Shown: piece after piece, positions 1 to 64,000 of the stretch
Position numbering within the stretch: position 1 is the first letter of the stretch
Layout of the letters: each line of letters begins with the position of its first letter
Origin: Clostridia bacterium
Lineage (GTDB): Bacteria; Bacillota; Clostridia; Christensenellales; Aristaeellaceae
Direction of reading: 5' to 3'
NCBI GenBank assembly: GCA_017541105.1
Contig: JAFXZS010000008.1
Coordinates: 1-64,000, forward strand
Length of the DNA: 64,000 nt
Notes under the pieces: generated by a model
Database searches by the model: none
What the model saw: the letters and a program-made list of their open reading frames with translations, nothing else
What the model was told of the DNA's origin: nothing
Translations under genes and position numbers: made by a program

Positions 1-300
1 CAGTATCAGGTTGTCACCTGCAATATGAGCATCCACCATTATCCGCATCCACAGAATGCCGTGAATGAGATGTTCCGTATTCTGAAACCGGGCGGCGTAT
101 TGCTTCTGAACGATATGGACTGCATCGCGCCGATACGGGCTGCGGCAAACTGGCTTTTCCCGAAGCTTCCGGGCGGGGACGTGAAAATGTACGGTCGGGA
201 GGAAATAGAAGGGATGGTTCGCAGCGCAGGATTTCAAAAGATCCAGTACAGAAAAATCTCGCCATTCTCATTCCAATGTATCGCGGAAAAAGCGCGCTGA
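1..300 (+). CDS. Class I SAM-dependent methyltransferase, C-terminal part
   Basis: The reading frame is open from the first base of the window, so the 5' part of the gene lies outside it. The visible 99 residues contain the late motifs of a Rossmann-fold methyltransferase: the segment NEMFRILKPGGVLLLNDMD is the usual motif around strand beta-5 (RVLKPGG), preceded by the helix that follows motif II. The SAM-binding GxGxG motif is not in view, so neither substrate nor subfamily can be assigned. It ends at TGA and converges on the GLUG-protein gene. Identification as a methyltransferase is firm; the methyl acceptor is unknown. Confidence 0.8.
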   Translation, partial: QYQVVTCNMSIHHYPHPQNAVNEMFRILKPGGVLLLNDMDCIAPIRAAANWLFPKLPGGDVKMYGREEIEGMVRSAGFQKIQYRKISPFSFQCIAEKAR

Positions 301-375
301 TCAAGCGGGAGAAGTTATGCCTACTGGCAGCGTTCAAATACGGACATAACCTGCCATTAAAAGATACGATACGGT

Positions 376-411
376 CAAAGAAACAGCGCCTCCTACTGAG
401 AAGAGGCGCTG
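376..411 (-). terminator. Rho-independent terminator of the GLUG protein gene
   Basis: An 8-bp perfect stem, AGCGCCTC (385-392) with GAGGCGCT (403-410), has a 10-base loop. Read on the minus strand it is followed by GTTTCTTT. It lies between the convergent ends of the partial methyltransferase gene and the GLUG gene, and the T-rich side serves the minus-strand gene. Confidence 0.75.
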
Positions 412-477
412 CCAAAAGGCCCTATTGCTCCAGTGCTGCCGCATATTGGCTTTTTTCGCGGAATCGGAAAGTTGCAG

Positions 478-2361
478 TTACGCCGCCGGTTCCTCCGCCG
501 CCATTTCCGCCAGGTTTTCCTCGCAGAACAGCGTGATGACGTTTTCAATCATCGCTTCGTCCGCGTCAACAGGGAAGCCGGCCGCCAGCCAGTAGGCGTA
601 TGGGCCCTCGGCGTACTGGGTCAGCGCGTCGATATCGCTGCCGTAGCGGAACTCCAGATGATAGGTGGTTGCCGGGGTATCGGGCATCATGAAGAAGTAG
701 CGGAATTCTCCGGCGTCCTCATCCCTGGTTTCGTAGAGAGAGCCCTCCATCATGCCGCCCAGGGACAAGGGGCCAACGTAGGCGTATTCATGGCTGAATA
801 CCGCATTTCCTTCCAGTGTGCCGCTGATGGTAGCCCCATCAAAAGTGATCTGATCGACGCCATTGATGAAGAGACAGTCAAACTGCGCGCCGTTGGAGCC
901 GTCGCCGAAGGCGTCAATGGCATCCTGCCCATAGATCGTACCGTTGCATGCGTCCTTCAGCATCTGCGCCACATCCGCAGCCATATCCTCGCCAACAACA
1001 GCGGCGCAGGGCTCAAACCAGTACTGGTCGTATTCCGGATCGGTTATCACCGGGAAGAGCGCGGTATAGGTACCCCTCACGTCCTCCAGAAGCTGCATGG
1101 CAGCCTGGCTGCTGTCGTCGGCTTCCTCTCCCTGATCACCGCTCTCATACATTTTGTCTGTCGTGCCGATGACATCGGTAAGCGCTTCGCCGTCCAGCGT
1201 TACATTCGCCTCGCAGCTCTCAATGACCGAATTTTCCGCGCGGCCCGCTACGGCGCCGGGGGTAACCGCGCCGATAATCTCGCCGTTTACAGTGCAGCTG
1301 CTGATTTTGAAGGCGGTTTCCTCACCGTAGTAGTACAAGCCGGTACCCACCAGACCGCCCACGTGGGTAGCGCCCGGCACGTTCATTTTGACGGTGACAG
1401 CGCAGTTGTCAATAACGCCGGGATAGACAGTCGTCACGACGCCCTCGGTCGCCAGCGCGATGTCACCCACGGAGTGGGTGCCGCTGTAACCACACAAGCC
1501 GCCAATGGCATGGCCGCCCTGCTGGGATATGATCTCCACCTCAGCGGTGCAGTTCGTCACGCTGTCCATCATCTCCAGGCACCCCGCGATGCCGCCCAGG
1601 CCAACGGGCTCGTTGCCCTCTGCAATGATGGTACCCTTGGCGGTGCAGTTATCTATGGTTCCGCCGAAGCTGCCGCCGATGATCAGGCCGCCGCACTCCG
1701 CTACGTCGCACTGGATGATGCGGCCGTCAGAGAAGTCGTTGTCACCCAGTACGTGGATAGTGACATCCTCCACGGTGCAGTTCCACGTGGTGCCGGTGGA
1801 GCCGCCGCAGATGCCGCCGGTGGCGTTCACGCCAGCGATGTCATTGGTGCCCTTCAGGGTCACGTCATGCACCGCGCCCATGTTGTAGCCCACGATGCCG
1901 CCGATAGCCATGGAATAGGTGTCCGTGCAGCGGATCTGGACATTTTCGACCGTCAGGTTCTTCACCTCACCCAGGTTCATGCCGATCACGCCTGCGCCAC
2001 AGACGGGATAGTCGGAGTTGAAGGTGACGTTGGAGATGGTATGGCCCTGGCCGTCAAAGGTGCCGAAGAACATGCAGCTGTAGTTGCTCATGTTCTCAAG
2101 ATCCATGTGGCCGATGGGCTGCCACTCGACGCCTGCCAGGTCGATGTCTTCGGTCAGTGCGAAATATTGCCCCGGATAACCTTGGGCGCTGCCGTCGTTC
2201 ACGGTGGCGGAGAGTGCCATCAGCTGTTCAGCGGTGGCAATCTGCCAGGGATCGGCCTCGGTGCCCGCGCCGCCCGCGAAGATCGGCGCTTCAGCGGTGG
2301 CCACGGCACACATCGCCAGCATCAGGCACATGGCCAGGAGAATGGAGAGCAACTTCTTCAT
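478..2361 (-). CDS. Secreted GLUG-repeat beta-helical protein
   Basis: A protein of about 627 residues. ATG at 2361 is chosen because GGGAGG lies about eight bases upstream and the protein then opens with a clean signal peptide (MKKLLSILLAMCLMLAMC, cleavage likely after VATAEA); the longer frame to 2394 has no such start. The mature part begins with the GGAGTEADPWQIATAEQL block that commonly precedes GLUG repeats. It then has at least six glycine-rich repeats of GLUG type (GGIVGYN, GGICGGS, GGLIIGG, GGIAGC, GGLCGYS, GGLVGTG). The last 200 residues are a different, acidic alpha/beta region ending in a Glu/Ala-rich tail. No LPxTG or S-layer anchor is visible, so it is probably released or surface-associated. 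GLUG proteins are often adhesins or IgA-peptidase-like surface proteins; a specific role cannot be read here. Confidence 0.75.
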   Translation of the reverse strand: MKKLLSILLAMCLMLAMCAVATAEAPIFAGGAGTEADPWQIATAEQLMALSATVNDGSAQGYPGQYFALTEDIDLAGVEWQPIGHMDLENMSNYSCMFFGTFDGQGHTISNVTFNSDYPVCGAGVIGMNLGEVKNLTVENVQIRCTDTYSMAIGGIVGYNMGAVHDVTLKGTNDIAGVNATGGICGGSTGTTWNCTVEDVTIHVLGDNDFSDGRIIQCDVAECGGLIIGGSFGGTIDNCTAKGTIIAEGNEPVGLGGIAGCLEMMDSVTNCTAEVEIISQQGGHAIGGLCGYSGTHSVGDIALATEGVVTTVYPGVIDNCAVTVKMNVPGATHVGGLVGTGLYYYGEETAFKISSCTVNGEIIGAVTPGAVAGRAENSVIESCEANVTLDGEALTDVIGTTDKMYESGDQGEEADDSSQAAMQLLEDVRGTYTALFPVITDPEYDQYWFEPCAAVVGEDMAADVAQMLKDACNGTIYGQDAIDAFGDGSNGAQFDCLFINGVDQITFDGATISGTLEGNAVFSHEYAYVGPLSLGGMMEGSLYETRDEDAGEFRYFFMMPDTPATTYHLEFRYGSDIDALTQYAEGPYAYWLAAGFPVDADEAMIENVITLFCEENLAEMAAEEPAA

Positions 2362-2444
2362 TGAAAATACCTCCCGTTTTTGTTTGTATGTCATCGCCGA
2401 AGCGGGGACACCACAATTAGATAAGGCTAACTGATGAACTTTTC

Positions 2445-2466
2445 AAAAGCCGGTTTCCCGGCTTAA
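2445..2466 (-). terminator. Terminator of the TetR gene
   Basis: A 7-bp stem, AAGCCGG (2447-2453) with CCGGCTT (2458-2464), closes on a GAAA tetraloop on the minus strand, followed by TTTTGAAAAG. It begins eight bases past the TetR stop codon. Confidence 0.7.
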
Positions 2467-2472
2467 AGCGGA

Positions 2473-3093
2473 TCATCCTTTTCCCAGCAGATCAGACCAG
2501 CCGTGCACGAAAAAGCGGCGAAGCTGACGAATGTACCGATGCGCTTCCTCCTGAGACATTTCGTGCCTGACTACCTCGAACAGCCCGGAATAAAAGGCGT
2601 CGGACAGGATATGGATCATCATTGAGGACAGCTTTCCGCTGGAGACGGCGTCGTTGCCTGTTGCTTCAATGAAACGGTACGTGTACTCCGTCTCGATCTC
2701 AATGATCTCATGCAGCATGTCATCATAGCAGCCTATGTCGTTGCATCGAACCAGCAGCCGGAACACATCCCAGCGCGCGTAGATAAAATCCACAAGCTGA
2801 TCCCATAGATCCGGGCGGTAGGTGAAAGCTTCACCGGCCTGTTCAGCAGATGGTTTTTTTGCGAACTCCTGCTGGCCTTCACGGAACCAGGTCAGCAATT
2901 CGGAAATCGTGTCATCAACCAGCGCATGGAAGAGACCTTCCTTATCGCCGAAACGGGTGTAGATCGATCCGGTGGTTGTATCCGCCTTTGCGGAAATGAC
3001 CCGAAGCGACGCCTCCTGATAACCCATCTCCATAAACTCTTCGCGCGCACACTCCAGCAGCCTGTCCGATCTCCCTTCTACCCGCCTGGCCAT
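2473..3093 (-). CDS. TetR/AcrR family transcriptional regulator
   Basis: A regulator of about 206 residues. The N-terminal 60 residues form a typical TetR helix-turn-helix: an amphipathic helix with EFMEMGYQEASL, then the recognition segment ADTTTGSIYTRFGDKEGLF, where the family consensus is GVSKGTLYxHFxSKExL. The C-terminal part is helical and ligand-binding and cannot be assigned. ATG at 3093 is preferred because GGGAAGTG lies upstream; an in-frame ATG at 3117 has no ribosome binding site and falls inside the putative operator. TetR proteins usually repress themselves and a neighbouring pump or enzyme. The divergent neighbour here is a decayed region, so the target may have been lost. Confidence 0.85.
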   Translation of the reverse strand: MARRVEGRSDRLLECAREEFMEMGYQEASLRVISAKADTTTGSIYTRFGDKEGLFHALVDDTISELLTWFREGQQEFAKKPSAEQAGEAFTYRPDLWDQLVDFIYARWDVFRLLVRCNDIGCYDDMLHEIIEIETEYTYRFIEATGNDAVSSGKLSSMMIHILSDAFYSGLFEVVRHEMSQEEAHRYIRQLRRFFVHGWSDLLGKG

Positions 3094-3115
3094 GTTTTTA
3101 TCACTTCCCAAATTC

Positions 3116-3141
3116 ATAACAGTGTTTCATAACGATGTTAT
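3116..3141. promoter_or_regulatory. Candidate TetR operator
   Basis: An inverted repeat, ATAACA (3116-3121) and TGTTAT (3136-3141), sits immediately upstream of the TetR start. CATAAC is also directly repeated (3115-3120 and 3128-3133). Position and symmetry fit an autoregulatory operator. No experiment or comparison supports it here. Confidence 0.4.
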
Positions 3142-3375
3142 TATAAGCTGACCGCCCTCATCTGTCAATCCCCTTGCCTCAAAATTAACACAGGGCTATG
3201 AAACCGTGAAACTGTCCACGAATCTGAGAAGAATTAATTAACCACTTTGCCATTTCACCCAAATCAGGAAAATGCTGTGATCTGCGGATCGTGATCGATG
3301 CGGCCATGGGAAAAAGCCTTTGCATAGTGTTCACGCTGATTGGCGGAACTGAGATTAAAGCCTGATCTTCATTTG

Positions 3376-3399
3376 AGCGCCTCTTCGGAGGCGCTTTTC
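3376..3399 (+). terminator. TTCG-tetraloop terminator
   Basis: AGCGCCTC (3376-3383) pairs with GAGGCGCT (3388-3395) across a TTCG loop, followed by TTTCC. It is a strong plus-strand terminator with no intact gene upstream of it. Confidence 0.7.
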
Positions 3400-3414
3400 C
3401 TATGCATGCAAGTA

Positions 3415-3492
3415 CCTTTTAACGATGAAACCCTCTGAGGCCATTTTGAACCCGATTCACAATCGTTAAAGGGGTTCCGGGGTTCATCGTTA
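3415..3492. repeat. Nested inverted repeats
   Basis: CCTTTTAACGAT (about 3415-3426) is complementary to ATCGTTAAAGG (about 3462-3472). AACGATGAAaCCC (3421-3433) is complementary to GGGgTTCATCGTT (3480-3492). The two foldings are mutually exclusive, so the element may be a switchable RNA or the remains of a small repetitive element. Only the pairing is seen; function is unknown. Confidence 0.35.
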
Positions 3493-3579
3493 CATTGTAT
3501 CAAATAGCCGGATAAAATAGATGTTATACCGGATAAACTTCCGGAACGGTTCAAGGGCCAGCATGCGGTTGGATGGCTG

Positions 3580-3900
3580 ATGATCCTTATTTCACTTTTG
3601 CTTATGGGCGGCGCAATCGTACTGGCTGCATGGGACGGTATCAGAAACTCTTTCACTTTCCGGCAGTTCTTCGCAAGGTTTATCTTCATGCTGCTTGCGC
3701 TCAAGGCTTTTGATATTTTTTTCTTTGACTGGATTCTGCTGTGTAATGCCGGGTTTAACTTCTTCCCGCACTATTACCCGGAAACCAAAGCCGTTCTTGG
3801 ACGGCATCTGTTCGGTTACAATTGGAAAACGCATGTTGCCCACATCATAGCGTTTCCGTTTGTGGCAGCATTTCTGTCATGGATATACACGCTGCTTTGA
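3580..3900 (+). pseudogene. Membrane protein gene, probably lacking its 5' end
   Basis: The 106 residues from ATG 3580 contain three hydrophobic segments (MILISLLLMGGAIVLAAW; FFARFIFMLLALKAFDIFFF; AHIIAFPFVAAFLSWIYTLL) and a conserved-looking central stretch, CNAGFNFFPHYYPETKA. The same frame is open upstream to a TAG at 3505-3507 and encodes sensible protein (PERFKGQHAVGWLM) with no start codon and no ribosome binding site, so the first ATG is probably internal. This suggests loss of the true N-terminus and promoter. The protein family is not recognised. The next gene, an ATC-hydrolase-like gene, is also broken, so this looks like a decaying transcription unit. Confidence 0.5.
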
Positions 3901-3923
3901 TATTAAGAAGGATGGTGATTGTT

Positions 3924-4519
3924 TTGACCGCTGAAGAGCTCATGAAGAAGAAGGGAACCATCAAACAGGAACTGGATGCTCAAACTGCGAAAAGCAACGA
4001 ACTATGGCAGAAATCCACGGACAAATTATCTGAAATTCTGAAACACTATGGAGATCTTCCCAAGGGACTTCAGCCGCATATCAACAAGATTTTCCTGCGG
4101 CTGCCATTTATCTGACCGTGAGAGAGGAGCTCGGAGACAAGGCTGCTTTCTCTGTAATAGAAAATGGCGCAATCAAAAACTGTGCCCGAATCGAAAAGAA
4201 GCTTGCAAAGCTGATGAAGATACCGGGGCTGCCCGGTCTGTTCATCAAAATGTGGGATCCGATGACCCGGAAGATCTTCGGGCCTGGCAACGGATTTACA
4301 AATGTGTTCTATCCGAAAAAAAAAGGCGAATACCGGATGGATGTTACCTCCTGTCCTTACAACCGCTATTTCACAGAACTTGGCTGTCCGGAACTGACAA
4401 AAATCTTCTGCGAGAACGACGAACGAATATACGGAAACCTGCCGGGCCTGAAGTTTGAACGTACAGGCACCATTGGCAAAGGGTCAAAGCGCTGTGATTT
4501 CCATATGAAAAAGGTGTAA
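3924..4519 (+). pseudogene. L-2-amino-thiazoline-4-carboxylate hydrolase-family gene, frameshifted
   Basis: Two frames together encode one protein. Frame one, from a TTG at 3924 (AAGGA about 12 bases upstream) or GTG 3915, gives TAEELMKKKGTIKQELDAQT and ends at TGA 4113. The second frame already carries sensible sequence from about 4094 (PAAIYLTVREELGDKAAF) and runs to TAA at 4517. The switch falls in the TTTTCC run at 4090-4095 and is explained by loss of one base. The joined product has the features of the ATC hydrolase family: a central IENGAIKNCARIEKKLAKLM helix and a cysteine-containing C-terminus (VTSCPYNRYFTELGCPE, ELTKIFCENDERIYGNLPG). A GTG at 4118 could restart translation of the C-terminal two thirds. 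A sequencing error in the homopolymer would restore a normal gene. Confidence 0.65.
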
Positions 4520-4523
4520 AAAA

Positions 4524-5015
4524 GTGGTTCTGAAAATCATCATCGAAGGATTGATCCTTGGCCTGCTGCTTGTTCTCTATTGTGCTTTCGGCATCCGCAA
4601 CGGTGCCGTGAATATGGTCTTTCTGTATCATCCGGATGTACAGGAGAAAAGCATCCAAAGCGGATTGATCACAAGAGAAAAGATTAAAAGGAATCAGTTA
4701 ATCTTCAAAGTTCTTGGGATTTCATCCTATTTCGCTTATGTGCTTATCTGTGTATATATCATCAATGGCTCCAGAGGATTCTGGCCGGCTTTCTGGCAGA
4801 TGTTCGGCATTCTTTCCATCGTCAATGTGATAGACAGATTACTGATTGATGAGTATTGGGTCGGTCACACAAAAGCCTGGGAGATTCCCGGAACAGAGGA
4901 TATGAAACCGTATATCCATCGTAAGGATAAGGTCGGCAAATGGCTGGTGGGTACAGTCGGGTTTGCTTTACTGTGCGCAATCCTGGCTGGGATTATGACA
5001 ACGGCGGTGAAGTAA
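4524..5015 (+). CDS. Four-helix integral membrane protein of unknown function
   Basis: A protein of 163 residues from GTG 4524; AAGGTG at 4511-4516 gives good spacing and lies in the last codons of the preceding gene, so translation is probably coupled. Four hydrophobic segments are visible: residues 3-22, about 62-80 (VLGISSYFAYVLICVYII), about 85-105 (GFWPAFWQMFGILSIVNVID) and about 143-160. A polar stretch, IDEYWVGHTKAWEIPGTEDM, lies between helices three and four. I do not recognise the family. Its 3' end overlaps the convergent methyltransferase gene by 23 bases. Genes of this kind often accompany ATC-hydrolase-like genes in Clostridia, but that is recollection, not evidence here. Confidence 0.6.
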   Translation: MVLKIIIEGLILGLLLVLYCAFGIRNGAVNMVFLYHPDVQEKSIQSGLITREKIKRNQLIFKVLGISSYFAYVLICVYIINGSRGFWPAFWQMFGILSIVNVIDRLLIDEYWVGHTKAWEIPGTEDMKPYIHRKDKVGKWLVGTVGFALLCAILAGIMTTAVK

Positions 5016-5622
5016 TCGTTCCCTCCCTTGTACACTCCGTATACATCATGGCAATCCGCGCAGCCATTTCTTTGCTGAAAACCACCCGCCAGCCGTTTTT
5101 CTCAAGGAACCGCAGATATTCCTGCGCTGACCATTGATGCTCGAACCGAACACCAGCGATCTGCAGGATACGGGACCAGATGCGGCTGCCGAGCGTTCCC
5201 TTATGTTCGACAAAATTCGGGGCAATCATGATTCCGCCGGGTCGGAGAACCCGGCGAATCTCGCCCAGCGCTTTCTCAGGATCCGGGACGATATGCAAAG
5301 CATTAGCAATCAGCACCGCATCAAAGGACCCGTCTGCGTAAGGCAGGTTCATTGCGTCCGCCACTTCAAAGGTCAGATTGGCGGGACAGTCTCCCTTCTT
5401 CGCTTGCGCGATCATGCCATCCGAATAATCCGTAGCAATCATCCGTTTTGCTGCCGGAGCCACATGCTTGGCCAGGAGTCCGGGACCGGTGGCGATTTCC
5501 AGCACTTCCATATCCCGGATTTTTACCGGGATGCGTTCATACATAAAGTCATAGATCTTCTGATCCGCCTGCATCGCCTTTTTGTAGATCGGTGCGTACA
5601 GGTCCCAGATTTTCTTTTTCAT
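4993..5622 (-). CDS. UbiE/phospholipid-type SAM-dependent methyltransferase
   Basis: A 209-residue class I methyltransferase. Motif I is VLEIATGPGLLAKHV (about residues 40-54), followed by the acidic ATDYSDGMI strand, ADAMNLPYADGSFDAVLIANALH (motifs II/III) and RRVLRPGGIMIAPNFVEHK. Its length and the short N-terminal helix (IWDLYAPIYKK) resemble small phosphatidylethanolamine or demethylmenaquinone methyltransferases; the substrate is unproven. It is the last gene of a three-gene minus-strand operon, 16 bases after the ATC-hydrolase-like gene. Its stop lies inside the 3' end of the convergent membrane-protein gene. Confidence 0.85.
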   Translation of the reverse strand: MKKKIWDLYAPIYKKAMQADQKIYDFMYERIPVKIRDMEVLEIATGPGLLAKHVAPAAKRMIATDYSDGMIAQAKKGDCPANLTFEVADAMNLPYADGSFDAVLIANALHIVPDPEKALGEIRRVLRPGGIMIAPNFVEHKGTLGSRIWSRILQIAGVRFEHQWSAQEYLRFLEKNGWRVVFSKEMAARIAMMYTECTREGTITSPPLS

Positions 5623-5638
5623 GCTTTAGTGTTTCCTT

Positions 5639-6271
5639 TCAGGACAGCTTTTTGTATCCGCAGTCACAGTATGGCCCGCCGGAAGCCAGGGTAAATTCAC
5701 GGACGAACCGGCACGCGCCACCGGCTTCAGCCATGGTATAGTCCAGCCTGCACATAGCGGGAACATATTCATACAAACCGAGCTCTTTCATCAGGGTGCA
5801 GATTCCGCATCTGAAAAACCTGGCTTCATAGCCGCTGCCATCCGCGTACGGAAAAAACTCCATATTCCAGGAATACGGGTTCCTGTCCGCTGCGCGTAAT
5901 GCCGCGGTGGCTTTCATTCCAGCGATATCTTTTGCCGAGAACTTCTGTTTCCCGCCCTTTCTGCAGAACCAGCGCATGGCAGGCGTCAGCATGGACTGCC
6001 TGTAATATTCCGTCAGCTGATCCAACGAAGGCCGTGGATGCATATGCAGGATAAACGATGAAAACATGGCGCAATTGATGATGTTCATCCTGAACCGGTC
6101 TCCTTTTTCAAACTCCGGCAGCCGGTTGATGATTCTTTTGTAGTCCGGTCTTGCCTTTCCGGCAGTCTCCAAAGCAGCAGCTTCATCATAATTCAGAACG
6201 GAGACAAGGTTTTTCTGAAATGATTTCCGGAACAAGGCCCACATTGCCATCGGCATTCCTGTGTATTTCAT
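5639..6271 (-). CDS. L-2-amino-thiazoline-4-carboxylate hydrolase-family protein
   Basis: A 210-residue protein. The C-terminal half carries the family hallmarks: RFFRCGICTLMKELGLYEYV, then CRLDYTMAEAGGACRFVREF and TLASGGPYCDCGYKKL, with several cysteines. The reference activity, hydrolysis of ATC to S-carbamoyl-cysteine in Pseudomonas cysteine synthesis, belongs to only a few members; most clostridial homologues are uncharacterised. ATG 6271 has GGAGG eight bases upstream. It sits between two methyltransferase genes in one operon, and a second, broken member of the family lies 1.2 kb away on the other strand. The pairing with methyltransferases suggests modification of a small thiol or heterocyclic compound, which is inference. 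Confidence 0.7.
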   Translation of the reverse strand: MKYTGMPMAMWALFRKSFQKNLVSVLNYDEAAALETAGKARPDYKRIINRLPEFEKGDRFRMNIINCAMFSSFILHMHPRPSLDQLTEYYRQSMLTPAMRWFCRKGGKQKFSAKDIAGMKATAALRAADRNPYSWNMEFFPYADGSGYEARFFRCGICTLMKELGLYEYVPAMCRLDYTMAEAGGACRFVREFTLASGGPYCDCGYKKLS

Positions 6272-6298
6272 CCGGACTTCCTCCTCAATATTTCCCTT

Positions 6299-6982
6299 TC
6301 ACTTTCTGCATTGGAATATTCCCTCTGCGTTGACCGTCTGAACCTTTGTTTCCCGGTAAAGGTTCCTCAGCCGTGCCGCCAGGGTTTCTTTCGTCTCAAA
6401 CGGCGGAGTAAAAAAACCTTTGGGAACATACATATGTTTTACAAACCAGTCTGTCCGCCCGAATTCTCCGGCAATGTAAAAGCATCCGCAGAACAGGCCG
6501 CCGGTTTTAAGCACGCGGCAGGTTTCCCGGAAAGCAGCCTCTTTGTCCGGAAAAGCGTGAAATCCGTTAAGTGACAGAACAATATCAAACGATTCATCCT
6601 CAAAGGGTAATGCACCGACATCTCCCTGTATAAAGGAAACACCCGGAACACCTATAGCCTTTGCCCTGCGCTCAGCATTCCTCATCATATCCTCTGAATA
6701 ATCCAGACAGGTGATCGATGCGGCAGGAAGGCTCTTATATAACGGCATTGTCAATACTCCCGTGCCGACAGGGACTTCCAGCAGTTTCCCGGCAAATCCT
6801 TCCGGAATCGGTGAAAGAGCTTGATTAACCCATGCGGCAGCCTTCTCTGCATCAAGCCCCCAGACAAGGCTGTCCAATATTTTACCCACCCATGTGGAAC
6901 GGGTAATAATCCCGTCATACATATTGGAAAAACTGCCGCCCAGCTGCCTGTACGATGCTTTTATTTCAGAATGTCTGTCCAT
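6299..6982 (-). CDS. Class I SAM-dependent methyltransferase
   Basis: A 227-residue protein with motif I LLEVPVGTGVLTMPLY (about residue 68), the acidic strand CLDYSEDMMRNAERRA, FIQGDVGALPFEDESFDIVLS and CRVLKTGGLFCGCFYI. The long N-terminal helix region (SWVNQALSPIPEGF-like) resembles methyltransferases of the UbiE/arsenite-methyltransferase group, but the cysteine triad of ArsM is absent. It is the first recognisable enzyme of the operon 6982 to 4993. A short open frame with a better ribosome binding site overlaps its start. Confidence 0.85.
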   Translation of the reverse strand: MDRHSEIKASYRQLGGSFSNMYDGIITRSTWVGKILDSLVWGLDAEKAAAWVNQALSPIPEGFAGKLLEVPVGTGVLTMPLYKSLPAASITCLDYSEDMMRNAERRAKAIGVPGVSFIQGDVGALPFEDESFDIVLSLNGFHAFPDKEAAFRETCRVLKTGGLFCGCFYIAGEFGRTDWFVKHMYVPKGFFTPPFETKETLAARLRNLYRETKVQTVNAEGIFQCRK

Positions 6983-7137
6983 CTTTTTTGCCTCCGTATT
7001 ATGCTGTGTTTTTCATGTTTGCTTTTGCCTTCCGGGATAGAATCAGAGGCTTCTTTCCTTTGATAAACGCCGTCATATGAGCCATCTGATGCACAGGCCA
7101 AATAACGGGGAATTCTGGTTTTTCCCTGTGAAATCAT
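6961..7137 (-). CDS. Short leader open reading frame or gene remnant
   Basis: ATG 7137 follows a near-ideal GGGAGGAATT Shine-Dalgarno sequence and opens a 58-codon frame (MISQGKTRIPRYLACASDG...) that overlaps the downstream methyltransferase start by 22 bases. The composition does not look like a folded protein. An alternative frame in the same bases (7133 down to 6999) reads EFPVIWPVHQMAHMTAFIKG, which looks more protein-like but lacks a start. Either this is a leader peptide coupled to the methyltransferase, or it is a frameshifted remnant that kept its ribosome binding site. Confidence 0.3.
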   Translation of the reverse strand: MISQGKTRIPRYLACASDGSYDGVYQRKEASDSIPEGKSKHEKHSIIRRQKRWTDILK

Positions 7138-7174
7138 AATTCCTCCCGGCGATGATTCTCATCCGCGCTTTTCT

Positions 7175-7200
7175 ATTAGGCGCCTCTAATGCCTTAGGCA
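7175..7200. promoter_or_regulatory. Two adjacent palindromes in the operon leader
   Basis: ATTAGGCGCCTCTAAT (7175-7190) and TGCCTTAGGCA (7190-7200) are near-perfect palindromes side by side, between the promoter at 7305-7332 and the first strong ribosome binding site of the operon. They could be operators or a leader hairpin. The role is unknown. Confidence 0.35.
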
Positions 7201-7304
7201 AGCAAAATAATCCTCCGGCATATTATTATCCCTTATGCTTATGAGCAACCTTTCATTCCCCCATCCTACGTTACGGAATCAAATTCGTTAGTTGCAACAA
7301 ACAT

Positions 7305-7332
7305 ATTATATTCCAAATCCGCTTGTTGACAA
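7305..7332 (-). promoter_or_regulatory. Promoter of the methyltransferase operon
   Basis: On the minus strand, TTGTCA (7327-7332) is followed after 16 bases by TATAAT (7305-7310). Transcription would start near 7297, giving a leader of about 160 bases to the short frame and 310 bases to the methyltransferase. Confidence 0.7.
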
Positions 7333-7362
7333 GGGTATATTTTTATCACTGCTGCAAGGCTG

Positions 7363-7399
7363 AAAGCCGGATTTGAACGCAAATTCAAATCCGGCTTTT
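7363..7399 (-). terminator. Terminator of the acyltransferase operon
   Basis: A perfect 15-bp stem, AAAGCCGGATTTGAA (7363-7377) with its complement at 7384-7398, has a 6-base loop. It lies 50 bases past the stop of the PlsC-like gene. The A/T-rich stem base lets it work in both directions. Confidence 0.85.
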
Positions 7400-7447
7400 C
7401 CTGATTTTTCATGCCTTATTTCGTGTGCAGCCTTTCCGCTGCCGTTT

Positions 7448-8674
7448 TCACAATCCAAGATAGAACTCATTTTGTTTGCTGCCGTGAATATACTGATAGC
7501 GATAGAAAAGGTGGATATACTTGACCGGGTTGAATCGCTTGCCGCCCTTGATTTGAAAAATTCTTCCGTCTTCCCGGCAGAAATTCAGCTTGTTGCGGAG
7601 CTGCGTCGTCGCGGAGGTAATCGTATTAAATGTGAAAACCGCAGCGCTTTCTTTTTTCTTCCGGATAACGATCCGGTCTCCATAGAGATCGATCCCGGCA
7701 TCCTTCCACAGAAGATTCTTCTTATGCTCAGGAATCACTTCAAACAGATTGCCGGAATCCTGATAAAGCGGGGTCTGCCGGTAATCATCCGGGTTGATCG
7801 TCCGGATAAAACCCTCCTGAGCATCATACCAGTCTGCATAGTATGTAAACGGAAAATCGCAGTTTATACCGCGCAGGCGTTTATCCTCTCCGTATTCGGC
7901 CGATCTGCCGCATCGCAGGCAGGCGATGAAATTCCCTTTGCTGCGGAAGGTTGAAAAACCGCACCACGGGCACCAGTATGCAGTTCTTTCCAGATACTCG
8001 GCACGATGGCCGGAGGCATAGCGCCTGCCGTCATCCCTCGCTTCATTGACCGTAAGGGTTTTCCTGATTTCCGCGAACAGCTCTTCGTTTGTCCATCCGG
8101 CATAATCCTCTTTCTCCAGCACCCTGGCGACCCCTGCGCGAACCGCGCCGTTGGATCCTTTCCGCACAGAATTGCTCCATCGCGGGAATGCGCCGAATCC
8201 TCCGTCGATCCGATACAGGGCGATGGGCAGGCCCAGGGTTCTCGCAAACAGCGCAATCGCGGGATTCATTGTTTCCGTTTTCCCGCTGAATGTCATGCTG
8301 CCCTCCGGAGCGATTGCAATACTGTTGCCTTCCCTGGCGACCTTCAGGCAGATCCGAAGCGAGCTGATATCGGAGGTCCTCTTCATAAACGGAATGGGCG
8401 AAATAAAATAGCGCAGTAAGCTCGAAACAAAGCCCATGGAAAACAAATCCTCTGTGCCGACAAAATAAACCGGCTGCCGAAAGGATGCGTTAATCAGAAA
8501 CTGATCCCATACCGTCTGATGATTGAACAGGATCAGGTACGGGCGGTTTCCTTCTTCCGGGAAACGCTGCGGCTTTCCGCCGCAAAGGCGGCGAAGGAAC
8601 GGATAAGAAAACAGGAAAACAGCGTTCCGGACAAATGGATGGATCCTCTTTCTCCATTTTTTCTTTCGCTGCAT
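7448..8674 (-). CDS. PlsC-like acyltransferase with C-terminal zinc ribbon
   Basis: A 408-residue protein. The N-terminal 230 residues are a lysophospholipid acyltransferase domain: a hydrophobic N-terminal segment (AVFLFSYPFLRRL), the catalytic NHxxxxD box as NHQTVWD (about residues 51-57), and APEGSMTFSG as the second acceptor motif. This is the AGPAT fold that acylates lysophosphatidate or related lipids at the membrane face. It is followed by a Cys4 zinc ribbon, CPWCGF...CLRCG (about 239-260), and a beta-rich domain of about 140 residues that I do not recognise; typical PlsC proteins stop near 240 residues. GGGAGG precedes the ATG. It is last in an operon with a GAF-ABC transporter, which suggests envelope-lipid work; the added domains may bind a partner or substrate. 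Confidence 0.8.
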   Translation of the reverse strand: MQRKKKWRKRIHPFVRNAVFLFSYPFLRRLCGGKPQRFPEEGNRPYLILFNHQTVWDQFLINASFRQPVYFVGTEDLFSMGFVSSLLRYFISPIPFMKRTSDISSLRICLKVAREGNSIAIAPEGSMTFSGKTETMNPAIALFARTLGLPIALYRIDGGFGAFPRWSNSVRKGSNGAVRAGVARVLEKEDYAGWTNEELFAEIRKTLTVNEARDDGRRYASGHRAEYLERTAYWCPWCGFSTFRSKGNFIACLRCGRSAEYGEDKRLRGINCDFPFTYYADWYDAQEGFIRTINPDDYRQTPLYQDSGNLFEVIPEHKKNLLWKDAGIDLYGDRIVIRKKKESAAVFTFNTITSATTQLRNKLNFCREDGRIFQIKGGKRFNPVKYIHLFYRYQYIHGSKQNEFYLGL

Positions 8675-8692
8675 ATCTTCCGATCCTCCCTT

Positions 8693-11347
8693 CTATTGCT
8701 GCGGAGGCGCGGCAGGATCATTCCGGCGCACCTTGAGGAAGGAAAGGTGAAATACAGCGAGAGATAACCCGGCGCACAGGATCACGGCAATCATCCAGGC
8801 CATCCATTCCGTGCGGACAACAAGGGTGATTTTCATCGTGCTGATCCTGCGAAGGACAAAGAGCGCAAAAGGGACGCCTGATGCGATCCCCAGAAGAATG
8901 CCGGGAACCGTGGTAAATGCTGTTTCTCTGAACAGATAGTTCCTGATCTGCCGCAGAGAAAAGCCGTTCATGCGCATGATGTTCAGATCTGTCATTCGCC
9001 GCGAGATCAGAATATGCGTCAGGTGAATCAGAATGAGCATATTCATCGCGGCAACCAGCAGAATGATCACGCCCACAAGCAGATCGTACAGCCTGCCGAT
9101 GGATCGGAACTGTTCCATGGATGCTTCCACAGTTTCAAACGATACTTTATCTTCCCCCTCCGCGTTGTACGCCTGAAGGGCTTTTACAAGCATTTCCCTC
9201 CGGGGGCTGGAGCAATGGACCAGGTAACTGTTGGGTTCGCAGCTTACGCCAAACAGGCTTTCATAAGTTTCCGCCGGTAACACCATCAGATTGCCGATAT
9301 GGTATTCAAACACATCCTCCACCGGGACATCCGCAAGATTCAGCCAGCGGGAGTACAGCGAGATGGAATCTCCGCTTTTCAGGTGATAGGCGGCGCTCAG
9401 ATTATAGCTGAGCGTTATCCCCCTTTCCTGGGGCACGGCAACGCCAAAGTAATCGCTGATCGTGTCCCTTTCCATGCAGAGCATGGTGCAGCCAAAGGTT
9501 TCGCCTTCCGTCCTTGCTATCGCGCCTCCCTGCCAGGCCCCGGCACATTCAGCGCCGCAGGAGGAAAGAACTTCCTCCAGCTTTTCCCGGGATTCAATCG
9601 TCATTCCGCCCGGACAGGAAACGGTCAGATCATAACGGGCCACTTCCTCCGTTTGGATCCGGAAGGTTTCATGCAGGTTTTGGCGCACAGTAATGCTCAT
9701 GCCGATCAAAAGAACGCTGATGGCAATGATGATAACCGTGGTAACCGCACGGGCTTTTTCGTTTCTGGTATTGTTCAGGATCAGTTCTGAATACAGGGAA
9801 TGCTTCCGTGCTTTCTTTCGGGTCTTCTCATGGGTTTTTCGCCGCGGCTCGCTGCCCTGAAGCAGCCCCGTCGCGCTGCATTTCAGCAGCCTGGCGCAGG
9901 CCGCATACACGACCAGCAGCATTGCGAGAAGCACAGAAATCCCAATCAGAGCAGCCGCGGCCGGCGGGAAGGATAAAACCAGTCCGCCTATGGAAAACTG
10001 TTCATCCCAGATCCGCAGAACCCTGCCGCTCACAAACCGGGCAAGAAGAACTCCGCCCGCCGCACCGGCCAGCGCCGCGGAGGCTCCGAAGACGGCATAT
10101 TTCTTTCTGATCACCCCGTCACGGAACCCCATTGCTTTCATCGCGCCAACCTGGTGCCGTTGATCGCTGATCAGAATTAAAGTGGAGGAAAAGAAGACGA
10201 TGCCCGCAACGAGGGCGAACAGCGGCGCGAAGAAAACAGCCAGCCGTGAAACTGTCTGATGCATGGAACGAAGATACTCATAGCTTTCGTTCATCCTTCG
10301 ATCCTGAATCACCGCTCCGGAAGCTGTCACCCCGCTGTATGCAATATGCAGGGAGGATAAGTCCGTGTTCATTGCCTCCATCAGGCTTTCCAGATCGTCG
10401 CGGCTTTCCTGAATTTGCGGGTCCGCGGTTTCCCAGGATGGATTCGGGGAAGCGATCCATTCTTCCAGAGCCTGCAGCGTCAAACCGCGCGTCTGCAGCG
10501 CTTCTTCCAGGGCCGCATCGGACTTCAGCATGGATCGGATTTCCCGGATGCGGGCTTCGCTGACTTCCCGCAGCACCGGCTGCAATCGCTCTGCCGCCCG
10601 GTCTGATTGGGTCAGATACACATCCGACAACGGGTCTGCGCTGATCCGATCCGGCAGATTCAGGCGTATCAGAACGCCGGTATATCCAAAGGACTCCGTA
10701 AAAGCTCCTTTTGCCAGAAGAACCGTATCTGCTTTCGACCGGATCACCGCATGGGGGTGCTGGATCAATCCCGTTATTTGGAAACAAACGCTGTTCAGGC
10801 GGATGCCAAAGCTGTTGTTTCCCGTTAATTCGATCCAGTCGCCGATCGTCAGCCCGGCCTTCTGCGCCAGCGCTTCATCCAAAGCGCACTCCGCTTCGTT
10901 TTCCGGCAGCTTCCCGTCCGCAAGCACCGGACGGCTGATCCGCTCTGTATTGGAATGGATATGCACGTTCCAAACCGGCGGCGAATCGGTTTCTTCTGCG
11001 CGCTCCCCGTTTTCTTTTGCCTCCGTCCGTTCCTCCCCCACGGAAGGATCATGAGACTGAAACATCATGGCGGAAACGGAATGGAATCCTTCCGCGTCCC
11101 GAACGGACTCATCGGCGGAAAGCAGCCGGACAGACTCATCGGAAAGCCCCGTTGCGTGGGTGATTTCCAGATCCCGGAAACAGGTTTCATCATAGAAGGA
11201 TCCGGCGCTTTTTTTAACGCTGGAATCAATGCAGACGGGCAGCATCATACCGGTAATCCCCACAAGAATTACCAAGACCATCGAAAGCCAGGCTACCTTC
11301 TGGCGCAGAATATTACGGACGGCGTCCTTGCGCTGCGTTTTTTTCAT
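8693..11347 (-). CDS. FtsX/MacB-type ABC transporter permease
   Basis: About 884 residues. ATG 11347 lies just after the stop of the ATPase gene; an in-frame ATG at 11368 would overlap that gene by 17 bases. The layout is that of a two-module FtsX permease: a first transmembrane helix (VAWLSMVLVILVGITGMML), a large extracellular domain of about 320 residues, three helices (FFAPLFALVAGIVFFSSTLI onward), a linker of basic residues (PRRKTHEKTRKKARK), then a second helix-periplasmic domain-three helices module ending FHLSFLKVRRNDPAAPPQQ. Such permeases usually act as mechanotransmitters, lipoprotein movers or antimicrobial-peptide exporters rather than classical pumps. The partner ATPase is the upstream gene. 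Confidence 0.85.
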   Translation of the reverse strand: MKKTQRKDAVRNILRQKVAWLSMVLVILVGITGMMLPVCIDSSVKKSAGSFYDETCFRDLEITHATGLSDESVRLLSADESVRDAEGFHSVSAMMFQSHDPSVGEERTEAKENGERAEETDSPPVWNVHIHSNTERISRPVLADGKLPENEAECALDEALAQKAGLTIGDWIELTGNNSFGIRLNSVCFQITGLIQHPHAVIRSKADTVLLAKGAFTESFGYTGVLIRLNLPDRISADPLSDVYLTQSDRAAERLQPVLREVSEARIREIRSMLKSDAALEEALQTRGLTLQALEEWIASPNPSWETADPQIQESRDDLESLMEAMNTDLSSLHIAYSGVTASGAVIQDRRMNESYEYLRSMHQTVSRLAVFFAPLFALVAGIVFFSSTLILISDQRHQVGAMKAMGFRDGVIRKKYAVFGASAALAGAAGGVLLARFVSGRVLRIWDEQFSIGGLVLSFPPAAAALIGISVLLAMLLVVYAACARLLKCSATGLLQGSEPRRKTHEKTRKKARKHSLYSELILNNTRNEKARAVTTVIIIAISVLLIGMSITVRQNLHETFRIQTEEVARYDLTVSCPGGMTIESREKLEEVLSSCGAECAGAWQGGAIARTEGETFGCTMLCMERDTISDYFGVAVPQERGITLSYNLSAAYHLKSGDSISLYSRWLNLADVPVEDVFEYHIGNLMVLPAETYESLFGVSCEPNSYLVHCSSPRREMLVKALQAYNAEGEDKVSFETVEASMEQFRSIGRLYDLLVGVIILLVAAMNMLILIHLTHILISRRMTDLNIMRMNGFSLRQIRNYLFRETAFTTVPGILLGIASGVPFALFVLRRISTMKITLVVRTEWMAWMIAVILCAGLSLAVFHLSFLKVRRNDPAAPPQQ

Positions 11348-11351
11348 AATT

Positions 11352-12569
11352 TTACCACACAAGCTCATCCGCGGACCGTGGATGAGCGTTCTCCTGAATG
11401 CTGCTGATGCGCCCGTCCCGCAGGCGGATCACCCTGTCCGCCATACGGGCGATTTCCGCGTTATGCGTCACCATCACCACCGTCGTTTTTTCCTCCCGGA
11501 CCAGCTTTTCTATGATTTGGAGCACCTCCTTGCCGGTCGCGTAATCCAGCGCTCCCGTGGGCTCATCGGCTAAAATCATCCTAGGATTCTTGACGATAGC
11601 CCGGGCGATTGCCACCCGCTGCTGCTGGCCGCCGCTCATCATGGACGGGTAATGATTCGCCACGCTCCCGAGATGGACCCTGTCAAGCGCCTCCTGCGCG
11701 TTCCCGGCATTCGGCGTGTTCTCCGCTATGAATTCGATATTTTCCAGCGCGGTCAGGTTTGGCATGAGATGATAAGCCTGAAAAACGAAACCGATCGCAT
11801 CCCGTCTGTATTCCGTCAGTTCTTTCTCTGTCGGATGGGAAAAAACGCGCCCATCGACGGTCATCTCCCCGCTTGTCAGGCAGTCCATGCCCCCCAGGAT
11901 GTTCAGCAGAGTGGATTTCCCGCAGCCGCTCTCTCCCAGAATGATCAAAAGCTCATGTTCATAGATCTCCAGGTTCACGTCCTTCAGCACGCGCAGCATA
12001 CTGCCGCCTGAGGCATACTCCTTGACGGCATTGTGCAGAGAAACCAGCACCTTTCGGTCCGAACGGACCGGAAAAACGAGCCCTTTCTCTTCCGCCGCCA
12101 TGGCTGCCAGCCCGCAAAAGCTCCGAAGGATCGCCTTCTCTTCATCTGAATACTCGCCGGCTGTCCGGTTTATGGCCTGCAAACACCCGGTGATCTTTCC
12201 TCCGAGCCGCATGGAAAGAAGATAATTATTCCTGACCGGAATGCCTGTTTCCTCATCCCGGCCTGCGGGAAAGGACGGATGCTTCGACGTGTCCGGTATC
12301 CATATTTCTTCCCCGGTTTGAAACGTCCTGCCCACCAGCGAATGATCCGGGCTGACCGATGTGCCCACGATGCTGCTGTCTCCGGCATGGACCGCGGCCA
12401 CAAGCTGTTTTTCCGCGTCATGATAAAGCCAGAGCGTGATCTCTCCCGCTCCGGTTTCCTCGCAAACGATCTCCAGCGCTTCCGTCAGCACCTGCTCTGC
12501 TGAAGCGTTTCCGCCCAGTTTCAGCAGAACCTGCCAAAGGGTTTCCGTTCGCCCTCTGAGTGTTTTCAT
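11352..12569 (-). CDS. ABC transporter ATPase fused to an N-terminal GAF domain
   Basis: About 405 residues. ATG 12569 is preferred because GAGAGG lies seven bases upstream; an in-frame ATG at 12593 lacks one. Residues 20-160 form a GAF domain ([59 protein letters not shown]), normally a sensor of small ligands or redox state. Residues 175-400 are a LolD/MacB-type ATPase: Walker [10 protein letters not shown] (about 212-220), Q-loop [17 protein letters not shown], signature [15 protein letters not shown], Walker [14 protein letters not shown]-loop VTHN. It pairs with the FtsX permease downstream. The fusion suggests that ATPase activity is gated by a cytoplasmic signal, which is inference. 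Confidence 0.88.
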
Positions 12570-12634
12570 AGCGCATCCTCTCATGGTCATCATAAAGTCT
12601 CAATTGCCGATCCCCGGCCTGTTATGCCCTGGCG

Positions 12635-14518
12635 TCAGGCTTCCGCAGCCTTGTTGAACTGGGTTTCATACAGTTCCTGGTAGGTGCCGCCGGCGTGGAC
12701 CAGTTCCCTGTGGGTGCCGCGCTCAACGATCTCGCCGTCACGTACCACGAGAATCTCATCCGCAGCGAGAATGGTGGACAGGCGGTGGGCGATCAGGATG
12801 GAAGTCCTCTCCTCAATCAGGGGATTGATGGCGGCCTGGATGGCGGCCTCGGAGATCGAGTCAAGGGCAGAGGTGGCTTCGTCAAAAATCAGCAGGGCCG
12901 GATCCTTCAGCAGAGCTCTCGCAATGGAAATCCGCTGCTTTTCACCGCCGGACAGCTTCAGTCCGCGGTTGCCGACCACGGTGTCAAGCCCGTCGGGCTG
13001 ATTGGAAATGAAGTCATAGATATTGGCTTTCCTGCAGGCTTCGATCATTTCCGCTTCGGTGGCGTCCGGCTTCGCATAGCGCAGGTTTTCCCGGATGGTG
13101 CTGTTGAACAGGTAGGTCTCCTGGGTTACGACGCCGACCTCGCTGCGCAGGGAATGAAGGGTCAGATCCCGGACGTCTGTTCCGTCGAAGGTGACCCGGC
13201 CGTCCGCCGGATCCCACAGGCGCGGAATCAGGTTCACGATGGTGCTTTTTCCGCTGCCGCTGGGGCCGACAATGGCGACGCAGTCCCCGCTGTGAAGGGT
13301 GAAGCTGATGTCCTTCAGGATCATACGCTCACCGTCATAGGAAAAACTGACATGGTCGAAAACAATCTCGCCCCTGGCGTTCGTCAGTTCCTTCGCGTCC
13401 GGCTTGTCGTCGATTTCGGGCCTCATGTCATAGTACTCGAAAATACGCGTAAACATGGCCATGGAACGGATCCAGTCTACCTGGATGTTCAGCAGGCTGT
13501 TCACCGGCCCGTACATCCGGCCCAGCAGGGCAACAAGCACCGTAATATCGCCGACGGTGATGGTGCTGTCATACTTCATGATCAGGATCCCGCCGACCAG
13601 GTACAGCAGCATCGGCCCGATGGTTGTCAGGGTATTCAGAAGCATGAAAAACCAGCGGCCGGCCATTTTTTCCCGGATGTTCAGTTTAATCATCCGTCCG
13701 TTGGCTTCCTCATAGCGCCCGTATTCGTATTTTTCCCGGCCGAAGAGCTTGACAAGCAGCTGGCCGCTGACGGAAAGGGTCTCATTCAGGATGCCGTTGA
13801 TCTCATCGTTGCATTCCTGGGCTTCCGCGGCAAGTTTCCAGCGGCGCTTGCCGGCCATACGGGTGGGCAGGGTGAACAGCGGAACCACGGCGATGCCGAC
13901 AAGGGCGAGGATCCAGTTTTTCCGGAACATCGCGGTCAGCGCGACCACCAGCGTGATGGTGTTGGAGAGAATGCTGCTGAAGGTGCCGGTCACAACGGAT
14001 TCCACGCCGGAAATATCACTGGTCATGCGTGTGATGATATCCCCCTGATTTGCGGAAGTGAAGAACCGCTGGGACATCTTCTGCAGATGGCGGTACATCT
14101 GGTTGCGCATATCATAGGAAATGTGCTGCGCGATCCAGTTGTTCAGGTAGTTCTGGCCGACACCGATCAGATTGGAGGCCAGGTTCAGCCCCAGCGAGAG
14201 CACGATCAGTTTGATCAGGGCGGAAAGGCCCGCGCCGAACCAGCCGCCCATATCCCTGCCGGTCAGGACGTCGATAATGTTACCAGTCAGGATGGAAGGA
14301 AAGATGCTGCAGACAGAAGCCACCGCGATACAGACCAGCACCAGCGCAAGCTGGCGCCAGTATGGCTTCAGGTAGGAAAAAACCCGCTGCAGAAGCTCTT
14401 TGGTGATTTTCGGGGAATTCTTCTTTTCCTCTTCGGTAAGGAACTGGGCTCTTCCCCGGCCTCCGGGACCTGGAATGGGAATCTCCCCCTTTTCTCTCTG
14501 ATTTTCATGAACGGCCAT
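12635..14518 (-). CDS. ABC exporter, fused transmembrane and ATPase domains
   Basis: A 627-residue type IV exporter half-transporter. A 45-residue charged N-terminus is followed by six transmembrane helices (starting about residue 55, LALVLVCIAVASVCSIFPSI, to about 310). The ATPase domain has Walker A GPSGSGKST, Q-loop GVVTQETYLFNSTIREN, signature LSGGEKQRISIARALL, Walker B LLIFDEATSALD and H-loop IAHRLSTI. Related MdlA/MdlB or BmrCD exporters are usually encoded as pairs; only one half is here, so it may be a homodimer. Substrates of this group are lipids or amphipathic drugs. It has its own promoter, separated by 65 bases from the GAF-ABC gene downstream. Confidence 0.88.
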   Translation of the reverse strand: MAVHENQREKGEIPIPGPGGRGRAQFLTEEEKKNSPKITKELLQRVFSYLKPYWRQLALVLVCIAVASVCSIFPSILTGNIIDVLTGRDMGGWFGAGLSALIKLIVLSLGLNLASNLIGVGQNYLNNWIAQHISYDMRNQMYRHLQKMSQRFFTSANQGDIITRMTSDISGVESVVTGTFSSILSNTITLVVALTAMFRKNWILALVGIAVVPLFTLPTRMAGKRRWKLAAEAQECNDEINGILNETLSVSGQLLVKLFGREKYEYGRYEEANGRMIKLNIREKMAGRWFFMLLNTLTTIGPMLLYLVGGILIMKYDSTITVGDITVLVALLGRMYGPVNSLLNIQVDWIRSMAMFTRIFEYYDMRPEIDDKPDAKELTNARGEIVFDHVSFSYDGERMILKDISFTLHSGDCVAIVGPSGSGKSTIVNLIPRLWDPADGRVTFDGTDVRDLTLHSLRSEVGVVTQETYLFNSTIRENLRYAKPDATEAEMIEACRKANIYDFISNQPDGLDTVVGNRGLKLSGGEKQRISIARALLKDPALLIFDEATSALDSISEAAIQAAINPLIEERTSILIAHRLSTILAADEILVVRDGEIVERGTHRELVHAGGTYQELYETQFNKAAEA

Positions 14519-14582
14519 GGCTCCGGCAGAATCGTCCCTTCACGAAAACAGAACCTGCCGGTTTTACATTCGGTATAGAGCC

Positions 14583-14611
14583 ATGATACTACATTTCAGC
14601 CATGATATCAA
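14583..14611 (-). promoter_or_regulatory. Promoter of the ABC exporter gene
   Basis: On the minus strand, TTGATA (14606-14611), a 17-base spacer and TATCAT (14583-14588), about 65 bases upstream of the exporter ATG. Confidence 0.5.
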
Positions 14612-14768
14612 AGCAAAACTGAACAGCGTCCGCGTGAAGCTGTTCTTTTCATCCCTGAGCTTGACAGAACAGGAAAAGGTCAATACCATGTATGTCAAAC
14701 AAGAAGAAATAGTTTCCGCTGTACCATCGGGAAAACGGCCGGCAGGTTCCGCCGGGCGCACATATAGA

Positions 14769-14800
14769 AAATGCAGCCCTTCGCAGGCTGCATTTTTTCT
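14769..14800 (-). terminator. Terminator of the beta-helix fragment gene
   Basis: AAATGCAGCC (14769-14778) pairs with GGCTGCATTT (14786-14795), with T-rich flanks on both strands. It lies just past the stop at 14808. Confidence 0.75.
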
Positions 14801-14807
14801 CTGAAAG

Positions 14808-15497
14808 CTACAGCAGGATCCATACGCCCAGGTATCCGTCTTCATTCCGGTCCGCCTTATAAGTCCATTCTTCTTCCTCATCCCGGAAGACGGCCTCATA
14901 ATGGTCTTTCCCGGGATTGGCAAAACAGAGCGGGATGCCCGCGGGGGAAACCGGCGTATGGCCGCTTACCTGGGCAAGGTGTATGTTTCCGCCTGTAACG
15001 ATATAACGGGAACGCTCATTTCCCAGCAGCAGCACTTCCACCGCCAGGAGGCTTGCGTCAATCTCGCCGCTTTCCACCCGTGTGACACAGCTTCCGTTCA
15101 GGCTGCCGAAGCCGGACACCTGATAGCCTTCGCCGTGCAGGCGGACTTTGGAATCACGAAAAACGGCCTTTGCCTCCCCGTCAAAGGAGCCGAATACCGC
15201 GCCTTTATCGCAGTGTGTGTCGCTGACGACGGTACAGCCGGAGAACGCAGCGTCCGCTGAATCGCTCATGGTACCGACCGCGCAGAGCAATTCGCAGGAA
15301 GCAGACAGATGGATGCTGCTTCCTTCCGCGCTGATCTTCGCAGTGCCGGAGCGGCTGCCGATCAGCAGCACCTCGTTTCCGTCCCCGTGCACTGTGACTT
15401 TCGCATTCCGGATCTCAATATTCGCCGCGCCCGCATAGGAGCCGAAGCAGGCCACGCTGACGCCGTTTCCTCTCAGGTTCAGCGTGCCGCTGAGCAC
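14808..15497 (-). CDS. Beta-solenoid repeat protein, probably a truncated fragment
   Basis: 229 residues from GTG 15497, with AAAGGA five bases upstream. The sequence is a run of beta-strand repeats (GSYAGAANIEIRNAKVTVHG, GSRSGTAKISAEGSSIHLSA, GSFDGEAKAVFRDSKVRLHG, GSLNGSCVTRVESGEIDASL), each with a GSxxG turn, as in right-handed beta-helix surface proteins. There is no signal peptide, and the protein starts in mid-repeat. The frame stays open for about 75 bases upstream without ATG, then hits TGA. Most likely this is the C-terminal remnant of a larger secreted protein, although the start context is good enough for expression. A strong hairpin lies just upstream. Confidence 0.5.
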   Translation of the reverse strand: MLSGTLNLRGNGVSVACFGSYAGAANIEIRNAKVTVHGDGNEVLLIGSRSGTAKISAEGSSIHLSASCELLCAVGTMSDSADAAFSGCTVVSDTHCDKGAVFGSFDGEAKAVFRDSKVRLHGEGYQVSGFGSLNGSCVTRVESGEIDASLLAVEVLLLGNERSRYIVTGGNIHLAQVSGHTPVSPAGIPLCFANPGKDHYEAVFRDEEEEWTYKADRNEDGYLGVWILL

Positions 15498-15520
15498 CGG
15501 ATTCCTTTGCCGTTCTTTGC

Positions 15521-15542
15521 CCTGCAGGCGGCTGCCTGCAGG
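15521..15542. repeat. Perfect 9-bp hairpin
   Basis: CCTGCAGGC (15521-15529) pairs with GCCTGCAGG (15534-15542) across a GGCT loop, in the divergent region between the beta-helix fragment and the sugar ABC operon. There is no T-tract. Confidence 0.4.
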
Positions 15543-15580
15543 TGCCGCGCCCTGTTGTGTCGAATTAGCCTTTTGTCAGC

Positions 15581-15594
15581 TTCCGGTACCGGAA
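15581..15594. promoter_or_regulatory. Perfect 14-bp palindrome upstream of the sugar ABC operon
   Basis: TTCCGGTACCGGAA is fully self-complementary and lies 52 bases before the ATPase start codon. It is a candidate operator; no regulator gene lies beside it. Confidence 0.4.
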
Positions 15595-15645
15595 TCCGGT
15601 CTGCGGCGCGGATTGAATTATATTTCCATAGACGGGAGGATGCTC

Positions 15646-17181
15646 ATGGAAGACGTCATTCTGACGATGAAAGGAATTGATAAAACCTTTCCCGGCGTTC
15701 ACGCGCTGAATCATGTGGATTTTGACGTCAGAAGAGGAGAGGTTCACGCCCTGATGGGTGAAAACGGCGCGGGCAAGTCCACGCTGATGAAGGTGCTCAC
15801 CGGCATCTGTGCCAAAGATTCCGGCGAGATTGTCTTTGAGGGGCGGACCGTAGAATTCAGAAGCCCCGGGGAAGCGCAGGAGGCAGGCATCGTGATTGTT
15901 CATCAGGAGCTGAACATGATCGGCCACCTGACGGTCGCCCAGAATATCTTTATCGGGCGGGAGCCGAAGCGCGGGCTGTTTATTGACGACGCCCGCATGA
16001 ACAAGGAAGCGGCAAAACTCTTCGCGCAGCTGCGGATTGACATTGACCCGAAAGAAACCATGAGCAATCTGACCGTGGCGAAGCAGCAGATGTGCGAAAT
16101 CGCGAAAGCCATTTCCCATGACGCCAAAGTGATTATCTTCGATGAACCCACCGCCGCGCTGACAGAAAACGAAATCGAGCAGCTGTTTGCCATCATTCAG
16201 GATCTGCGGGCAAAGGGGTACGGCATCGTTTATATCTCCCATCGGATGGACGAAATCAAAAGAATCACGGATCGCGTGACCGTGATGCGGGACGGGCAGT
16301 ATATCGGCACGCTGATCACGGCGGAATGCACCAAGGAAGACATTATCAGCATGATGGTGGGCCGCGTGATTTATGAGGATCCGAAAACCGAAAACCGCTG
16401 CCCGCCCGGCGCGCCTGTCGTGCTGAAAGTGGAGCATCTGAACGCCGGACGCCTGGTCCGGGATGTCAGCTTTGAACTGCATCAGGGAGAAATCCTCGGC
16501 TTTGCAGGCCTGGTGGGCGCCGGCCGCACGGAAACTGCCCGCGCGCTGTTCGGGGCCGATCCCAGGGACAGCGGAGATATTTATATTGATGGAAAAAAAG
16601 CGGAGATTCACTCGCCCCGGGACGCGGTGAAGGCAGGGATCGGTTATTTATCCGAAGACCGGAAGCGGTTTGGGGCCGTGCTGCAAAAAAGCGTCGCTGA
16701 AAACACCACCCTTGCTTCGCTGCAGAAGTTTATGAAGGGTATCTTCATCGATAAGCGGCGGGAAGCCGGGACGGCGGCGGAGCATGTGAAGGCACTGAAA
16801 ACCAAAACCCCGGATGTGGAACAGCCGGTGAAAAACCTGTCCGGCGGCAACCAGCAGAAGGTGATCATCGCCAAATGGCTGGTCAGCGATGCCCGGATCA
16901 TGATCTTTGATGAGCCGACCCGGGGCATTGACGTGGGAGCGAAGCAGGAAATATATGAATTGATGGCAAAGCTGGCGGAGACCGGAAAATCCATTATCAT
17001 GATTTCCTCCGAGCTGGCGGAGATCCTGCGGCTGTCCGACCGGATCATCGTCATGTGCGAAGGAAGAATCACCGGAGAAATGGATATCGCCGATGCCACG
17101 CAGGAAAAGATCATGGCTGCCGCCACACGGGAGATTGATCAGCAGCGGCAGGCCGGCGCAAAGGAGGGAAGCAGGCCATGA
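15646..17181 (+). CDS. Sugar ABC importer ATPase, RbsA/MglA type
   Basis: A tandem ATPase of about 511 residues. ATG 15646 is chosen for its spacing from GGGAGG (15634-15639); ATG 15640 is too close. The first half has Walker A MGENGAGKST, Q-loop VHQELNMIGHL, a degenerate signature LTVAKQQMCEIAKAI and Walker B VIIFDEPTAALT. The second half has the degenerate Walker A GFAGLVGAGRTETARALF typical of this family, signature LSGGNQQKVIIAKWL and Walker B IMIFDEPTRGID. It energises uptake through the two permeases that follow. Its stop overlaps the next start by four bases (ATGA). The substrate is likely a pentose or hexose; with two distinct permeases the system resembles the galactofuranose (YtfQRT-YjfF) arrangement. 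Confidence 0.9.
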   Translation: MEDVILTMKGIDKTFPGVHALNHVDFDVRRGEVHALMGENGAGKSTLMKVLTGICAKDSGEIVFEGRTVEFRSPGEAQEAGIVIVHQELNMIGHLTVAQNIFIGREPKRGLFIDDARMNKEAAKLFAQLRIDIDPKETMSNLTVAKQQMCEIAKAISHDAKVIIFDEPTAALTENEIEQLFAIIQDLRAKGYGIVYISHRMDEIKRITDRVTVMRDGQYIGTLITAECTKEDIISMMVGRVIYEDPKTENRCPPGAPVVLKVEHLNAGRLVRDVSFELHQGEILGFAGLVGAGRTETARALFGADPRDSGDIYIDGKKAEIHSPRDAVKAGIGYLSEDRKRFGAVLQKSVAENTTLASLQKFMKGIFIDKRREAGTAAEHVKALKTKTPDVEQPVKNLSGGNQQKVIIAKWLVSDARIMIFDEPTRGIDVGAKQEIYELMAKLAETGKSIIMISSELAEILRLSDRIIVMCEGRITGEMDIADATQEKIMAAATREIDQQRQAGAKEGSRP

Positions 17182-18203
17182 AAATCCGGATCGAACGGTT
17201 CAGGGCACTCAGGCCGGTCCGGGCCGTCGGCTTCAGCCGGGTGGTGCTGACGCTGGTGCTCATTCTGCTTTGCCTGCTCTTTCAGGCGCTCAGCGCCATT
17301 GTGAATCACGGCAGTGTTTTCCTGACTTATGAGCGGCTGATCAGCGCCGTCAACTACGGCTATTTCATCGGCTTCATGGCCCTGGGCGTCACCTTCGTGA
17401 TCGCCACCGGCGGCATTGATTTTTCCATCGGATCCGTGATGTTCGCCGCCGGGCTGATTTCCGGGTATTGTTTCCGGCATTACGGATTTCCCATGGCAGC
17501 CTGCCTGGTCATGTGCCCCTTGATCGGCATGGTTTTCGGGCTCGTGAACGGCTTCCTCGTGTCGTATGTGCGGCTTCCTTCTTTCATTACCTCGCTCGGG
17601 CTGATGCAGATCGCGAAAAGCGTGGGATCCCTGTTTACCAGGACCCAGAACGTATCCTGGCCCGGCGAATCGGAAGCGGGCGGCTGGTTCCGCAGCCTGG
17701 CGAATCTGAAAATCACCCTCTCCGGCGGGCGCGTTCTGAACATCCCGACGGGCATGATCCTTCTGATTGCCGTTGCCGTTCTCTGCTCCGTCGTGCTGCA
17801 TAAAACCAGGGCCGGGCGGTATATGCTCCACCTGGGTTCGAACAGGGAAGCCGTCCACCTTTCCGGCGTGGATACGCGGCGCTGGGAAATACTGGCCTAC
17901 GTCATCTGCGGCACCCTGGCGGGCTTTGCCGCCATCTTCTACGTGAGCTGCTATACCACCGTCCTTCCCGGCAAGGGCGATACGTTCAACAATGAGGCCA
18001 TCGCGGCCTGCGTCATGGGCGGCACCTCCATGGCAGGCGGGCTCGCTTCCATCCTGGGCACCCTGATCGGCACCCAGATGATCGCCGTCATGCAGGAAGG
18101 CATTCTGGCCATGGGCCTGAGCATTTCCTTCCAGTACGCGCTGACGGCGCTGATTCTGATCAGCGCGGTGATCGCCGATATTTCGAGCCGCCGCAGGAAT
18201 TAA
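17178..18203 (+). CDS. Sugar ABC importer permease, RbsC family (first)
   Basis: A 341-residue membrane protein of the BPD_transp_2 family with about nine hydrophobic segments. Family signatures are VTFVIATGGIDFSIGSVM in the first third, AGRYMLHLGSNREAVHLSGV in the cytoplasmic loop and EAIAACVMGGTSMAGGLAS near the end. The GGIDFSIGS motif is the usual GGIDLSVGS of ribose-type permeases. It overlaps the ATPase stop by four bases. It forms a likely heterodimer with the next permease. Confidence 0.9.
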   Translation: MKIRIERFRALRPVRAVGFSRVVLTLVLILLCLLFQALSAIVNHGSVFLTYERLISAVNYGYFIGFMALGVTFVIATGGIDFSIGSVMFAAGLISGYCFRHYGFPMAACLVMCPLIGMVFGLVNGFLVSYVRLPSFITSLGLMQIAKSVGSLFTRTQNVSWPGESEAGGWFRSLANLKITLSGGRVLNIPTGMILLIAVAVLCSVVLHKTRAGRYMLHLGSNREAVHLSGVDTRRWEILAYVICGTLAGFAAIFYVSCYTTVLPGKGDTFNNEAIAACVMGGTSMAGGLASILGTLIGTQMIAVMQEGILAMGLSISFQYALTALILISAVIADISSRRRN

Positions 18204-18227
18204 GGAGCGCGGAGAAAGGGGTCAAAT

Positions 18228-19235
18228 ATGGAAAACACAATGATCAAGAGAAAAGCGGCCCGCATCGCGTTCATCCGCTCCAATACCTTTCAGCGGCTGC
18301 TGCTCATTGCGGTGCTGATCCTGCTGTACGCTTTTTTCTGCGCGGCAAGCCCCGCATTCCGCAGATATACCACGCTGGCATATATCTGCAACAATATGTA
18401 TTATACGCTGCTGCTGGCAATCGGCGTCACCTTCCCCATCATCACAGGCGGCACCGACCTGAGCATGGGAACCGGCCTGATCTGCTATTCCCTCATCGGC
18501 TCTTATCTGATGCGGATGTGCGGCTGGCCCCTGTGGGGCGCCATTCTTGCCACGGTTCTGATGGGCGCCGCCATGGGTACGGTGAACGGCTTCGGCGTGG
18601 CAAAGCTGAATATCCCGCCCTTTATCATGACTTTGGGCAGCATGATGTTCTGCCGCGGCATGGGCTCGATCCTGACCGGCGGCATGTCCGGGACCTGGCC
18701 CAATTATCTGGAGCCCGGAGCGGGCTTCCGGAAAATCTTCCGCCTTGTGATCACAGCCGATTCCGGGCAGCGGATTCCCATTCCCCTGGGCATGGTCTGG
18801 ATGGTTCTCCTAGCTGTCATCATGACGGCCGTGCTGAACCACACAAGAACAGGGCGGTACATCATCGGCATCGGTTCCGGCAGGGAGGCGCTGAAGCTGT
18901 CCGGCGTCAACGTGGTGAAATGGAACATGATCGCTTATATAATCTGCGGCCTGTTCACCGGCCTGGCCGCCGTGGCCTACGCCGGCACCTTCTCCAACAT
19001 TACCCCCGGCGAAGGCGCGGGCTTTGAGCTGAACGCCATCGGCGCGGCCATTATCGGAGGCACCTCCATGACGGGCGGCTCCGGCTCCGTTTTCGGCGCG
19101 TTTTTAGGCGTGCTGCTGATTTCCCTGCTGCAGGTCGGCCTTCCCTTTATCGGGCTGAACGCGAACTGGCAGCTGCTGGTCACGGGCTGTATCCTCATGG
19201 GCGCTGTCACCATTGACAGGCTGCGCAAGCCCTGA
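18228..19235 (+). CDS. Sugar ABC importer permease, RbsC family (second)
   Basis: A 335-residue paralogue of the preceding permease: the GGTDLSMGTGLICYSL motif, TGRYIIGIGSGREALKLSGV, and AIGAAIIGGTSMTGGSGS near the C-terminus. The ribosome binding site GGAG lies in a 24-base gap. The presence of two different permeases is the layout of E. coli YtfT/YjfF rather than the single RbsC. The substrate is not readable from the sequence. Confidence 0.9.
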   Translation: MENTMIKRKAARIAFIRSNTFQRLLLIAVLILLYAFFCAASPAFRRYTTLAYICNNMYYTLLLAIGVTFPIITGGTDLSMGTGLICYSLIGSYLMRMCGWPLWGAILATVLMGAAMGTVNGFGVAKLNIPPFIMTLGSMMFCRGMGSILTGGMSGTWPNYLEPGAGFRKIFRLVITADSGQRIPIPLGMVWMVLLAVIMTAVLNHTRTGRYIIGIGSGREALKLSGVNVVKWNMIAYIICGLFTGLAAVAYAGTFSNITPGEGAGFELNAIGAAIIGGTSMTGGSGSVFGAFLGVLLISLLQVGLPFIGLNANWQLLVTGCILMGAVTIDRLRKP

Positions 19236-19278
19236 CCATCCGATGGATCCACACTGACAAGAATGGAGGGGTTCCGAG

Positions 19279-20361
19279 ATGAAAAAGGCAGCTGCTTTCC
19301 TGCTGAGCCTGATGATTGTCTGGACCGCGGCAGCCGCAGCGGCGGAAAAAACCTATCACCTGGAAATCGTTTCCAAAGGCTTTCAGGCCACTTACTGGCA
19401 GGCGGTTCTGAAGGGGGCCCGGAATGAAGTGTCCAGGCTCAACGCCGAAGCCGGATACGAAATGATCACGATGAACTTTGTGGGTCCCGACTCTGAAGCG
19501 GACATTACCCAGCAAGTGCAGCAGTTCACCTCCGCTTTGAACGCAAACCCGGACGCCATCGGTTTCGCTGCAGTCGATCAGAACGCTTTCAAAGATCTGC
19601 TGAACAGCACGATGTCCAGGGGCGTTCCGATCATCGGTTTTGATTCGGGCGTGCCGGGCGCGCCGGAAGGCGCTGTGTACGCCAATGCTTCCACGGACAA
19701 CTATGCGGCGGGCGCGGCCGCCGCGGAGGGAATGTGGGAAAAAATCATCGCCCGCATTGCGTCCTCTGACGCGCCTGTCCGCATCGGGGAAGTCAATCAG
19801 GACGCCACCGGCGAATCCGTCACCCGGCGCGGCATCGGCTTTATCGACAGGATCATGGAGCTGGCGGCAGAAAAGGGCTGGAAGGCTGCCGTAACGGGGA
19901 ATGAATATTATGTGGACAGCGTTACGGGAGAAAAAGCCCCCGAAGCGGACGCGAAAATTATCATCGAAGTGCGGGTGCCGGCTCAGCCCACCGTGGAACT
20001 GTGCGCGAATGAGGCGTTTGTGCTGCTGAACAAGGCGGATCTGATCGCTGTTTTCGGCTCCAATCAGGTGGCGGCGGAAGGCATCGTCGCTGCGGATGAC
20101 AACCTGTTCGTATGCGGCACGGGCGACGCCACCGTCATCGCGGTAGGCTTTGATTCCGGCGCGACGCTGAAAGCGGCCATCCGCCTGGGGATCCTGTATG
20201 GTGCGGTTACCCAGGCCCCGGTGGATATCGGCCGCGTGACCATTGACCTTCTTTTTGCCAGCGCGAAAGGAGAGCCGGTGGAGGATACGGACACCGGCTG
20301 TGCCTTTTATACGAGGGAGAACATTGACGCTGAAGAGATCGCGCAAAACCTGTATGACTGA
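19279..20361 (+). CDS. Periplasmic-binding-protein-like sugar-binding protein
   Basis: A 360-residue Peripla_BP_4 (ribose/galactofuranose-binding) protein. The signal peptide MKKAAAFLLSLMIVWTAAAA is cleaved near AAAAAE and has no lipobox cysteine. The mature fold shows the family pattern: LEIVSKGFQATYWQAVLKGA, NPDAIGFAAVDQNAF, GVPIIGFDSGVPG, FGSNQVAAEGIVAA and VAVGFDSGATLKAAI. It is the last gene of the operon, unusual because the binding protein is normally first. It converges on the Nup-like operon with only 24 bases between stops. The missing lipid anchor is discussed in the findings. Confidence 0.88.
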   Translation: MKKAAAFLLSLMIVWTAAAAAAEKTYHLEIVSKGFQATYWQAVLKGARNEVSRLNAEAGYEMITMNFVGPDSEADITQQVQQFTSALNANPDAIGFAAVDQNAFKDLLNSTMSRGVPIIGFDSGVPGAPEGAVYANASTDNYAAGAAAAEGMWEKIIARIASSDAPVRIGEVNQDATGESVTRRGIGFIDRIMELAAEKGWKAAVTGNEYYVDSVTGEKAPEADAKIIIEVRVPAQPTVELCANEAFVLLNKADLIAVFGSNQVAAEGIVAADDNLFVCGTGDATVIAVGFDSGATLKAAIRLGILYGAVTQAPVDIGRVTIDLLFASAKGEPVEDTDTGCAFYTRENIDAEEIAQNLYD

Positions 20362-20385
20362 CCCTGCCCGCCGGCTCTTTTCCGC

Positions 20386-21345
20386 TTACCGCTTGCTCTT
20401 GTCCCAGGGTTCGCCTGCCGCTTTCGGCGGGCGGTTCTTTTTGGAGAAGAAAATGAGTAACAGCAGGGTCAGCACATAGGGCAGCAGCAGGAACAGGTCG
20501 GTATACTTGCTGGGCAGCTGCGCGGCTATGCACAGCTGCAGTCCGCCGGACTTGGCCAGGCCGAAGAACAGGCAGGCCAGCGTTGTCGGCCCGATTTTCC
20601 AATTGCCGAAGATCATGGCCGCAATCGCGAGATAACCGAAGCCCTGGTAAATGCTCGGAGAAAAGTTCCCCAGCAGCGAATAGGCAAAGCAGATGCCGCC
20701 GATGCCGGAAAGCGCGCCGGAAATGATGACCGCAGCCCAGCGGATCCGTGTCACGCTGGCACCGGCGGCGTCGACCGCCTGGGGGTTTTCACCGCAGGCC
20801 TTCAGCCGCATCCCGAATTTGGTTCTGTTCATCAGGTACCACATAACGGCCGCCAGCACGGCAATAATGATTTCAAAAGGATACATGGCCGTAAAAAGCC
20901 CGCCGATCCAGGGGATTTCGCACAGAAACGGAACGGAGAACCTTGCCGATACATCCAGGACAAACTTGTTGGACGCGCTGCCGCTGATCGCGCTGTTCGC
21001 CGCGCTGGTAAAGAACGCTGTCAGCGCGACCGACAGGATATTGATCACAACGCCGCTGATCACCTGGTTGGCGCGGAACCGGATGCAGAGCAGCCCATGG
21101 ATACAGGAAAACACGGCTCCGCCGGCCGCCGCACAGAGAATCGCAAGATAGATGATCGCCTGGCTGCCGGCGCCCGTCAGCGGGGTCATCAGCGTGGCCG
21201 CCAGCGCGCCGAAGAATGCGCCGACCCCCTGAAAGCCTTCCACGGCCAGATTCGTCACACCGCTCTTTTCGGAATACAAAGTGCCGATCGCCATAATCAG
21301 AAGCGGAAGCGCAAAGGAAAGCCCGTCTGTAAATACCTTGTTCAC
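20386..21345 (-). CDS. Nucleoside-type ABC permease, NupQ/BmpC-like
   Basis: A 319-residue BPD_transp_2 permease. It starts with TDGLSFALPLLIMAIGTLYSEKSGVTNLAVEGF, which carries the E(K/R)xGxxNxxxEG motif of the BMP-linked nucleoside permeases, and contains RLKACGENPQAVDAAG in the cytoplasmic loop. It ends with a basic tail. It is last of a four-gene operon and overlaps the upstream permease gene by four bases. Known relatives (Bacillus NupQ, Lactococcus NupC) import purine and pyrimidine nucleosides. Confidence 0.88.
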   Translation of the reverse strand: MNKVFTDGLSFALPLLIMAIGTLYSEKSGVTNLAVEGFQGVGAFFGALAATLMTPLTGAGSQAIIYLAILCAAAGGAVFSCIHGLLCIRFRANQVISGVVINILSVALTAFFTSAANSAISGSASNKFVLDVSARFSVPFLCEIPWIGGLFTAMYPFEIIIAVLAAVMWYLMNRTKFGMRLKACGENPQAVDAAGASVTRIRWAAVIISGALSGIGGICFAYSLLGNFSPSIYQGFGYLAIAAMIFGNWKIGPTTLACLFFGLAKSGGLQLCIAAQLPSKYTDLFLLLPYVLTLLLLIFFSKKNRPPKAAGEPWDKSKR

Positions 21346-22523
21346 GGTTTTTCCGCCCCCTTTGCTGCCCGGCCGCCGGCGGCCGGAGGATTTCCGCTGA
21401 CAGGCAGGCTGTCCGCCGCCTGCTGCATCTTTCGTTCAGCGCGGTATTTCATATAGTTGCCGCATGCGGCAAAAAGCAGCAGGATGCCTGTGATCAGCGA
21501 AGCGATCTCCTTTGCCACGCCGACGCTGGAGCTCATGTAGTTCGCTCCCTGCTGGAAGACGGAAACGACCAGCGCGGCAAAGATGGACCCGATCGGAGCG
21601 CTGTTTCCCAGCAGCGCAACGGAAATGGAATCGTAACCGATACCGGGAAGCGACTTTGGCACAATGGAATTGGTGTATCCCAAATAGTAGGCCACGCCTG
21701 CCAGGCCCGCGATCGCACCGGACAGGCCCATGGAAATCAGGATCGTCCGGCTGACCCGGATCCCGGTGTATTCGGAGCAGCGCCGGCTCTGGCCCACGGC
21801 CTTGATTTCAAGCCCCAGAACGGTCTTGCGGAACAGGAAGGATACAAGCAGCGCGGCCAGGATTGCGGCGATCAGCGCAAGCGGTATCTTGCATTTCATG
21901 CCGCCGATCATCACATTGGTCAGCGTCAGCCCGGCTTCCGGCGAGCAGATTTTGCTGTTCCGGGTCATCATATCCACGTAATTGCTGTTGATCAGGAAGC
22001 CCGTCAGATAGCTGATGATATAGTTGATCATGATGGTGGATACGACTTCATGGATATTGAACCGGAATTTCAGGTATCCGACCAGGATGCCCGTCAGTCC
22101 GCCGACCAGCAGGCCGGTCAGAAGCACCGCGGGCTTTGCGAGGTACACGGAAAGGCCTTTGTTGTATCCGACCAACACCGTGGCGGCAAACCCGGACAGC
22201 AGCATCTGGCCCGAAATGCCGATGTTGAACAGTCCTGCTTTGAACGCCGTAATAAAAGCCAGCGACGCCAGGATCATCGGCGCAAGAAAGTTGAGGAAAT
22301 CCATCAGATCCGTCAGCTGGCCGCTTCCGCCGCCGTATTTCTCCTTGGCGATGATGCCGCATCCCTGCAGGAAGCTCCGAAGCGCATCCAGGGGATTCCT
22401 GCCGATGGTCAGCAGAAGGATGCCGGCTGTGGCGAACATCAGCAGCACGGCCAGGACGGAAACGCCCAGGGAAGCGTAGCGCCTGGTCAGGAGGCGGGGC
22501 AGGAACAGTTTTTTCTTTTTCAT
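21342..22523 (-). CDS. Nucleoside-type ABC permease, NupP/BmpB-like
   Basis: A 393-residue permease with an N-terminal helix (YASLGVSVLAVLLMFATAGILLL) and the motif AFKAGLFNIGISGQMLLSGF, the GxFNIGxxGQ signature of the NupP branch. The C-terminal part has IKAVGQSRRCSEYTGI. It ends in a proline/alanine-rich tail of about 25 residues. Four-base overlaps with both neighbours show tight coupling. It forms the channel with the NupQ-like subunit. Confidence 0.88.
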   Translation of the reverse strand: MKKKKLFLPRLLTRRYASLGVSVLAVLLMFATAGILLLTIGRNPLDALRSFLQGCGIIAKEKYGGGSGQLTDLMDFLNFLAPMILASLAFITAFKAGLFNIGISGQMLLSGFAATVLVGYNKGLSVYLAKPAVLLTGLLVGGLTGILVGYLKFRFNIHEVVSTIMINYIISYLTGFLINSNYVDMMTRNSKICSPEAGLTLTNVMIGGMKCKIPLALIAAILAALLVSFLFRKTVLGLEIKAVGQSRRCSEYTGIRVSRTILISMGLSGAIAGLAGVAYYLGYTNSIVPKSLPGIGYDSISVALLGNSAPIGSIFAALVVSVFQQGANYMSSSVGVAKEIASLITGILLLFAACGNYMKYRAERKMQQAADSLPVSGNPPAAGGRAAKGAEKP

Positions 22524-24058
22524 GCTTTCCTCACCCCCATCATGTACCGGCCGACTTCCTGTGTGCTCATCTTTTCGGCTGCTTCCGTCTTCAGAAGCTC
22601 GCCCCTGTACAGCACGCCGATCGTGTCCGCCAGGGCCATGATTTCTTCCAGCTCCAGGGAGATCAGCAGGATTGCCGCACCGCGTTCCCTCTCCCGGAGA
22701 ATCTGCCGGTGGATATTCTCGATCGCCCCGATATCCAGCCCCCGTGTCGGCTGCACAAAGATGATCAGGGCCGACTGCTCTTCAATTTCCCTGCCGATGA
22801 TGGCCTTTTGCTGGTTGCCGCCGGACATGGACCGCAGCACGGTATCCGGTCCCTGGGCGCAGCGGATGTCGTAGGTTCCGATCAGCTTGTCCGCATAGCT
22901 GCGGAAAGCCTCGCCGTGCAGGATGCCCTTCCGTGAGAACGGGGGTTTGTAGTATTCCCGAAGCGCCAGGTTTTCCTGCAGCGTCATATCCGGAATAACG
23001 CCGGTTTCCTGCCTGTCCTCGGGAATATAGGAAAGCCCTGCAAGGCACCGGTCCCTTACGGACAGGCCGGTGATGTCCTTTCCGTTCAGAAGCACCCTGC
23101 CGGAAGCAGCCTTTGCCAGCCCGGCCACCGCGTCGGCGATTTCCCCCTGTCCGTTCCCCGATACGCCGGCAATTGCGAAGATTTCCCCGCCGCGGATGGA
23201 AAAGGACACATCCTTCACCACGTCAAACCTATGCTCATTTTTCACTGTCAGGTGCTGCACTTCCAGCACGGGTTCCCGGAAATCCGGCGCGGTTTTTTCC
23301 TGCGTGAACTGCACCTGCCGGCCGACCATCAGGTCCGCCAGCTCCTGAACCGACGTTTCGGCGACATCGCAGACGTCTATCAGCCTTCCCTGCCGCAGGA
23401 TCGCGCACCTGTCCGCGATCCGTTTAATCTCCGCGATCTTGTGGGTAATCAGGATGATGGTTTTTCCGCCATTGCGGAGGTTATCGATGATCTTCAGCAG
23501 GAAGTCGATCTCCTGGGGCGTCAGGACGGCGGTCGGTTCGTCAAAGATCATGATCTCCGCACTGCGGTAAAGCATTTTCAGGATTTCCACCCGCTGGCGC
23601 ACGGAAACGGGCACGTCCGTGATCCGGTCCGTCGGATTGACCTCCAGTCCGTATGTCCTGGACAGCTCGCTGATCTGCCGGTTGGCCTTGCGGATGTTCA
23701 CCCACGGCAGGATCCCCAGCTTCTTTTCTTCCGGCTCGGTGCCCAGTACGATGTTTTCGGCGATGGTGAACGGCTCCACCAGCTTGAAATGCTGGTGCAC
23801 CATGCCGATGCCGCAGGCCGCTGCATCGGTGGAGGAATGGAAGGCCACCGGTTTCCCTTTCACCAGGATTTCTCCTCCGTCCGGCTCATACATGCCGAAA
23901 AGCATGCTCATCAGCGTGGACTTCCCGGCGCCGTTCTCCCCCAGCAGGGCATAGACCTCTCCTTTGCGGATCCCGATGGAAACGTCGTTATTGGCGATGA
24001 TTCCGGGAAACCTCTTTGTGATATGGCGCATTTCCACGATATAATCGTTCATATTCAT
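22520..24058 (-). CDS. Nucleoside-type ABC ATPase, NupO/BmpA-operon type
   Basis: A 512-residue tandem ATPase. The first domain has Walker A GENGAGKST, MVHQHFKLVEPFTIAEN, the degenerate signature PVSVRQRVEILKML normal for this family, and IMIFDEPTAVLTPQE. The second domain has the degenerate Walker A AGVSGNGQGEIADAV, YIPEDRQETGVI, signature MSGGNQQKAIIGREI and the atypical Walker B LIIFVQPTRGLDIG (Val-Gln in place of the usual Asp-Glu). This fits the known asymmetry of RbsA-like ATPases. ATG 24058 and 24052 are both possible starts. Confidence 0.9.
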   Translation of the reverse strand: MNMNDYIVEMRHITKRFPGIIANNDVSIGIRKGEVYALLGENGAGKSTLMSMLFGMYEPDGGEILVKGKPVAFHSSTDAAACGIGMVHQHFKLVEPFTIAENIVLGTEPEEKKLGILPWVNIRKANRQISELSRTYGLEVNPTDRITDVPVSVRQRVEILKMLYRSAEIMIFDEPTAVLTPQEIDFLLKIIDNLRNGGKTIILITHKIAEIKRIADRCAILRQGRLIDVCDVAETSVQELADLMVGRQVQFTQEKTAPDFREPVLEVQHLTVKNEHRFDVVKDVSFSIRGGEIFAIAGVSGNGQGEIADAVAGLAKAASGRVLLNGKDITGLSVRDRCLAGLSYIPEDRQETGVIPDMTLQENLALREYYKPPFSRKGILHGEAFRSYADKLIGTYDIRCAQGPDTVLRSMSGGNQQKAIIGREIEEQSALIIFVQPTRGLDIGAIENIHRQILRERERGAAILLISLELEEIMALADTIGVLYRGELLKTEAAEKMSTQEVGRYMMGVRKA

Positions 24059-24080
24059 ACCGCCCGTTCAGGTGTTGATG

Positions 24081-24126
24081 AAAGAGAAACACCCCCTCCT
24101 GCGGGAGGAGAGAGTGTCTCTCTTTT
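24081..24126 (-). terminator. Intra-operon hairpin after the BMP gene
   Basis: AAAGAGA (24081-24087) pairs with TCTCTTT (24119-24125), and inside it CCTCC/GGGAGG and ACAC/GTGT extend the stem. It lies between the binding-protein stop and the ATPase start, where a leaky terminator would keep binding-protein mRNA in excess of transporter mRNA. Confidence 0.65.
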
Positions 24127-24133
24127 CTGCTGT

Positions 24134-25222
24134 TCAATTCAGCCCGGGGAAGTCCGCCACGCCCTCCGGCGTGGTGGGCGGAACGACAGCGCCTGTTTTG
24201 ATCAGCTCATAGCATTCCGCCAGCTTGTTCAGCGCGTCTTCGCTCAGCTGCTGGCGGCCTTCCGCCGATACATAGCCTGTGGAATCCGTGTCCGCGCCGA
24301 GCAGCGCATCCTGTCCGGCGAAAGTGCCGTTGCAGATCGCTTCCAGCTGGCGCTGTACGTCCAGGTGCATCACCTTCAGGGCGGACGTCAGCACAACATT
24401 CCCTTCGCCCTTCCTGCCGTCGTCATACTGGTCGACGTCGCAGCCGATAAACCAGATGCCGCTGGCTTCCTTGACCGCGGTCAGCACGCCGTTGCCGGAC
24501 TGGCCCGCTGCGGCAAAAAGCACATCGCAGCCTTCCGCAATCAGCGTCTCCGCGACCACTTTGCCGGTCGCTTCATCATCAAAAGCGCCGACGTAGTTGC
24601 CGCCTACGCCGTCTCCGCCGGAGAAGGAGGGAATTTCCACGCACCGGACGGCGGTTCCGTACTTCGCGTTGGCGTACTGTACGCCGCCCATGAAGCCGAA
24701 CTGATAATTGAGGTTGGAGGGATAGGGCATGCCGGTGATCACGGCCACCTTGCCGCTTTGGGAGGAAACGGCTGCCGCGACGCCGGCCATGAAGCCGCCT
24801 TCCTGCTCTTTATACGTCATGGTAAAAGCGTTTTCCGCCGTGACGGGATTGCCTTCGCTGTCCATGATCGTGGAGTCCACCACCAGGAAGTATTTGTCGG
24901 GATTCGCCAGGACGATATCGCCGACCATACCGAAATTGAACCCCGGCAGGACAAACACGTCATAATCGCCGACGCTCTTTTCCACCGTAGGAATCAGTTC
25001 CGCGAAGTTGGGTTCTTTGATGTCCTGAACGGTGCAGCCATCGTGGTCCGCCAGAAAACTCTGAATGCCCGCGTAGCAGTCCTGGTTGAAATTCCCGTCG
25101 TCCACACCGCTGGAGGTAACGATCAGGATCTTAAGCGCTTTTCCGCCCTCAGCCCCGGCCGGAACGGCTGCCAGGCTCATCAGCAGCGCAGCAGCACAAA
25201 TCAGAGCAATGAGTTTTTTCAT
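24134..25222 (-). CDS. BMP-family nucleoside-binding protein
   Basis: 362 residues. The signal peptide MKKLIALICAAALLMSLA is probably cleaved after PAGA; the only cysteine is inside the hydrophobic core and does not fit a lipobox. The BMP/Med fold is recognised from ILIVTSSGVDDGNFNQDCYAG, the short form of the DxGxxDxxFNxxxxxG motif, then PDKYFLVVDSTI, EQEGGFMAGVAAAV and VLFAAAGQSGNGVLTAVKE. Relatives such as PnrA and BmpA bind purine nucleosides. It is first in the operon, with AGGAGG upstream and a leaky terminator behind it. Confidence 0.88.
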   Translation of the reverse strand: MKKLIALICAAALLMSLAAVPAGAEGGKALKILIVTSSGVDDGNFNQDCYAGIQSFLADHDGCTVQDIKEPNFAELIPTVEKSVGDYDVFVLPGFNFGMVGDIVLANPDKYFLVVDSTIMDSEGNPVTAENAFTMTYKEQEGGFMAGVAAAVSSQSGKVAVITGMPYPSNLNYQFGFMGGVQYANAKYGTAVRCVEIPSFSGGDGVGGNYVGAFDDEATGKVVAETLIAEGCDVLFAAAGQSGNGVLTAVKEASGIWFIGCDVDQYDDGRKGEGNVVLTSALKVMHLDVQRQLEAICNGTFAGQDALLGADTDSTGYVSAEGRQQLSEDALNKLAECYELIKTGAVVPPTTPEGVADFPGLN

Positions 25223-25275
25223 AGGTTGAATCCTCCTGTTCTTGAATAATGGGGTGGCCTTTCAGAGACATTCTG

Positions 25276-25281
25276 ATTATA
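25276..25281 (-). promoter_or_regulatory. Probable -10 box for the BMP operon
   Basis: TATAAT on the minus strand, about 55 bases upstream of the BMP start codon. The -35 box is weak (TAGAAC-like at 16-17 bases). An imperfect GTG-AACAC/GTGTT-CAC hairpin lies upstream at 25334-25356. Confidence 0.4.
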
Positions 25282-25367
25282 CCGCTTCATTTTATGTTCT
25301 ATTATCATAGCATAAACCGTCGGGAATGAACAGGTGGAAACACGAAATGTGTTCACGAAGCCATCGG

Positions 25368-26294
25368 TTATAGGCAGGACAGCAGCGCCAGCACCTGTGC
25401 CCTGTCGCGCAGTGCGGTGCCCGCTCCGACCGCCGTCGTGCAGATCGCCCCGCAGGCGTTGGCAAAGCGCAGCGCTTCTTCCGCCGGCGCTCCCCGGAGC
25501 ATTTCCGAAACAAAGCCCGCGATAAAGTTATCCCCTGCCCCTGTGGCGTCCGCCGGTACGACCGGGATTGCCGGCAGCCGCAGGGCCTTTTTCCTGTCCT
25601 TCATCAGGCAGCCCCTGCTTCCCAGCTTGACGATCACGCGCTTTACGCCGAAGGCAAGGAAAACGTCCGCCATCTCCTCCGGTTCTTCTTTTCCCGTGAA
25701 ATACCGGGCCTCGTCCTCGTTGGGCGTGATCGTGTCGATCAGGGGCAGGGAATCGCCGATATCCTTCAGGGTCAGGAACCGGAAATTCGGCAGCTTCGTG
25801 TCCGCGATCACCGTCTCCCCCGCCGCTTTCGCGCTGCGCAGTACGGCATGGATCACTTCCGGATCGTCGAAGGGTGCCCGGAACAGGGAGCCGAGGACCA
25901 GCGCTTTCGCGTCCGTAAACCGGGCCGGTTCCTTTTCCGGATGGAAATTGTGGCAATGCGCCCGGTTGGTCACAGACCTTCTCGTCCCGTCCGCCCGGAC
26001 GAACATCGTCGTAACCGGCGTGCACGGGCCGTTCAGCACAAGCCGGGTATCCACCCCGTTTCGTTTCAGTTCGCTGCGGACGATTTCTCCCGCCGGGTCC
26101 GCCCCCAGCGCGCAGAGAATGCCCGTCTTCATTCCAAGCTTCGCCGCGGCGGTGGAAACATTGACCGCCTCGCCGCCCGCGTTCAGGGATCCGGACTCAG
26201 CCCGGTATCCGGACGCGGAGACCGGTTCGGGATCAAAGCCCCGGATGATGGAATCCACCAGGGCCATCCCGATGCAGATGATGTCATATCGCAT
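25368..26294 (-). CDS. PfkB-family carbohydrate kinase
   Basis: A 308-residue ribokinase-fold kinase: N-terminal GGEAVNVSTAAAKLGM (sugar-binding GG), central NEDEARYFTGKEE, and the C-terminal ATP/anion-hole motif DATGAGDNFIAGFVSEML with its catalytic Asp. It lies 48 bases behind the GH2 beta-glucuronidase gene, with GAGGG before its ATG, so it is probably the last gene of the uronide operon. There it could phosphorylate 2-keto-3-deoxygluconate. The alternative is a nucleoside or ribose kinase serving the BMP operon 145 bases downstream, but that operon has its own promoter region. The specificity cannot be settled from sequence. Confidence 0.82.
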   Translation of the reverse strand: MRYDIICIGMALVDSIIRGFDPEPVSASGYRAESGSLNAGGEAVNVSTAAAKLGMKTGILCALGADPAGEIVRSELKRNGVDTRLVLNGPCTPVTTMFVRADGTRRSVTNRAHCHNFHPEKEPARFTDAKALVLGSLFRAPFDDPEVIHAVLRSAKAAGETVIADTKLPNFRFLTLKDIGDSLPLIDTITPNEDEARYFTGKEEPEEMADVFLAFGVKRVIVKLGSRGCLMKDRKKALRLPAIPVVPADATGAGDNFIAGFVSEMLRGAPAEEALRFANACGAICTTAVGAGTALRDRAQVLALLSCL

Positions 26295-26342
26295 ATTTCC
26301 CTCGCACCGGCACTTGCCGGGACAGATCTTCGCTGCGCCGCT

Positions 26343-28082
26343 TTACAGGTGTTTCCATCTCTCCCGGAACCAGTGCGCCGCCATCTTGGGCCTCCGGTCG
26401 CGTGTGAACAGTCCTTTCCGGTTGCCTCCCGCGCGCATGGGGCCCTGGCAGGTGGCAAAATCGGCAAAGTTCCAGGGCATTTCCCCGATCACAAAATCCC
26501 TTTCATCCAGGCATTCGCTCATCGCTTCATAGAATGCCACCTGGTACTCTTCCGTAAACATCTCGGCGACGGCTCCGTGCAGCCCGGCAACCGTGTCCGC
26601 GCCGTACTCGGACAGGATCACGGGCTTGTTCTGCTTCTCCCACCAGTCCAGTTCCCTTCTGAAGGCATACTTCGCCGCGTCCAGGTCCCCGGAAAGATTA
26701 TACCATCCGTAATACCGGTTGATCATCACAACGTCCATGGAGCGGATCACCCGGTCCCGGTCATATCTGTTCTGGCATCCCACGACCGTGACCGGCCTGT
26801 CCTGCGGATCCATCCGGTGGGCGGCTTCATACAGCGGATACCAGTATTCATAGGCCCGGTCTGGCATGGTATCCGTATCCGGTTCATTTCCCAGGCTCCA
26901 CATCACCACGCAGGGATGATTTTTGTCGCGGGCGATCATGTCCGCCAGCACCTGCTTATGGTAATCCGCCAGGTTCCAGCCGTACTGTTCACTGGCCCAC
27001 ATGCCGACCGCCGGGGTCTCATCCACGATTACGATTCCCTCGCGGTCGCACAGCCGGTACATCTCCTCCGCGTACGGATAATGGCTGGTACGGAAGCAGT
27101 TCGCGTTCAGCCAGTGATAAAGATTGATGTCCGTCACATTCAGGCAGCAATCCGTCCCCCGGCCGTGAAAGGGGCTGTCCTCATGCTTGCAGGGGCCGTG
27201 AAAGCGGAACGCTTTCCCGTTGATCAGGAAACGGGTGCCCTCCACCTTCACCTCCCGGATCCCGAAGGGCTGCTCATACAGGTCCCCGCCGAAGGTCACC
27301 CGGGCGCAATACAGGTACGGCGTCCCCGGCCGGGGTTCCCACAGGCGGGGTTCCGGAATGGTCAGGATCCCCTCCCGGCCTTCGCCCTGTGCCGCCGTTT
27401 TCCCTTCCGCGTCGAGGATTTCAATCCGGACCCGTCCCTCCGTTCCTTCGGTTTCCACCCCATAGCGCACTTTCCCGTCCGTGGAAGGGACCAGGGTGAT
27501 GTCCCGGATGAACTGCCGGGGGGTCGCGATGATCCGCACCGGCCGGTGGATGCCGGTATAATTGAAGAAATCGAATGCGGGCCGGTTGATTCCCCGCTCC
27601 TGCTGCAGTTTTTTCCCGGCTTCCACGGACGGAATACCCGGATTGTCCGAACCGAAGAACGCCGTCTCCCCTTCCGTTCCGATCGGCAGGGTATCGTGGC
27701 TGATCCGGTTATCCGCCTCCACCGTCAGTTCCGCGGTTTCCCCCGGGGCCAGGAAACCCTCCAGTTCCGCTTCAAAGGGCAGGAAACCTCCACGGTGGAA
27801 AGCAATCTCCCGTCCGTTCAGCAGCACCCGGGCGTTATGGGCGACGCCGTCAAAACGCAGGCACGCGCGCAGTCCCTTCCAGCATGCGGGAAGGGTGATT
27901 TTCCGCCGGTATTCCACGATGCCGGCAAAGCTCCGGAACCGGGGATCCGGGCTCTGGTCGTTATAGGAAGCAGGCACCGCCGCCGGCTGCCAGTCCGTGT
28001 CTCCCCGGAAGCGGAAATCCCAGACGCCGCCCAGGTCCAGCATCATCCGTGCGGCATTGTTCTGCGGATACAGTGTTTTCAT
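26343..28082 (-). CDS. GH2 beta-glucuronidase
   Basis: 579 residues with the three GH2 domains: sugar-binding jelly roll (residues 1-180, ending FFNYTGIHRPVRI), immunoglobulin-like (180-275) and TIM barrel (from about 280). The acid/base is Glu400 in WSLGNEP and the nucleophile Glu492 in ILSEYGAD. The N-x-K pair at about 554-556 (NRKG) is the glucuronidase-specific feature that holds the substrate carboxylate, separating it from beta-galactosidases. There is no signal peptide, so it acts in the cytoplasm, removing terminal beta-glucuronic acid from imported oligosaccharides or conjugates. It follows the GH88 gene by 22 bases. Confidence 0.9.
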   Translation of the reverse strand: MKTLYPQNNAARMMLDLGGVWDFRFRGDTDWQPAAVPASYNDQSPDPRFRSFAGIVEYRRKITLPACWKGLRACLRFDGVAHNARVLLNGREIAFHRGGFLPFEAELEGFLAPGETAELTVEADNRISHDTLPIGTEGETAFFGSDNPGIPSVEAGKKLQQERGINRPAFDFFNYTGIHRPVRIIATPRQFIRDITLVPSTDGKVRYGVETEGTEGRVRIEILDAEGKTAAQGEGREGILTIPEPRLWEPRPGTPYLYCARVTFGGDLYEQPFGIREVKVEGTRFLINGKAFRFHGPCKHEDSPFHGRGTDCCLNVTDINLYHWLNANCFRTSHYPYAEEMYRLCDREGIVIVDETPAVGMWASEQYGWNLADYHKQVLADMIARDKNHPCVVMWSLGNEPDTDTMPDRAYEYWYPLYEAAHRMDPQDRPVTVVGCQNRYDRDRVIRSMDVVMINRYYGWYNLSGDLDAAKYAFRRELDWWEKQNKPVILSEYGADTVAGLHGAVAEMFTEEYQVAFYEAMSECLDERDFVIGEMPWNFADFATCQGPMRAGGNRKGLFTRDRRPKMAAHWFRERWKHL

Positions 28083-28104
28083 GGTTTTCTCCGTTCCTCC
28101 GTTC

Positions 28105-29214
28105 TCAGCTCCACAGCTCCGGATCTTTCCCGCAAAGCTTCATCAGGGCTTCCGCCAGGAAATAATCCCCGTAAACGATATTCGTATGCCGTCCCGCTCC
28201 GTCGTCATGGTAGCTTGCCGTGCAGTGGGTCAGGATGCCGCACCGGTCTCCTCCCCAGTCGGCGCAGCGGTCCAGCAGTCCGTTCACCAGTTTTTCCGCG
28301 TGGCGTTTCCACGCTTCCTCCCCGGTCAGCGCGGCCAGCTCCTGCAGACCGCAGGCCGCGATCGCCCCCGCGATATTGTCCAGCCGTTCTTCCCCCGCCG
28401 GCTGGAGGAAATCGCAGTCCGTCAGCCCGTCCTCCCGGATATGGGCCGTAAAGTTTCCCGCGATCTTCAGGGCTGCCTGCAGGTATTTCCCGTCCTTCAG
28501 GTGGCGGTACGCCAGCGCGAACCCGTACAGGCCCCAGGCCTGGCCGCGGCTCCACTGCGTTCCGAGGGCATAGCCCTGCCCCGCGTGCTCCCGGATTCTC
28601 TTCCCGGTCTCCGGGTCAAACTCGATGATATGGCTCACGGAGCCGTCCTCCCGCAGGAACTCCTTCAGGGTGGTATCCGCGTGGACCGCGGCAACCCCCC
28701 TGAACCGCGGGTCTCCCGTATCCCGGCTGGCGCGGTACAGCAGCGCCAGGTTCATCATACAGTCGATGATGGCATATCCCGTGCGTTCCGGCTCATTCCA
28801 CGCGCGGATGAATCCGGCAGGATTGAATCGGCCCATCAGCAGGGAAGCCGCATGGAGCAGGTCCGTTTCCGCCTGTTCATCCCCGGTCAGTTTCGCGTCT
28901 GCCCCGCAGGACAGCAGGTACATAAATCCGGTGTCGTGGTTCAGCTTCCGGAAGCTGCGGAATTCGTCCGTCAGCAGCTTTTCCACGCGCCGCGCTTCCT
29001 CCCGGAAAAAGCCGTCCCCCGTCAGATGCCACAGCTGCCACATCAGTCCCGGCCAGAAGCCGCCCGTCCACCAGCTGTTTCCGTCATACGGGCTGGTAAT
29101 CCATTTTCCTTCCGCGCTCCGGTACGGGATGATTCCGGCTTCCGCCGCCTTTTCGGCGGTTCTGCGGTATTTCTCCGCGATCCCGCGCAGCGCTTCCTCA
29201 TATCGATCCGGCAA
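28105..29214 (-). CDS. GH88 unsaturated glucuronyl hydrolase
   Basis: About 369 residues. TTG 29214 is chosen because GGAGGAGGT sits eight bases upstream; the frame extends to 29289 but only over arginine/cysteine-rich nonsense inside the preceding gene. The alpha/alpha-barrel family is shown by SPYDGNSWWTGGFWPGLMW, the catalytic Asp in LNHDTGFMY (about residue 94), a second Asp in YAIIDCMMNLALLY (about 151) and TQWSRGQAWGLYGFALAY. Characterised members hydrate the C4-C5 double bond left by polysaccharide lyases, so it needs a lyase upstream in the pathway; the heparinase II/III-like gene two genes upstream fits. It overlaps the DUF2264 gene by 17 bases. Confidence 0.88.
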   Translation of the reverse strand: MPDRYEEALRGIAEKYRRTAEKAAEAGIIPYRSAEGKWITSPYDGNSWWTGGFWPGLMWQLWHLTGDGFFREEARRVEKLLTDEFRSFRKLNHDTGFMYLLSCGADAKLTGDEQAETDLLHAASLLMGRFNPAGFIRAWNEPERTGYAIIDCMMNLALLYRASRDTGDPRFRGVAAVHADTTLKEFLREDGSVSHIIEFDPETGKRIREHAGQGYALGTQWSRGQAWGLYGFALAYRHLKDGKYLQAALKIAGNFTAHIREDGLTDCDFLQPAGEERLDNIAGAIAACGLQELAALTGEEAWKRHAEKLVNGLLDRCADWGGDRCGILTHCTASYHDDGAGRHTNIVYGDYFLAEALMKLCGKDPELWS

Positions 29215-31000
29215 GTTTACGCACCTCCTCCGGCACACTGTCCGGCAGATTGTTTCCCGCGTCGGTGAATACCGCGCACAGCAGCACATGCTCCCCCGGT
29301 TCCAGGCTTCCGCGCAGCATCGGCAGCACGCACCGCGGCTCCATCAGGTTTGTGTTGGGCTCGGTATGAACCACCTCCCCGCCGGCATAGCCGCGCAGGG
29401 CGTAGATCGCGCTTGTTCCCCGCGCGCCGGCGGCCGCGGCGTGGTTTTCATCCGCCTCCGTCTCCGTACGGACCCGGTCGCAGGGCCTGGGCCCCGCCCA
29501 GTCCTTCTGTACGGAAAACGCTCCTTCCGCAGCCTCCAGGGCCGTCTCCGTCCGGATCACATGCTTCCGCACATGCCACATGCCCACAGGCGCGATCACC
29601 GTATCCACCGCCACCCCGTTCATCGGGGACCAGGTGAACCGTACCCGGTCCTCCGCCAGCTCATAGCTTTCGCAGCCGCTGCGCACATGCCACAGATCCT
29701 TTCCCTTCGCCTTCAGCGCCAGCATGGAATCATAGGCGCCCCGGTTCAGCGCAGAGTCTTCCTTGGCCACGGAAAAGGCAAACTGGGTGGAATAGGCGAA
29801 CTTTTCGTATTTTTCGTCCTCGTGCATGTGTTCCCAGGCATGGTTGCCGGCGGTATAGGCCACTACCTGGCGGTTTTCCGGATCGCGGGTCAGGAGCAGC
29901 CGGACCTGCGGATCCAGGAACCGCTCCGGCGGAAAAACCTCCTCCTCTTCCGTCCGCCAGAAGGGGTGATCCTCCGGCAGCGCCAGGATCCAGAAAGACT
30001 TCAGCGCCCAGTAAGGCGATCCCTGGGAATTGTATCCTTCCGCCGCGCACAGGTTGGGGTAGCCGTATCCGACGGTCAGCGCGCCGCCCCGGTCAAAGAT
30101 CGGCCGGTTCAGCCAGAATCGCAGGTTGTTCAGCAGCAGGTGTTTCACCTGTCCCGGGCTCAGCGCTTCGCACCGCAGCCCCGTAAAAGCCGCTGCCGCC
30201 CAGAAAGAGCTCTGGCAGAAGCGGTAGGTCAGGCTGCGCCCGTATGGAAGACCCCTCCCCTCCCGGTCAAACCAGCAGGCAAAACGCGGGGCGATCAGCG
30301 CCGCCCGCGCGCGGATCCGTTCGCAGCGCTGCGGATCCTCCCCTTCCATCACCGCCGCGTACAGCAGGCTGTAGAAATGGAATCCCCACAGCGTGTAATA
30401 GTCCCGTTTGGTCGGATAGTCAAAATACCAGCCGTCGCCCGTATAGTGGCTTTCAAGCAGGTCCATGTCTTCCCGCATCCGTGCCCGGTCCGCCGGCAGC
30501 CCGTTTTTCAGGAATCCGATATTGACCAGGACGCGGAAAAACCGCCAGTTGTTCTTCGGCATGTCGCAGCGGTTCATCTGGTTCAGCCAGTCATACAGGT
30601 GCCTCCGCTGCGCTTCGGCCAGCGGCGTGAAAAAGTATTCCGGCGCAAAGCACAGGCCGCACCCGATCACCGCCATTTCCACCATCCGCTGGTCGGAGTC
30701 CCGGATCTCTCCCCAGTATTCCTCATGATCCGGATCCGTTCCGCGGACCAGCCCTTCCTGCCACAAAGGCCAGAGGGCTTCCGCCTCCGGGCATTTCCCC
30801 GCCAGCATCGGCACCAGCGCCCACAGCGCCCTGCTCCAGCATTCCATGCCGGCTACGTCCTCGGAATAATGGGCGGATCCGTTTCCGACGAAGATCCGTG
30901 CCTTTCCGGGCGTCATGCAGGATGTCAGCGGCCGCAGGATCGACGCGGCTGCCTGCCGCAGGTCCTGCCGTGTACGCAGCGGGTTGTGCCGGTCAGCCAT
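29198..31000 (-). CDS. DUF2264 family protein, possible GH154-type uronidase
   Basis: 600 residues with no signal peptide. The first 370 residues are an alpha/alpha toroid (SAHYSEDVAGMECWSRALWALVP, WGEIRDSDQRMVEMAVIG, NNWRFFRVLVNIGFLKNG, YTGDGWYFDYPTKRDYY); the rest is beta-sheet. These match DUF2264, the family that, as I recall, CAZy includes as GH154 with beta-glucuronidase activity on plant or algal polysaccharides. Position between a lyase-like gene and GH88/GH2 genes supports a uronic-acid substrate. The start ATG 31000 has AGGAGG overlapping the stop of the upstream gene. The exact linkage cut is unknown. Confidence 0.72.
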   Translation of the reverse strand: MADRHNPLRTRQDLRQAAASILRPLTSCMTPGKARIFVGNGSAHYSEDVAGMECWSRALWALVPMLAGKCPEAEALWPLWQEGLVRGTDPDHEEYWGEIRDSDQRMVEMAVIGCGLCFAPEYFFTPLAEAQRRHLYDWLNQMNRCDMPKNNWRFFRVLVNIGFLKNGLPADRARMREDMDLLESHYTGDGWYFDYPTKRDYYTLWGFHFYSLLYAAVMEGEDPQRCERIRARAALIAPRFACWFDREGRGLPYGRSLTYRFCQSSFWAAAAFTGLRCEALSPGQVKHLLLNNLRFWLNRPIFDRGGALTVGYGYPNLCAAEGYNSQGSPYWALKSFWILALPEDHPFWRTEEEEVFPPERFLDPQVRLLLTRDPENRQVVAYTAGNHAWEHMHEDEKYEKFAYSTQFAFSVAKEDSALNRGAYDSMLALKAKGKDLWHVRSGCESYELAEDRVRFTWSPMNGVAVDTVIAPVGMWHVRKHVIRTETALEAAEGAFSVQKDWAGPRPCDRVRTETEADENHAAAAGARGTSAIYALRGYAGGEVVHTEPNTNLMEPRCVLPMLRGSLEPGEHVLLCAVFTDAGNNLPDSVPEEVRKLAGSI

Positions 31001-31003
31001 TCC

Positions 31004-32827
31004 TTATTCCTCCTGATCCTTTGCAGTAAAAATGAATTCCATCCGGAACCGGTCTGTCCTGCCGCCCTTCAGTTTCACCCGCCACAGGCTTCCGGGCCAG
31101 CTGTGCGCCATCCGCGCGTCCGTGACCGGGATCTCCTCCGCCTCAAAAGCCAGCCCTTCCGGACACCGGATGAGCAGATTCCCGGCAAGGATCCGGCCGT
31201 CCTTCCGGGCGGGTTCCCGGCGCAGCAGGAACACCCATTCGGTTTCCTGCGCCGCCTTCAGCACGCCTTCGTCCCTGAGGCGCAGGCCGTCCGCGCCCAG
31301 GGTGAAGCTTCGTTTCAGCCGTTCCACGCCGGCCGCCGCGCCGTAGGCGCCGGCCAGGTCCAGTTCCATTCCGTCCGGCGTGGCTTTCACTTCTCGCGCC
31401 GCGTGCTCCGCGCCTTCCCGCTGCTCCTGTCCGCCGATCATCGGCAGGTTGTGCCACGCGGCCCGGGTGTTCCACAGGCTGTACCGCTCCCGCGAAAACG
31501 TTTTGGCGGTATAGACCATGTTCCCCGCGTCCACAACGGCCGGTTCCCCGTCCAGCATCAGGATGAAGGAACCCACGTCGTTGTGGTTGTGGCTTTCCCC
31601 GTTATGCCCGCCCTTGCACGCCAGGGTCCATCCGCCCCGCCGGACCAGGCGCACCTGCAGGTCCGGCAGGAAAATGTCCGCCGGTTTTTCCTCCTGCCCG
31701 CCGGTTTCCCCGGCCGGCCCGTGGAAAATCAGGTCCAGCGCCCGGGTCAGATGGGGCACGTCGTCCAGCTGGCCGGCGATCGTTCCGCGCATCCGGGTTC
31801 CCAGCGCCGCCAGCGCCGGGTCCCCCAGCATCCGTCCGGCTGTTTCCAGCCGTTCTCCGCTGATAAACGGCCGCGCGTCACAGTCCGCGAAGTTTGCGAA
31901 CCAGCCATTCCCCATGTCCGCCGCCAGCGGAAAGCGCAGGATGTTCCGGATCTTTGCTTCCTCCCGGAACACCATCCGCCCGCCCGTGACCTTTTCCAGC
32001 AGCTCCAGGCAGTCCAGCAGCGCGCCGCCCGCCATGTTCCAGTATCCCGGGCCCTCATCGCAGCCGCCGTCCTCCGGCAGCACCTCCAGCCACCGGTCCA
32101 GCATCCCGCATGCCCGGGTCAGGACCTCCGCCAGCCGGGCTGCCGGCATCGGGTCCAGCACCGCGCATACCATCACGTTGGAGAGGATCCACGGTGTCCA
32201 GTTGTTCAGGTCCTTCCGCCGGAATCCCATCCACCAGAAATCGTCCGTCGCCATGAAGGGGCGAAGGATCCGCTTCCGGATCTCGTCCCGGATCCGCCTG
32301 CGGATCAGCGGGGAGATCCCGTCCAACCGTTTCCCCAGCAGGGCTGAAGCCAGGGACAGGATCATGCCCGTCTGCGCGCTGAACAGGTCGATATACGGTT
32401 TCCGGACGTCCGGCAGCGGATACTCCGCGGCGGACGGCGCTCCGGGAATCTGGTTCACGTTGTGGGCGCTGATCACCCAGCTGCTCTCTTCGCACAGGAG
32501 CCAGATCCCGTCGGCCAGATCGTCCGTCCCGGCATCCTGAAACGCGCAGCAGTTCAGCACCGCGGCGCAAAGTTTTCTCCGGCGGGCAAAGTACGGTTTT
32601 TCGTCCGCTTGCCGGTCGCCGGTCCGGGCGAAGGCAAGAAAGCCGGAGGCGCTGCGGACCGGATACACGGCCTTCGCATACTCCTCCGCCAGTTTCCGGA
32701 TCTCCTGCCGGCTCTCCTCCCGGATTCCGTCCCAGGCCTGCCGATCCTCCGCGGGCGGATACAGCACGCGGGAACCGTTCCTGAGCATTTCCGCCATCGG
32801 GTTTTCCTGTAAAAACGCCGTGAACAT
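31004..32827 (-). CDS. Heparinase II/III-like polysaccharide lyase
   Basis: 607 residues with no signal peptide. The N-terminal 350 residues form an alpha/alpha toroid (FWWMGFRRKDLNNWTPWILS, EDGGCDEGPGYWNMAGGALL, where Asn, Tyr and Trp line the cleft). The C-terminal beta-sandwich has the hallmark GGHNGESHNHNDVGSFIL with the metal/catalytic histidines, then GEPAVVDAGNM. This is the Hepar_II_III domain found in lyases PL12, PL15, PL17 and PL21 that cut uronic-acid polymers by beta-elimination. The products would be the unsaturated ends removed by the GH88 enzyme encoded downstream. Cytoplasmic location means it acts on imported oligosaccharides. Confidence 0.82.
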   Translation of the reverse strand: MFTAFLQENPMAEMLRNGSRVLYPPAEDRQAWDGIREESRQEIRKLAEEYAKAVYPVRSASGFLAFARTGDRQADEKPYFARRRKLCAAVLNCCAFQDAGTDDLADGIWLLCEESSWVISAHNVNQIPGAPSAAEYPLPDVRKPYIDLFSAQTGMILSLASALLGKRLDGISPLIRRRIRDEIRKRILRPFMATDDFWWMGFRRKDLNNWTPWILSNVMVCAVLDPMPAARLAEVLTRACGMLDRWLEVLPEDGGCDEGPGYWNMAGGALLDCLELLEKVTGGRMVFREEAKIRNILRFPLAADMGNGWFANFADCDARPFISGERLETAGRMLGDPALAALGTRMRGTIAGQLDDVPHLTRALDLIFHGPAGETGGQEEKPADIFLPDLQVRLVRRGGWTLACKGGHNGESHNHNDVGSFILMLDGEPAVVDAGNMVYTAKTFSRERYSLWNTRAAWHNLPMIGGQEQREGAEHAAREVKATPDGMELDLAGAYGAAAGVERLKRSFTLGADGLRLRDEGVLKAAQETEWVFLLRREPARKDGRILAGNLLIRCPEGLAFEAEEIPVTDARMAHSWPGSLWRVKLKGGRTDRFRMEFIFTAKDQEE

Positions 32828-32840
32828 ACTGCCTCCCGGC

Positions 32841-33707
32841 TCAGCCCTTCAGTCCTGACGTAGCGATCCCTTCAATGAAATACCGCTGCAGGCACAGGAA
32901 TACGATCGATACCGGCAGCAGCGAGCAGAGGGACGCCGCCATGATCAGGTGATAGTCGCTGGAATACTGCTGGATGAAACGGCGAAGGCCCACCTGGATC
33001 GTTTTGTTGACATCCCGGGTCAGGTAGATCATCGGGCCCATATAGTCGTTCCACGTGTTGACAAACGTGAAGATCACCAGCGTTGCAATCGCCGCCTTGG
33101 AAAGCGGCAGCATGATCCGCGCCCAGATGCCGTATTCGCTCAGCCCGTCCAGCCTGGCCGCCTCGCACAGCTCCGTGGGAATCGAGCGGTAGAACTGGCG
33201 CATCAGGAACACGCCGAAGGCCGAAAACGCCTGCAGGACTACCATCGCCCACAGCGTGTCGTACAAGCCCATGGACCGCATCATGATGAACTGCGGCAGC
33301 ATGTAGGCCTGCCACGGCACCGCAATCGTCCCGATATAGCAGAGGAACAGCACGTCCCTGCCCCGGAAATTCAGCTTGGCAAAGGCATAGGCCGCGAAGG
33401 AGGACGTCAGCGTCTGCAGCAGCGTCACCGTAATGGCGATGAAGGCCGTGTTCTTAAAGTATGTCAGTAGCGGCACCTTTTCCCAGATCAGCGAATAGTT
33501 TTCCCAGTGGTAAGTTTCCGGAAGCCAGCGCATCGGGAAGGCAAACACCTCCCGGTCCAGCTTCAGCGAGGAAGAGATCATCCACGCAAAGGGAATCAGG
33601 GTAAACGCAGCCAGCGCGATCAGCAGAATCCAGATGATGATGCGCAGCACCTTCTGCAGCGCCGGATTGTCCTTCCGGATTCCCCTGCCATGTACAGCCG
33701 TTTCCAT
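32841..33707 (-). CDS. Carbohydrate ABC permease, MalG type (uronide locus)
   Basis: 288 residues with six transmembrane helices and the EAA loop ELCEAARLDGLSEYGIWARI followed by MLPLSKA. The C-terminus reads QRYFIEGIATSGLKG, typical of CUT1 MalG-type permeases. GGGAGG precedes the ATG, and the MalF partner lies 16 bases upstream. No ATPase gene is present in the locus. Confidence 0.9.
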   Translation of the reverse strand: METAVHGRGIRKDNPALQKVLRIIIWILLIALAAFTLIPFAWMISSSLKLDREVFAFPMRWLPETYHWENYSLIWEKVPLLTYFKNTAFIAITVTLLQTLTSSFAAYAFAKLNFRGRDVLFLCYIGTIAVPWQAYMLPQFIMMRSMGLYDTLWAMVVLQAFSAFGVFLMRQFYRSIPTELCEAARLDGLSEYGIWARIMLPLSKAAIATLVIFTFVNTWNDYMGPMIYLTRDVNKTIQVGLRRFIQQYSSDYHLIMAASLCSLLPVSIVFLCLQRYFIEGIATSGLKG

Positions 33708-33723
33708 TTCTCTCCCTCCCTTC

Positions 33724-34680
33724 TCAGTCGTTGGAGAATTTCTTCTCGGATCTGAACTGGATGATGGTCACACCCAGCACGATTACCAGCAGCACCATGG
33801 AGATGGCGCTTGCCTGGCCGTACCGGTTTTTGACAAAGGCCTCATCATAGATATAGGTGACCAGCATTTTTGTGGCCCGTCCGGGACCGCCCTCCGTCAT
33901 GATCGCGACCACGTCGTAAATCTTGAAGCAGGAGATCACCATCATCACGGAAACGAAGAAGGTGGTGGGTTTCAGCTGAGGCAGTGTCACATGCCGGAAC
34001 TGCTGCCATTTGTTTGCCCCGTCCACGGTGGCGGCCTCCGTCAGTTCCCGCGGGATTCCCTGCAGCGCCGCCAGGTACAGGACCATGTAATATCCCATGT
34101 TCCGCCATACGCTCACCAGGATAATCGCCCACATGGCCATGGTGCTGTCCGCGGTCCATCCCTTGTTGAAATCGATGCCCAGCGCCATGATGATCTGGTT
34201 CACCGGCCCGTTTCTCATCAGCATGAAGGACCAGCACACACAGATGGCCACCATCGAGGAAACATAGGGAAAGAAGAAAACGGTGCGAAAGAAAACCGCG
34301 CCTTTGATCTTGTTCAGCAGCATGGCCAGGGCCAGTGCGCAGACGATCGTCAGCGGCACTGTGACCACCGTATAGAAGGCGGTGTTTTTCAGCGCGATCC
34401 CCAGGTCTGCCCGGCCGAAGAAATATCCGATGCCTTTTTCTGCGACCTTCTTGACGGTGAAGATCGTCGCATAGTTTTCCAGCCCGACAAATTTCAGCCT
34501 GGAGATATCTCCTCCGCCCCACTCAAACAGGGACAGCGCGACCGCGCAGATCACCGGAATGAGTGTAAAGACCGCGAACCCGATAAAGTTCGGCGCCAGA
34601 AAGGAATACGCGATCAGCGTGTTCTTCCTTTCCAGTTTTCCCATCCTGTACCGGGCCTTTCTCACTTCAGCCTGGCTCAT
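33724..34680 (-). CDS. Carbohydrate ABC permease, MalF type (uronide locus)
   Basis: 318 residues, six transmembrane helices, EAA loop ELTEAATVDGANKWQQFRHV followed by TLPQLKP. It starts NTLIAYSFLAPNFIGFAVFT after a short basic N-terminus, typical of CUT1 lipid-facing permeases for oligosaccharides. It is separated from the binding-protein gene by a hairpin with a T5 tract, so its expression is probably lower than that of the binding protein. Confidence 0.9.
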   Translation of the reverse strand: MSQAEVRKARYRMGKLERKNTLIAYSFLAPNFIGFAVFTLIPVICAVALSLFEWGGGDISRLKFVGLENYATIFTVKKVAEKGIGYFFGRADLGIALKNTAFYTVVTVPLTIVCALALAMLLNKIKGAVFFRTVFFFPYVSSMVAICVCWSFMLMRNGPVNQIIMALGIDFNKGWTADSTMAMWAIILVSVWRNMGYYMVLYLAALQGIPRELTEAATVDGANKWQQFRHVTLPQLKPTTFFVSVMMVISCFKIYDVVAIMTEGGPGRATKMLVTYIYDEAFVKNRYGQASAISMVLLVIVLGVTIIQFRSEKKFSND

Positions 34681-34707
34681 GTTTCATCGTTTCCTTTCCC
34701 GGTTCTT

Positions 34708-34741
34708 AAAAAGGCAGGGAAGGCAAGCCGCCTTCCCTGCC
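34708..34741 (-). terminator. Terminator-like hairpin after the uronide binding-protein gene
   Basis: GGCAGGGAAGGC (34713-34724) and GCCTTCCCTGCC (34730-34741) form a perfect 12-bp stem, followed on the minus strand by TTTTT (34712-34708). It lies between the binding protein and the MalF-like permease, so it must be leaky for the operon to work. Confidence 0.8.
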
Positions 34742-34766
34742 CAGGTGTCATGCTTATCTGTCCGGA

Positions 34767-36005
34767 TTACTGGAGCAGTTCAGCCACCCGTTCGTTCATC
34801 TCTTCGATGCCCTCTTCCGGGGTGACCTCACGGGCCATGATCAGGCTGTGTTCTTCGTTCACAACCGTCTTGATATCCGGAACCTTTTCGCCGACCGGCC
34901 ACTCCATCGCCACGGAAACAGGCAGCAGCGCGGCTTTGCTGTTGTCGTCCGCCGGGAAGCCGTCCACAGCCGCCATGGCAGCCGCGACTTCTTCGGAAAC
35001 CCATGCGGGACGGGCGCCGACGGAAGCGGTCGCCTTCGCGCCTTCCGGGCCGCCCAGCCAGGAAATGTACTCCCAGGCCAGGTCTTTCTGCTCGGATCTG
35101 GCGTTGATCATCGCGCCGGTCATATTGCCGAAGGAAGAACCCGCGGCAACGCCGTCCGCGTGCGGCACGGCCGTAATGCCCCAGTTCAGGCTGGCGTTGC
35201 CCGCCTTGATGTCCGCAATCAGCGTGGAAACCAGCCAGTAGCCCATGGGCAGCATGGCGACATTGCCGTTCTCGAACGCCGCGGCATACTTCAGGCCGCT
35301 GGCCTTCAGATCCGCGTAGCTCATGCAGGCGCCGCTGTCCTCCAGATCCTGGTACAGCTTGTAGAAGTAAAGCAGGTTGTCATAGGTACCGTCGGCCAGC
35401 GTGTACTCACCGCCGCAGACCGCCCAGTTCGCAACGGTGGACAGCCAGGTGTGGTAATGGGTTCCGTAGATGTCCTTTTCCTTGTCGGTCATCTTCTTGG
35501 CCAGTTCGGCGTACTGATCCCAGGTCATGTCGTTGCTGGGATACTCAATGCCCGCCGCGTCGAACAGATCCTTGTTGTAGAACAGCACCCAGAAGTCGCT
35601 GCGGAACGGAATGCCGTACTGCACGCTGTCGATCTCGTAGTTCTTCTCAATGCCCACAAAACCGGACATGTCGTAATCGGCAATGTAGTCCGTCAGCGGG
35701 GCGGCAAAGCCCTGGGCCTGCCAGTTGACCACCTGGTCGTTCTCCTTGAGCATGATGACATCGCTGGTGTCTCCGCCGCTCAGCATCGTGCCCACTTTGA
35801 CGCCGTATTCATTGCCGGATTCCACATCCACATACTCGATCGTCACGCCGGGATGGGAGGCTTCGAAAGCTTCCTTCTGCGCAATCAGGTAGGGGGTGGT
35901 CGTGGCATCCCAGGTCACCACGGTCAGTACCTGGTCCTCTGCCAGGGCGGGGATGGCTGTCAGCAGCAGCATCGCCGCCAGCAGCACAGACAACATTTTC
36001 TTCAT
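34767..36005 (-). CDS. Carbohydrate ABC solute-binding protein (uronide locus)
   Basis: A 412-residue SBP_bac_1 family protein. The signal peptide MKKMLSVLLAAMLLLTAIPA is cleaved near ALA-ED, without a lipobox cysteine. The mature sequence shows the class pattern: LTVVTWDATTTPYLIAQKEAFE, SDVIMLKENDQVVNWQAQG, GIPFRSDFWVLFYNKDLFDAA, WEYISWLGGPEGA. It is the first gene of the operon, after a consensus promoter and an operator-like site. The ligand is predicted to be a uronic-acid-containing oligosaccharide from the enzymes encoded behind it. Confidence 0.9.
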   Translation of the reverse strand: MKKMLSVLLAAMLLLTAIPALAEDQVLTVVTWDATTTPYLIAQKEAFEASHPGVTIEYVDVESGNEYGVKVGTMLSGGDTSDVIMLKENDQVVNWQAQGFAAPLTDYIADYDMSGFVGIEKNYEIDSVQYGIPFRSDFWVLFYNKDLFDAAGIEYPSNDMTWDQYAELAKKMTDKEKDIYGTHYHTWLSTVANWAVCGGEYTLADGTYDNLLYFYKLYQDLEDSGACMSYADLKASGLKYAAAFENGNVAMLPMGYWLVSTLIADIKAGNASLNWGITAVPHADGVAAGSSFGNMTGAMINARSEQKDLAWEYISWLGGPEGAKATASVGARPAWVSEEVAAAMAAVDGFPADDNSKAALLPVSVAMEWPVGEKVPDIKTVVNEEHSLIMAREVTPEEGIEEMNERVAELLQ

Positions 36006-36037
36006 GAGAGTTTCCTCCTCCGTTTATGATGTCCGGG

Positions 36038-36055
36038 AAATGTTACCGGTTTCAC
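36038..36055. promoter_or_regulatory. Operator-like site O2 of the uronide LacI regulator
   Basis: AAATGTTACCGGTTTCAC shares the left half (ATGTTAyCGGT) with the symmetric site O1 at 36187-36208. It lies in the transcribed leader of the binding-protein operon, between promoter and start codon, a repressing position. Confidence 0.5.
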
Positions 36056-36120
36056 AGTTTGAAGCATTCTGTCCCTTGCCCCCGTGCCGTTTCACCGCGT
36101 CTTTCCCTGATTTTGTCCTT

Positions 36121-36149
36121 ATTTTATGGTTTTGCTCCCTTTTTGTCAA
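36121..36149 (-). promoter_or_regulatory. Promoter of the uronide operon
   Basis: On the minus strand, TTGACA (36144-36149), a 17-base spacer and TAAAAT (36121-36126). The expected start near 36114 gives a leader of about 110 bases containing site O2. Confidence 0.8.
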
Positions 36150-36186
36150 GTATTTTTCGAAAAAACGCATGAAAAAGTTGAGCTCG

Positions 36187-36208
36187 AAAATGTTATCGGT
36201 AACATTTT
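36187..36208. promoter_or_regulatory. Operator-like site O1 of the uronide LacI regulator
   Basis: The core TGTTATCGGTAACA (36191-36204) is an inverted repeat with a CG centre, flanked by AAAA and TTTT, the form of LacI-family operators. It abuts the -35 box of the regulator gene and lies upstream of the divergent operon promoter, so one dimer could affect both. Confidence 0.65.
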
Positions 36209-36210
36209 TC

Positions 36211-36239
36211 TTGCTTTTTGAGCCGGTTCATGCTATATT
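36211..36239 (+). promoter_or_regulatory. Promoter of the uronide lacI-type gene
   Basis: TTGCTT (36211-36216), a 17-base spacer and TATATT (36234-36239), 35 bases before the start codon and directly beside operator O1. Confidence 0.65.
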
Positions 36240-36273
36240 GGTCCCGGATCATTTCGTCCCGGAGGAAAAAAGC

Positions 36274-37320
36274 ATGAACAGGAAAACAACCATTTACGAT
36301 ATCGCCCGGGAAGCCGGGGTCTCCACGGCGACCGTCACCCGTGTCGTCCGCCGGGATCCCCATGTGAAGGAAGCCACCCGGCAGAAGGTCCAGCAGGTCA
36401 TCGACGCGCACGCATATTCTCCCAGCGTTTCCGCCCAGAACCTGGAGGGCGGCCGCAGCCGCACCCTGGCCGTGGTGCTTCCCGTTGTTTCCAACCTGTA
36501 TTTCAACCGGATCTTTGACGCGGCCTACTGGGAGGCTGAAAAGAACGGATGCAGCCTCCGCCTGTTCCAGACCATGGAAAACCAGGCCATCTCCCCCGAA
36601 ATCGTCAGCGAGCTGATCCGCTGCCGCATGGACGGCGTCCTGTTTGCCGGCAGCATCTGGTCCGCGGACCGCAGGGACCTGAACACGGCCCTGGAAAAGC
36701 TCGGCAAGTATATGCCCGTCGCCACCATCTGCCCCCCGGATGTTTCGCTGGAATGCATCTGTATCCAGAGTGATCTCGTCAACTGTTCCCGCCTGCCGGT
36801 CCGCCATCTCCGCACGCTGGGCCACCGGCGCATCGCTTTCCTCGGCGGGTCCATGCACAGCAAGGACACATCCCGCCGGGGCATCGGCTTTCTGGAGCAG
36901 CTTCGGCTGATGGACCTGCCGGACGATCCCGCCTATCATGTGGACGCCGGTTACGATATGGAAAGCGGCGAACGGGCCGTCCTGCGGATGCTTTCCGGCC
37001 TTGACCGGAACCGCTGGCCCACCGCCATTGTCACCTTCAACGACCTGGTTGCCCTCGGCGTCATGAAACAGCTGAAAAAAATGGGGCTTACCCTCCCGCA
37101 GGACATGGCGATCATCGGCTGTGACAACCAGTTCTTCTGCGCCTATACAGATCCGTCCCTGACCTCGGTGGATCTCCATCCGGAAGAAATGGCCAGGAGC
37201 GCCGTCAGGGAGCTGCTCCTGGCACGGGAATCCTCTGCCCGCTCCTTCGCCATGATCCGGGAGGCCACCCTGGTGGTCCGGGAAAGCTGCGGCGCGAATC
37301 TCGGTTTTCGCAGATTTTGA
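36274..37320 (+). CDS. LacI-family regulator of the uronide operon
   Basis: About 348 residues. ATG 36274 has GGAGG eight bases upstream. The helix-turn-helix is TIYDIAREAGVSTATVTRVV (residues 5-24), where the family norm is VSxATVSRVL, followed by the hinge helix segment SVSAQNLEGGRSRTLAVVLP. The remainder is a periplasmic-binding-protein-like effector domain (LGHRRIAFLGGSMHSKDTS, TAIVTFNDLVALGVMKQL, VDLHPEEMARSAVREL). It is divergent from the operon it probably represses, with two operator-like sites between. The effector is likely a uronic acid or KDG-type intermediate, which is inference. Confidence 0.88.
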   Translation: MNRKTTIYDIAREAGVSTATVTRVVRRDPHVKEATRQKVQQVIDAHAYSPSVSAQNLEGGRSRTLAVVLPVVSNLYFNRIFDAAYWEAEKNGCSLRLFQTMENQAISPEIVSELIRCRMDGVLFAGSIWSADRRDLNTALEKLGKYMPVATICPPDVSLECICIQSDLVNCSRLPVRHLRTLGHRRIAFLGGSMHSKDTSRRGIGFLEQLRLMDLPDDPAYHVDAGYDMESGERAVLRMLSGLDRNRWPTAIVTFNDLVALGVMKQLKKMGLTLPQDMAIIGCDNQFFCAYTDPSLTSVDLHPEEMARSAVRELLLARESSARSFAMIREATLVVRESCGANLGFRRF

Positions 37321-37429
37321 TTTCATAGATATGCTGAATGGATTCCGATCGGTGTCAGGTCATCCGGGAGCCGCGGCCGAAGCCTTCGCCGGCCCGGGAT
37401 CCCTGCCGGATGCCGGCGTGCCGGGGATA

Positions 37430-38074
37430 TCAGGCCTGCAGCAGAATCTGCTGAAGGTCTGAAAACGCGGCCAGGTGGTATTTTGCCCGGCAGTCTTCCC
37501 GCGCGTCCCCCATCGCCGCGCAGTCAAACCCGCCCTCAGCGGCCGCTTCCACCCCCGAGCGGGCATCCTCCACAACCAGGCAGTCCCCGGGGGAGAGGCC
37601 GAGCATGTCCGACGCCTTCAGAAAAACCTCCGGGTCCGGCTTGGACCGTGAGATGCAGTTTCCGTCTGCCACCGCGTCGAAGAAATGCTCCAGATCGATG
37701 CGGTTCAGAATATACCGTGTATTCCTGCTGGAGGAACCGATCGCCATTCTCATGCCGGAAGCCCGGATCCTGTCCAGCGTAATCCTCACTTCACGGTCCA
37801 GGCTCGCGGGCGACATGGTGCCCAGCAGCCGGCGGTACAGGCTGTTCTTTTCCTCCGCCATTTCCTCTTTCGCGCTGTCGCTGAAACAGCCGCCCTGTTC
37901 CCCCAGCAGAATCTCCAGGCTTTTCATTCGGCTGACCCCGCGCAGGAGATTGTTCTTATTCCGGTCAAAAGCAATGTCGAGACGGTCCGCCAGAGCCTTC
38001 CACGCCTGATAATGGTATTCATCCGTGGAACAGATCACGCCGTCCAGATCAAAAATGATTCCTTTGTATTTCAT
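37430..38074 (-). CDS. pgmB: Beta-phosphoglucomutase
   Basis: A 214-residue HAD-superfamily mutase. Motif I is FDLDGVICSTDEYHYQAW: the nucleophile Asp, the acid/base Asp two residues on, and the cap-entry HYxAWK-type motif specific to beta-PGM. RGVSRMKSLEILL is the cap substrate loop, GSSSRNT motif II, SRSKPDPEVFLKA motif III, and VVEDARSG motif IV. It converts beta-glucose-1-phosphate, the product of inverting GH65 phosphorylases, to glucose-6-phosphate. Two GH65 genes lie 4-9 kb away in the same regulon, which fixes the assignment. It is the last gene of the short operon beginning at 40201. Confidence 0.9.
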   Translation of the reverse strand: MKYKGIIFDLDGVICSTDEYHYQAWKALADRLDIAFDRNKNNLLRGVSRMKSLEILLGEQGGCFSDSAKEEMAEEKNSLYRRLLGTMSPASLDREVRITLDRIRASGMRMAIGSSSRNTRYILNRIDLEHFFDAVADGNCISRSKPDPEVFLKASDMLGLSPGDCLVVEDARSGVEAAAEGGFDCAAMGDAREDCRAKYHLAAFSDLQQILLQA

Positions 38075-38098
38075 AGTTGTGCCGCCTTGCTGATTCGG

Positions 38099-38710
38099 TT
38101 ATTCAAAGATGCAGATCTCCGCGACCTGGGCACCGCCCGAATGTGCCGGATACGCGGAATTGGAGGTAATGACCACCCGGACATAGGCTGCTTCCGCCGG
38201 GCTGAAATCGATCCGGATTCGGTTGCCGAACTGGGCATCAAATCCGTAAACCGCCGCCGGAACCACTTCCGTATAATGCTCGCCGTCCAGGCTGGCCAGG
38301 ACCGCGATCTCCTGTGTCCGCGGTTCCCAGATCGCGGACGGGTTCAGGCAGAAAGCGACTGCCGAAACGGTATGGGTTCCCTCCAGATCGACGGTCATTT
38401 CCGCCGGAAAGCCTTTGCTTTCCCAGTAGGTCTCAACCTTTCCGTCATTCAGGTTTCTGCTTACATACACATCGTTGTGGAGGCTGGCCTCAATCGGTTT
38501 CCCCAGGGCGATGTTTTCCGTCTCAGGCAGCTGGATATACAGATCCGCGGGATCCGGAAAGCACGGAGGCCTTTCCGCCTGCGCCTGTTCCGGCGAGCGG
38601 ACGATCGTGACCAGGAACTCCCCGTCCTCCAGGGTTTCTGCGCAGGCCGCTGCAGGAAGAAGCGCGAGCAGCGCCACCGCAAGGAATACCATACAGTATC
38701 TCAGGTTCAT
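38099..38710 (-). CDS. Secreted F5/8-type-C (discoidin-like) binding protein
   Basis: A 203-residue protein with a signal peptide (MNLRYCMVFLAVALLALLPA, cleavage near ACAE). From about residue 66 it shows the galactose-binding jelly-roll pattern: NIALGKPIEASLH, NLNDGKVETYWESKGFPAEM, TVDLEGTHTVSAVAFCLNPS, EIAVLASLDGEHYTEV, and the end YVRVVITSNSAYP...AQVAEICIFE. Such a single CBM32-like domain would bind a carbohydrate outside the cell. It lies between the beta-helix hydrolase gene and pgmB in one operon, so it may serve as a detached binding module for that enzyme. Confidence 0.78.
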   Translation of the reverse strand: MNLRYCMVFLAVALLALLPAAACAETLEDGEFLVTIVRSPEQAQAERPPCFPDPADLYIQLPETENIALGKPIEASLHNDVYVSRNLNDGKVETYWESKGFPAEMTVDLEGTHTVSAVAFCLNPSAIWEPRTQEIAVLASLDGEHYTEVVPAAVYGFDAQFGNRIRIDFSPAEAAYVRVVITSNSAYPAHSGGAQVAEICIFE

Positions 38711-38725
38711 GCTTGTGCTCCTCTC

Positions 38726-40201
38726 TTATCGGACCGTAATTCCGCCGCAGTATTCGTTTGCGGAGATCTTCATCTCTTCCGGGCTGGTGATAGCCGTTCC
38801 GAGGATTGTCACGTTCCGCAGGGTGACGTTTGTAATGCGGTGCTCCGCATCCTGGCCGGCAAACCGGGAGCGCGGGATTTTGCCGTCTGCCGTGCGCAGG
38901 ACCGTCAGCCCGTCAATCAGCACATCGTCAATGCTTCCGAATTCATCACGCACCGTGGACCAGGAGGAATTCTGCAGCGTCATTTCAATCAGTTCCTTAT
39001 TGTTTCCGTTGTCTCCCTGCATGAAGGCATTCTCCACCAGGATGTTCCGGTATGTGATGCCATGCACAAAAGCGTCGTCGCTGTTGTGGATGCTGATAAC
39101 CGGCTTGTGGAAATTGTAGAGCACCGTGATATTCTCAAACAGAACCTCGCTGATCTCCGGATCCAGCGTCAGGCCCTTGTCCGTCTCATATCCGATTTCC
39201 ATGGACTGGGCCAGGTCTGTCCAGATCTGGCAGTTGCGGAACGTGATGCCCCTGGAGGATCCTGAATAGTTTTTGATCACCAGGCTGTCATCCCAGGTTC
39301 TGGCAAAGCAGTCCGTCACGGTATGATTCACGCAGGACTGGAAGGTAAACCCGTCCCCGTTCTGCCTGCCGGAGATGACCTTGACATTGTTCATCGCCAC
39401 ATCCCTGCAGGAATAGGAATTGACATTCCAGCAGTTGGAGTTCGCGACGATGATCCCTTCCACCGTAACCTCCCTGGAATGATCCAGGTTGATCGGTACC
39501 CTGGCGTAGGAACCGGGCTGGTTCCAGGCCGGGTAGTCGCTGCCGTCAATCATCCCCCGCCCGCAGATCCTGACATTCTTCGCGTTGGCAACGGAAACAA
39601 TGGAATGGAGCACGGCTCCGCCTGACAGATACAGCGTTTCGTTGTCCTTCAGCACGATCGCGTCCATCGTCCATTCCCCCGGGCCGATATAATACACACC
39701 CGGGTCATCCCGGTCCGGCACATTCTCCTCCGGCGGATTCGCAAACAGGTGAAGCGCTTTGTTCACATTCCCGTTAAAAACAACCGTATACTGCCCCGGT
39801 TCGGACAGGCTGAAACGGACTGCGCCGTCCTGCACTTCCGGAACGATGCCCGCGGATCCGGGCAGGACTTCCGCGCTCTCCACCTCCCGTTCCAGCCCGG
39901 GCATCCGGATTTCAACCGCGACTTCCCCGCGGAAATCAAAATAGGCCATCGGTGTGCGGGAAGGCTGGGTGTTGGCATTCCAGATATGCTCATGATTGAC
40001 CATCACGTCATAGACAAAGAGCTCATATCCGTTCACGCTGACAGAAGCTGTCCGGGAGCTTTCCATTGTTTTGGGGCCTTCATAGATCGTCAGCAGATTC
40101 TTCCGCTGCGCCGCCTCGGAAACGGCAGCGGAAATCCCCGCCGCGAACAGAACAGCCGCCAGTACAGGCAGCAGAAACCGAAACCTTCTCATGAAATCCA
40201 T
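38726..40201 (-). CDS. Secreted right-handed beta-helix glycoside hydrolase, GH28/GH49-like
   Basis: 491 residues. The signal peptide spans about residues 5-30 (FRFLLPVLAAVLFAAGISAA). A beta-sandwich-like region (about 35-165) precedes a beta-helix that starts with YYIGPGEWTMDAIVLKDNET and LYLSGGAVLHS. The likely active-site strands are SGRQNGDGFTFQSC (the NxDG position of GH28) and RTWDDSLVIKNYSGSSRGI (the DD position), followed by QSMEIGYETDK. An N-terminal sandwich plus a DDxxxIKxY strand is closer to GH49 dextranases than to polygalacturonases, and the context is glucan rather than pectin. Neither is proven. AAAGGAG lies close upstream of ATG 40201; ATG 40192 is an alternative. Confidence 0.72.
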   Translation of the reverse strand: MDFMRRFRFLLPVLAAVLFAAGISAAVSEAAQRKNLLTIYEGPKTMESSRTASVSVNGYELFVYDVMVNHEHIWNANTQPSRTPMAYFDFRGEVAVEIRMPGLEREVESAEVLPGSAGIVPEVQDGAVRFSLSEPGQYTVVFNGNVNKALHLFANPPEENVPDRDDPGVYYIGPGEWTMDAIVLKDNETLYLSGGAVLHSIVSVANAKNVRICGRGMIDGSDYPAWNQPGSYARVPINLDHSREVTVEGIIVANSNCWNVNSYSCRDVAMNNVKVISGRQNGDGFTFQSCVNHTVTDCFARTWDDSLVIKNYSGSSRGITFRNCQIWTDLAQSMEIGYETDKGLTLDPEISEVLFENITVLYNFHKPVISIHNSDDAFVHGITYRNILVENAFMQGDNGNNKELIEMTLQNSSWSTVRDEFGSIDDVLIDGLTVLRTADGKIPRSRFAGQDAEHRITNVTLRNVTILGTAITSPEEMKISANEYCGGITVR

Positions 40202-40222
40202 GATCTCCTTTCAGTTTGGTAC

Positions 40223-40236
40223 GTTTAGCGTTAAAC
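40223..40236. promoter_or_regulatory. LacI operator A (GTTTAGCGTTAAAC)
   Basis: A near-palindrome 12 bases downstream of the -10 box of the beta-helix hydrolase promoter, identical to site B and to the reverse complement of site C. Confidence 0.75.
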
Positions 40237-40248
40237 CCCTCCGATGCC

Positions 40249-40276
40249 ATTATACTCTGATCTTTCATCTTTTCAA
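40249..40276 (-). promoter_or_regulatory. Promoter of the beta-helix hydrolase operon
   Basis: On the minus strand, TTGAAA (40271-40276), a 16-base spacer and TATAAT (40249-40254). Operator A lies in the start region. Confidence 0.75.
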
Positions 40277-40337
40277 GACTGAAAATGCCGGAAATAGAAA
40301 ATTTGGTCTGTTTTCACATTTTTTTATAAATGGATGC

Positions 40338-40366
40338 TTGACAGCCCTTTGAGCTTCTGCTATAAT
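40338..40366 (+). promoter_or_regulatory. Consensus promoter of the secreted binding protein gene
   Basis: TTGACA (40338-40343), 17 bases, TATAAT (40361-40366): a perfect sigma-70/SigA consensus, with operator B at about +9 to +24. Confidence 0.88.
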
Positions 40367-40380
40367 CGCCTCAACAGAAA

Positions 40381-40396
40381 GGTTTAGCGTTAAACC
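40381..40396. promoter_or_regulatory. LacI operator B (GGTTTAGCGTTAAACC)
   Basis: A 16-base near-palindrome just downstream of a perfect promoter, in a position where a bound repressor blocks elongation or initiation. Confidence 0.78.
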
Positions 40397-40425
40397 TTAT
40401 CCAAAATAATCAAGGAGGTTCCCTT

Positions 40426-41151
40426 ATGAAAAAGTTTCTGTCTATCCTGCTCGCAGCCATCATGCTGTTTGCCGTGACTGCATCCGCCCTGGCTGAAGGC
40501 GAGACCTTCCTCTGGGACAACTTCGATGACCGTGATCCCAATGCCAAGCCGGATCTCGCTCCGAACGGCGCAAACCTCTGGTGGGACAACTGGGCAAACC
40601 TGCGCGCGAAGAATGAAGACGGCGCCATCAAGATCGACTATCGCCCCAAGGCCTACGATGCGGAAGACTATGACACGGAAGATGAGTATTTCGCCGCGGC
40701 CGGTGACTGGATGGGCAACTGGGGCGAAGCTGTCAACATGTGGGCGCTGGAAGGCATCTCCTTCTGCAAGTACCTGAACATCCGCATCAAGGGCAGCGAA
40801 GGCGGAGAAGAGAACAAGCTCATCATGGACTGGCATCCCGAAGATTCCAAATTCTACGCCGCCCGCTTCAGCGATCTGGTGCTGGCCGACGGCAGCCATC
40901 CCGTGATCACCACGGAGTGGCAGGATCTGGTGATCGATCTGGAAGCTTCCGGTTTCCCGGGCATGACGAACGCTTTCCACATCCGCGCATTTGCCAAGTG
41001 CGTCATCTGGCTGGATGAGATCTCCTTCTCCGAAGCCGTAGCGCCCGTGGACGCTTCCAGCCAGGAAACCATCCTGGCCGGCATGACCGTTCCGGAAACA
41101 GGCAAGCCCGGCGACCTGCCCATCAGGGATTACCTCGCCGAACTCGAATAA
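40426..41151 (+). CDS. Secreted carbohydrate-binding-like protein
   Basis: 241 residues with a signal peptide (MKKFLSILLAAIMLFAVTAS, cleavage after ALA). The mature part begins FLWDNFDDRDPNAKPDLAP and continues with alternating strands rich in Trp and Asp (NLWWDNWANLR, KYLNIRIKGSEGGEENKLIM, WQDLVIDLEASGFPGM, KCVIWLDEISFSEA). This pattern is seen in CBM11/CIA30-type jelly-roll domains that open with an F-D/N-D-F motif and bind glucans. It has no catalytic domain. A perfect promoter and an operator suggest strong, inducible production. It is divergent from the beta-helix hydrolase gene and followed by a terminator, so it is monocistronic. Confidence 0.68.
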   Translation: MKKFLSILLAAIMLFAVTASALAEGETFLWDNFDDRDPNAKPDLAPNGANLWWDNWANLRAKNEDGAIKIDYRPKAYDAEDYDTEDEYFAAAGDWMGNWGEAVNMWALEGISFCKYLNIRIKGSEGGEENKLIMDWHPEDSKFYAARFSDLVLADGSHPVITTEWQDLVIDLEASGFPGMTNAFHIRAFAKCVIWLDEISFSEAVAPVDASSQETILAGMTVPETGKPGDLPIRDYLAELE

Positions 41152-41165
41152 TCACCGCGGTACCG

Positions 41166-41200
41166 GGCGGAGGCAAGCCATTTGCCTCCGCCTTTCTCTT
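41166..41200 (+). terminator. Terminator of the secreted binding protein gene
   Basis: GGCGGAGGCAA (41166-41176) pairs with TTGCCTCCGCC (41182-41192), followed by TTTCTCTT. Confidence 0.88.
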
Positions 41201-41302
41201 CACCGCGGCTTGCGCAAAACAGGAAAAATATGTAAGATAAGATGGTTCTGCGCGGAGATTGATCCCCGCAGGCAGGCAATCTCAGAAAAGCCGGAGAGAA
41301 AC

Positions 41303-42316
41303 ATGGTTACATTGAAGGATATTGCCGCAGAAGCCGGCGTCAGCATCACCACGGTCTCAAATGTTGTGCACAACCGGAAAAGCCGCGTGTCTCCCGAGCT
41401 GGTCCGGAAGATCGAGAAAATCATTCAGCGGGAACACTACGCGCCCAGCATGTCGGCCCGTTCCCTGGCCAATGACCAGTCCAACATCATCGGTGTGATC
41501 ACGCATCTGACCCCTCAGAACACGGGCAGCACCGTCGGCGATCCCTTTATGAGCTCCTTTGTGGACAGCGTGGAAAAGCGCATCCGGGAGGAGGGCTACT
41601 ATCTGATGATCCGCGCCGTGGAGGATGCCGCGGAGCTGGATTCCCTCAGCCGAAGCTGGCGCCTTTCGGGCCTGATTTTAACCGGTATGTTCCAGGATGA
41701 TTTTTTCCAGACAACCAGCGCCCTGGGCATCCCCTATGTGCTCATAGACAGCTATGTGGAGGATCCGGAGGCCTGCTGCGTTCTGCTGGAAGATGAGAAG
41801 GGCGGCTATATTGCCACCAAATACCTGCTGGAAAAAGGCCACCGGGCGATTGCTTTCGCTTCCCCGTCCATCCGTCCCGGCGGTGTCATTGAAAAGCGGT
41901 TTATCGGATACCGCCGCGCGCTGGAAGAATATGGCATTCCCTTTGACCCTTCCAGGGTCTTTACGCAGGAGATCACCGTGGAAGAAGGAAAGAAGCTCGG
42001 CCGCCAGCTGGCAGGCAGGACGGATCTCACCGGCATCTTCGCTTCGGCGGATATTCTGGCCGCCGGAATCATGGCCGGGCTCAGCGAGCGCGGCGTCAAT
42101 GTCCCCGAGGACAAATCGGTTGTCGGTTTTGACGATAACTATCTGGCCCAGCTGACCGTTCCCTGCCTGACCACCATTCATCAGGACGCGAAACGGAAAG
42201 GAATCCTGGCGACGGACCTGATTCTGAAGCAGCTTCGCCATGAGCCCATTGAAGAAAAGAACATCGTCCTGCCGGTCTATCTGGTGGAGCGGGGAAGTGT
42301 TCTGCCCCTCCGGTAA
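41303..42316 (+). CDS. LacI-family regulator of the GH65 sugar regulon
   Basis: About 337 residues from ATG 41303 (GGAGA five bases upstream); the longer frame upstream has no ribosome binding site. The helix-turn-helix is TLKDIAAEAGVSITTVSNVV (residues 3-22), followed by the hinge SMSARSLANDQSNIIGVITH. The effector domain follows (IPYVLIDSYVEDPEAC, KGHRAIAFASPSIRPGG, TGIFASADILAAGIMAGLSE, SVVGFDDNYLAQLTVPCLTTI). It sits centrally among the genes whose promoters carry GTTTAGCGTTAAAC and is the best candidate to bind it. No such site precedes its own gene. Confidence 0.88.
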   Translation: MVTLKDIAAEAGVSITTVSNVVHNRKSRVSPELVRKIEKIIQREHYAPSMSARSLANDQSNIIGVITHLTPQNTGSTVGDPFMSSFVDSVEKRIREEGYYLMIRAVEDAAELDSLSRSWRLSGLILTGMFQDDFFQTTSALGIPYVLIDSYVEDPEACCVLLEDEKGGYIATKYLLEKGHRAIAFASPSIRPGGVIEKRFIGYRRALEEYGIPFDPSRVFTQEITVEEGKKLGRQLAGRTDLTGIFASADILAAGIMAGLSERGVNVPEDKSVVGFDDNYLAQLTVPCLTTIHQDAKRKGILATDLILKQLRHEPIEEKNIVLPVYLVERGSVLPLR

Positions 42317-42337
42317 CCCGCGTTCCGCATATACATG

Positions 42338-42373
42338 AACGAACGGCGCCGTGAAGCGCCGTTCGTTGTTTTT
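42338..42373 (+). terminator. Terminator of the lacI-type gene
   Basis: AACGAACGGCGC (42338-42349) pairs with GCGCCGTTCGTT (42356-42367), followed by GTTTTTAT. The stem can also serve the convergent GH65 gene. Confidence 0.88.
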
Positions 42374-44537
42374 ATCTCGGCCGGATCACCGCATGGTGAT
42401 GCGTGATCTCCGCCTGCAGCTGTTTCCCCTTCGCCGTGAAGGGAAAGGAAAGCCGGGTAATCTGCCGCGGAAGCCTCGGATGAAGTTCCGCCTCTCCGCG
42501 GACCACCCGCAGGCCGGCAAACCCCAGGGCCGCGATCATCCACGCGCCTCCGTTCGCGGCAGGATGCGTCCCGCCGATATAGATTTCGCCGGCCCATTGT
42601 TTTCCGCCGCCCGTGACGTCAATGGACGCCGTCCGGAGGAAAAGATCCCAAGCCTCGTCCAGCCTGCCGGTCCGGCAGGCCGTCAGGGCATACATGCAGG
42701 AGGAAAGGCTGGATCCGTGTTCCGTCCTGGGTTCGTAATACGCCCAGTTCGCGTCCGCTTCCTCATCGGTGAAATCCCCGGGAAACAGCGCGATCATGGC
42801 GATTACATCCGCCTGTTTGATAATCTGCGTCGTCCCCGCCACGCCATGGTCGCCGCCCCAGTACTCCTTCGGATGGCACAGCCGGGCGCGCACGGTTTCC
42901 AGCGAACAGTCCTCCAGGCCAAAATACCCGTCGAACTGTTCGATGACGCCGCCGCGGATGACCGGCCCGCGAATACGCTGGATCAGTGTGCCCAGCCGTT
43001 CCCAGTCCGCTTCGTATGCCAGCTTTTTCAGCAGTGCCTCAAACCAGCCCCGGCGGTCCGTGAAGATTTCCTCCAGACGCAGCGCGCTTTCCAGGCAGTG
43101 GCGGATCATCCGGTTGGTGAATGCGTTGTTGCTCACCCGCTCATGGTATTCGTCCGGCCCGATCACGTCGTCGTAATCCACGTCGTCCCGGTCCAGATGG
43201 GCATTGCTCCTGTTCAGGTAGAAGCGGGCGCATTCCAGAATCACTTCCGCCCCGCCGTTTTCCAGCAGGGAGCGGTCCCCCGTTATTTCATAGTAACTGC
43301 GCAGGGCATAGACGATATCCGCGCTGATATGGATCTGTTTGTCCCGGAAATAAGTCCTGACAGGGCGGTGGGTAAAAACATCCACCACATTGAAGTTGGT
43401 ACAGCCTTCCTCTCCGCCCTCCTGGCTTTCCCAGGCATAGAACGCGCCGCGAAAGCCGTATTCCGCGGCTTTTTTCAGCGCTCCCGGCAGGGTTTCGATG
43501 CGGTATGCCAGCAGCGATCTGGCGATCTCAGGCTGGGTATGGACAAACATCGGGAAATAGAAGATCTCCGCATCCCAGAATACCGCGCCCTTATAGGTCT
43601 GTCCGGAAAGCCCCCGGGCGGGAATGGACATGCTGCCTGCATGGCGCGGCGCGATACAGTTCAGATGATACTGGCTCGCCCGCAGCGCCAGCGCTGCCGC
43701 TCCGTCCCCTTCCAGAACCATTTCCGACCGGTCCCGGATGGCGTCCCATGCCTGCATATGCTCCCGCAGGCATGCGTCAAAGCCCTTCTTTCCGGCGTTC
43801 AGGCAGGTCTCTTCGGCCGCGGCTTTGCAATCCCCGCGGTCCAGGGAAGTATACACCCCCGCGAAAACGGAAAGCGCCAGCTCTTCTCCGCTTCTGACCT
43901 GTTTCCGCCAGACCCGGAATACCCCGCCTTTTCCCGTTTCGTATGTTTCTTCAACGGCAAACGCCGGCACGGCATGCTGGGCTGTGGCCACCGTGATTCG
44001 TTTCTCTCCGGTCACGGCTTCGCAGCACAGGATCCTGCCTGCCTGGTACTGCTTGTCAAACAGGTGCGGCCCGTTGATGTCCCAGATGTCATCCGGGATT
44101 CCCGCCCGGATCTCCAGCATTCCGTCCCGCCGGATCCGGATCCTCAGGCAGTCGGCCATCAGGTGGCAGTCCGCCATCGACAGAAACCGTTCGCTGTGAA
44201 GGCTGAGCGGGCCGTAATCCGTATCCCGGCTGAGCAGCCCGTACCGGTAATCAAGCGCCGTTTCGTGCCGCACTGTTTCCGCGGATGCGGGCGTCATTGA
44301 TGCCCCGTCAAAAGACAGCCGCACCGACAGCCCATGCGGCGCGTTCACGGGTTCCCGCCAGCGGTCCCGGTACCGATCGTATACGCCGGCCAGCGTGACC
44401 GCGGCATACTGCCCGCTTCCGTCTTCCTCCGGAATCCCCCGCATGCCCATATATCCGTTGGCGCACAGAAAACGGTTGCCGTCCGACGCGATGTTTCCGG
44501 CGTCATAGCCGATTTTTTTCAGAATCGCGTTTTCCAT
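42372..44537 (-). CDS. GH65 disaccharide phosphorylase (first)
   Basis: 721 residues with the GH65 layout: N-terminal beta-sandwich (1-250), linker helices, alpha/alpha barrel (about 280-640) and a C-terminal sandwich. Key features are GAVFWDAEIFYFPMF (substrate loop), general acid Glu463 in VIGPDEYHERVSNNAFTN, IIKQADVIAM, and the phosphate-binding YEPRTEHGSSLSS. It splits an alpha-linked glucose disaccharide with phosphate, with inversion, to beta-glucose-1-phosphate. Its shorter N-terminus resembles nigerose, kojibiose and related phosphorylases, but the linkage cannot be told from these motifs. No signal peptide. Last gene of the operon. Confidence 0.88.
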   Translation of the reverse strand: MENAILKKIGYDAGNIASDGNRFLCANGYMGMRGIPEEDGSGQYAAVTLAGVYDRYRDRWREPVNAPHGLSVRLSFDGASMTPASAETVRHETALDYRYGLLSRDTDYGPLSLHSERFLSMADCHLMADCLRIRIRRDGMLEIRAGIPDDIWDINGPHLFDKQYQAGRILCCEAVTGEKRITVATAQHAVPAFAVEETYETGKGGVFRVWRKQVRSGEELALSVFAGVYTSLDRGDCKAAAEETCLNAGKKGFDACLREHMQAWDAIRDRSEMVLEGDGAAALALRASQYHLNCIAPRHAGSMSIPARGLSGQTYKGAVFWDAEIFYFPMFVHTQPEIARSLLAYRIETLPGALKKAAEYGFRGAFYAWESQEGGEEGCTNFNVVDVFTHRPVRTYFRDKQIHISADIVYALRSYYEITGDRSLLENGGAEVILECARFYLNRSNAHLDRDDVDYDDVIGPDEYHERVSNNAFTNRMIRHCLESALRLEEIFTDRRGWFEALLKKLAYEADWERLGTLIQRIRGPVIRGGVIEQFDGYFGLEDCSLETVRARLCHPKEYWGGDHGVAGTTQIIKQADVIAMIALFPGDFTDEEADANWAYYEPRTEHGSSLSSCMYALTACRTGRLDEAWDLFLRTASIDVTGGGKQWAGEIYIGGTHPAANGGAWMIAALGFAGLRVVRGEAELHPRLPRQITRLSFPFTAKGKQLQAEITHHHAVIRPR

Positions 44538-44553
44538 GGTTTCCCTTCTTCCG

Positions 44554-46851
44554 TCAGATCATGCAGGGAACCGTCAGTTCTTCCGTTCCGAGGCAGTATT
44601 CCCTGTCGTATACCCGTATGGAGACCGGTGCCCCTTCCGCCAGGCTGAACATGGTGCCGGCCTTCTCCATTCGGACCCGGATCACCCGTCCGCGGCACAC
44701 CAGGGAAAAGCTCAGCCGCTTCCAGCGGTCCGGAATCCGCGGCGCGAAGCGGAGCATATCTCCGTCGCTGCGAAGCCCGGCAAAGCCATAGACAATATTC
44801 GCCCAGGCCATGGCAATGCTGGTCACATGCAGGCCTTCGCGGGTATTGCGGTTATAGTTGTCCAGGTCCAGCCGCGTGGCATGGCCGAAAAACCGGACCG
44901 CGTCCTCCATCCTGTCCAGTTCCGCCGCCAGAACGGAATGGATGGCCGGGGACAGGGAGGATTCGTGGATCGTCCTCGGCTCATAATATTCATAATTGAC
45001 GCGTTTGGCTTCCCTGCTGAAGGAAGAGTTGTACAGATACAGGATCATGAGCACATCCGGCTGCTTGATCATGTCCGTCCGGTAAATCCGGTCATAGGAC
45101 CAGTGCTCATAAAGCGGAAAATCGCTGACCGGCACGTCATTGATCTCCGTATGCGGCAGGTCGAAAAATCCGTCATGCTGTTCAATCAGCCCGTTCTCCG
45201 CGCAGGGGATATACATTTCCTCCGCCATGTTCATCCACGTGTCCGGTTCCTCCGGACCCAGCGCGGTTTTCTCTGCCAGCGTCGCCCAGGCTTCCGGCTG
45301 TTCCGCGCGCATTCTTTGAAGAATCCGCGCCGCATACTCCAGCGTACGCTTCCCCATATAGTTGGTATAAGCGTTGTTGTTCACCATCATATGGAATTCA
45401 TCCGGCCCCATCACGCCATAGAATCCGTATTTCCCCGTCAAACCTCCCCGGGCTGCCCGGCTGGCCAGAAAGCGCGCAATCTGCAGCAGCATTTCCGCCC
45501 CGTACCGCCACAGGAACCCGTCGTCTCCCGTCAGATGAACATAATGCCAGATACCGTATGCCACCGCCGTTCCCGGCTGAAGCTGCAGGCTGGCGTGCTG
45601 CCAGAGGGAGCAGGCTTCGTCCCCGTTCAGCGTGGCAATGGGATAGCATGCGCCTTTGCAGTCCAGCATTTTTGCCCGCTCCAGTGCCATGGGCAGGGTG
45701 TTGTAGCGGAAAAGCAGCAGGTTTTTCGCCGCCTCCGGGCGCGTGAACAGATAGAACGGAAGGCAGCAGGCCTCCGTGTCCCAGAAGGCGTGCCCGTTAT
45801 AAGCCTCTCCCGTCATTCCCTTCGCTCCGATATTGTGGCGCGTGCTGCCGCCGTTGTATGTCTGGGCCAGCTGAAAACTGCAGAAGTGGATTCCCTGCTG
45901 CTCTGCCTCCGCAGCCTCCTCCGTTTCCGCGCCGGATGCCTCGATCCGAATGTCGGAGATCTGCCAGTACGCTTCCCAATAGGACCGCTGCGCGGCCAGC
46001 GCTTCTTCCGCGGAAATCCGGCCGCATTCCGCCAGGGCATTCTTCCCCTGCTGCCGCAGCGATTCGCCCCCGTTTCCGTTGAAAAGGAGGACAACGCGTT
46101 TCTCAACCGTGCAGGGCTTTCCCTGCTCCAGACGGATCGTTCCTCTTCCGTGGACCGCTTTTCCGTCCTTCTCCGCAATGAATCCCCCGGGCATATCCAG
46201 AATGGCGCCGGCAAACACTTCCTGCCCGGACCGCGTCGTACGGGCCTGAAGCATTATCCTGTCCGCTTCCGTTTCCGCGTATGTTTCCTGCCAGAAACAC
46301 CTGCGGTACCCTTCATGAACCGTGTCAAAGGACAGTCCCGACGAAACCGCGATCTCTCCGGTAAAATTCAGCGCTTCCAGGGTGATCCGCTGGTAAGCCC
46401 GTTCCCGGTGAACCATGTCCGTAAAGCGGAGGAAGGACAGCCGCAGCTCTTTTCCGGAAGCGGCCTCCCAGACAAATTGCCGGGTCAGCGTCCCGGTCCG
46501 CATATTCAGCTCCCGCCGGAAATCGCGGAACCGGACCCGCCCCAGATCCAGCTTTTCCCCGTCCAGGCGGATTTTCGTCATCAGCCAGTCCGCCGCTGGA
46601 ATCATGAAATGAGTATGGTCAATAATCCCCCGGTAGGACCGCGGAAGCTCCTCAAGATCATAGACGCCGTTGACATAGGCGCCGCGGAGGCTGTCCATGC
46701 TTCCTCCCTCGTCAAAGCATCCCCGGATCCCCATGGTCTCATTGGCCAGGGAGAATACGGATTCACTGACCCTGGAGTAGGCAGGATCAAACCCCTCCTC
46801 AATCACGCTCCAGGGATCAACCTTGAAATACCGGTCTGCCGTTTTAGCCAT
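44554..46851 (-). CDS. GH65 disaccharide phosphorylase (second)
   Basis: 765 residues, clearly a diverged paralogue of the neighbouring GH65. It has the longer N-terminus of the maltose/kojibiose phosphorylase type (DPWSVIEEGFDPAYSRVSES, ETMGIRGCFDEGG). It also has NGHAFWDTEACCLPFYLFTR, the general acid Glu485 in VMGPDEFHMMVNNNAYTN, DMIKQPDVLMI, and the phosphate-site segment YEPRTIHESSLSP, where the first enzyme has HGSSLS. Different loops in the two paralogues suggest that they split two different linkages, for example from a mixed glucan. There is no signal peptide. It is 22 bases from the permease gene and 16 from the second GH65. Confidence 0.88.
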   Translation of the reverse strand: MAKTADRYFKVDPWSVIEEGFDPAYSRVSESVFSLANETMGIRGCFDEGGSMDSLRGAYVNGVYDLEELPRSYRGIIDHTHFMIPAADWLMTKIRLDGEKLDLGRVRFRDFRRELNMRTGTLTRQFVWEAASGKELRLSFLRFTDMVHRERAYQRITLEALNFTGEIAVSSGLSFDTVHEGYRRCFWQETYAETEADRIMLQARTTRSGQEVFAGAILDMPGGFIAEKDGKAVHGRGTIRLEQGKPCTVEKRVVLLFNGNGGESLRQQGKNALAECGRISAEEALAAQRSYWEAYWQISDIRIEASGAETEEAAEAEQQGIHFCSFQLAQTYNGGSTRHNIGAKGMTGEAYNGHAFWDTEACCLPFYLFTRPEAAKNLLLFRYNTLPMALERAKMLDCKGACYPIATLNGDEACSLWQHASLQLQPGTAVAYGIWHYVHLTGDDGFLWRYGAEMLLQIARFLASRAARGGLTGKYGFYGVMGPDEFHMMVNNNAYTNYMGKRTLEYAARILQRMRAEQPEAWATLAEKTALGPEEPDTWMNMAEEMYIPCAENGLIEQHDGFFDLPHTEINDVPVSDFPLYEHWSYDRIYRTDMIKQPDVLMILYLYNSSFSREAKRVNYEYYEPRTIHESSLSPAIHSVLAAELDRMEDAVRFFGHATRLDLDNYNRNTREGLHVTSIAMAWANIVYGFAGLRSDGDMLRFAPRIPDRWKRLSFSLVCRGRVIRVRMEKAGTMFSLAEGAPVSIRVYDREYCLGTEELTVPCMI

Positions 46852-46873
46852 CTTGAACCTCTTTCTGCTCCGG

Positions 46874-47743
46874 TCAGCCTTTGATCCCGACGGAAACAGC
46901 GTTCTCGGTCAGCTGCTTCTGGAAAATGAAAAACAGAATAATGGGCGGAATCATGGCAAAGACCACGGAGCGCATCATGGCATCCGCGTTGACGGTCTGT
47001 TCCGTACTGAAAACGAACAGGCGGACCATCACCGTTTGTTTCTCCGCTCCGCGCAGCACGAGGTACGGCAGCAGGAAATCCGACCACGACGCATTGATCG
47101 CGAAGATGGAGATCACCGCGCAGATCGGTTTGGACAGCGGAAGGACAATATGGAAAAATGACTGCAGCTGGCTGCATCCGTCCATCCGGCTGGCTTCGAT
47201 AATAGACGCGGGCAGCGACTCGAAAAACTGTTCGAACAGGATCACATACATCGCGTTCGCGCCGAAGGACAGCCACAGCGGCAGGAAGGAATTGCCCATC
47301 TGGAACTTCTGGATATTCATGAACAGCGGCACAATGCTGATCGTTGCCGGCATCAGCAGGGAAATCATCACCAGCCTCTTCACAACCTTGTATCCTCTGG
47401 GCTTCAGAATGCCGATCCCATACCCCAGCAGTCCATTGAAGATCAGTGCGCAGGCCACGCTTCCCGCCACGGAAATCAGTGAATTCAGGTAGTTCTTTGC
47501 GATTCCCAGCTGGGACCAGGTGGTGGTAAAGGGTTCCGTGCTGAAGGATTCGGGAATGATGCGTGTGCTGGAAACAAACTCCTTGAGGTCCTTGAAGCCT
47601 GCCAGAATCACCCATACCAGCGGAAAGACCGCCAGCATGACCGTCAGGCAGCACAGAAAGATGATGACCCCGTATCCGGCTTTGACGGAGGCGGCGTGCA
47701 GGTCGTATTCCCGGATTACGCCGGTATGCTGCGCACTTTTCAT
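46874..47743 (-). CDS. Carbohydrate ABC permease, MalG type (GH65 locus)
   Basis: 289 residues, six helices, EAA loop ASIIEASRMDGCSQLQSFFH followed by IVLPLSKP, and C-terminus QKQLTENAVSVGIKG. CUT1 family. It pairs with the MalF-like gene 15 bases upstream. No ATPase gene accompanies it. Confidence 0.9.
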   Translation of the reverse strand: MKSAQHTGVIREYDLHAASVKAGYGVIIFLCCLTVMLAVFPLVWVILAGFKDLKEFVSSTRIIPESFSTEPFTTTWSQLGIAKNYLNSLISVAGSVACALIFNGLLGYGIGILKPRGYKVVKRLVMISLLMPATISIVPLFMNIQKFQMGNSFLPLWLSFGANAMYVILFEQFFESLPASIIEASRMDGCSQLQSFFHIVLPLSKPICAVISIFAINASWSDFLLPYLVLRGAEKQTVMVRLFVFSTEQTVNADAMMRSVVFAMIPPIILFFIFQKQLTENAVSVGIKG

Positions 47744-47758
47744 TTTCTCTTTCCCTCC

Positions 47759-48667
47759 TCAGTCCCAGTCGGATTCCTTGCGGTTAAAGTAGGAGTAAAC
47801 CGCCGTCATCACCAGCAGGATCAGCGTGACAATCACCGCCACGGCGGAAGCTTTTCCGTAATTCATCGCCCCGCCGAAGGCATACTGCCACATCAGCTGC
47901 ATCAGGGACAGCGACGCGTTATCCGGCCCTCCCTTTGTCAGCACCATGGGCTCATACATAATCTGGAACACCGAGATGATCTGCAGGATCAGCAGGGTCC
48001 CCGCGAGCTTCCGGATCGCCGGCAGCAGGATATGGAGGATCCGGCGCCAGACAGAAGCGCCGTCAATCGCCGCGGCTTCATACAGCTCCGGGCTGATGCT
48101 CGACATCCCGGCCATATAGATGAGCGCGGTCGCGCCCGCGCCTTTCCAGGTGGCAATCACGATGATGATGGGAATGACCAGCTCCGCCCTTGTCAGGTAG
48201 GACTGGGGCAGAACGCCCAGCTTGCCGAGCAGGATATTCATCACGCCGGATCTTTCCCCTGAAAAGAACGCCGACCACAGAATGATGACAGCCAGCCCCG
48301 GCAGCATATTGGGCAGATACACGGCCGTCCTGAAAAAGCCCTTTCCCCGGGTCGTTTCACCGATCAGCATGGCCAGAAGAACCGGCAGCGCAAATCCGAT
48401 CAGCAGAGACCAGAAAGTATAGGAAAATGTGTTCTGAAGCGCCTGCAGAAAATCGTCCTTCCCCGTTACGCTGATAAAGTTATCCAGCCCGATGAAGCGG
48501 ACCAGCTCCACATTTCTCGTCTTGTACAGGCTCATCCGGATGCTTTCGAACAACGGTTCCCATACGAAAAAGGTCATCAGCAGCAATCCGGGCAGCATGA
48601 TCATCCACGACTGGATGTCGCCCGCCAGTTTCGCGTGGGTCCTGATCTGTTTTTCCTGTCTGCTCAT
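47759..48667 (-). CDS. Carbohydrate ABC permease, MalF type (GH65 locus)
   Basis: 302 residues, six helices, EAA loop ELYEAAAIDGASVWRRILHI followed by LLPAIRK, and C-terminal tail YFNRKESDWD typical of CUT1 MalF/LacF-type permeases. GCAGGAG precedes the ATG. It is separated from the binding protein gene by a hairpin. Confidence 0.9.
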   Translation of the reverse strand: MSRQEKQIRTHAKLAGDIQSWMIMLPGLLLMTFFVWEPLFESIRMSLYKTRNVELVRFIGLDNFISVTGKDDFLQALQNTFSYTFWSLLIGFALPVLLAMLIGETTRGKGFFRTAVYLPNMLPGLAVIILWSAFFSGERSGVMNILLGKLGVLPQSYLTRAELVIPIIIVIATWKGAGATALIYMAGMSSISPELYEAAAIDGASVWRRILHILLPAIRKLAGTLLILQIISVFQIMYEPMVLTKGGPDNASLSLMQLMWQYAFGGAMNYGKASAVAVIVTLILLVMTAVYSYFNRKESDWD

Positions 48668-48686
48668 AGGTCTTCTCCTGCGTCTG

Positions 48687-48726
48687 AAAAGGCATGCCGG
48701 CCGAAACAGCCGCGGACCGGCATGCC
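48687..48726 (-). terminator. Terminator-like hairpin after the GH65-locus binding-protein gene
   Basis: GGCATGCCGG (48691-48700) pairs with CCGGCATGCC (48717-48726), followed on the minus strand by TTTTCAG. Same position as the hairpins at 34708-34741 and 24081-24126. Confidence 0.7.
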
Positions 48727-48743
48727 GTCAGCGTATCCGCCTG

Positions 48744-50174
48744 TCAATAGTCGTTGATCTCATCGTCCAGGTATTCCTGGAAAGATTCCTCCGCTTTCCT
48801 CAGCGCTTTCTCCACGTCCGCGCCTTCCTTGGTGATCACCCGCTGGACAACCGCCGTCAGCTCCCTGTACAGCTGCTGCGCAAAGACGGGTTCCTCGGAT
48901 TTCAGGGTGATGGTGCCTTCGGAGATGGAATCAAAGAAGTCCGCGTACAGCCGCATGTCCACATTGCTGAACTCATCCACAATGGCCTGCTTGGCAGCGT
49001 TGTATTCCGCGTCGTTCCATGCGCTGATCGCCGGGATTACAGGCGCGCCGCGGTCCCGCTTGGCCGCGTAGTCCGCCCGCATGCCCGCAATAATGGAATC
49101 ATCCAGGAAGGGCAGCTTGCCCAGGATTTTCAGGTAAGCCATCAGCGCCGTCGCCTGGTCGGCTGTAATATCCGGAGAGAACATGTAGCAGGTTCCGCCT
49201 GCCAGTGCGTAGCGGCCCGCGTCCCCGGCCGGGAACGGAATCAGCGCGAAATCCTCCACCGGGAGGCCCTTGTTGGCCGTCGGCTGGTCCACGGAATCGT
49301 CCGCGGCGAAATTCATGGCCGCTTCCCCCGTGCCGAGCAGGGAATGCGCTCCCGCCCAGTCCGTGGTGGTGGCGTCCGCGTTAAGGATGTCGTATTTCCA
49401 CCGGAGGTCGCGCATGTACTCCATCGCGGCGATGCATTCCGGGGAAGTGAAATTGCATACCCAGCGGCCGTCCTCATCCTGGTACTCCAGCGCATTCTCG
49501 CCGACGCACCCGAAATTCCACGCGATATTTGTGAACAGCCATCCTCCGTAGGCTTCACTCGCGGGAAATACCAGCCCGGCCTTCCCGGTCTTTTCCCGGA
49601 TGATCTGTCCGTATTCGGCGAGTTCCTGCAGCGTTTTTGGGTAAATCGGCAGCCCGTCGCTGTCCACCAGGCCCGCTTCGCGGAACAGCTCGATATTGAT
49701 ATGCATGCCCAGCACATATCCGTCCCGGGGCAGCCCGTAGATCCGGCCGTTCTCGTCCGCCAGCATTTCAACATATGAGGGACTGAACTGGTCCAGAACC
49801 CCGAACTGTTCCAGCGCGTCTGTAACATCCCCGACAAGATGCTGGCTGATCAGCAGCTGGGGGTCCGTAAAAGGAGGCTGGAAAATGCTCGGCGCGGTTC
49901 CGCCCTTTGCCATGGGAACGTAATTGCTCAGCGTGTAGGAGTAATAGTCCGGAACCAGTGTCACATTCGGATACTGTTTCGCCATGATCGCCTTATAGTT
50001 CTCAAACAGGTCCTTTTCCGCCTGCGGCGCGGTATCCGGAGGCCAGTTGCCCAGTGTGATCGTGCAGGTCAGGTCCGCGTCGATCACTTCTTCCGCCCCT
50101 GCGGAAACGAAAGGTATTCCGCACAGCATGCACAGAGCCAGTAACAGCGATACCATCTTGAACATTCTGCTCAT
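48744..50174 (-). CDS. Carbohydrate ABC solute-binding protein (GH65 locus)
   Basis: A 476-residue SBP_bac_1 protein. The signal peptide MSRMFKMVSLLLALCMLCGI is cleaved near SAGA-EE; cysteines lie in the hydrophobic core but do not form a lipobox. The mature part shows CTITLGNWPPDTAPQAEKDLFE, ISQHLVGDVTDALEQFGVLD, YGLPRDGYVLGMHINIELFREAG and AAMNFAADDSVDQPTANKGLP. First gene of the operon, with GGGAGG before the ATG and an operator at the promoter. The expected ligand is a glucan oligosaccharide or disaccharide that the GH65 enzymes then split. Confidence 0.88.
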   Translation of the reverse strand: MSRMFKMVSLLLALCMLCGIPFVSAGAEEVIDADLTCTITLGNWPPDTAPQAEKDLFENYKAIMAKQYPNVTLVPDYYSYTLSNYVPMAKGGTAPSIFQPPFTDPQLLISQHLVGDVTDALEQFGVLDQFSPSYVEMLADENGRIYGLPRDGYVLGMHINIELFREAGLVDSDGLPIYPKTLQELAEYGQIIREKTGKAGLVFPASEAYGGWLFTNIAWNFGCVGENALEYQDEDGRWVCNFTSPECIAAMEYMRDLRWKYDILNADATTTDWAGAHSLLGTGEAAMNFAADDSVDQPTANKGLPVEDFALIPFPAGDAGRYALAGGTCYMFSPDITADQATALMAYLKILGKLPFLDDSIIAGMRADYAAKRDRGAPVIPAISAWNDAEYNAAKQAIVDEFSNVDMRLYADFFDSISEGTITLKSEEPVFAQQLYRELTAVVQRVITKEGADVEKALRKAEESFQEYLDDEINDY

Positions 50175-50214
50175 CTTTTCTGCCTCCCGGTTTTTATGTC
50201 TTTTCAGTTGTTTA

Positions 50215-50230
50215 GTTTAACGCTAAACTT
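50215..50230. promoter_or_regulatory. LacI operator C (AGTTTAACGCTAAACT)
   Basis: The 14-base core (50216-50229) is the exact reverse complement of GTTTAGCGTTAAAC at sites A and B. It starts eight bases downstream of the -10 box of the GH65 operon promoter. Confidence 0.78.
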
Positions 50231-50238
50231 CGTTATTA

Positions 50239-50268
50239 TTATAGCCTCACATCGAACCTGTTGTCAAT
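50239..50268 (-). promoter_or_regulatory. Promoter of the GH65 operon
   Basis: On the minus strand, TTGACA (50263-50268), an 18-base spacer and TATAAT (50239-50244). Confidence 0.82.
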
Positions 50269-50416
50269 GCCCTTTTCTCTTTTTTCCCGTTTTTCTGCTC
50301 CCGCCGGCCGCTGTTTCCGCCCGTCCCGTTCCGCGCGCCGGAAACGCTGCGGATGATTCTCGCCTGGCTGAGGCGTAAGCCGCCGGAAGATTCGTACGCA
50401 TGCCCGGCAGCAATGG

Positions 50417-50450
50417 AAAAAAAGCAGCGAAAGGATGCTGTCCTTTCGCC
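50417..50450 (-). terminator. Terminator of the acyl-amido synthetase gene
   Basis: GCGAAAGGA (50427-50435) pairs with TCCTTTCGC (50441-50449), followed on the minus strand by TGCTTTTTTT. A strong terminator 35 bases past the stop. Confidence 0.9.
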
Positions 50451-50484
50451 TTGTCTGTCATAGGAGCGGTGAACCCCGCCTGAT

Positions 50485-52173
50485 TCAGGCGGGATCCTCC
50501 TCCTCCTGGAGTCCGAAGAAGAACCTGCGCTGGAACTCATTGCGGATGACATGCACCGGTTTGAGCTGGGCGGCGGCGGTTCCGCGGTGGATCATCACGT
50601 CGCGGTACAGGAGATAGGTTTCCGGCTGAAGGAGAAGAAGCCGCGGTTCATCCAGATAGCCGTTTTCAAAATCCTCGACAATGTCCTTGTTCGCCTCCAT
50701 GAGTTTTTCCTTCAGGCATCGCCGGATGTCGTCCCGGGTCACATCCTTCGGGCGGCGGCGAAGCTCCAGCAGGACCACATAGCCGGGCGGAACGGCGTCC
50801 GTATCGGCATAGACCGAATAATCCGTCACATCGATCCCGAGGGCTTTTTCCGTTTCCTCGATCATGCTGCGCACGGCGGGTTCGGAGGTCTTTTCACCGC
50901 GGATGTTGACGGCGAAGCCCTCCCGGGTCTCAAACTGAATCAGAGGCGTCTTATTGTGCCGGCCGGTCACCCGGATCACGTCATGCATGCGGTAGCGGTA
51001 GAGGCCGGAATAATTGGTGATAATCAGCTCGTAGCACTTGTTCTCTTCCAGCCTGTCCATGGTCAGGCAGGGCGCGCCGGGGTCGTTGATGTCGCGGAAC
51101 TCCATGAAGCATCCGTCCGGAACGAGGATCGTGTCCGGATCATCCATCCCCCGGACCACGGAGAATGTGCCCTCGGACGCGGCGACACCGAAATAGAACA
51201 CATGGATCCCGTCTCCGAGGATATACTTCCGGAGTTTCTCCGTATAGGGAGAAAAGTTGGCGCCGCAGACGCTGAGGATGTATTCCATTTTGGGCCATAC
51301 CCGCCGGGCCCACGGCGTATCAAAGCCCTGGGCAAAGGCGGCCCGGAGCTCCGCGGCACGCTTCGGGTCGGGCCGGATCTGCGCAAGGAGGGAGGCGCGG
51401 ACTGCCTCCGGAAGATTGACGTTCTCGTCAATCGTTCCCTGTTCAATATCCTTCAGGAGCATCTCGTGGTTATCCTCAATATACCGGAAGATCTCCAGCA
51501 TGATGCTGGCAAACGTGGAGATCGCGTAGGTCGCGTTGCGCTCCGCCAGGGCGAAGCGGGCGTGGATATAGCGGGTCACGACGCCCTCCCCCGGCTGGCG
51601 GGCCTCCATCGGGGATGTGTAGATCTGGGACATCATGTTCTTGAAGGGGCCGTCCTTGACCGCGACGGAAGAAGCGCAGCCGTATGTGGCGCCGGTGGGC
51701 AGCACCTCGGCGTTTCCTTCCTGCAGGTTGATGCCCTTGCCGTTGTTCCAGCGGTAGCCGAGATGGGAGGAGACCACGGCGTTGGTATAGAGGGCAAAGT
51801 ATTTTCCGTTGATGGAAACCTGTTTTTTCGACAGCGGAATATACTTGGCGCAGCCCAGGGTCCCGGAGGTCTTGTTGTAGTGGGTGATATGCTCGGCGGT
51901 CAGGACGTTGTCCTCGCCCCGGACCATCCGCTCGATATAGGGGGCGAATCCGTCATATTCCCGGATGGGTACGCGGGCCTGGTACTCCTCAATGGAATGA
52001 ATCTCCGAAAACCCGTGCAGCCTGCCGTATTCCGTATCCCTGTTCTCCTGCAGCACCGAAAGCAGCAGCTGTTCCTGGGCCGCGCGGGGATCCAGAGTCA
52101 TCTTTTCCAGGCTCCGCATCGGGCCTTTCCCGATCAGGGACATCAGTTTCATCATCTGGCCGTAAACAGACAT
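50485..52173 (-). CDS. GH3 auxin-responsive-type acyl-acid-amido synthetase
   Basis: A 562-residue protein of the plant-GH3/JAR1-like family of adenylating enzymes (not glycoside hydrolase family 3). Visible family motifs are the phosphate-binding loop region HYNKTSGTLGCAKYIPLS (about residues 97-115), a YFGVAASEGTF motif in the middle and the adenylate-binding ELIITNYSGLYRYRMHDVIR motif. In plants these enzymes adenylate a carboxylate and join it to an amino acid; bacterial members are mostly uncharacterised. SD AGAGGAGG is well placed. It lies downstream of the radical-SAM and peptide genes on the same strand, 320 bases away and beyond a hairpin, so a shared function is possible but unproven. 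Confidence 0.85.
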   Translation of the reverse strand: MSVYGQMMKLMSLIGKGPMRSLEKMTLDPRAAQEQLLLSVLQENRDTEYGRLHGFSEIHSIEEYQARVPIREYDGFAPYIERMVRGEDNVLTAEHITHYNKTSGTLGCAKYIPLSKKQVSINGKYFALYTNAVVSSHLGYRWNNGKGINLQEGNAEVLPTGATYGCASSVAVKDGPFKNMMSQIYTSPMEARQPGEGVVTRYIHARFALAERNATYAISTFASIMLEIFRYIEDNHEMLLKDIEQGTIDENVNLPEAVRASLLAQIRPDPKRAAELRAAFAQGFDTPWARRVWPKMEYILSVCGANFSPYTEKLRKYILGDGIHVFYFGVAASEGTFSVVRGMDDPDTILVPDGCFMEFRDINDPGAPCLTMDRLEENKCYELIITNYSGLYRYRMHDVIRVTGRHNKTPLIQFETREGFAVNIRGEKTSEPAVRSMIEETEKALGIDVTDYSVYADTDAVPPGYVVLLELRRRPKDVTRDDIRRCLKEKLMEANKDIVEDFENGYLDEPRLLLLQPETYLLYRDVMIHRGTAAAQLKPVHVIRNEFQRRFFFGLQEEEDPA

Positions 52174-52492
52174 ATGTACCCTCCTCTATGTTCCATCAAA
52201 TCCGCCGGCTCCGGTTTCCTGGTCCCGTTTTACCCGCCGGCTGGCTGTGCCGGCCCACATATTCCAATGGCAAAATGATCCTGCAGGCACATTTTATAGA
52301 AGAACTTCATTGTTTGTCAATGCTTCCGTACCGCAGGCAGGCACTCTGCCCGCCTTGCGGAAACCGGCCCCGGCTTCCCGATATACAGCGGAAGCCCCCG
52401 GAATCTCATTCCGGGGGCTTCGGCCGGGTTCCTTCCGGCCTTTCAGACGCTCCTCACAGGCGCGCGTAAAACGCCGGTACGCCTCGTCGGGA
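52174..52492. other. Intergenic region downstream of the peptide gene
   Basis: These 319 bases contain the 14-bp hairpin at 52391-52421 and no gene with a start and ribosome binding site. A frame from about 52500 to 52306 on the minus strand is open (reading NPDEAYRRFTRACEERLKGR) but has no start codon and runs through the hairpin, so I do not call it. Confidence 0.5.
52391..52421. terminator. Strong hairpin behind the peptide gene
   Basis: GAAGCCCCCGGAAT (52391-52404) pairs perfectly with its complement (52408-52421) across a CTC loop. No T-tract follows on the minus strand, so it may stabilise the upstream mRNA or act as a partial terminator. Confidence 0.55.
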
Positions 52493-52696
52493 TTAATCGT
52501 TCGAGGTGTCGTAGCATGCGCCGGGAGAGGCGGAAAGCCCGCACTTGTTCTTGTTCAGACCGCCGCACTGCTTCTGGTTGGCACCGCCCGCGACGCAATG
52601 GCTCGCGTCTTCGCCGCCTAATGAAGCGGTGACGTTTTCCTTGTAGTCAAACACAAGCAGGTCCGCCGTCGGGGTCTCGTAATTTCTCTTTTCCAT
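52493..52696 (-). CDS. Candidate RiPP precursor peptide, four cysteines
   Basis: A 67-residue peptide from ATG 52696, with AAAGGAG eight bases upstream; this start lies 19 bases after the radical-SAM stop codon. The N-terminal half looks like a leader (NYETPTADLLVFDYKENVTA then SLGGEDAS). The C-terminal half is a small core rich in Gly, Asn, Lys and Ser with cysteines at 34, 44, 52 and 61 (spacing C-9-C-7-C-8-C), ending YDTSND. The leader form YxxP followed by a hydrophobic F and an acidic stretch is common, as I recall, among small clostridial peptides beside radical-SAM genes. The size, the cysteines and the adjacent SPASM enzyme point to thioether or similar crosslinking. It does not match SCIFF (six cysteines) or any named class I can recognise. 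Confidence 0.75.
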   Translation of the reverse strand: MEKRNYETPTADLLVFDYKENVTASLGGEDASHCVAGGANQKQCGGLNKNKCGLSASPGACYDTSND

Positions 52697-52715
52697 ACCG
52701 TTTTCTCCTTTCGGT

Positions 52716-53876
52716 TTATGTATCATAGGGTGTGCATTCCGGAATCCTGTATACGCCGTGCCGAACCATGTACCGGGTCTGTTCGCACAGCGCGGCCGGC
52801 TGTTTGCCCGGCTCGGCGAACTCGGCTTTTCGGACCAGGCAGTTCGTGCAGACCGCCTCATAGGGGCAGTCAATGCACTCGGGAACCCTGGGCCAGCCTG
52901 CCGCCATCCGGTGGAGCTTTTCCCAGCAGGGCAGAAACCCGTCTTTCAGGGGATAGCCCACGATGGTACGGTAGGTATTGCACGGATACATGGCCCCGTC
53001 CCACCCGATGTCGAAGCTGGACATGCCGGCTGTACAGGTCAGCCCGCAGGCGCTGCATTCATGATACGGCCCGCCGGGCAGCGGCAGGGAATCCGGATCC
53101 ACGGGGATGCTTTCCTCCCCCTCCAGCTCATTCCTGAACCGGAAGATCTCCACGTACTCATCGATCGTCAGGTCGTGGTCCTGGCCTGCTCTGCCGGTTT
53201 CCTCCCTCGGGTTGATCAGGTTGGGGCTGATATAATACGGAACATTGAATGCTTTCGCGGCGCGGATCGTATCCCGGATGCCCTCCCGCATATACTTGCT
53301 GGGCGTGACAGCAGTCAGCAGGGGAAGCCCCGCTTCCGCCACGCGGCGGATATTCGCCGATACGGTCGCAAACATCCGATGGCCCGTCACCCGCTCATAG
53401 GTGTCCTCATCCCCGCCGTAGAGAGAGATCTGGATCGAAATCGGCGGGTGTTCCGTGAAAAAGCGGACCCATTCCTCATTCAGCAGCGCCCCGTTGGTCA
53501 GCACCCTGATCTCGCAGCCGAGACTGTGCAGGTAAAGGTACAGTTCCCGGAAGCCCGGATAGCTCAGGCATTCTCCCCCGGACAGATTCACACGGATCAT
53601 TCCAGCTTCCCAGGCGTCACGGATCAGCCGCTTCCACTGTTCCGTGGTCAGCCCGGCCCGCCCGCCCATCTGCTCTTTCGTCAGGTGGGCGTAGCACATC
53701 CTGCAGTCAAAGTTGCATAAGGGGGTCAATTCAAGCTGGCCGAAGATCGGGATTCCCTGTTGCCTGGCTTTGCGGTCCAGGTATTCGTCATAAAACCGGT
53801 CAAACGACTGGTGCCTTTTGGCGCCCTGCTCCTGCAGCCTGACCAGGAATTCATGCCCCGAGATCCGTTGTGCCAT
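52716..53876 (-). CDS. Radical SAM/SPASM peptide maturase
   Basis: 386 residues. The N-terminal region (1-45, basic and helical) precedes the radical SAM motif LTPLCNFDCRMCYAHL with cysteines 54, 58 and 61, then NLSGGECL (GGE motif) and IQISLYGGDEDTYERVTG. The SPASM region holds cysteines 274, 277, 281, 299, 317, 334, 337, 343, 346 and 364 (ECSACGLTCTAG, GAMYPCNTY, ECIDCPYEAVCTNCLVRK), enough for two auxiliary iron-sulfur clusters. This is the architecture of sactipeptide/ranthipeptide maturases and related peptide-modifying enzymes. There is no clear RRE domain; the N-terminal 45 residues may hold the leader. It has a near-consensus promoter and is followed by the peptide gene. No transporter or protease gene is adjacent. 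Confidence 0.88.
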   Translation of the reverse strand: MAQRISGHEFLVRLQEQGAKRHQSFDRFYDEYLDRKARQQGIPIFGQLELTPLCNFDCRMCYAHLTKEQMGGRAGLTTEQWKRLIRDAWEAGMIRVNLSGGECLSYPGFRELYLYLHSLGCEIRVLTNGALLNEEWVRFFTEHPPISIQISLYGGDEDTYERVTGHRMFATVSANIRRVAEAGLPLLTAVTPSKYMREGIRDTIRAAKAFNVPYYISPNLINPREETGRAGQDHDLTIDEYVEIFRFRNELEGEESIPVDPDSLPLPGGPYHECSACGLTCTAGMSSFDIGWDGAMYPCNTYRTIVGYPLKDGFLPCWEKLHRMAAGWPRVPECIDCPYEAVCTNCLVRKAEFAEPGKQPAALCEQTRYMVRHGVYRIPECTPYDT

Positions 53877-53905
53877 AAACGCCTCAGTTCCTCCTTAACG
53901 AGCAC

Positions 53906-53934
53906 ATTATATCGGTTGTCCGGTTGCATGTAAA
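53906..53934 (-). promoter_or_regulatory. Promoter of the radical SAM-peptide operon
   Basis: On the minus strand, TTTACA (53929-53934), a 17-base spacer and TATAAT (53906-53911), about 30 bases before the start codon. Confidence 0.8.
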
Positions 53935-53946
53935 CATCTTCAATGT

Positions 53947-53960
53947 TGTTATCGGCAACA
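53947..53960. promoter_or_regulatory. Uronide-operator-like site upstream of the radical SAM promoter
   Basis: TGTTATCGGCAACA matches the core of operator O1 (TGTTATCGGTAACA) at 13 of 14 bases and is extended to TTGTT...AACAA. It sits 12 bases upstream of the -35 box. Confidence 0.45.
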
Positions 53961-54062
53961 ATTTGGGAGTTTCAGGAAAAAACGTTCCCCCTTCCGGGAT
54001 GTTTTCGATAAAAAATCGGAAACAGCCGGCCCCGGCGCAGCCTTCCCGGCTTCCCTTCGCTC

Positions 54063-56693
54063 TTACAGCTCGATCTCGGCGGAAACCTGCTCATCCAGGC
54101 AGGAGCCGCCGGCATAGACCAGGTACTTTCCGGGTTCCACAACCTTCCTTCCCTCGGCCTCCATGTAGATCTCCAGATCGCAGGGATTCACGGTGAATGC
54201 CGCTTCCCTGGACTCCCCGGGAGCCAGGTCGTGCAGCCGTTCAAAACCGATGAGCCGGCGGATCGGATGCACCGTTCCGGACGGTGAGACCCGCCGGATA
54301 TACAGCTGTGCGACCTCGTCGCCGCTCACGCCGCCCGTGTTTTTCACCCGGACGGAAGCCCGCAGCCCGCCGCCGCTCTTTTCAACGCGCAGATCGCTGT
54401 AACCGAAGGCGGTATAGGACAGGCCGTATCCGAACGGGTACAGCACCGGCCTGTCGAAATACCGGTAGGTCCTCGGATGGCGGATCAGGTCATAATCCTC
54501 CATCGGCGGCAGGTCTTCGTCGCTCCTGTACCAGGTCATCGGAAGGCGTCCCGCGGGATTGGCTTCCCCGAAGATCGCCGCGGCCAGGCCGTTGCCCAGG
54601 TCCTGGGAGCCGGTCGCGTTGGTCAGGATTGCCGGCACATGCTCCTGCATCCAGTTGATCGCGTAGGGATAGTTCGTAATCAGCACGACTGCCGTGTTCG
54701 GGTTCGCTTCGTACACGGCCTCCGCCAGCTTCTCCTGCAGCGGAATCATCTCAATGGTGTCCCGGTCGACCTCTTCCTTCGCGTTCATCATCGGATTGCA
54801 GCCCACGGCCACAATCACCTTTTTCGCCTTCTTCGCGAGGGCCTTCGCGCGTTCAATCCCGCTGGAAACGATCTCCACCGTGAGCGTCACCGCTTCCTTT
54901 TCGGAGCCCGCCCAGGCCTCCACGATGTTGCCGCCCTCCTTGGTGTTGCTTTCGGGCTGTTTCCGGATCAGGGGATCGGTCTTCAGCTTCCCGTCTTCCA
55001 GATACACGTTCCGGTTGCCGAAGCAGTACAGCTTCACCCCGCCCTCTTCGTCGTTCCAGTATTCCGTCAGCTCCACGCAGTTCGCGTTCCGCGCCTCCGG
55101 CGTCCGCACCGCGTTCGCCGTGCCGATGGTGAAGTTTTCAAAGATCTGGAAGGTAAACGGCTCGTCGGAGGAAAAGCTGATCTTTCCGTCGATCCCCGCC
55201 TTCAGGTATTTCCTGTAGGCGGGCGCGTACAGGAAATTGCTGCCGGAACCCCAGTTCTGCTGTTCGAAGACGACCGCGTCCTCCGCTCTGTCCGTCAGCA
55301 CCAGTTCTGCCGGTTCCTGTTCGGCCGGGATTCCGGGAATCCATGCCGGGCGGCTGCCTCCCAGATACTTGTCGCCCACCCTGAACCGGAACAGGTTCTG
55401 TCCGCTGTCGTACGGCACTTCCCTGTGCATCTTCCGTTCCAGGCCGGCTTTCAGTGTCACCTTGTAAAGGGGTTTCCCGCCGTACCAGTCCATATACCAG
55501 CTGTTTCCGACGTGGCCGATCAGGGCGATATCGTCCTTCCTGCTGAAGGGCAGGAAGCCGTTCTCGTTTTTCAGCAGGATATTGGATTCCTTGCTCATCT
55601 GCAGCGAAATCCGCTTGGCCTCGTCCGTGCCCACATCCGCCATATCCAGTTCCGCGTAAGGATCCTCCGGATCAAAGGTGCCCTGGCGGATCAGCTCCGT
55701 GAGGGTGCAGAGAATGGACCGGTCCAGCTCCGCTTCCGTGATCAGGCCGCGCTCATAGGCTTCCTTCGCCGCTTTCGTCACCTCGAAGGGATTGTCCAGC
55801 ATTGCGTCCACCCCCGCCCTGACCCCTTCCGCCAGGGTCTCCGCGTGGGTTTCAAAATAATGGTGAAAGTTCACGGTCTGCAGGAAGTCGCCGCCGTCCG
55901 TCATGGCGTACCGGAGTCCCCACCGGTCCTTCAGGAGATCCTGAACCTCATGATTCAGCATGGCCGGCACATGGTTGATCTCATTGTAGGAGGTCATCAC
56001 GCCTTCCGCGTGGCCTTCCTGGGTGCAATAGCGGTACGGTTCCAGCTCGTAGTCGTATTTGACCTTGTCCGGGATATCGAAACTGTCGTAGCCGCGCCGG
56101 TATTCCTGGTTGTTCGCATAGAAATGCTTCAGCACGGCGCCGGTCCGGATCCGGTCCCCGCGTTCGCCGGGCTTTAGCGGCGTTCCGTCATAGTTATGCT
56201 CGTCCTGCATGCCGAGGATGTATTCGGAAGCCATCTTGCCGGTAAGGTAAGGATCCTCGCCGTAGCCTTCCTCGTTCCGGCCCCATCTGGGATCACGGCA
56301 CAGGTCCACCGTGGGGCACAGTCGGCAGTGTCCCCCTTTGCTGACCGCGTTCGCAAACGCGCGTGATTCCTTTCCGGTCACATCCCCGGCCCGGCGGATC
56401 AGCTCCCGGTCAAAGGTCGCGGCCATCCCGATGGGCTGGGGAAAGGATGTCGTCGGTGTCGGGGGATAGGGCTCATGCTGTCCGGCTCTCGCCTGGACAC
56501 CGTGCGCGCCTTCCCCTCCGCAGGTGGACGCGGAAATCCCCAGGCGTTCATTCCGGATCCAGACGCTGAAGCAGGCAAACTTCTCCTCGATCGTCATCCG
56601 GGAAAGCAGGTATTCCGCGCGTTCCCGGTCTGAAAGGCCCGTGTCGTACAAGGGTGAGTTTCTGTCCAGACAACCGTTCTGCCGTGTTTCCAT
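54063..56693 (-). CDS. Glycoside hydrolase family 3 enzyme (beta-glucosidase/xylosidase type)
   Basis: About 876 residues. ATG 56693 is preferred because GGAGG lies eight bases upstream; ATG 56759 adds only polar residues. The TIM-barrel-like domain carries AATFDRELIRRAGDVTGKESRA, PTVDLCRDPRWGRNEEGYGEDP, KHFYANNQEYRR and the likely nucleophile Asp in YAMTDGGDF. A beta-sandwich of about 200 residues (roughly 390-600) with no family signature I recognise is inserted before the second domain, whose motifs are VIVAVGCNP and TNATGSQDLGNGLAAAIFGE. A fibronectin-III-like domain ends the protein (LYPFGYGLSYTAF, SGDEVAQLYIRRV). No signal peptide, so it is cytoplasmic. The insertion resembles the PA14 position of some GH3 enzymes and may set specificity. 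Confidence 0.85.
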   Translation of the reverse strand: METRQNGCLDRNSPLYDTGLSDRERAEYLLSRMTIEEKFACFSVWIRNERLGISASTCGGEGAHGVQARAGQHEPYPPTPTTSFPQPIGMAATFDRELIRRAGDVTGKESRAFANAVSKGGHCRLCPTVDLCRDPRWGRNEEGYGEDPYLTGKMASEYILGMQDEHNYDGTPLKPGERGDRIRTGAVLKHFYANNQEYRRGYDSFDIPDKVKYDYELEPYRYCTQEGHAEGVMTSYNEINHVPAMLNHEVQDLLKDRWGLRYAMTDGGDFLQTVNFHHYFETHAETLAEGVRAGVDAMLDNPFEVTKAAKEAYERGLITEAELDRSILCTLTELIRQGTFDPEDPYAELDMADVGTDEAKRISLQMSKESNILLKNENGFLPFSRKDDIALIGHVGNSWYMDWYGGKPLYKVTLKAGLERKMHREVPYDSGQNLFRFRVGDKYLGGSRPAWIPGIPAEQEPAELVLTDRAEDAVVFEQQNWGSGSNFLYAPAYRKYLKAGIDGKISFSSDEPFTFQIFENFTIGTANAVRTPEARNANCVELTEYWNDEEGGVKLYCFGNRNVYLEDGKLKTDPLIRKQPESNTKEGGNIVEAWAGSEKEAVTLTVEIVSSGIERAKALAKKAKKVIVAVGCNPMMNAKEEVDRDTIEMIPLQEKLAEAVYEANPNTAVVLITNYPYAINWMQEHVPAILTNATGSQDLGNGLAAAIFGEANPAGRLPMTWYRSDEDLPPMEDYDLIRHPRTYRYFDRPVLYPFGYGLSYTAFGYSDLRVEKSGGGLRASVRVKNTGGVSGDEVAQLYIRRVSPSGTVHPIRRLIGFERLHDLAPGESREAAFTVNPCDLEIYMEAEGRKVVEPGKYLVYAGGSCLDEQVSAEIEL

Positions 56694-56931
56694 ACTCTGT
56701 CCTCCATTAAAAATGTCCCGCGGATCCCGCTCCGTCCTTTCCCGAGGTTCCTGTCCCATGATACCGCAAAATCATGAACATTTTATGAACGGCATGAAAT
56801 TTTTCCGTGTGCGGCTTATCATTTTGACGGTTCCATAGTACAATGGATGTGCGGAAGCCCTGCGGCAAAGCCCCTGCGGGAAGGCGCGGCGGTTCTTTCG
56901 CAGCTGATCTGAAAGAAAGCGGGGAAAAGGA

Positions 56932-58164
56932 ATGAATAAAAAAGCCATTCGGAAAATCCTGAACGATACGGACTATATCCGCGTCAGCGGGTCCGCGGAG
57001 GAAAAGAAAGCTGCCGCGTACCTCCGGGATCTGTGCGGCCGCCTCGGGGTATCGGCGGATCTGGAGCCTTTTGACGTGGACACCGCGGAAATCCGTGACG
57101 CGGCGCTGGCCGCGGACGGCCGGGAGATTCCCTGCAAAGGATACAAACTGTGCGGCAGCGGCAGTGCGGAGGCCCCGCTGTGCTATCTGCCCAATACGGA
57201 TCCTGCCTCTGTTGCGCTGGCAAAAGGAAAGATCGTCCTTCTGGATACCGGGATCACTTACTGGGTTTATCAGGATCTGCTGGATGCCGGGGCTGCCGGG
57301 ATCATCACCTATGACGGAAACATTCACTTTCCGGACCGGGATATCGATCAGAGGACGCTTCGCCCGTATGTCTCAAAGGGAAGAAAAATCCCCTGCGTCA
57401 ACATCAACGCCAAGGATGCCCTCGGGCTGGTGAAGGCCGCACCGAAGGCGGTTTCGGTCCGCGTGGAACAGACGGAATCCGTCTCCTCCTCCCAGAACGT
57501 CATCGCGGAGATTCCTGGGCGGACAGACGAATGGATCGCCCTGACCGCGCATTATGATTCCACCCCGTTGTCCCGCGGCGCCTATGACAACATGTCCGGC
57601 TGCATCGGCCTGCTCGGCATCATGGAAGCGCTGCGCGGCAGGGCGCCCCTCCGCTACGGCCTCCGCTTCATCTTCTGCGGCAGCGAGGAGGTCGGCCTCC
57701 TCGGCTCCAAGGCATACACTGCCGCGCACGAAGACGCGCTGGAAAAGATCGCCCTGAACATCAACCTGGATATGATCGGCACATATATGGGCCGCTTCAT
57801 CGCCTGCGTCAGCGCCGAAGACAGGCTGATGCATTATATTGAATACCTGTGCGCGCAGCGCGGCTGGGGGATCGCCGCCCGGCAGGATGTGTATTCCAGC
57901 GACTCCACACCCTTCGCGGACCGCGGGGTCCCCGCCCTCTCCTTTGCCCGGCTCGCGCCGCCCTCCCAGGCGGTGATCCACAACCGCTATGATACGGGAT
58001 CGCTGCTGTCGGAAGCGCAGCTGATTTCCGACATCGGCTTCCTGGCGGACTTTACGCTGCAGATGGCGGACGCCGTGAAATGCCCTGTGTCCCGGGAGAT
58101 CCCCGAAGCGGTCAAAACGAAACTGGACGAGTACCTGCTCCGGAAGCGCAAAAAAGGAACCTGA
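56932..58164 (+). CDS. M28-family metallopeptidase with PA-like insertion
   Basis: 410 residues. Residues 75-165 form a PA-type insertion (GKIVLLDTGITYWVYQDLLD, AGAAGIITYDG). The M28 core follows with zinc ligands in the expected order: His in WIALTAHYDS, Asp in GAYDNMSG, Glu-Glu in FIFCGSEEVGLLGS, Asp in NINLDMIGTY and His in AVIHNRYDT. These define an aminopeptidase-type dizinc centre. No signal peptide is visible, so it is probably cytoplasmic. It stands alone between divergent and convergent neighbours and is a possible but unsupported candidate for trimming the nearby RiPP-like peptide. Confidence 0.87.
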   Translation: MNKKAIRKILNDTDYIRVSGSAEEKKAAAYLRDLCGRLGVSADLEPFDVDTAEIRDAALAADGREIPCKGYKLCGSGSAEAPLCYLPNTDPASVALAKGKIVLLDTGITYWVYQDLLDAGAAGIITYDGNIHFPDRDIDQRTLRPYVSKGRKIPCVNINAKDALGLVKAAPKAVSVRVEQTESVSSSQNVIAEIPGRTDEWIALTAHYDSTPLSRGAYDNMSGCIGLLGIMEALRGRAPLRYGLRFIFCGSEEVGLLGSKAYTAAHEDALEKIALNINLDMIGTYMGRFIACVSAEDRLMHYIEYLCAQRGWGIAARQDVYSSDSTPFADRGVPALSFARLAPPSQAVIHNRYDTGSLLSEAQLISDIGFLADFTLQMADAVKCPVSREIPEAVKTKLDEYLLRKRKKGT

Positions 58165-58182
58165 TATTCCCGCGGCGCGCCG

Positions 58183-59235
58183 TCAGATGTCCGGCAGCTG
58201 CCGGATGAGGCCGCAGCATTTATAGTTTCCCAGGGTCGTGTATTCGGTCTCCACACCCTTCTCCCCGGCCAGCTGTTTCACATGCTTCAGTTCGGGATCG
58301 GACGCATGGCCGGGATCGATCAGCAGCTTCCAGGGCACCCGGCGCAGCAGGACCCGGGTGGTTTCCCCGATCCCGGGCTTGATATAATTGAGGTTTTCGA
58401 TGCCGTACCGCTCCGCGATCCGGTGCACGGTGTGCATGCCGGACACGGCGGGCAGGCCGGGTTCCGCTGTCTCCGGAACGTCACGGAAGAGCTTTTCGAT
58501 TCCGTCAATAAACTCATAGGTCCTGTCTTCGCCTGCCAGTTCCGGATAGCAGACCGCTCCGTGAAAATCATGTTCGCCGATCAGGTCCTCCCGCAGGACC
58601 GTTCGGCTGATCAGGCCGCAGACCGTGCAGTTCAGGCAGGAGCTGGCGATCATCAGGTCCTCATGCGTGCCGCACAGCTCAGTCAGTCCGGCAGGATCGG
58701 CCACAACCGCGAGATCGTCCGGAATCCCCTCGAAGGACGAGATCGCCTTCCGCAGTTCCCGGAAGATCACGCCTTTGCCGGTCCACCCGTCCAGAAACTG
58801 AAGGGTGCCCGCTTCATGCCGGTTCAGAAGATACCGGACCGCGTTTCCGTCGATTCCCCGGTCCCGGATGATGGAGATGGAATAATGGGGACAGCTGATC
58901 CCGTACTTTCTCCGGAGATACCGCCGGACCAGCACGCCCAGCGGTGTTCCCGCCCTTGCCAGGGAAACGATCACCACGTCCTTCCCCTTTTTCCGGACGA
59001 TCTTTTCGGCGACTCTGGCCACGGCATCCGCGGTGCTCTGGCCGGACAGCCGCAGCGATTCCTCATAAATCCTGATATATTCTTCGGAAGGGCGGTACTC
59101 CAGCGGAAGCATTTCCGAATAATGGGTGCCGCTCTGAATCCGTTTTTCCCTTTCCCGGGTGGGAACCGGCGCGATTGCCCCGGTCAGGTCCTTGAGCAAC
59201 AGCGTAACATCCTCCGGTCTGAAACTGCTGGTCAT
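58183..59235 (-). CDS. StiP/PRTase_1-like protein of the ter-associated pathway
   Basis: A 350-residue protein whose middle carries a phosphoribosyltransferase-like core: KGKDVVIVSLARAGTPLGVLVRRYL (about residues 83-107), CPHYSISIIRDRGID, and the phosphate-binding-type loop LQFLDGWTGKGVIFREL. The C-terminus ends in a cysteine-bearing tail (GNYKCCGLIRQLPDI). The family has been labelled cysteine protease StiP, but comparative genomics places it as one of two PRTases in the tellurite-resistance-linked biosynthetic module. Its start overlaps the preceding gene's stop by four bases. Last gene of the operon, 18 bases from the convergent peptidase gene. Confidence 0.8.
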   Translation of the reverse strand: MTSSFRPEDVTLLLKDLTGAIAPVPTREREKRIQSGTHYSEMLPLEYRPSEEYIRIYEESLRLSGQSTADAVARVAEKIVRKKGKDVVIVSLARAGTPLGVLVRRYLRRKYGISCPHYSISIIRDRGIDGNAVRYLLNRHEAGTLQFLDGWTGKGVIFRELRKAISSFEGIPDDLAVVADPAGLTELCGTHEDLMIASSCLNCTVCGLISRTVLREDLIGEHDFHGAVCYPELAGEDRTYEFIDGIEKLFRDVPETAEPGLPAVSGMHTVHRIAERYGIENLNYIKPGIGETTRVLLRRVPWKLLIDPGHASDPELKHVKQLAGEKGVETEYTTLGNYKCCGLIRQLPDI

Positions 59236-60377
59236 ATGGTTCCCTCATTTTCCGCATACTGCCATCTGACAACCGTGACATGCCGGTTGCCTGCCATTTC
59301 CAGCGCCCTGCACAGATCCCCCAGGCCCGGGGAAGGATCCGCGGCGTCCGTCAGTACAAGGACGCTGTCATATTGCCGCAGGTTATATACAAACGTGGTC
59401 CGCTCCGGATCGTACGGGCTCCGCAGGCAGATTCTGCTGTCCAGCGGATACCCTTCCCGGCCGGAAGCGATGATCGGGCTTCTGGTCGTGGAATGGATCC
59501 GGACTTCCTTCGCATATCCCTGCTGCCGGATCATCTCCCCGGCCGCAAACGTCGGATACATGAACTCTTCCGTGCCGAGCACCAGGACCCGGCCCGGGCA
59601 CACAGGACGGTCCGGAAGAGAATGAACGGCCTCCGCGGCATAAGCCCTGACTGCCGCCTGGTACTCCTGAAAGGAAACCAGATTCCGGGGATTCACAGGA
59701 CAGAAAAACGTATTGCCGGCACGTCCGGGTTCACTGCCGCCCCGCGCGGTCAGATGCCTCTCCGGATCGAACCCGACATCCAGGATGCTGTCCTTTCCGT
59801 ACTCATACGGAATCCGGTGCAGAAAAACGCAGTCGATCCCCTGCTGATGCAGTTCCCTGAGCCGTTCCTCCGGCATGCTGTTCAGCACGGAAACGATCGA
59901 AAAGCGCAGCCTCTCCGCGTGAAACCTGCTTTTGATCAGGCGGATCAGATGGCAGATCGTGTTTCCTGTCGTCACCTCATCGTCAATAAAGAGGATCCTG
60001 CGGACGTTTTTCAGGGCTTCCCCGATCCCGTCCGCGCGCAGCAGCTGATCCGTCGCGTGGCTGTGCACCTCGGAGAACAGGATACAGTCCCCGCCGTTTG
60101 ATTCCCGGGTCGTATTCTGATAATACACCGCGTGATGCAGGAAAGACGCCGCGCAGGCCGCGATCCCCGTTGCCGTTTCAGCAAATCCGATCACATAGAG
60201 CGGGTCATCGGGATAGGCCGCGTTCACGGCTTCGGCGAGGGCGCTGCACATTCCGACGGCATCCGCCGGATCGGTCGGAATGTGCTTTCCCTGCAGCGGA
60301 TTGACAAACAGATAAGGCCGGATGCTGTTGTTTTCCCGCTTTGCCGGGAGAACCAGCCGATCGGCGGAATACTGCAA
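59232..60377 (-). CDS. Phosphoribosyltransferase with C-terminal TRSP domain
   Basis: 381 residues from TTG 60377, with GAGGAGG eight bases upstream. The N-terminal half is an orotate-PRTase-like fold: YVIGFAETATGIAACAASFL, and the PRPP loop RRILFIDDEVTTGNT (about residues 130-144) with the paired acidic residues. The C-terminal 150 residues (VLVLGTEEFMYPTFAAGEMI, TTRSPIIA, YPLDSRICLRSPYDPERTTF) match the TRSP domain, named for its Thr-Arg-Ser-Pro motif, which is visible here as TTRSP. This fusion is characteristic of the ter-associated nucleoside-like pathway. It is 13 bases from the lyase gene and overlaps the StiP-like gene. Confidence 0.85.
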   Translation of the reverse strand: MQYSADRLVLPAKRENNSIRPYLFVNPLQGKHIPTDPADAVGMCSALAEAVNAAYPDDPLYVIGFAETATGIAACAASFLHHAVYYQNTTRESNGGDCILFSEVHSHATDQLLRADGIGEALKNVRRILFIDDEVTTGNTICHLIRLIKSRFHAERLRFSIVSVLNSMPEERLRELHQQGIDCVFLHRIPYEYGKDSILDVGFDPERHLTARGGSEPGRAGNTFFCPVNPRNLVSFQEYQAAVRAYAAEAVHSLPDRPVCPGRVLVLGTEEFMYPTFAAGEMIRQQGYAKEVRIHSTTRSPIIASGREGYPLDSRICLRSPYDPERTTFVYNLRQYDSVLVLTDAADPSPGLGDLCRALEMAGNRHVTVVRWQYAENEGTI

Positions 60378-60390
60378 GATGGATCCCTCC

Positions 60391-61356
60391 TCAGAGAATG
60401 CCGTAGATTTCAGCCAGGGTAATCGTCTTCAAAGCCCAGTTGGTATGGGTCTTAACTTCGTTCATCCGTTCCCCCGCGAAGCTCTTTCCGACCTGTAATC
60501 CGTTTTCATCCCAGTTCAGAATTTCCCTGGCGTCCTCGTAATCTTTCCGGGAAACTTTCAGCGCCTCGTTCACCACGCCGATCTGTTTGGGATGGATTAC
60601 GGTTTTTCCGATGAATCCGTTGAGCCTGTCCAGTTTCAATTCGTTCTGCAGGCCCGTTTTCCACTCTTCGTTATCGCTGGAGAAGAACTCCCAGACCGGC
60701 CCCGACACCACATAGTCCCCGGAGAAAACCGTCAGGATCTCTCCCAGCAGCTGGGCGATGGGCAGGATCTCATAAATCGTTTCGTCATAATGCCTTCTGG
60801 CCGCAAACATGTTTGAAAAATCATTCCCGCCCACGCGAATGTTCAGGACGTACTCCCGCACGGAATCAATCTTCTCCTTCAGGGCAGTCAGGGTCTCCCG
60901 CCTGGTGGAATAAGCGGCGATATCCCTGCTTTCCAGGATCGGCATCATATGGATCTTCTTCCCGGCCCGTTCATTGATCCGGATGACCGTCCCGTTATAA
61001 TCATCCGCGTTGGAGAGCGAATACTTCGGAAAAATATAGCCGCAAAGGATCCCGTAGAACGCGGAGAGCCTTTTGTCCAGGCGCTGCAGCTGTTCGCAGG
61101 ATCTGACCCGCACGAAGATCTTCGGCAGATAAAACGCCCTGTCCCGGCGCTCCCGGTCAATCCTCTCCAGCGTATGCTCCAGCTGTTCCTCCGCCGGACC
61201 GACATCGCTGTCCGAAATGGTGTCCTCCAGGCAGAGCGCCAGGGAATACATGTTCCCGAATCTCCCGCTCACGACGGATTCCGCAATCTTTCCGTTCAAA
61301 GCCGGAGTGTACAGGAGCGCTCCCACACTGTATTTCTCTTTCATCTGATCCATCAT
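60391..61356 (-). CDS. HpcH/HpaI-type C-C bond lyase of the ter-associated pathway
   Basis: About 321 residues. ATG 61356 (or the adjacent 61353) has GGAGG nine bases upstream and lies 16 bases after the HAD stop; the longer frame to 61455 lies inside that gene. The TIM-barrel lyase fold is indicated by SLALCLEDTISDSDV (the metal-binding Glu-Asp), LPKIFVRVRS, GTVIRINERAGKKIHMMPIL and ESRDIAAY. It ends with NGFIGKTVIHPKQIGVVNEA, a segment seen in citrate-lyase-beta-like proteins. In the proposed pathway it would make or break a carbon-carbon bond on a sugar-like intermediate. Confidence 0.85.
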   Translation of the reverse strand: MMDQMKEKYSVGALLYTPALNGKIAESVVSGRFGNMYSLALCLEDTISDSDVGPAEEQLEHTLERIDRERRDRAFYLPKIFVRVRSCEQLQRLDKRLSAFYGILCGYIFPKYSLSNADDYNGTVIRINERAGKKIHMMPILESRDIAAYSTRRETLTALKEKIDSVREYVLNIRVGGNDFSNMFAARRHYDETIYEILPIAQLLGEILTVFSGDYVVSGPVWEFFSSDNEEWKTGLQNELKLDRLNGFIGKTVIHPKQIGVVNEALKVSRKDYEDAREILNWDENGLQVGKSFAGERMNEVKTHTNWALKTITLAEIYGIL

Positions 61357-61372
61357 GGCCGCTTTCCTCCGA

Positions 61373-62128
61373 TTAAAATTTCCCTGTCCGATGCAGCGCT
61401 TCAAGCGCGCGGCAGATCTGGTCCGACAGGATTTCTCCCGCCAGCTTCCCGGCATTCGGATGGCGAAGCTTTCCGCAGACGGATGCCGGCGCCAGCGGAA
61501 AATCCACCGCTTCCAGCATCGGAATATCCATTATACTGTCTCCGGCGCCGGCTGACACATTGATTTCGTATTTTTCCGCGAAACGCCGGACAGCCGTCCC
61601 CTTGCAGACGTTCTGCGGAAAAAGATACACCTTGCCGTGATCATGGCTGATCCGGATCCTGCCCTTCCGGTTCCCGCGTTCCAGGGCGCCGCAGATCCTT
61701 TCCGGTTCAGCCGTTTTCACGTAGTAATAATAGCGCTCCGGTGCATGAACCTCCTGACCGCACAGCTCCCCCAGCCGTTTCCCGAGCTCTTCCAGTTCCG
61801 GAAGGTCTTCCCGTACCAGCTCCATCGTCCGCTCCGACCATTCCCGGTCTTCCGCGCCGTCAGCCAGAAGCTTGCCCCCGTTGCAGACCAGCGCGTACCG
61901 GATATGGAAATCCTCCGGAAACTGCAGCCTCCGGTACTGCGCTTCCGACCGTGTTGTCACCGGGATCAGGGAAAGCCAGCCGGCCGTCCTGAAAAAGGAC
62001 CAGGCCTCCTGCGTCATATAGCTCTGCTCTTTCCCGTCCAGTCTTTCCACCGGGACCTTCGGGCCGGGAATTCGGATCCGGTGGGAATAGATCAGCGTGT
62101 GATCCAGGTCCGAGAAAAATGCGTTCAC
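61373..62128 (-). CDS. HAD-family phosphatase of the ter-associated pathway
   Basis: A 251-residue HAD hydrolase of the Cof/sucrose-phosphatase type: motif I FFSDLDHTLIYS, motif II IPVTTRSEAQYRRL, a C2-type cap with LVCNGGKLLADG, and motif IV SAGAGDSIMDIPMLEAVD. It would dephosphorylate a pathway intermediate. AGGGTG lies before ATG 62128. It is 30 bases after the ATP-grasp gene and 16 before the lyase start. Confidence 0.85.
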   Translation of the reverse strand: MNAFFSDLDHTLIYSHRIRIPGPKVPVERLDGKEQSYMTQEAWSFFRTAGWLSLIPVTTRSEAQYRRLQFPEDFHIRYALVCNGGKLLADGAEDREWSERTMELVREDLPELEELGKRLGELCGQEVHAPERYYYYVKTAEPERICGALERGNRKGRIRISHDHGKVYLFPQNVCKGTAVRRFAEKYEINVSAGAGDSIMDIPMLEAVDFPLAPASVCGKLRHPNAGKLAGEILSDQICRALEALHRTGKF

Positions 62129-62158
62129 CCTATCAGCTCCTCAAACCGGCGGGCCGGT

Positions 62159-63178
62159 TCAGATCGTTTCCTCCGCCGGCTCCATGAGGACCGGCTGCAG
62201 GACCTGTGCCACAATCTTCGTTTCCCGGTTCAGCTGCCACTCCGTTTCCTCCCCGATCATTTTCCTGAAGGCGATCTGCGGCAGGTTTACGCCGCCGGCG
62301 AGGCAGCCCATCTGGACCCCGCCGGACATCCTGGTGTTCACTTCCAGGAAATAAGGCGTCCCGTCCAGGTATTTAAACTGGATATTATACGGGCATTCCA
62401 GGGCGGCTTCCCGCTGGAAGCGCTCGCACAGCCGGATGATCTCATCGTCATACCTGAAGATCTCATACTTCTCGTAGCTCTTGACGCGCGGAAGCATGAT
62501 CAGCCCCTGCTTCGTGTTCAGGCAGTCCACGCTGACCTCATCGCCGGACAGGAACGGCATGACCATGACCGGTGCGAACACCTCCCGCTCGGAAAATGCG
62601 GCAACCGCTTCCTCCAGGGTGATCCGCGTCGTCTGTTTTTTGAACAGCGCCGCATAGCCTTTCCGCTGATTATCAATCAGGCGGTAGCTTTTTCCGCCCT
62701 CGTCCCGGACAAACTTGAAGCAGACCTGGCTGTACTTCTGCGCAAGCTCCTCATAAGCCTTCACAAAATCCTCCGCGGTTTTGACGATGAAATAATCCGG
62801 AACCGCCCCGATCCCCTTCTCGGCGAAGAACCGGAACGCCTGGTCCTTGCGGTTCAGAACCGAGACCATCGCGTACCGGTCCGCCATGACCCGGACGCCC
62901 GCTTTTTCAAACCGGTCCCGGTGCTCGCTGATGCTCACCATCCCGCGCCGGGGCATAAATACCCGGACGCCGTGCGCCTGGCAGAACTCCAGGCAGAACT
63001 CAACATATTCGTCGTCCTTCAGAACAGGCTCCTGATACCATTCGTCGCAGGCATTCCTGATCACCGAGAGCGCGTGCTCGTTGGTACAGATCAGATGAAT
63101 GTCCGGGTTGTCCTTCCTCAGCAGCTCAATGATATTCACCGCTGTACTGAACCAATGGTTCATCCATACTGTCGTCAT
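62159..63178 (-). CDS. ATP-grasp ligase of the ter-associated pathway
   Basis: About 339 residues. ATG 63178 is chosen because a TATAAT box overlaps the region just upstream of the alternative ATG 63220, which would put that codon at or before the transcription start. The ATP-grasp fold shows the preATP-grasp region (VRVFMPRRGMVSISEHRDRF), the lysine-bearing strand CFKFVRDEGGKSYRLI, FAPVMVMPFLSGDEVSVDCL, and the metal site IQFKYLDGTPYFLEVNTRMSGG with Glu-x-Asn. It would join a carboxylate to an amine or similar. First gene of the five-gene operon. Confidence 0.85.
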   Translation of the reverse strand: MTTVWMNHWFSTAVNIIELLRKDNPDIHLICTNEHALSVIRNACDEWYQEPVLKDDEYVEFCLEFCQAHGVRVFMPRRGMVSISEHRDRFEKAGVRVMADRYAMVSVLNRKDQAFRFFAEKGIGAVPDYFIVKTAEDFVKAYEELAQKYSQVCFKFVRDEGGKSYRLIDNQRKGYAALFKKQTTRITLEEAVAAFSEREVFAPVMVMPFLSGDEVSVDCLNTKQGLIMLPRVKSYEKYEIFRYDDEIIRLCERFQREAALECPYNIQFKYLDGTPYFLEVNTRMSGGVQMGCLAGGVNLPQIAFRKMIGEETEWQLNRETKIVAQVLQPVLMEPAEETI

Positions 63179-63222
63179 AACGGATCCGTTTCCTTTCCTG
63201 TTCCTGTGCTGCCCGGTCATTC

Positions 63223-63228
63223 ATTATA
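63223..63228 (-). promoter_or_regulatory. -10 box of the ter-associated operon
   Basis: TATAAT on the minus strand, 45 bases before ATG 63178. The -35 region at 17 bases is poor (TGTTCT), so an activator may be needed. Confidence 0.5.
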
Positions 63229-63303
63229 CAGTCGATCACGCAAAAAGAACAGACCCGCTCTGAAAAACCGTGCGCGCCGGGCCGGTCCGGGCGGGATTCG
63301 CCG

Positions 63304-63331
63304 TTGACAGTGTTCCCCATCCGCGTATACT
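63304..63331 (+). promoter_or_regulatory. Promoter of the P-type ATPase gene
   Basis: TTGACA (63304-63309), a 16-base spacer and TATACT (63326-63331), 40 bases before the ATG. Confidence 0.75.
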
Positions 63332-63370
63332 TGTACTGTCCGAAGAATGAACATGCTTGGAGGGATCGGA

Positions 63371-64000
63371 ATGGCAGAACAGAAAAATGACAGCCGCGCC
63401 CATGAGGTGGAGCAGGAGCTGATCGCCGTCAGCCGCCTGGATGACGCCGCGCTGTTTGAAAAGTACCGGACAGAGCCGGACGGCCTGAACCAGGTCGAGG
63501 CGGCCGAGCGCCTGGAGGAATACGGAAGGAACATCATCGAGGTCGGCAATGAAAACAGCCTGCTCCGGCGGATCCGGGACGCGCTGATCAACCCCTTCAA
63601 TATCGTGCTGATGGTCGTTGCGCTGGTCACGCTGTTTACCGACGTGATCCTTTCCGATACCCCCAACCCCGCCACCTTTATCATGCTGGTGCTGGTGATC
63701 ATCATTTCCGGCGTCATCGCGTTTGTCCAATCGGAAAGGTCCAACAGCGCCGCGCAGAAACTGCAGCGGATGATCTCCAACCGCATTGACGTGATCCGCA
63801 ACGGAAGCGCGATGGAGATCAGCATCGAGGAGGCCGTGCCGGGCGACATCGTCAAGCTGGCTTCCGGGGATATGATTCCCGGCGACGTGCGCTTCATCGA
63901 AGCGAAGGACCTGTTTATCGATCAGTCCCAGCTGACCGGTGAAAGCAATCCCGTGGAAAAGTTTGCCGGGCCGGATCCCGAAGGCAGCGGCCTGGATGAA
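63371..64000 (+). CDS. MgtA-type P-type ATPase, N-terminal part
   Basis: The gene runs off the right edge; 210 codons are visible from ATG 63371 (GGAGGG seven bases upstream). The cation-ATPase N-terminal domain (GLNQVEAAERLEEYGRNIIE) is followed by two transmembrane helices (INPFNIVLMVVALVTLFTDV; FIMLVLVIIISGVIAFVQSE) and the actuator domain (AVPGDIVKLASGDMIPGDVR, QSQLTGESNPVEKF). The spacing and the FVQSERSNSAAQKLQRM segment are closest to magnesium-importing MgtA/MgtB ATPases. The phosphorylation motif DKTGT lies beyond the window, so the ion is not certain. It is divergent from the ter-associated operon. Confidence 0.85.
   Translation, partial: MAEQKNDSRAHEVEQELIAVSRLDDAALFEKYRTEPDGLNQVEAAERLEEYGRNIIEVGNENSLLRRIRDALINPFNIVLMVVALVTLFTDVILSDTPNPATFIMLVLVIIISGVIAFVQSERSNSAAQKLQRMISNRIDVIRNGSAMEISIEEAVPGDIVKLASGDMIPGDVRFIEAKDLFIDQSQLTGESNPVEKFAGPDPEGSGLDE

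Follow-up and report, generated by a model that had tools for sequence, protein, structure and literature searches.

What does a biosynthetic gene set otherwise tied to tellurite-resistance (ter) loci do where no ter gene stands beside it? This question is raised by a five-gene operon close to the right-hand end of the window (the whole stretch of 64,000 nucleotides analysed here). A comparative genomics study by Anantharaman, Iyer and Aravind in 2012 reportedly predicted a ter-linked pathway for a nucleoside-like metabolite. Its claims on the ter cluster are retold in PMC7824862, PMC8115787 and PMC5571608. We favor, with somewhat better than even confidence, the reading that the operon represents the biosynthetic half of a ter stress-response locus, intact, in all likelihood horizontally acquired, and seen here apart from the ter half that comprises the sensor and membrane components.

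An intact operon of five ter-associated families

The operon spans positions 58183-63178 on the minus strand and consists of five closely spaced ORFs. The ORF coordinates agree with the tight arrangement given in a preliminary description of this DNA, with spacings of 30, 16 and 13 bases and a 4-base overlap. Starts were picked from the sequence within longer ORFs, and the lyase ATG lies at either 61356 or 61353. The operon genes and their two neighbors are:

62159..63178, minus strand, ATP-grasp ligase (ATPgrasp_Ter, PylC-like N domain; Pfam PF15632, PF21360), first gene of the operon
61373..62128, minus strand, HAD-IIB-type phosphatase (GTG start; Pfam Hydrolase_3 at cut-off)
60391..61356, minus strand, C-C_Bond_Lyase of the CitE / malyl-CoA lyase superfamily (Pfam PF15617)
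59232..60377, minus strand, PRTase_2 + TRSP protein (TTG start), N-terminal APRT-like PRTase and C-terminal TRSP
58183..59235, minus strand, StiP + PELOTA_1, PRTase fold with C-terminal L7Ae-like domain, last gene of the operon
56932..58164, plus strand, M28 peptidase (PF04389), host-type gene outside the system
63347..64000, continuing to contig position 65992, plus strand, MgtA-type Mg2+ P-type ATPase (TIGR01524), outside the system

The five protein identities proposed earlier are borne out by the Pfam families ATPgrasp_Ter, Hydrolase_3, C-C_Bond_Lyase, PRTase_2 with TRSP, and StiP with PELOTA_1, and the scores of all operon proteins but the HAD enzyme are far beyond chance. The ATP-grasp protein matches PF15632 with 111.8 bits against a cut-off of 29.1 (E 2.6e-32), its closest PDB sequence being 2pn1 (1.8e-8), while the lyase matches PF15617 with 325.9 bits (3.4e-97) and has PDB profile matches to 5vxc (2.6e-8) and 5ugr (9.5e-6). 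The remaining two are fusions, of PRTase_2 (PF15609, 1.7e-37) to TRSP (PF12500, 5.8e-23) and of StiP (PF11202, which we take to be the family formerly named PRTase_1, 1.2e-100) to PELOTA_1 (PF15608, 5.1e-30). With all five families in one operon, the earlier match to the ter-associated biosynthetic set holds, and the operon is a member of this known cluster. The assignment of the HAD protein depends on a Hydrolase_3 score exactly at the cut-off (20.9 bits, 3.4e-4), and its NCBIfam matches to the Cof, MPGP and SPP subfamilies each stay below their own cut-offs. The C-C_Bond_Lyase family is also found outside ter loci.

The earlier term "complete" calls for qualification. We compared 80 loci of relatives, each comprising StiP and up to 10 kb on either side, where many contigs end early and 41 loci have full flanks. 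All five genes lie within this distance of StiP in 10 of the 80 loci (4 of the 41 with full flanks), the ATP-grasp gene in 15 (7 with full flanks), and the order ATP-grasp, HAD, lyase, PRTase_2, StiP is complete in a single full-flank locus. PRTase_2 and StiP occur together in 37 of these 41, and the concern that the genes might not travel together is thus allayed for this pair.

We then assessed whether the genes are preserved, using alignment columns at least 95% conserved in relatives (16, 52, 56, 77 and 86 other sequences for the five families, some of them near-duplicates, four rows having been removed by a length filter). The window proteins keep 217 of 217 such near-invariant columns, including 23 of 23 in the ATP-grasp protein, 17 of 17 in the HAD enzyme (D7, D9 and D197 among them), 48 of 48 in the lyase (with R82, E141 and D178, counting residues from the 61353 ATG) and 89 of 89 in StiP. 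Judged by this retention, the operon looks functional. Decay of a ter locus into a functionless remnant would account for the usual locus being seen only in part, but is very hard to reconcile with five open frames, close spacing and the unbroken set of conserved columns, and we regard it as the least probable explanation of all.

Scans for regulatory elements returned 3 promoter-like sites against 1.8 expected and 5 terminator-like sites against 5.1 expected. The top promoter-like site (63304-63331, plus strand) points toward mgtA, and no promoter-like site was seen on the minus strand from the operon start to 63500. No Rfam family reached its gathering threshold within the window, and a tRNA scan found no tRNA. 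An anti-phage system was also considered and dropped, the model search giving weak PRTase and specificity-subunit matches only.

Two phosphoribosyltransferase-type proteins

The preliminary description had weighed the possibility that the two PRTase-like proteins belong to unrelated families; both are PRTases by fold. The PRTase_2 domain combines this fold, APRT-like, with the PRPP loop IDDEVTTGNT, and qualifies as a type I phosphoribosyltransferase. The fold comparison hardly probes the TRSP half of the protein. In profile comparison, TRSP matched PRTase_2 with a probability of 77.9, short of certainty, and looks like a second PRTase-type domain. The 11 open-licence papers scanned for it make no mention of a "TRSP domain".

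The structure model of StiP (pLDDT 94.8) finds its fold matches in PyrR and HGPRT. The canonical PRPP loop has two acidic residues followed by TTG, a pattern from which the StiP loop, LDGWTGKG (DGWTGKG), departs. Profile comparisons between StiP and PRTase_2 gave only weak matches (probabilities 9.6 and 20.5), and their kinship therefore rests on the fold. The C-terminus shows weak L7Ae matches (best E 0.02, profile positions 279-336). StiP models as a PRTase fold, against the label "cysteine protease" that 28 of the 30 plasmid matches listed carry, out of 2567 matching plasmid records. No protease fold is named among the 50 best matches listed in each of two fold searches, which falls short of dismissing such a fold; a cysteine desulfurase appears once (rank 31, probability 0.44). 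C200 and several histidines of StiP are conserved.

Absence of adjacent ter genes and origin of the operon

The preliminary description had found no ter genes on the visible side and proposed to search the next 20 kb to the right for terD, terC, terB or vWA genes. We ran this search with our own HMMs and 10 kb further, from the operon to contig position 94,000 (L022, L023), and detected no TerD, TerC, TerB, vWA or AIM24; to the left, the same HMMs covered the sequence from contig position 54001. Congruently, TerD, TerC and ter-type vWA were not found in the 1.92 Mb of assembled sequence, which represents a genome 62% complete.

It is nearly an even bet that ordinary ter genes sit in the unassembled 38% and that the operon is merely apart from them. 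TerD is present in 97 of 100 StiP-carrying genomes examined (96 of 99 if G292 and G522 are counted once), so a wholly ter-free genome would be unusual. Moreover, TerD is absent within 10 kb in 16 of the 41 full-flank loci, although 15 of the 16 genomes concerned carry it elsewhere; the single-contig genome G363 carries TerD at ~0.32 Mb and StiP at 1.35 Mb, about 1 Mb apart. On the other hand, none of the 45 genomes from the genus, including 13 high-quality ones, has TerD, and in the nearest relatives (L119 and L120, see below) TerD precedes the operon on the same strand of one contig. Considering the completeness of the genome and the 97 StiP carriers with TerD, a ter-less host is not proven. 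The ter half is able to work in the absence of the biosynthetic one, since PMC8115787 reports that terZ-F by themselves are enough to make E. coli MG1655 resistant to tellurite.

A metal link through the neighboring ATPase, previously held plausible, fails. The neighbor is a Mg2+ transporter of the MgtA type (TIGR01524, 1044 bits against a cut-off of 610.75; not listed over the TIGR01517 cut-off), whereas the ter-locus ATPases tested are PMCA-type Ca2+ pumps, exceeding the TIGR01517 cut-off in 5 of 5 (of 9 loci with an ATPase). Six congeners carry relatives of the window ATPase at 87-89% identity, one divided between two contigs and one interrupted by an internal stop, and none of these relatives adjoins the M28 gene on the available contigs. 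The M28 peptidase has near full-length homologues of 56-84% identity in 14 congeners, and one at 35%.

StiP itself is found in 0 of 36 congeners. Among 396 genomes examined from the order, two score above the cut-off, the window's genome being one of them. In a quick tree (the careful tree search is unfinished) the window StiP clusters with loci L119-L121 (SH-aLRT 99), and in two of its three nearest kin the operon lies downstream of ter genes. Together, the absence from congeners and the position in these kin suggest that the biosynthetic half was acquired. L119 and L120 (CANQLX010000005.1 and CANPXK010000006.1) are Clostridia MAG loci of rabbit origin by name, the isolates being called "Lapin". 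L120 has the gene order of the window, ATP-grasp, (AIM24), HAD, lyase, PRTase_2, StiP, and so does L119, except that ATP-grasp was not detected. Identity of the window proteins to both is 67% for StiP, 64-69% for the lyase, 53-57% for PRTase_2 and 47-49% for HAD (48.8% to L120), and the ATP-grasp protein is 65% identical to that of L120. Unlike the window, both have their operon genes preceded on the same strand by vWA and a pair of TerD genes, and L120 also has PP2C, LRR, transglutaminase-like and AIM24 genes. The closest lyase is neither of these but L147, from a Ruminococcus flavefaciens MAG (70.6%); a common source is not indicated by all five genes. As the operon's GC3 (0.71-0.80) matches three neighboring genes (0.77-0.80) and not L119 and L120 (0.30-0.41), an AT-rich source, if there was one, would imply retention through long amelioration; the source may instead have been high-GC.

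A search for the empty insertion site in congeners yielded no junction among 13 stretches compared. Matches to the flanks come singly, as M28 or MgtA alone; L107 adds the GH3-fold glycosidase, and L108 and L114 add distant pieces. The lack of a syntenic empty site, as well as of StiP in congeners, would fit an assembly chimera or mis-binned fragment, with the operon foreign to this genome. Nonetheless, host-type genes with close congener homologues lie 18 bases away on one side and 168 on the other, GC and GC3 match the flanks and the contig measures 243,742 bases, rendering such an artifact very unlikely.

Proposed pathway and comparison with known systems

From the families we infer a pathway order and product, beginning with the APRT-like PRTase_2 enzyme, which would link PRPP with an acceptor resembling a base. 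The lyase, being of the CitE type, may form or cleave a C-C bond within a carboxylic-acid building block whose carboxylate the ATP-grasp ligase would couple to an amine, and the HAD enzyme could remove a phosphate to leave a nucleoside-like product. StiP, with its altered PRPP loop and L7Ae-like domain, may serve as a second glycosidic-bond enzyme or as a product sensor. In the passages of open-licence literature consulted, no chemical identity of the ter-cluster product was found, the texts continuing to call it a predicted nucleoside-like metabolite. Being compact, at 5 kb, and free of surrounding ter genes, the operon represents a convenient unit for finding this molecule, and the PRTase reading of StiP and TRSP shifts which reactions to look for.

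PyrR acts as a regulator of pyrimidine operons. A comparable role for StiP as sensor or regulator rather than enzyme, with the PRTase domain binding the product nucleotide and the L7Ae-like domain RNA, is conceivable, although we hold it rather unlikely. More doubtful still is a free-standing pathway, where in a TerD-less genus the product would be made for a non-Ter receiver, namely StiP, binding the product and, via its L7Ae-like domain, RNA in a PyrR-like manner. On that reading TRSP, taken as a second PRTase domain, would give the pathway three PRTase-type domains, all working on one small molecule.

Compared with PyrR, HGPRT and APRT, both PRTase-type proteins share the fold; PRTase_2 differs by the added TRSP domain, and StiP by the altered PRPP loop and the added L7Ae-like domain. 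The ter-associated biosynthetic cluster as described has the same five families in one operon, whereas here no ter gene was detected beside the operon, and no TerD or TerC in the assembled genome. The enterobacterial plasmid ter locus of K. pneumoniae pOCUhvKP1 holds the same five genes with vWA and TerD genes nearby, but in the order ATP-grasp, PRTase_2, HAD, StiP, lyase, divergent from the ter genes and with a StiP about 34% identical. As in the window, the Alkaliphilus plasmid pB6464 keeps lyase, PRTase_2, StiP and HAD in one block; it differs in that no ATP-grasp was detected by HMM in 25 kb, and in that two TerD genes, AIM24 and a PMCA-type Ca2+ ATPase follow.

Integrity and predicted chemistry of the operon

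The ORF coordinates bear out the preliminary description, which had placed five minus-strand genes in one tight operon with gaps of 30, 16 and 13 bases and a 4-base overlap:

58183-63178, minus strand, ATPgrasp_Ter, HAD, C-C_Bond_Lyase, PRTase_2+TRSP (59232-60377) and StiP+PELOTA_1 genes
56932-58164, plus strand, M28 peptidase
63347 onward, plus strand, MgtA-type P-type ATPase

Pfam identified ATPgrasp_Ter, C-C_Bond_Lyase, PRTase_2+TRSP and StiP+PELOTA_1 beyond doubt, as the family assignments had anticipated; the HAD protein reached the Hydrolase_3 cut-off only just. TRSP (PF12500), the C-terminal half of the 59232-60377 protein, looks like an additional PRTase-type domain. Each protein was then aligned with relatives from the fetched loci (n=16, 52, 56, 77 and 86 after exclusion of the window copy, near-duplicates among them, with four rows dropped by a length filter), and columns at least 95% conserved there were scored. 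All were kept (23/23, 17/17, 48/48, 40/40 and 89/89); among them are the aspartates of the HAD protein, R82, E141 and D178 of the lyase, the PRPP loop of PRTase_2 and the loop of StiP. Thus, decay of the operon is unlikely and, judged from these alignments, it is apparently intact: a real, further instance of the already known ter biosynthetic cluster, with its usual partners unseen. Elsewhere in the window, the protein encoded at 50485-52173 belongs to the GH3 acyl-adenylating family (PF03321, 6.8e-77), best known for plant hormone conjugation.

The lyase groups with CitE and malyl-CoA lyase, and the ATP-grasp protein falls among ligases resembling PylC and carbamoyl-phosphate synthase. Three congeners, G024 (L211, L212), G027 (L213) and G036 (L214), whose genomes yielded neither StiP nor TerD, carry lyase relatives at 34-36% identity, and G010 has a fragment of one. 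The L214 gene adjoins MmgE/PrpD, aldo/keto reductase, TPP-enzyme and fumarase genes, and the L211 gene an ATP-grasp ligase, MmgE/PrpD and a 2-hydroxyacid dehydrogenase. From these two contexts, those examined, the C-C_Bond_Lyase family has a use outside ter, and they suggest that the lyase may handle a carboxylic acid, which the ATP-grasp enzyme would couple; with PRTase and phosphatase steps added, a nucleoside-like product would fit. The portions consulted of PMC7824862, PMC8115787, PMC12054061, PMC5571608, PMC9933665 and PMC6262375 do not name the cluster product, for which the operon could serve as a compact source. It is also useful for the interpretation of StiP and TRSP as PRTases.

Unseen ter genes and the adjacent ATPase

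No ter genes had been visible beside the operon, and purpose-built HMMs extended this on its right to contig position 94,000. TerD, TerC and the vWA protein encoded at the ter locus of the closest relative have no match in the window's genome (1.92 Mb assembly, 62% complete), and TerD is missing in 45/45 genomes of the genus. Among other StiP-carrying genomes, TerD was found in 47/50 of one set (the misses being G468, G502 and G514) and 50/50 of a second, one genome (G292, identical to G522) being counted twice. The single-contig genome G363 carries TerD ~1 Mb from StiP, indicating that the ter halves can lie far apart; at its StiP locus (L034), the HMMs detect only HAD and StiP in the 20 kb examined. 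The operon is detached from ter genes locally; a ter-free genome is possible for this organism, but the 62% completeness, the near-constant TerD of StiP genomes and the case of G363 weigh against assuming one.

The MgtA-like neighbour had been taken to keep a metal link plausible. P-type ATPases are indeed frequent at relatives' ter loci. Five from a group of nine such loci were tested, however, and all are PMCA-type Ca2+ ATPases, whereas the neighbour here is a Mg2+ MgtA (NCBIfam). The suggested link is therefore not upheld, and the adjacency is probably coincidental.

Distribution and cluster core

StiP was found in none of 36 congeners. It exceeds the cut-off in 2/396 genomes across the order, one being that of the window and the other G630, the latter with a standard locus including TerD and a P-type ATPase. 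In the phylum, 21/398 genomes carry it, counting the window's own; among the remaining 20 loci, TerD lies in the examined stretch of 18. Protein searches recovered the family on 2567/72,556 plasmid records, every match <60% identical, and in 3/50,697 phage records. L199 (IMGVR_UViG_3300019373_000210), a viral-labelled contig that may be bacterial DNA, holds lyase, PRTase_2, StiP, HAD and ATP-grasp genes, with no TerD within 10 kb. L024 (MT836648.1, 'Bacteriophage sp.', unverified), with PRTase_2, StiP, an inverted lyase, three TerD and a partial P-type ATPase, looks like a fragment of a Lachnospiraceae-like ter locus.

That the five genes travel together held in part. Across 80 relatives' loci we counted PRTase_2 in 72, lyase in 54, HAD in 50, ATP-grasp in 15 and all five in 10, lower bounds since many contigs end early and the ATP-grasp HMM derives from few seeds. 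In the 41 loci with full flanks, PRTase_2 accompanies StiP in 37, lyase and HAD are each present in 27 and ATP-grasp in seven, and the complete set in four, likewise as minimum counts. PRTase_2 and StiP form the cluster core, while ATP-grasp looks optional.

Nearest relatives and origin

Named genomes hold at least 596 StiP relatives; among the best 80, kept for comparison, the top matches are three Clostridia MAGs (L119, L120 and L121), 71-72% identical in the StiP domain, with which the window StiP clusters in a quick tree (SH-aLRT 99). The closest lyase, 70.6% identical, comes instead from a Ruminococcus flavefaciens MAG locus (L147), not from the Clostridia MAG loci L119 or L120. At L121 the contig ends at StiP, and its genome yielded no TerD or vWA.

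Both flanks are, by homology, host-type genes: the M28 peptidase has 56-84% identical homologues in 14 congeners, and MgtA has 87-89% relatives in six. No empty insertion site was seen in the 13 congener stretches compared. The GC3 of the operon matches the flanks and far exceeds that of L119/L120. The simplest reading is an older event in which the biosynthetic half alone was acquired; a high-GC donor is also possible.

L120 shares the gene order of the window, except for an added AIM24 gene, and differs in having vWA, PP2C, LRR and transglutaminase-like genes, together with two TerD genes, upstream on the same strand. In L119 the HAD-lyase-PRTase_2-StiP order recurs downstream of vWA and TerD genes, with ATP-grasp not detected, and the short L147 contig shows a five-gene order identical to that here. 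The window presents the operon, whereas the upstream array of the L119/L120 type is absent.
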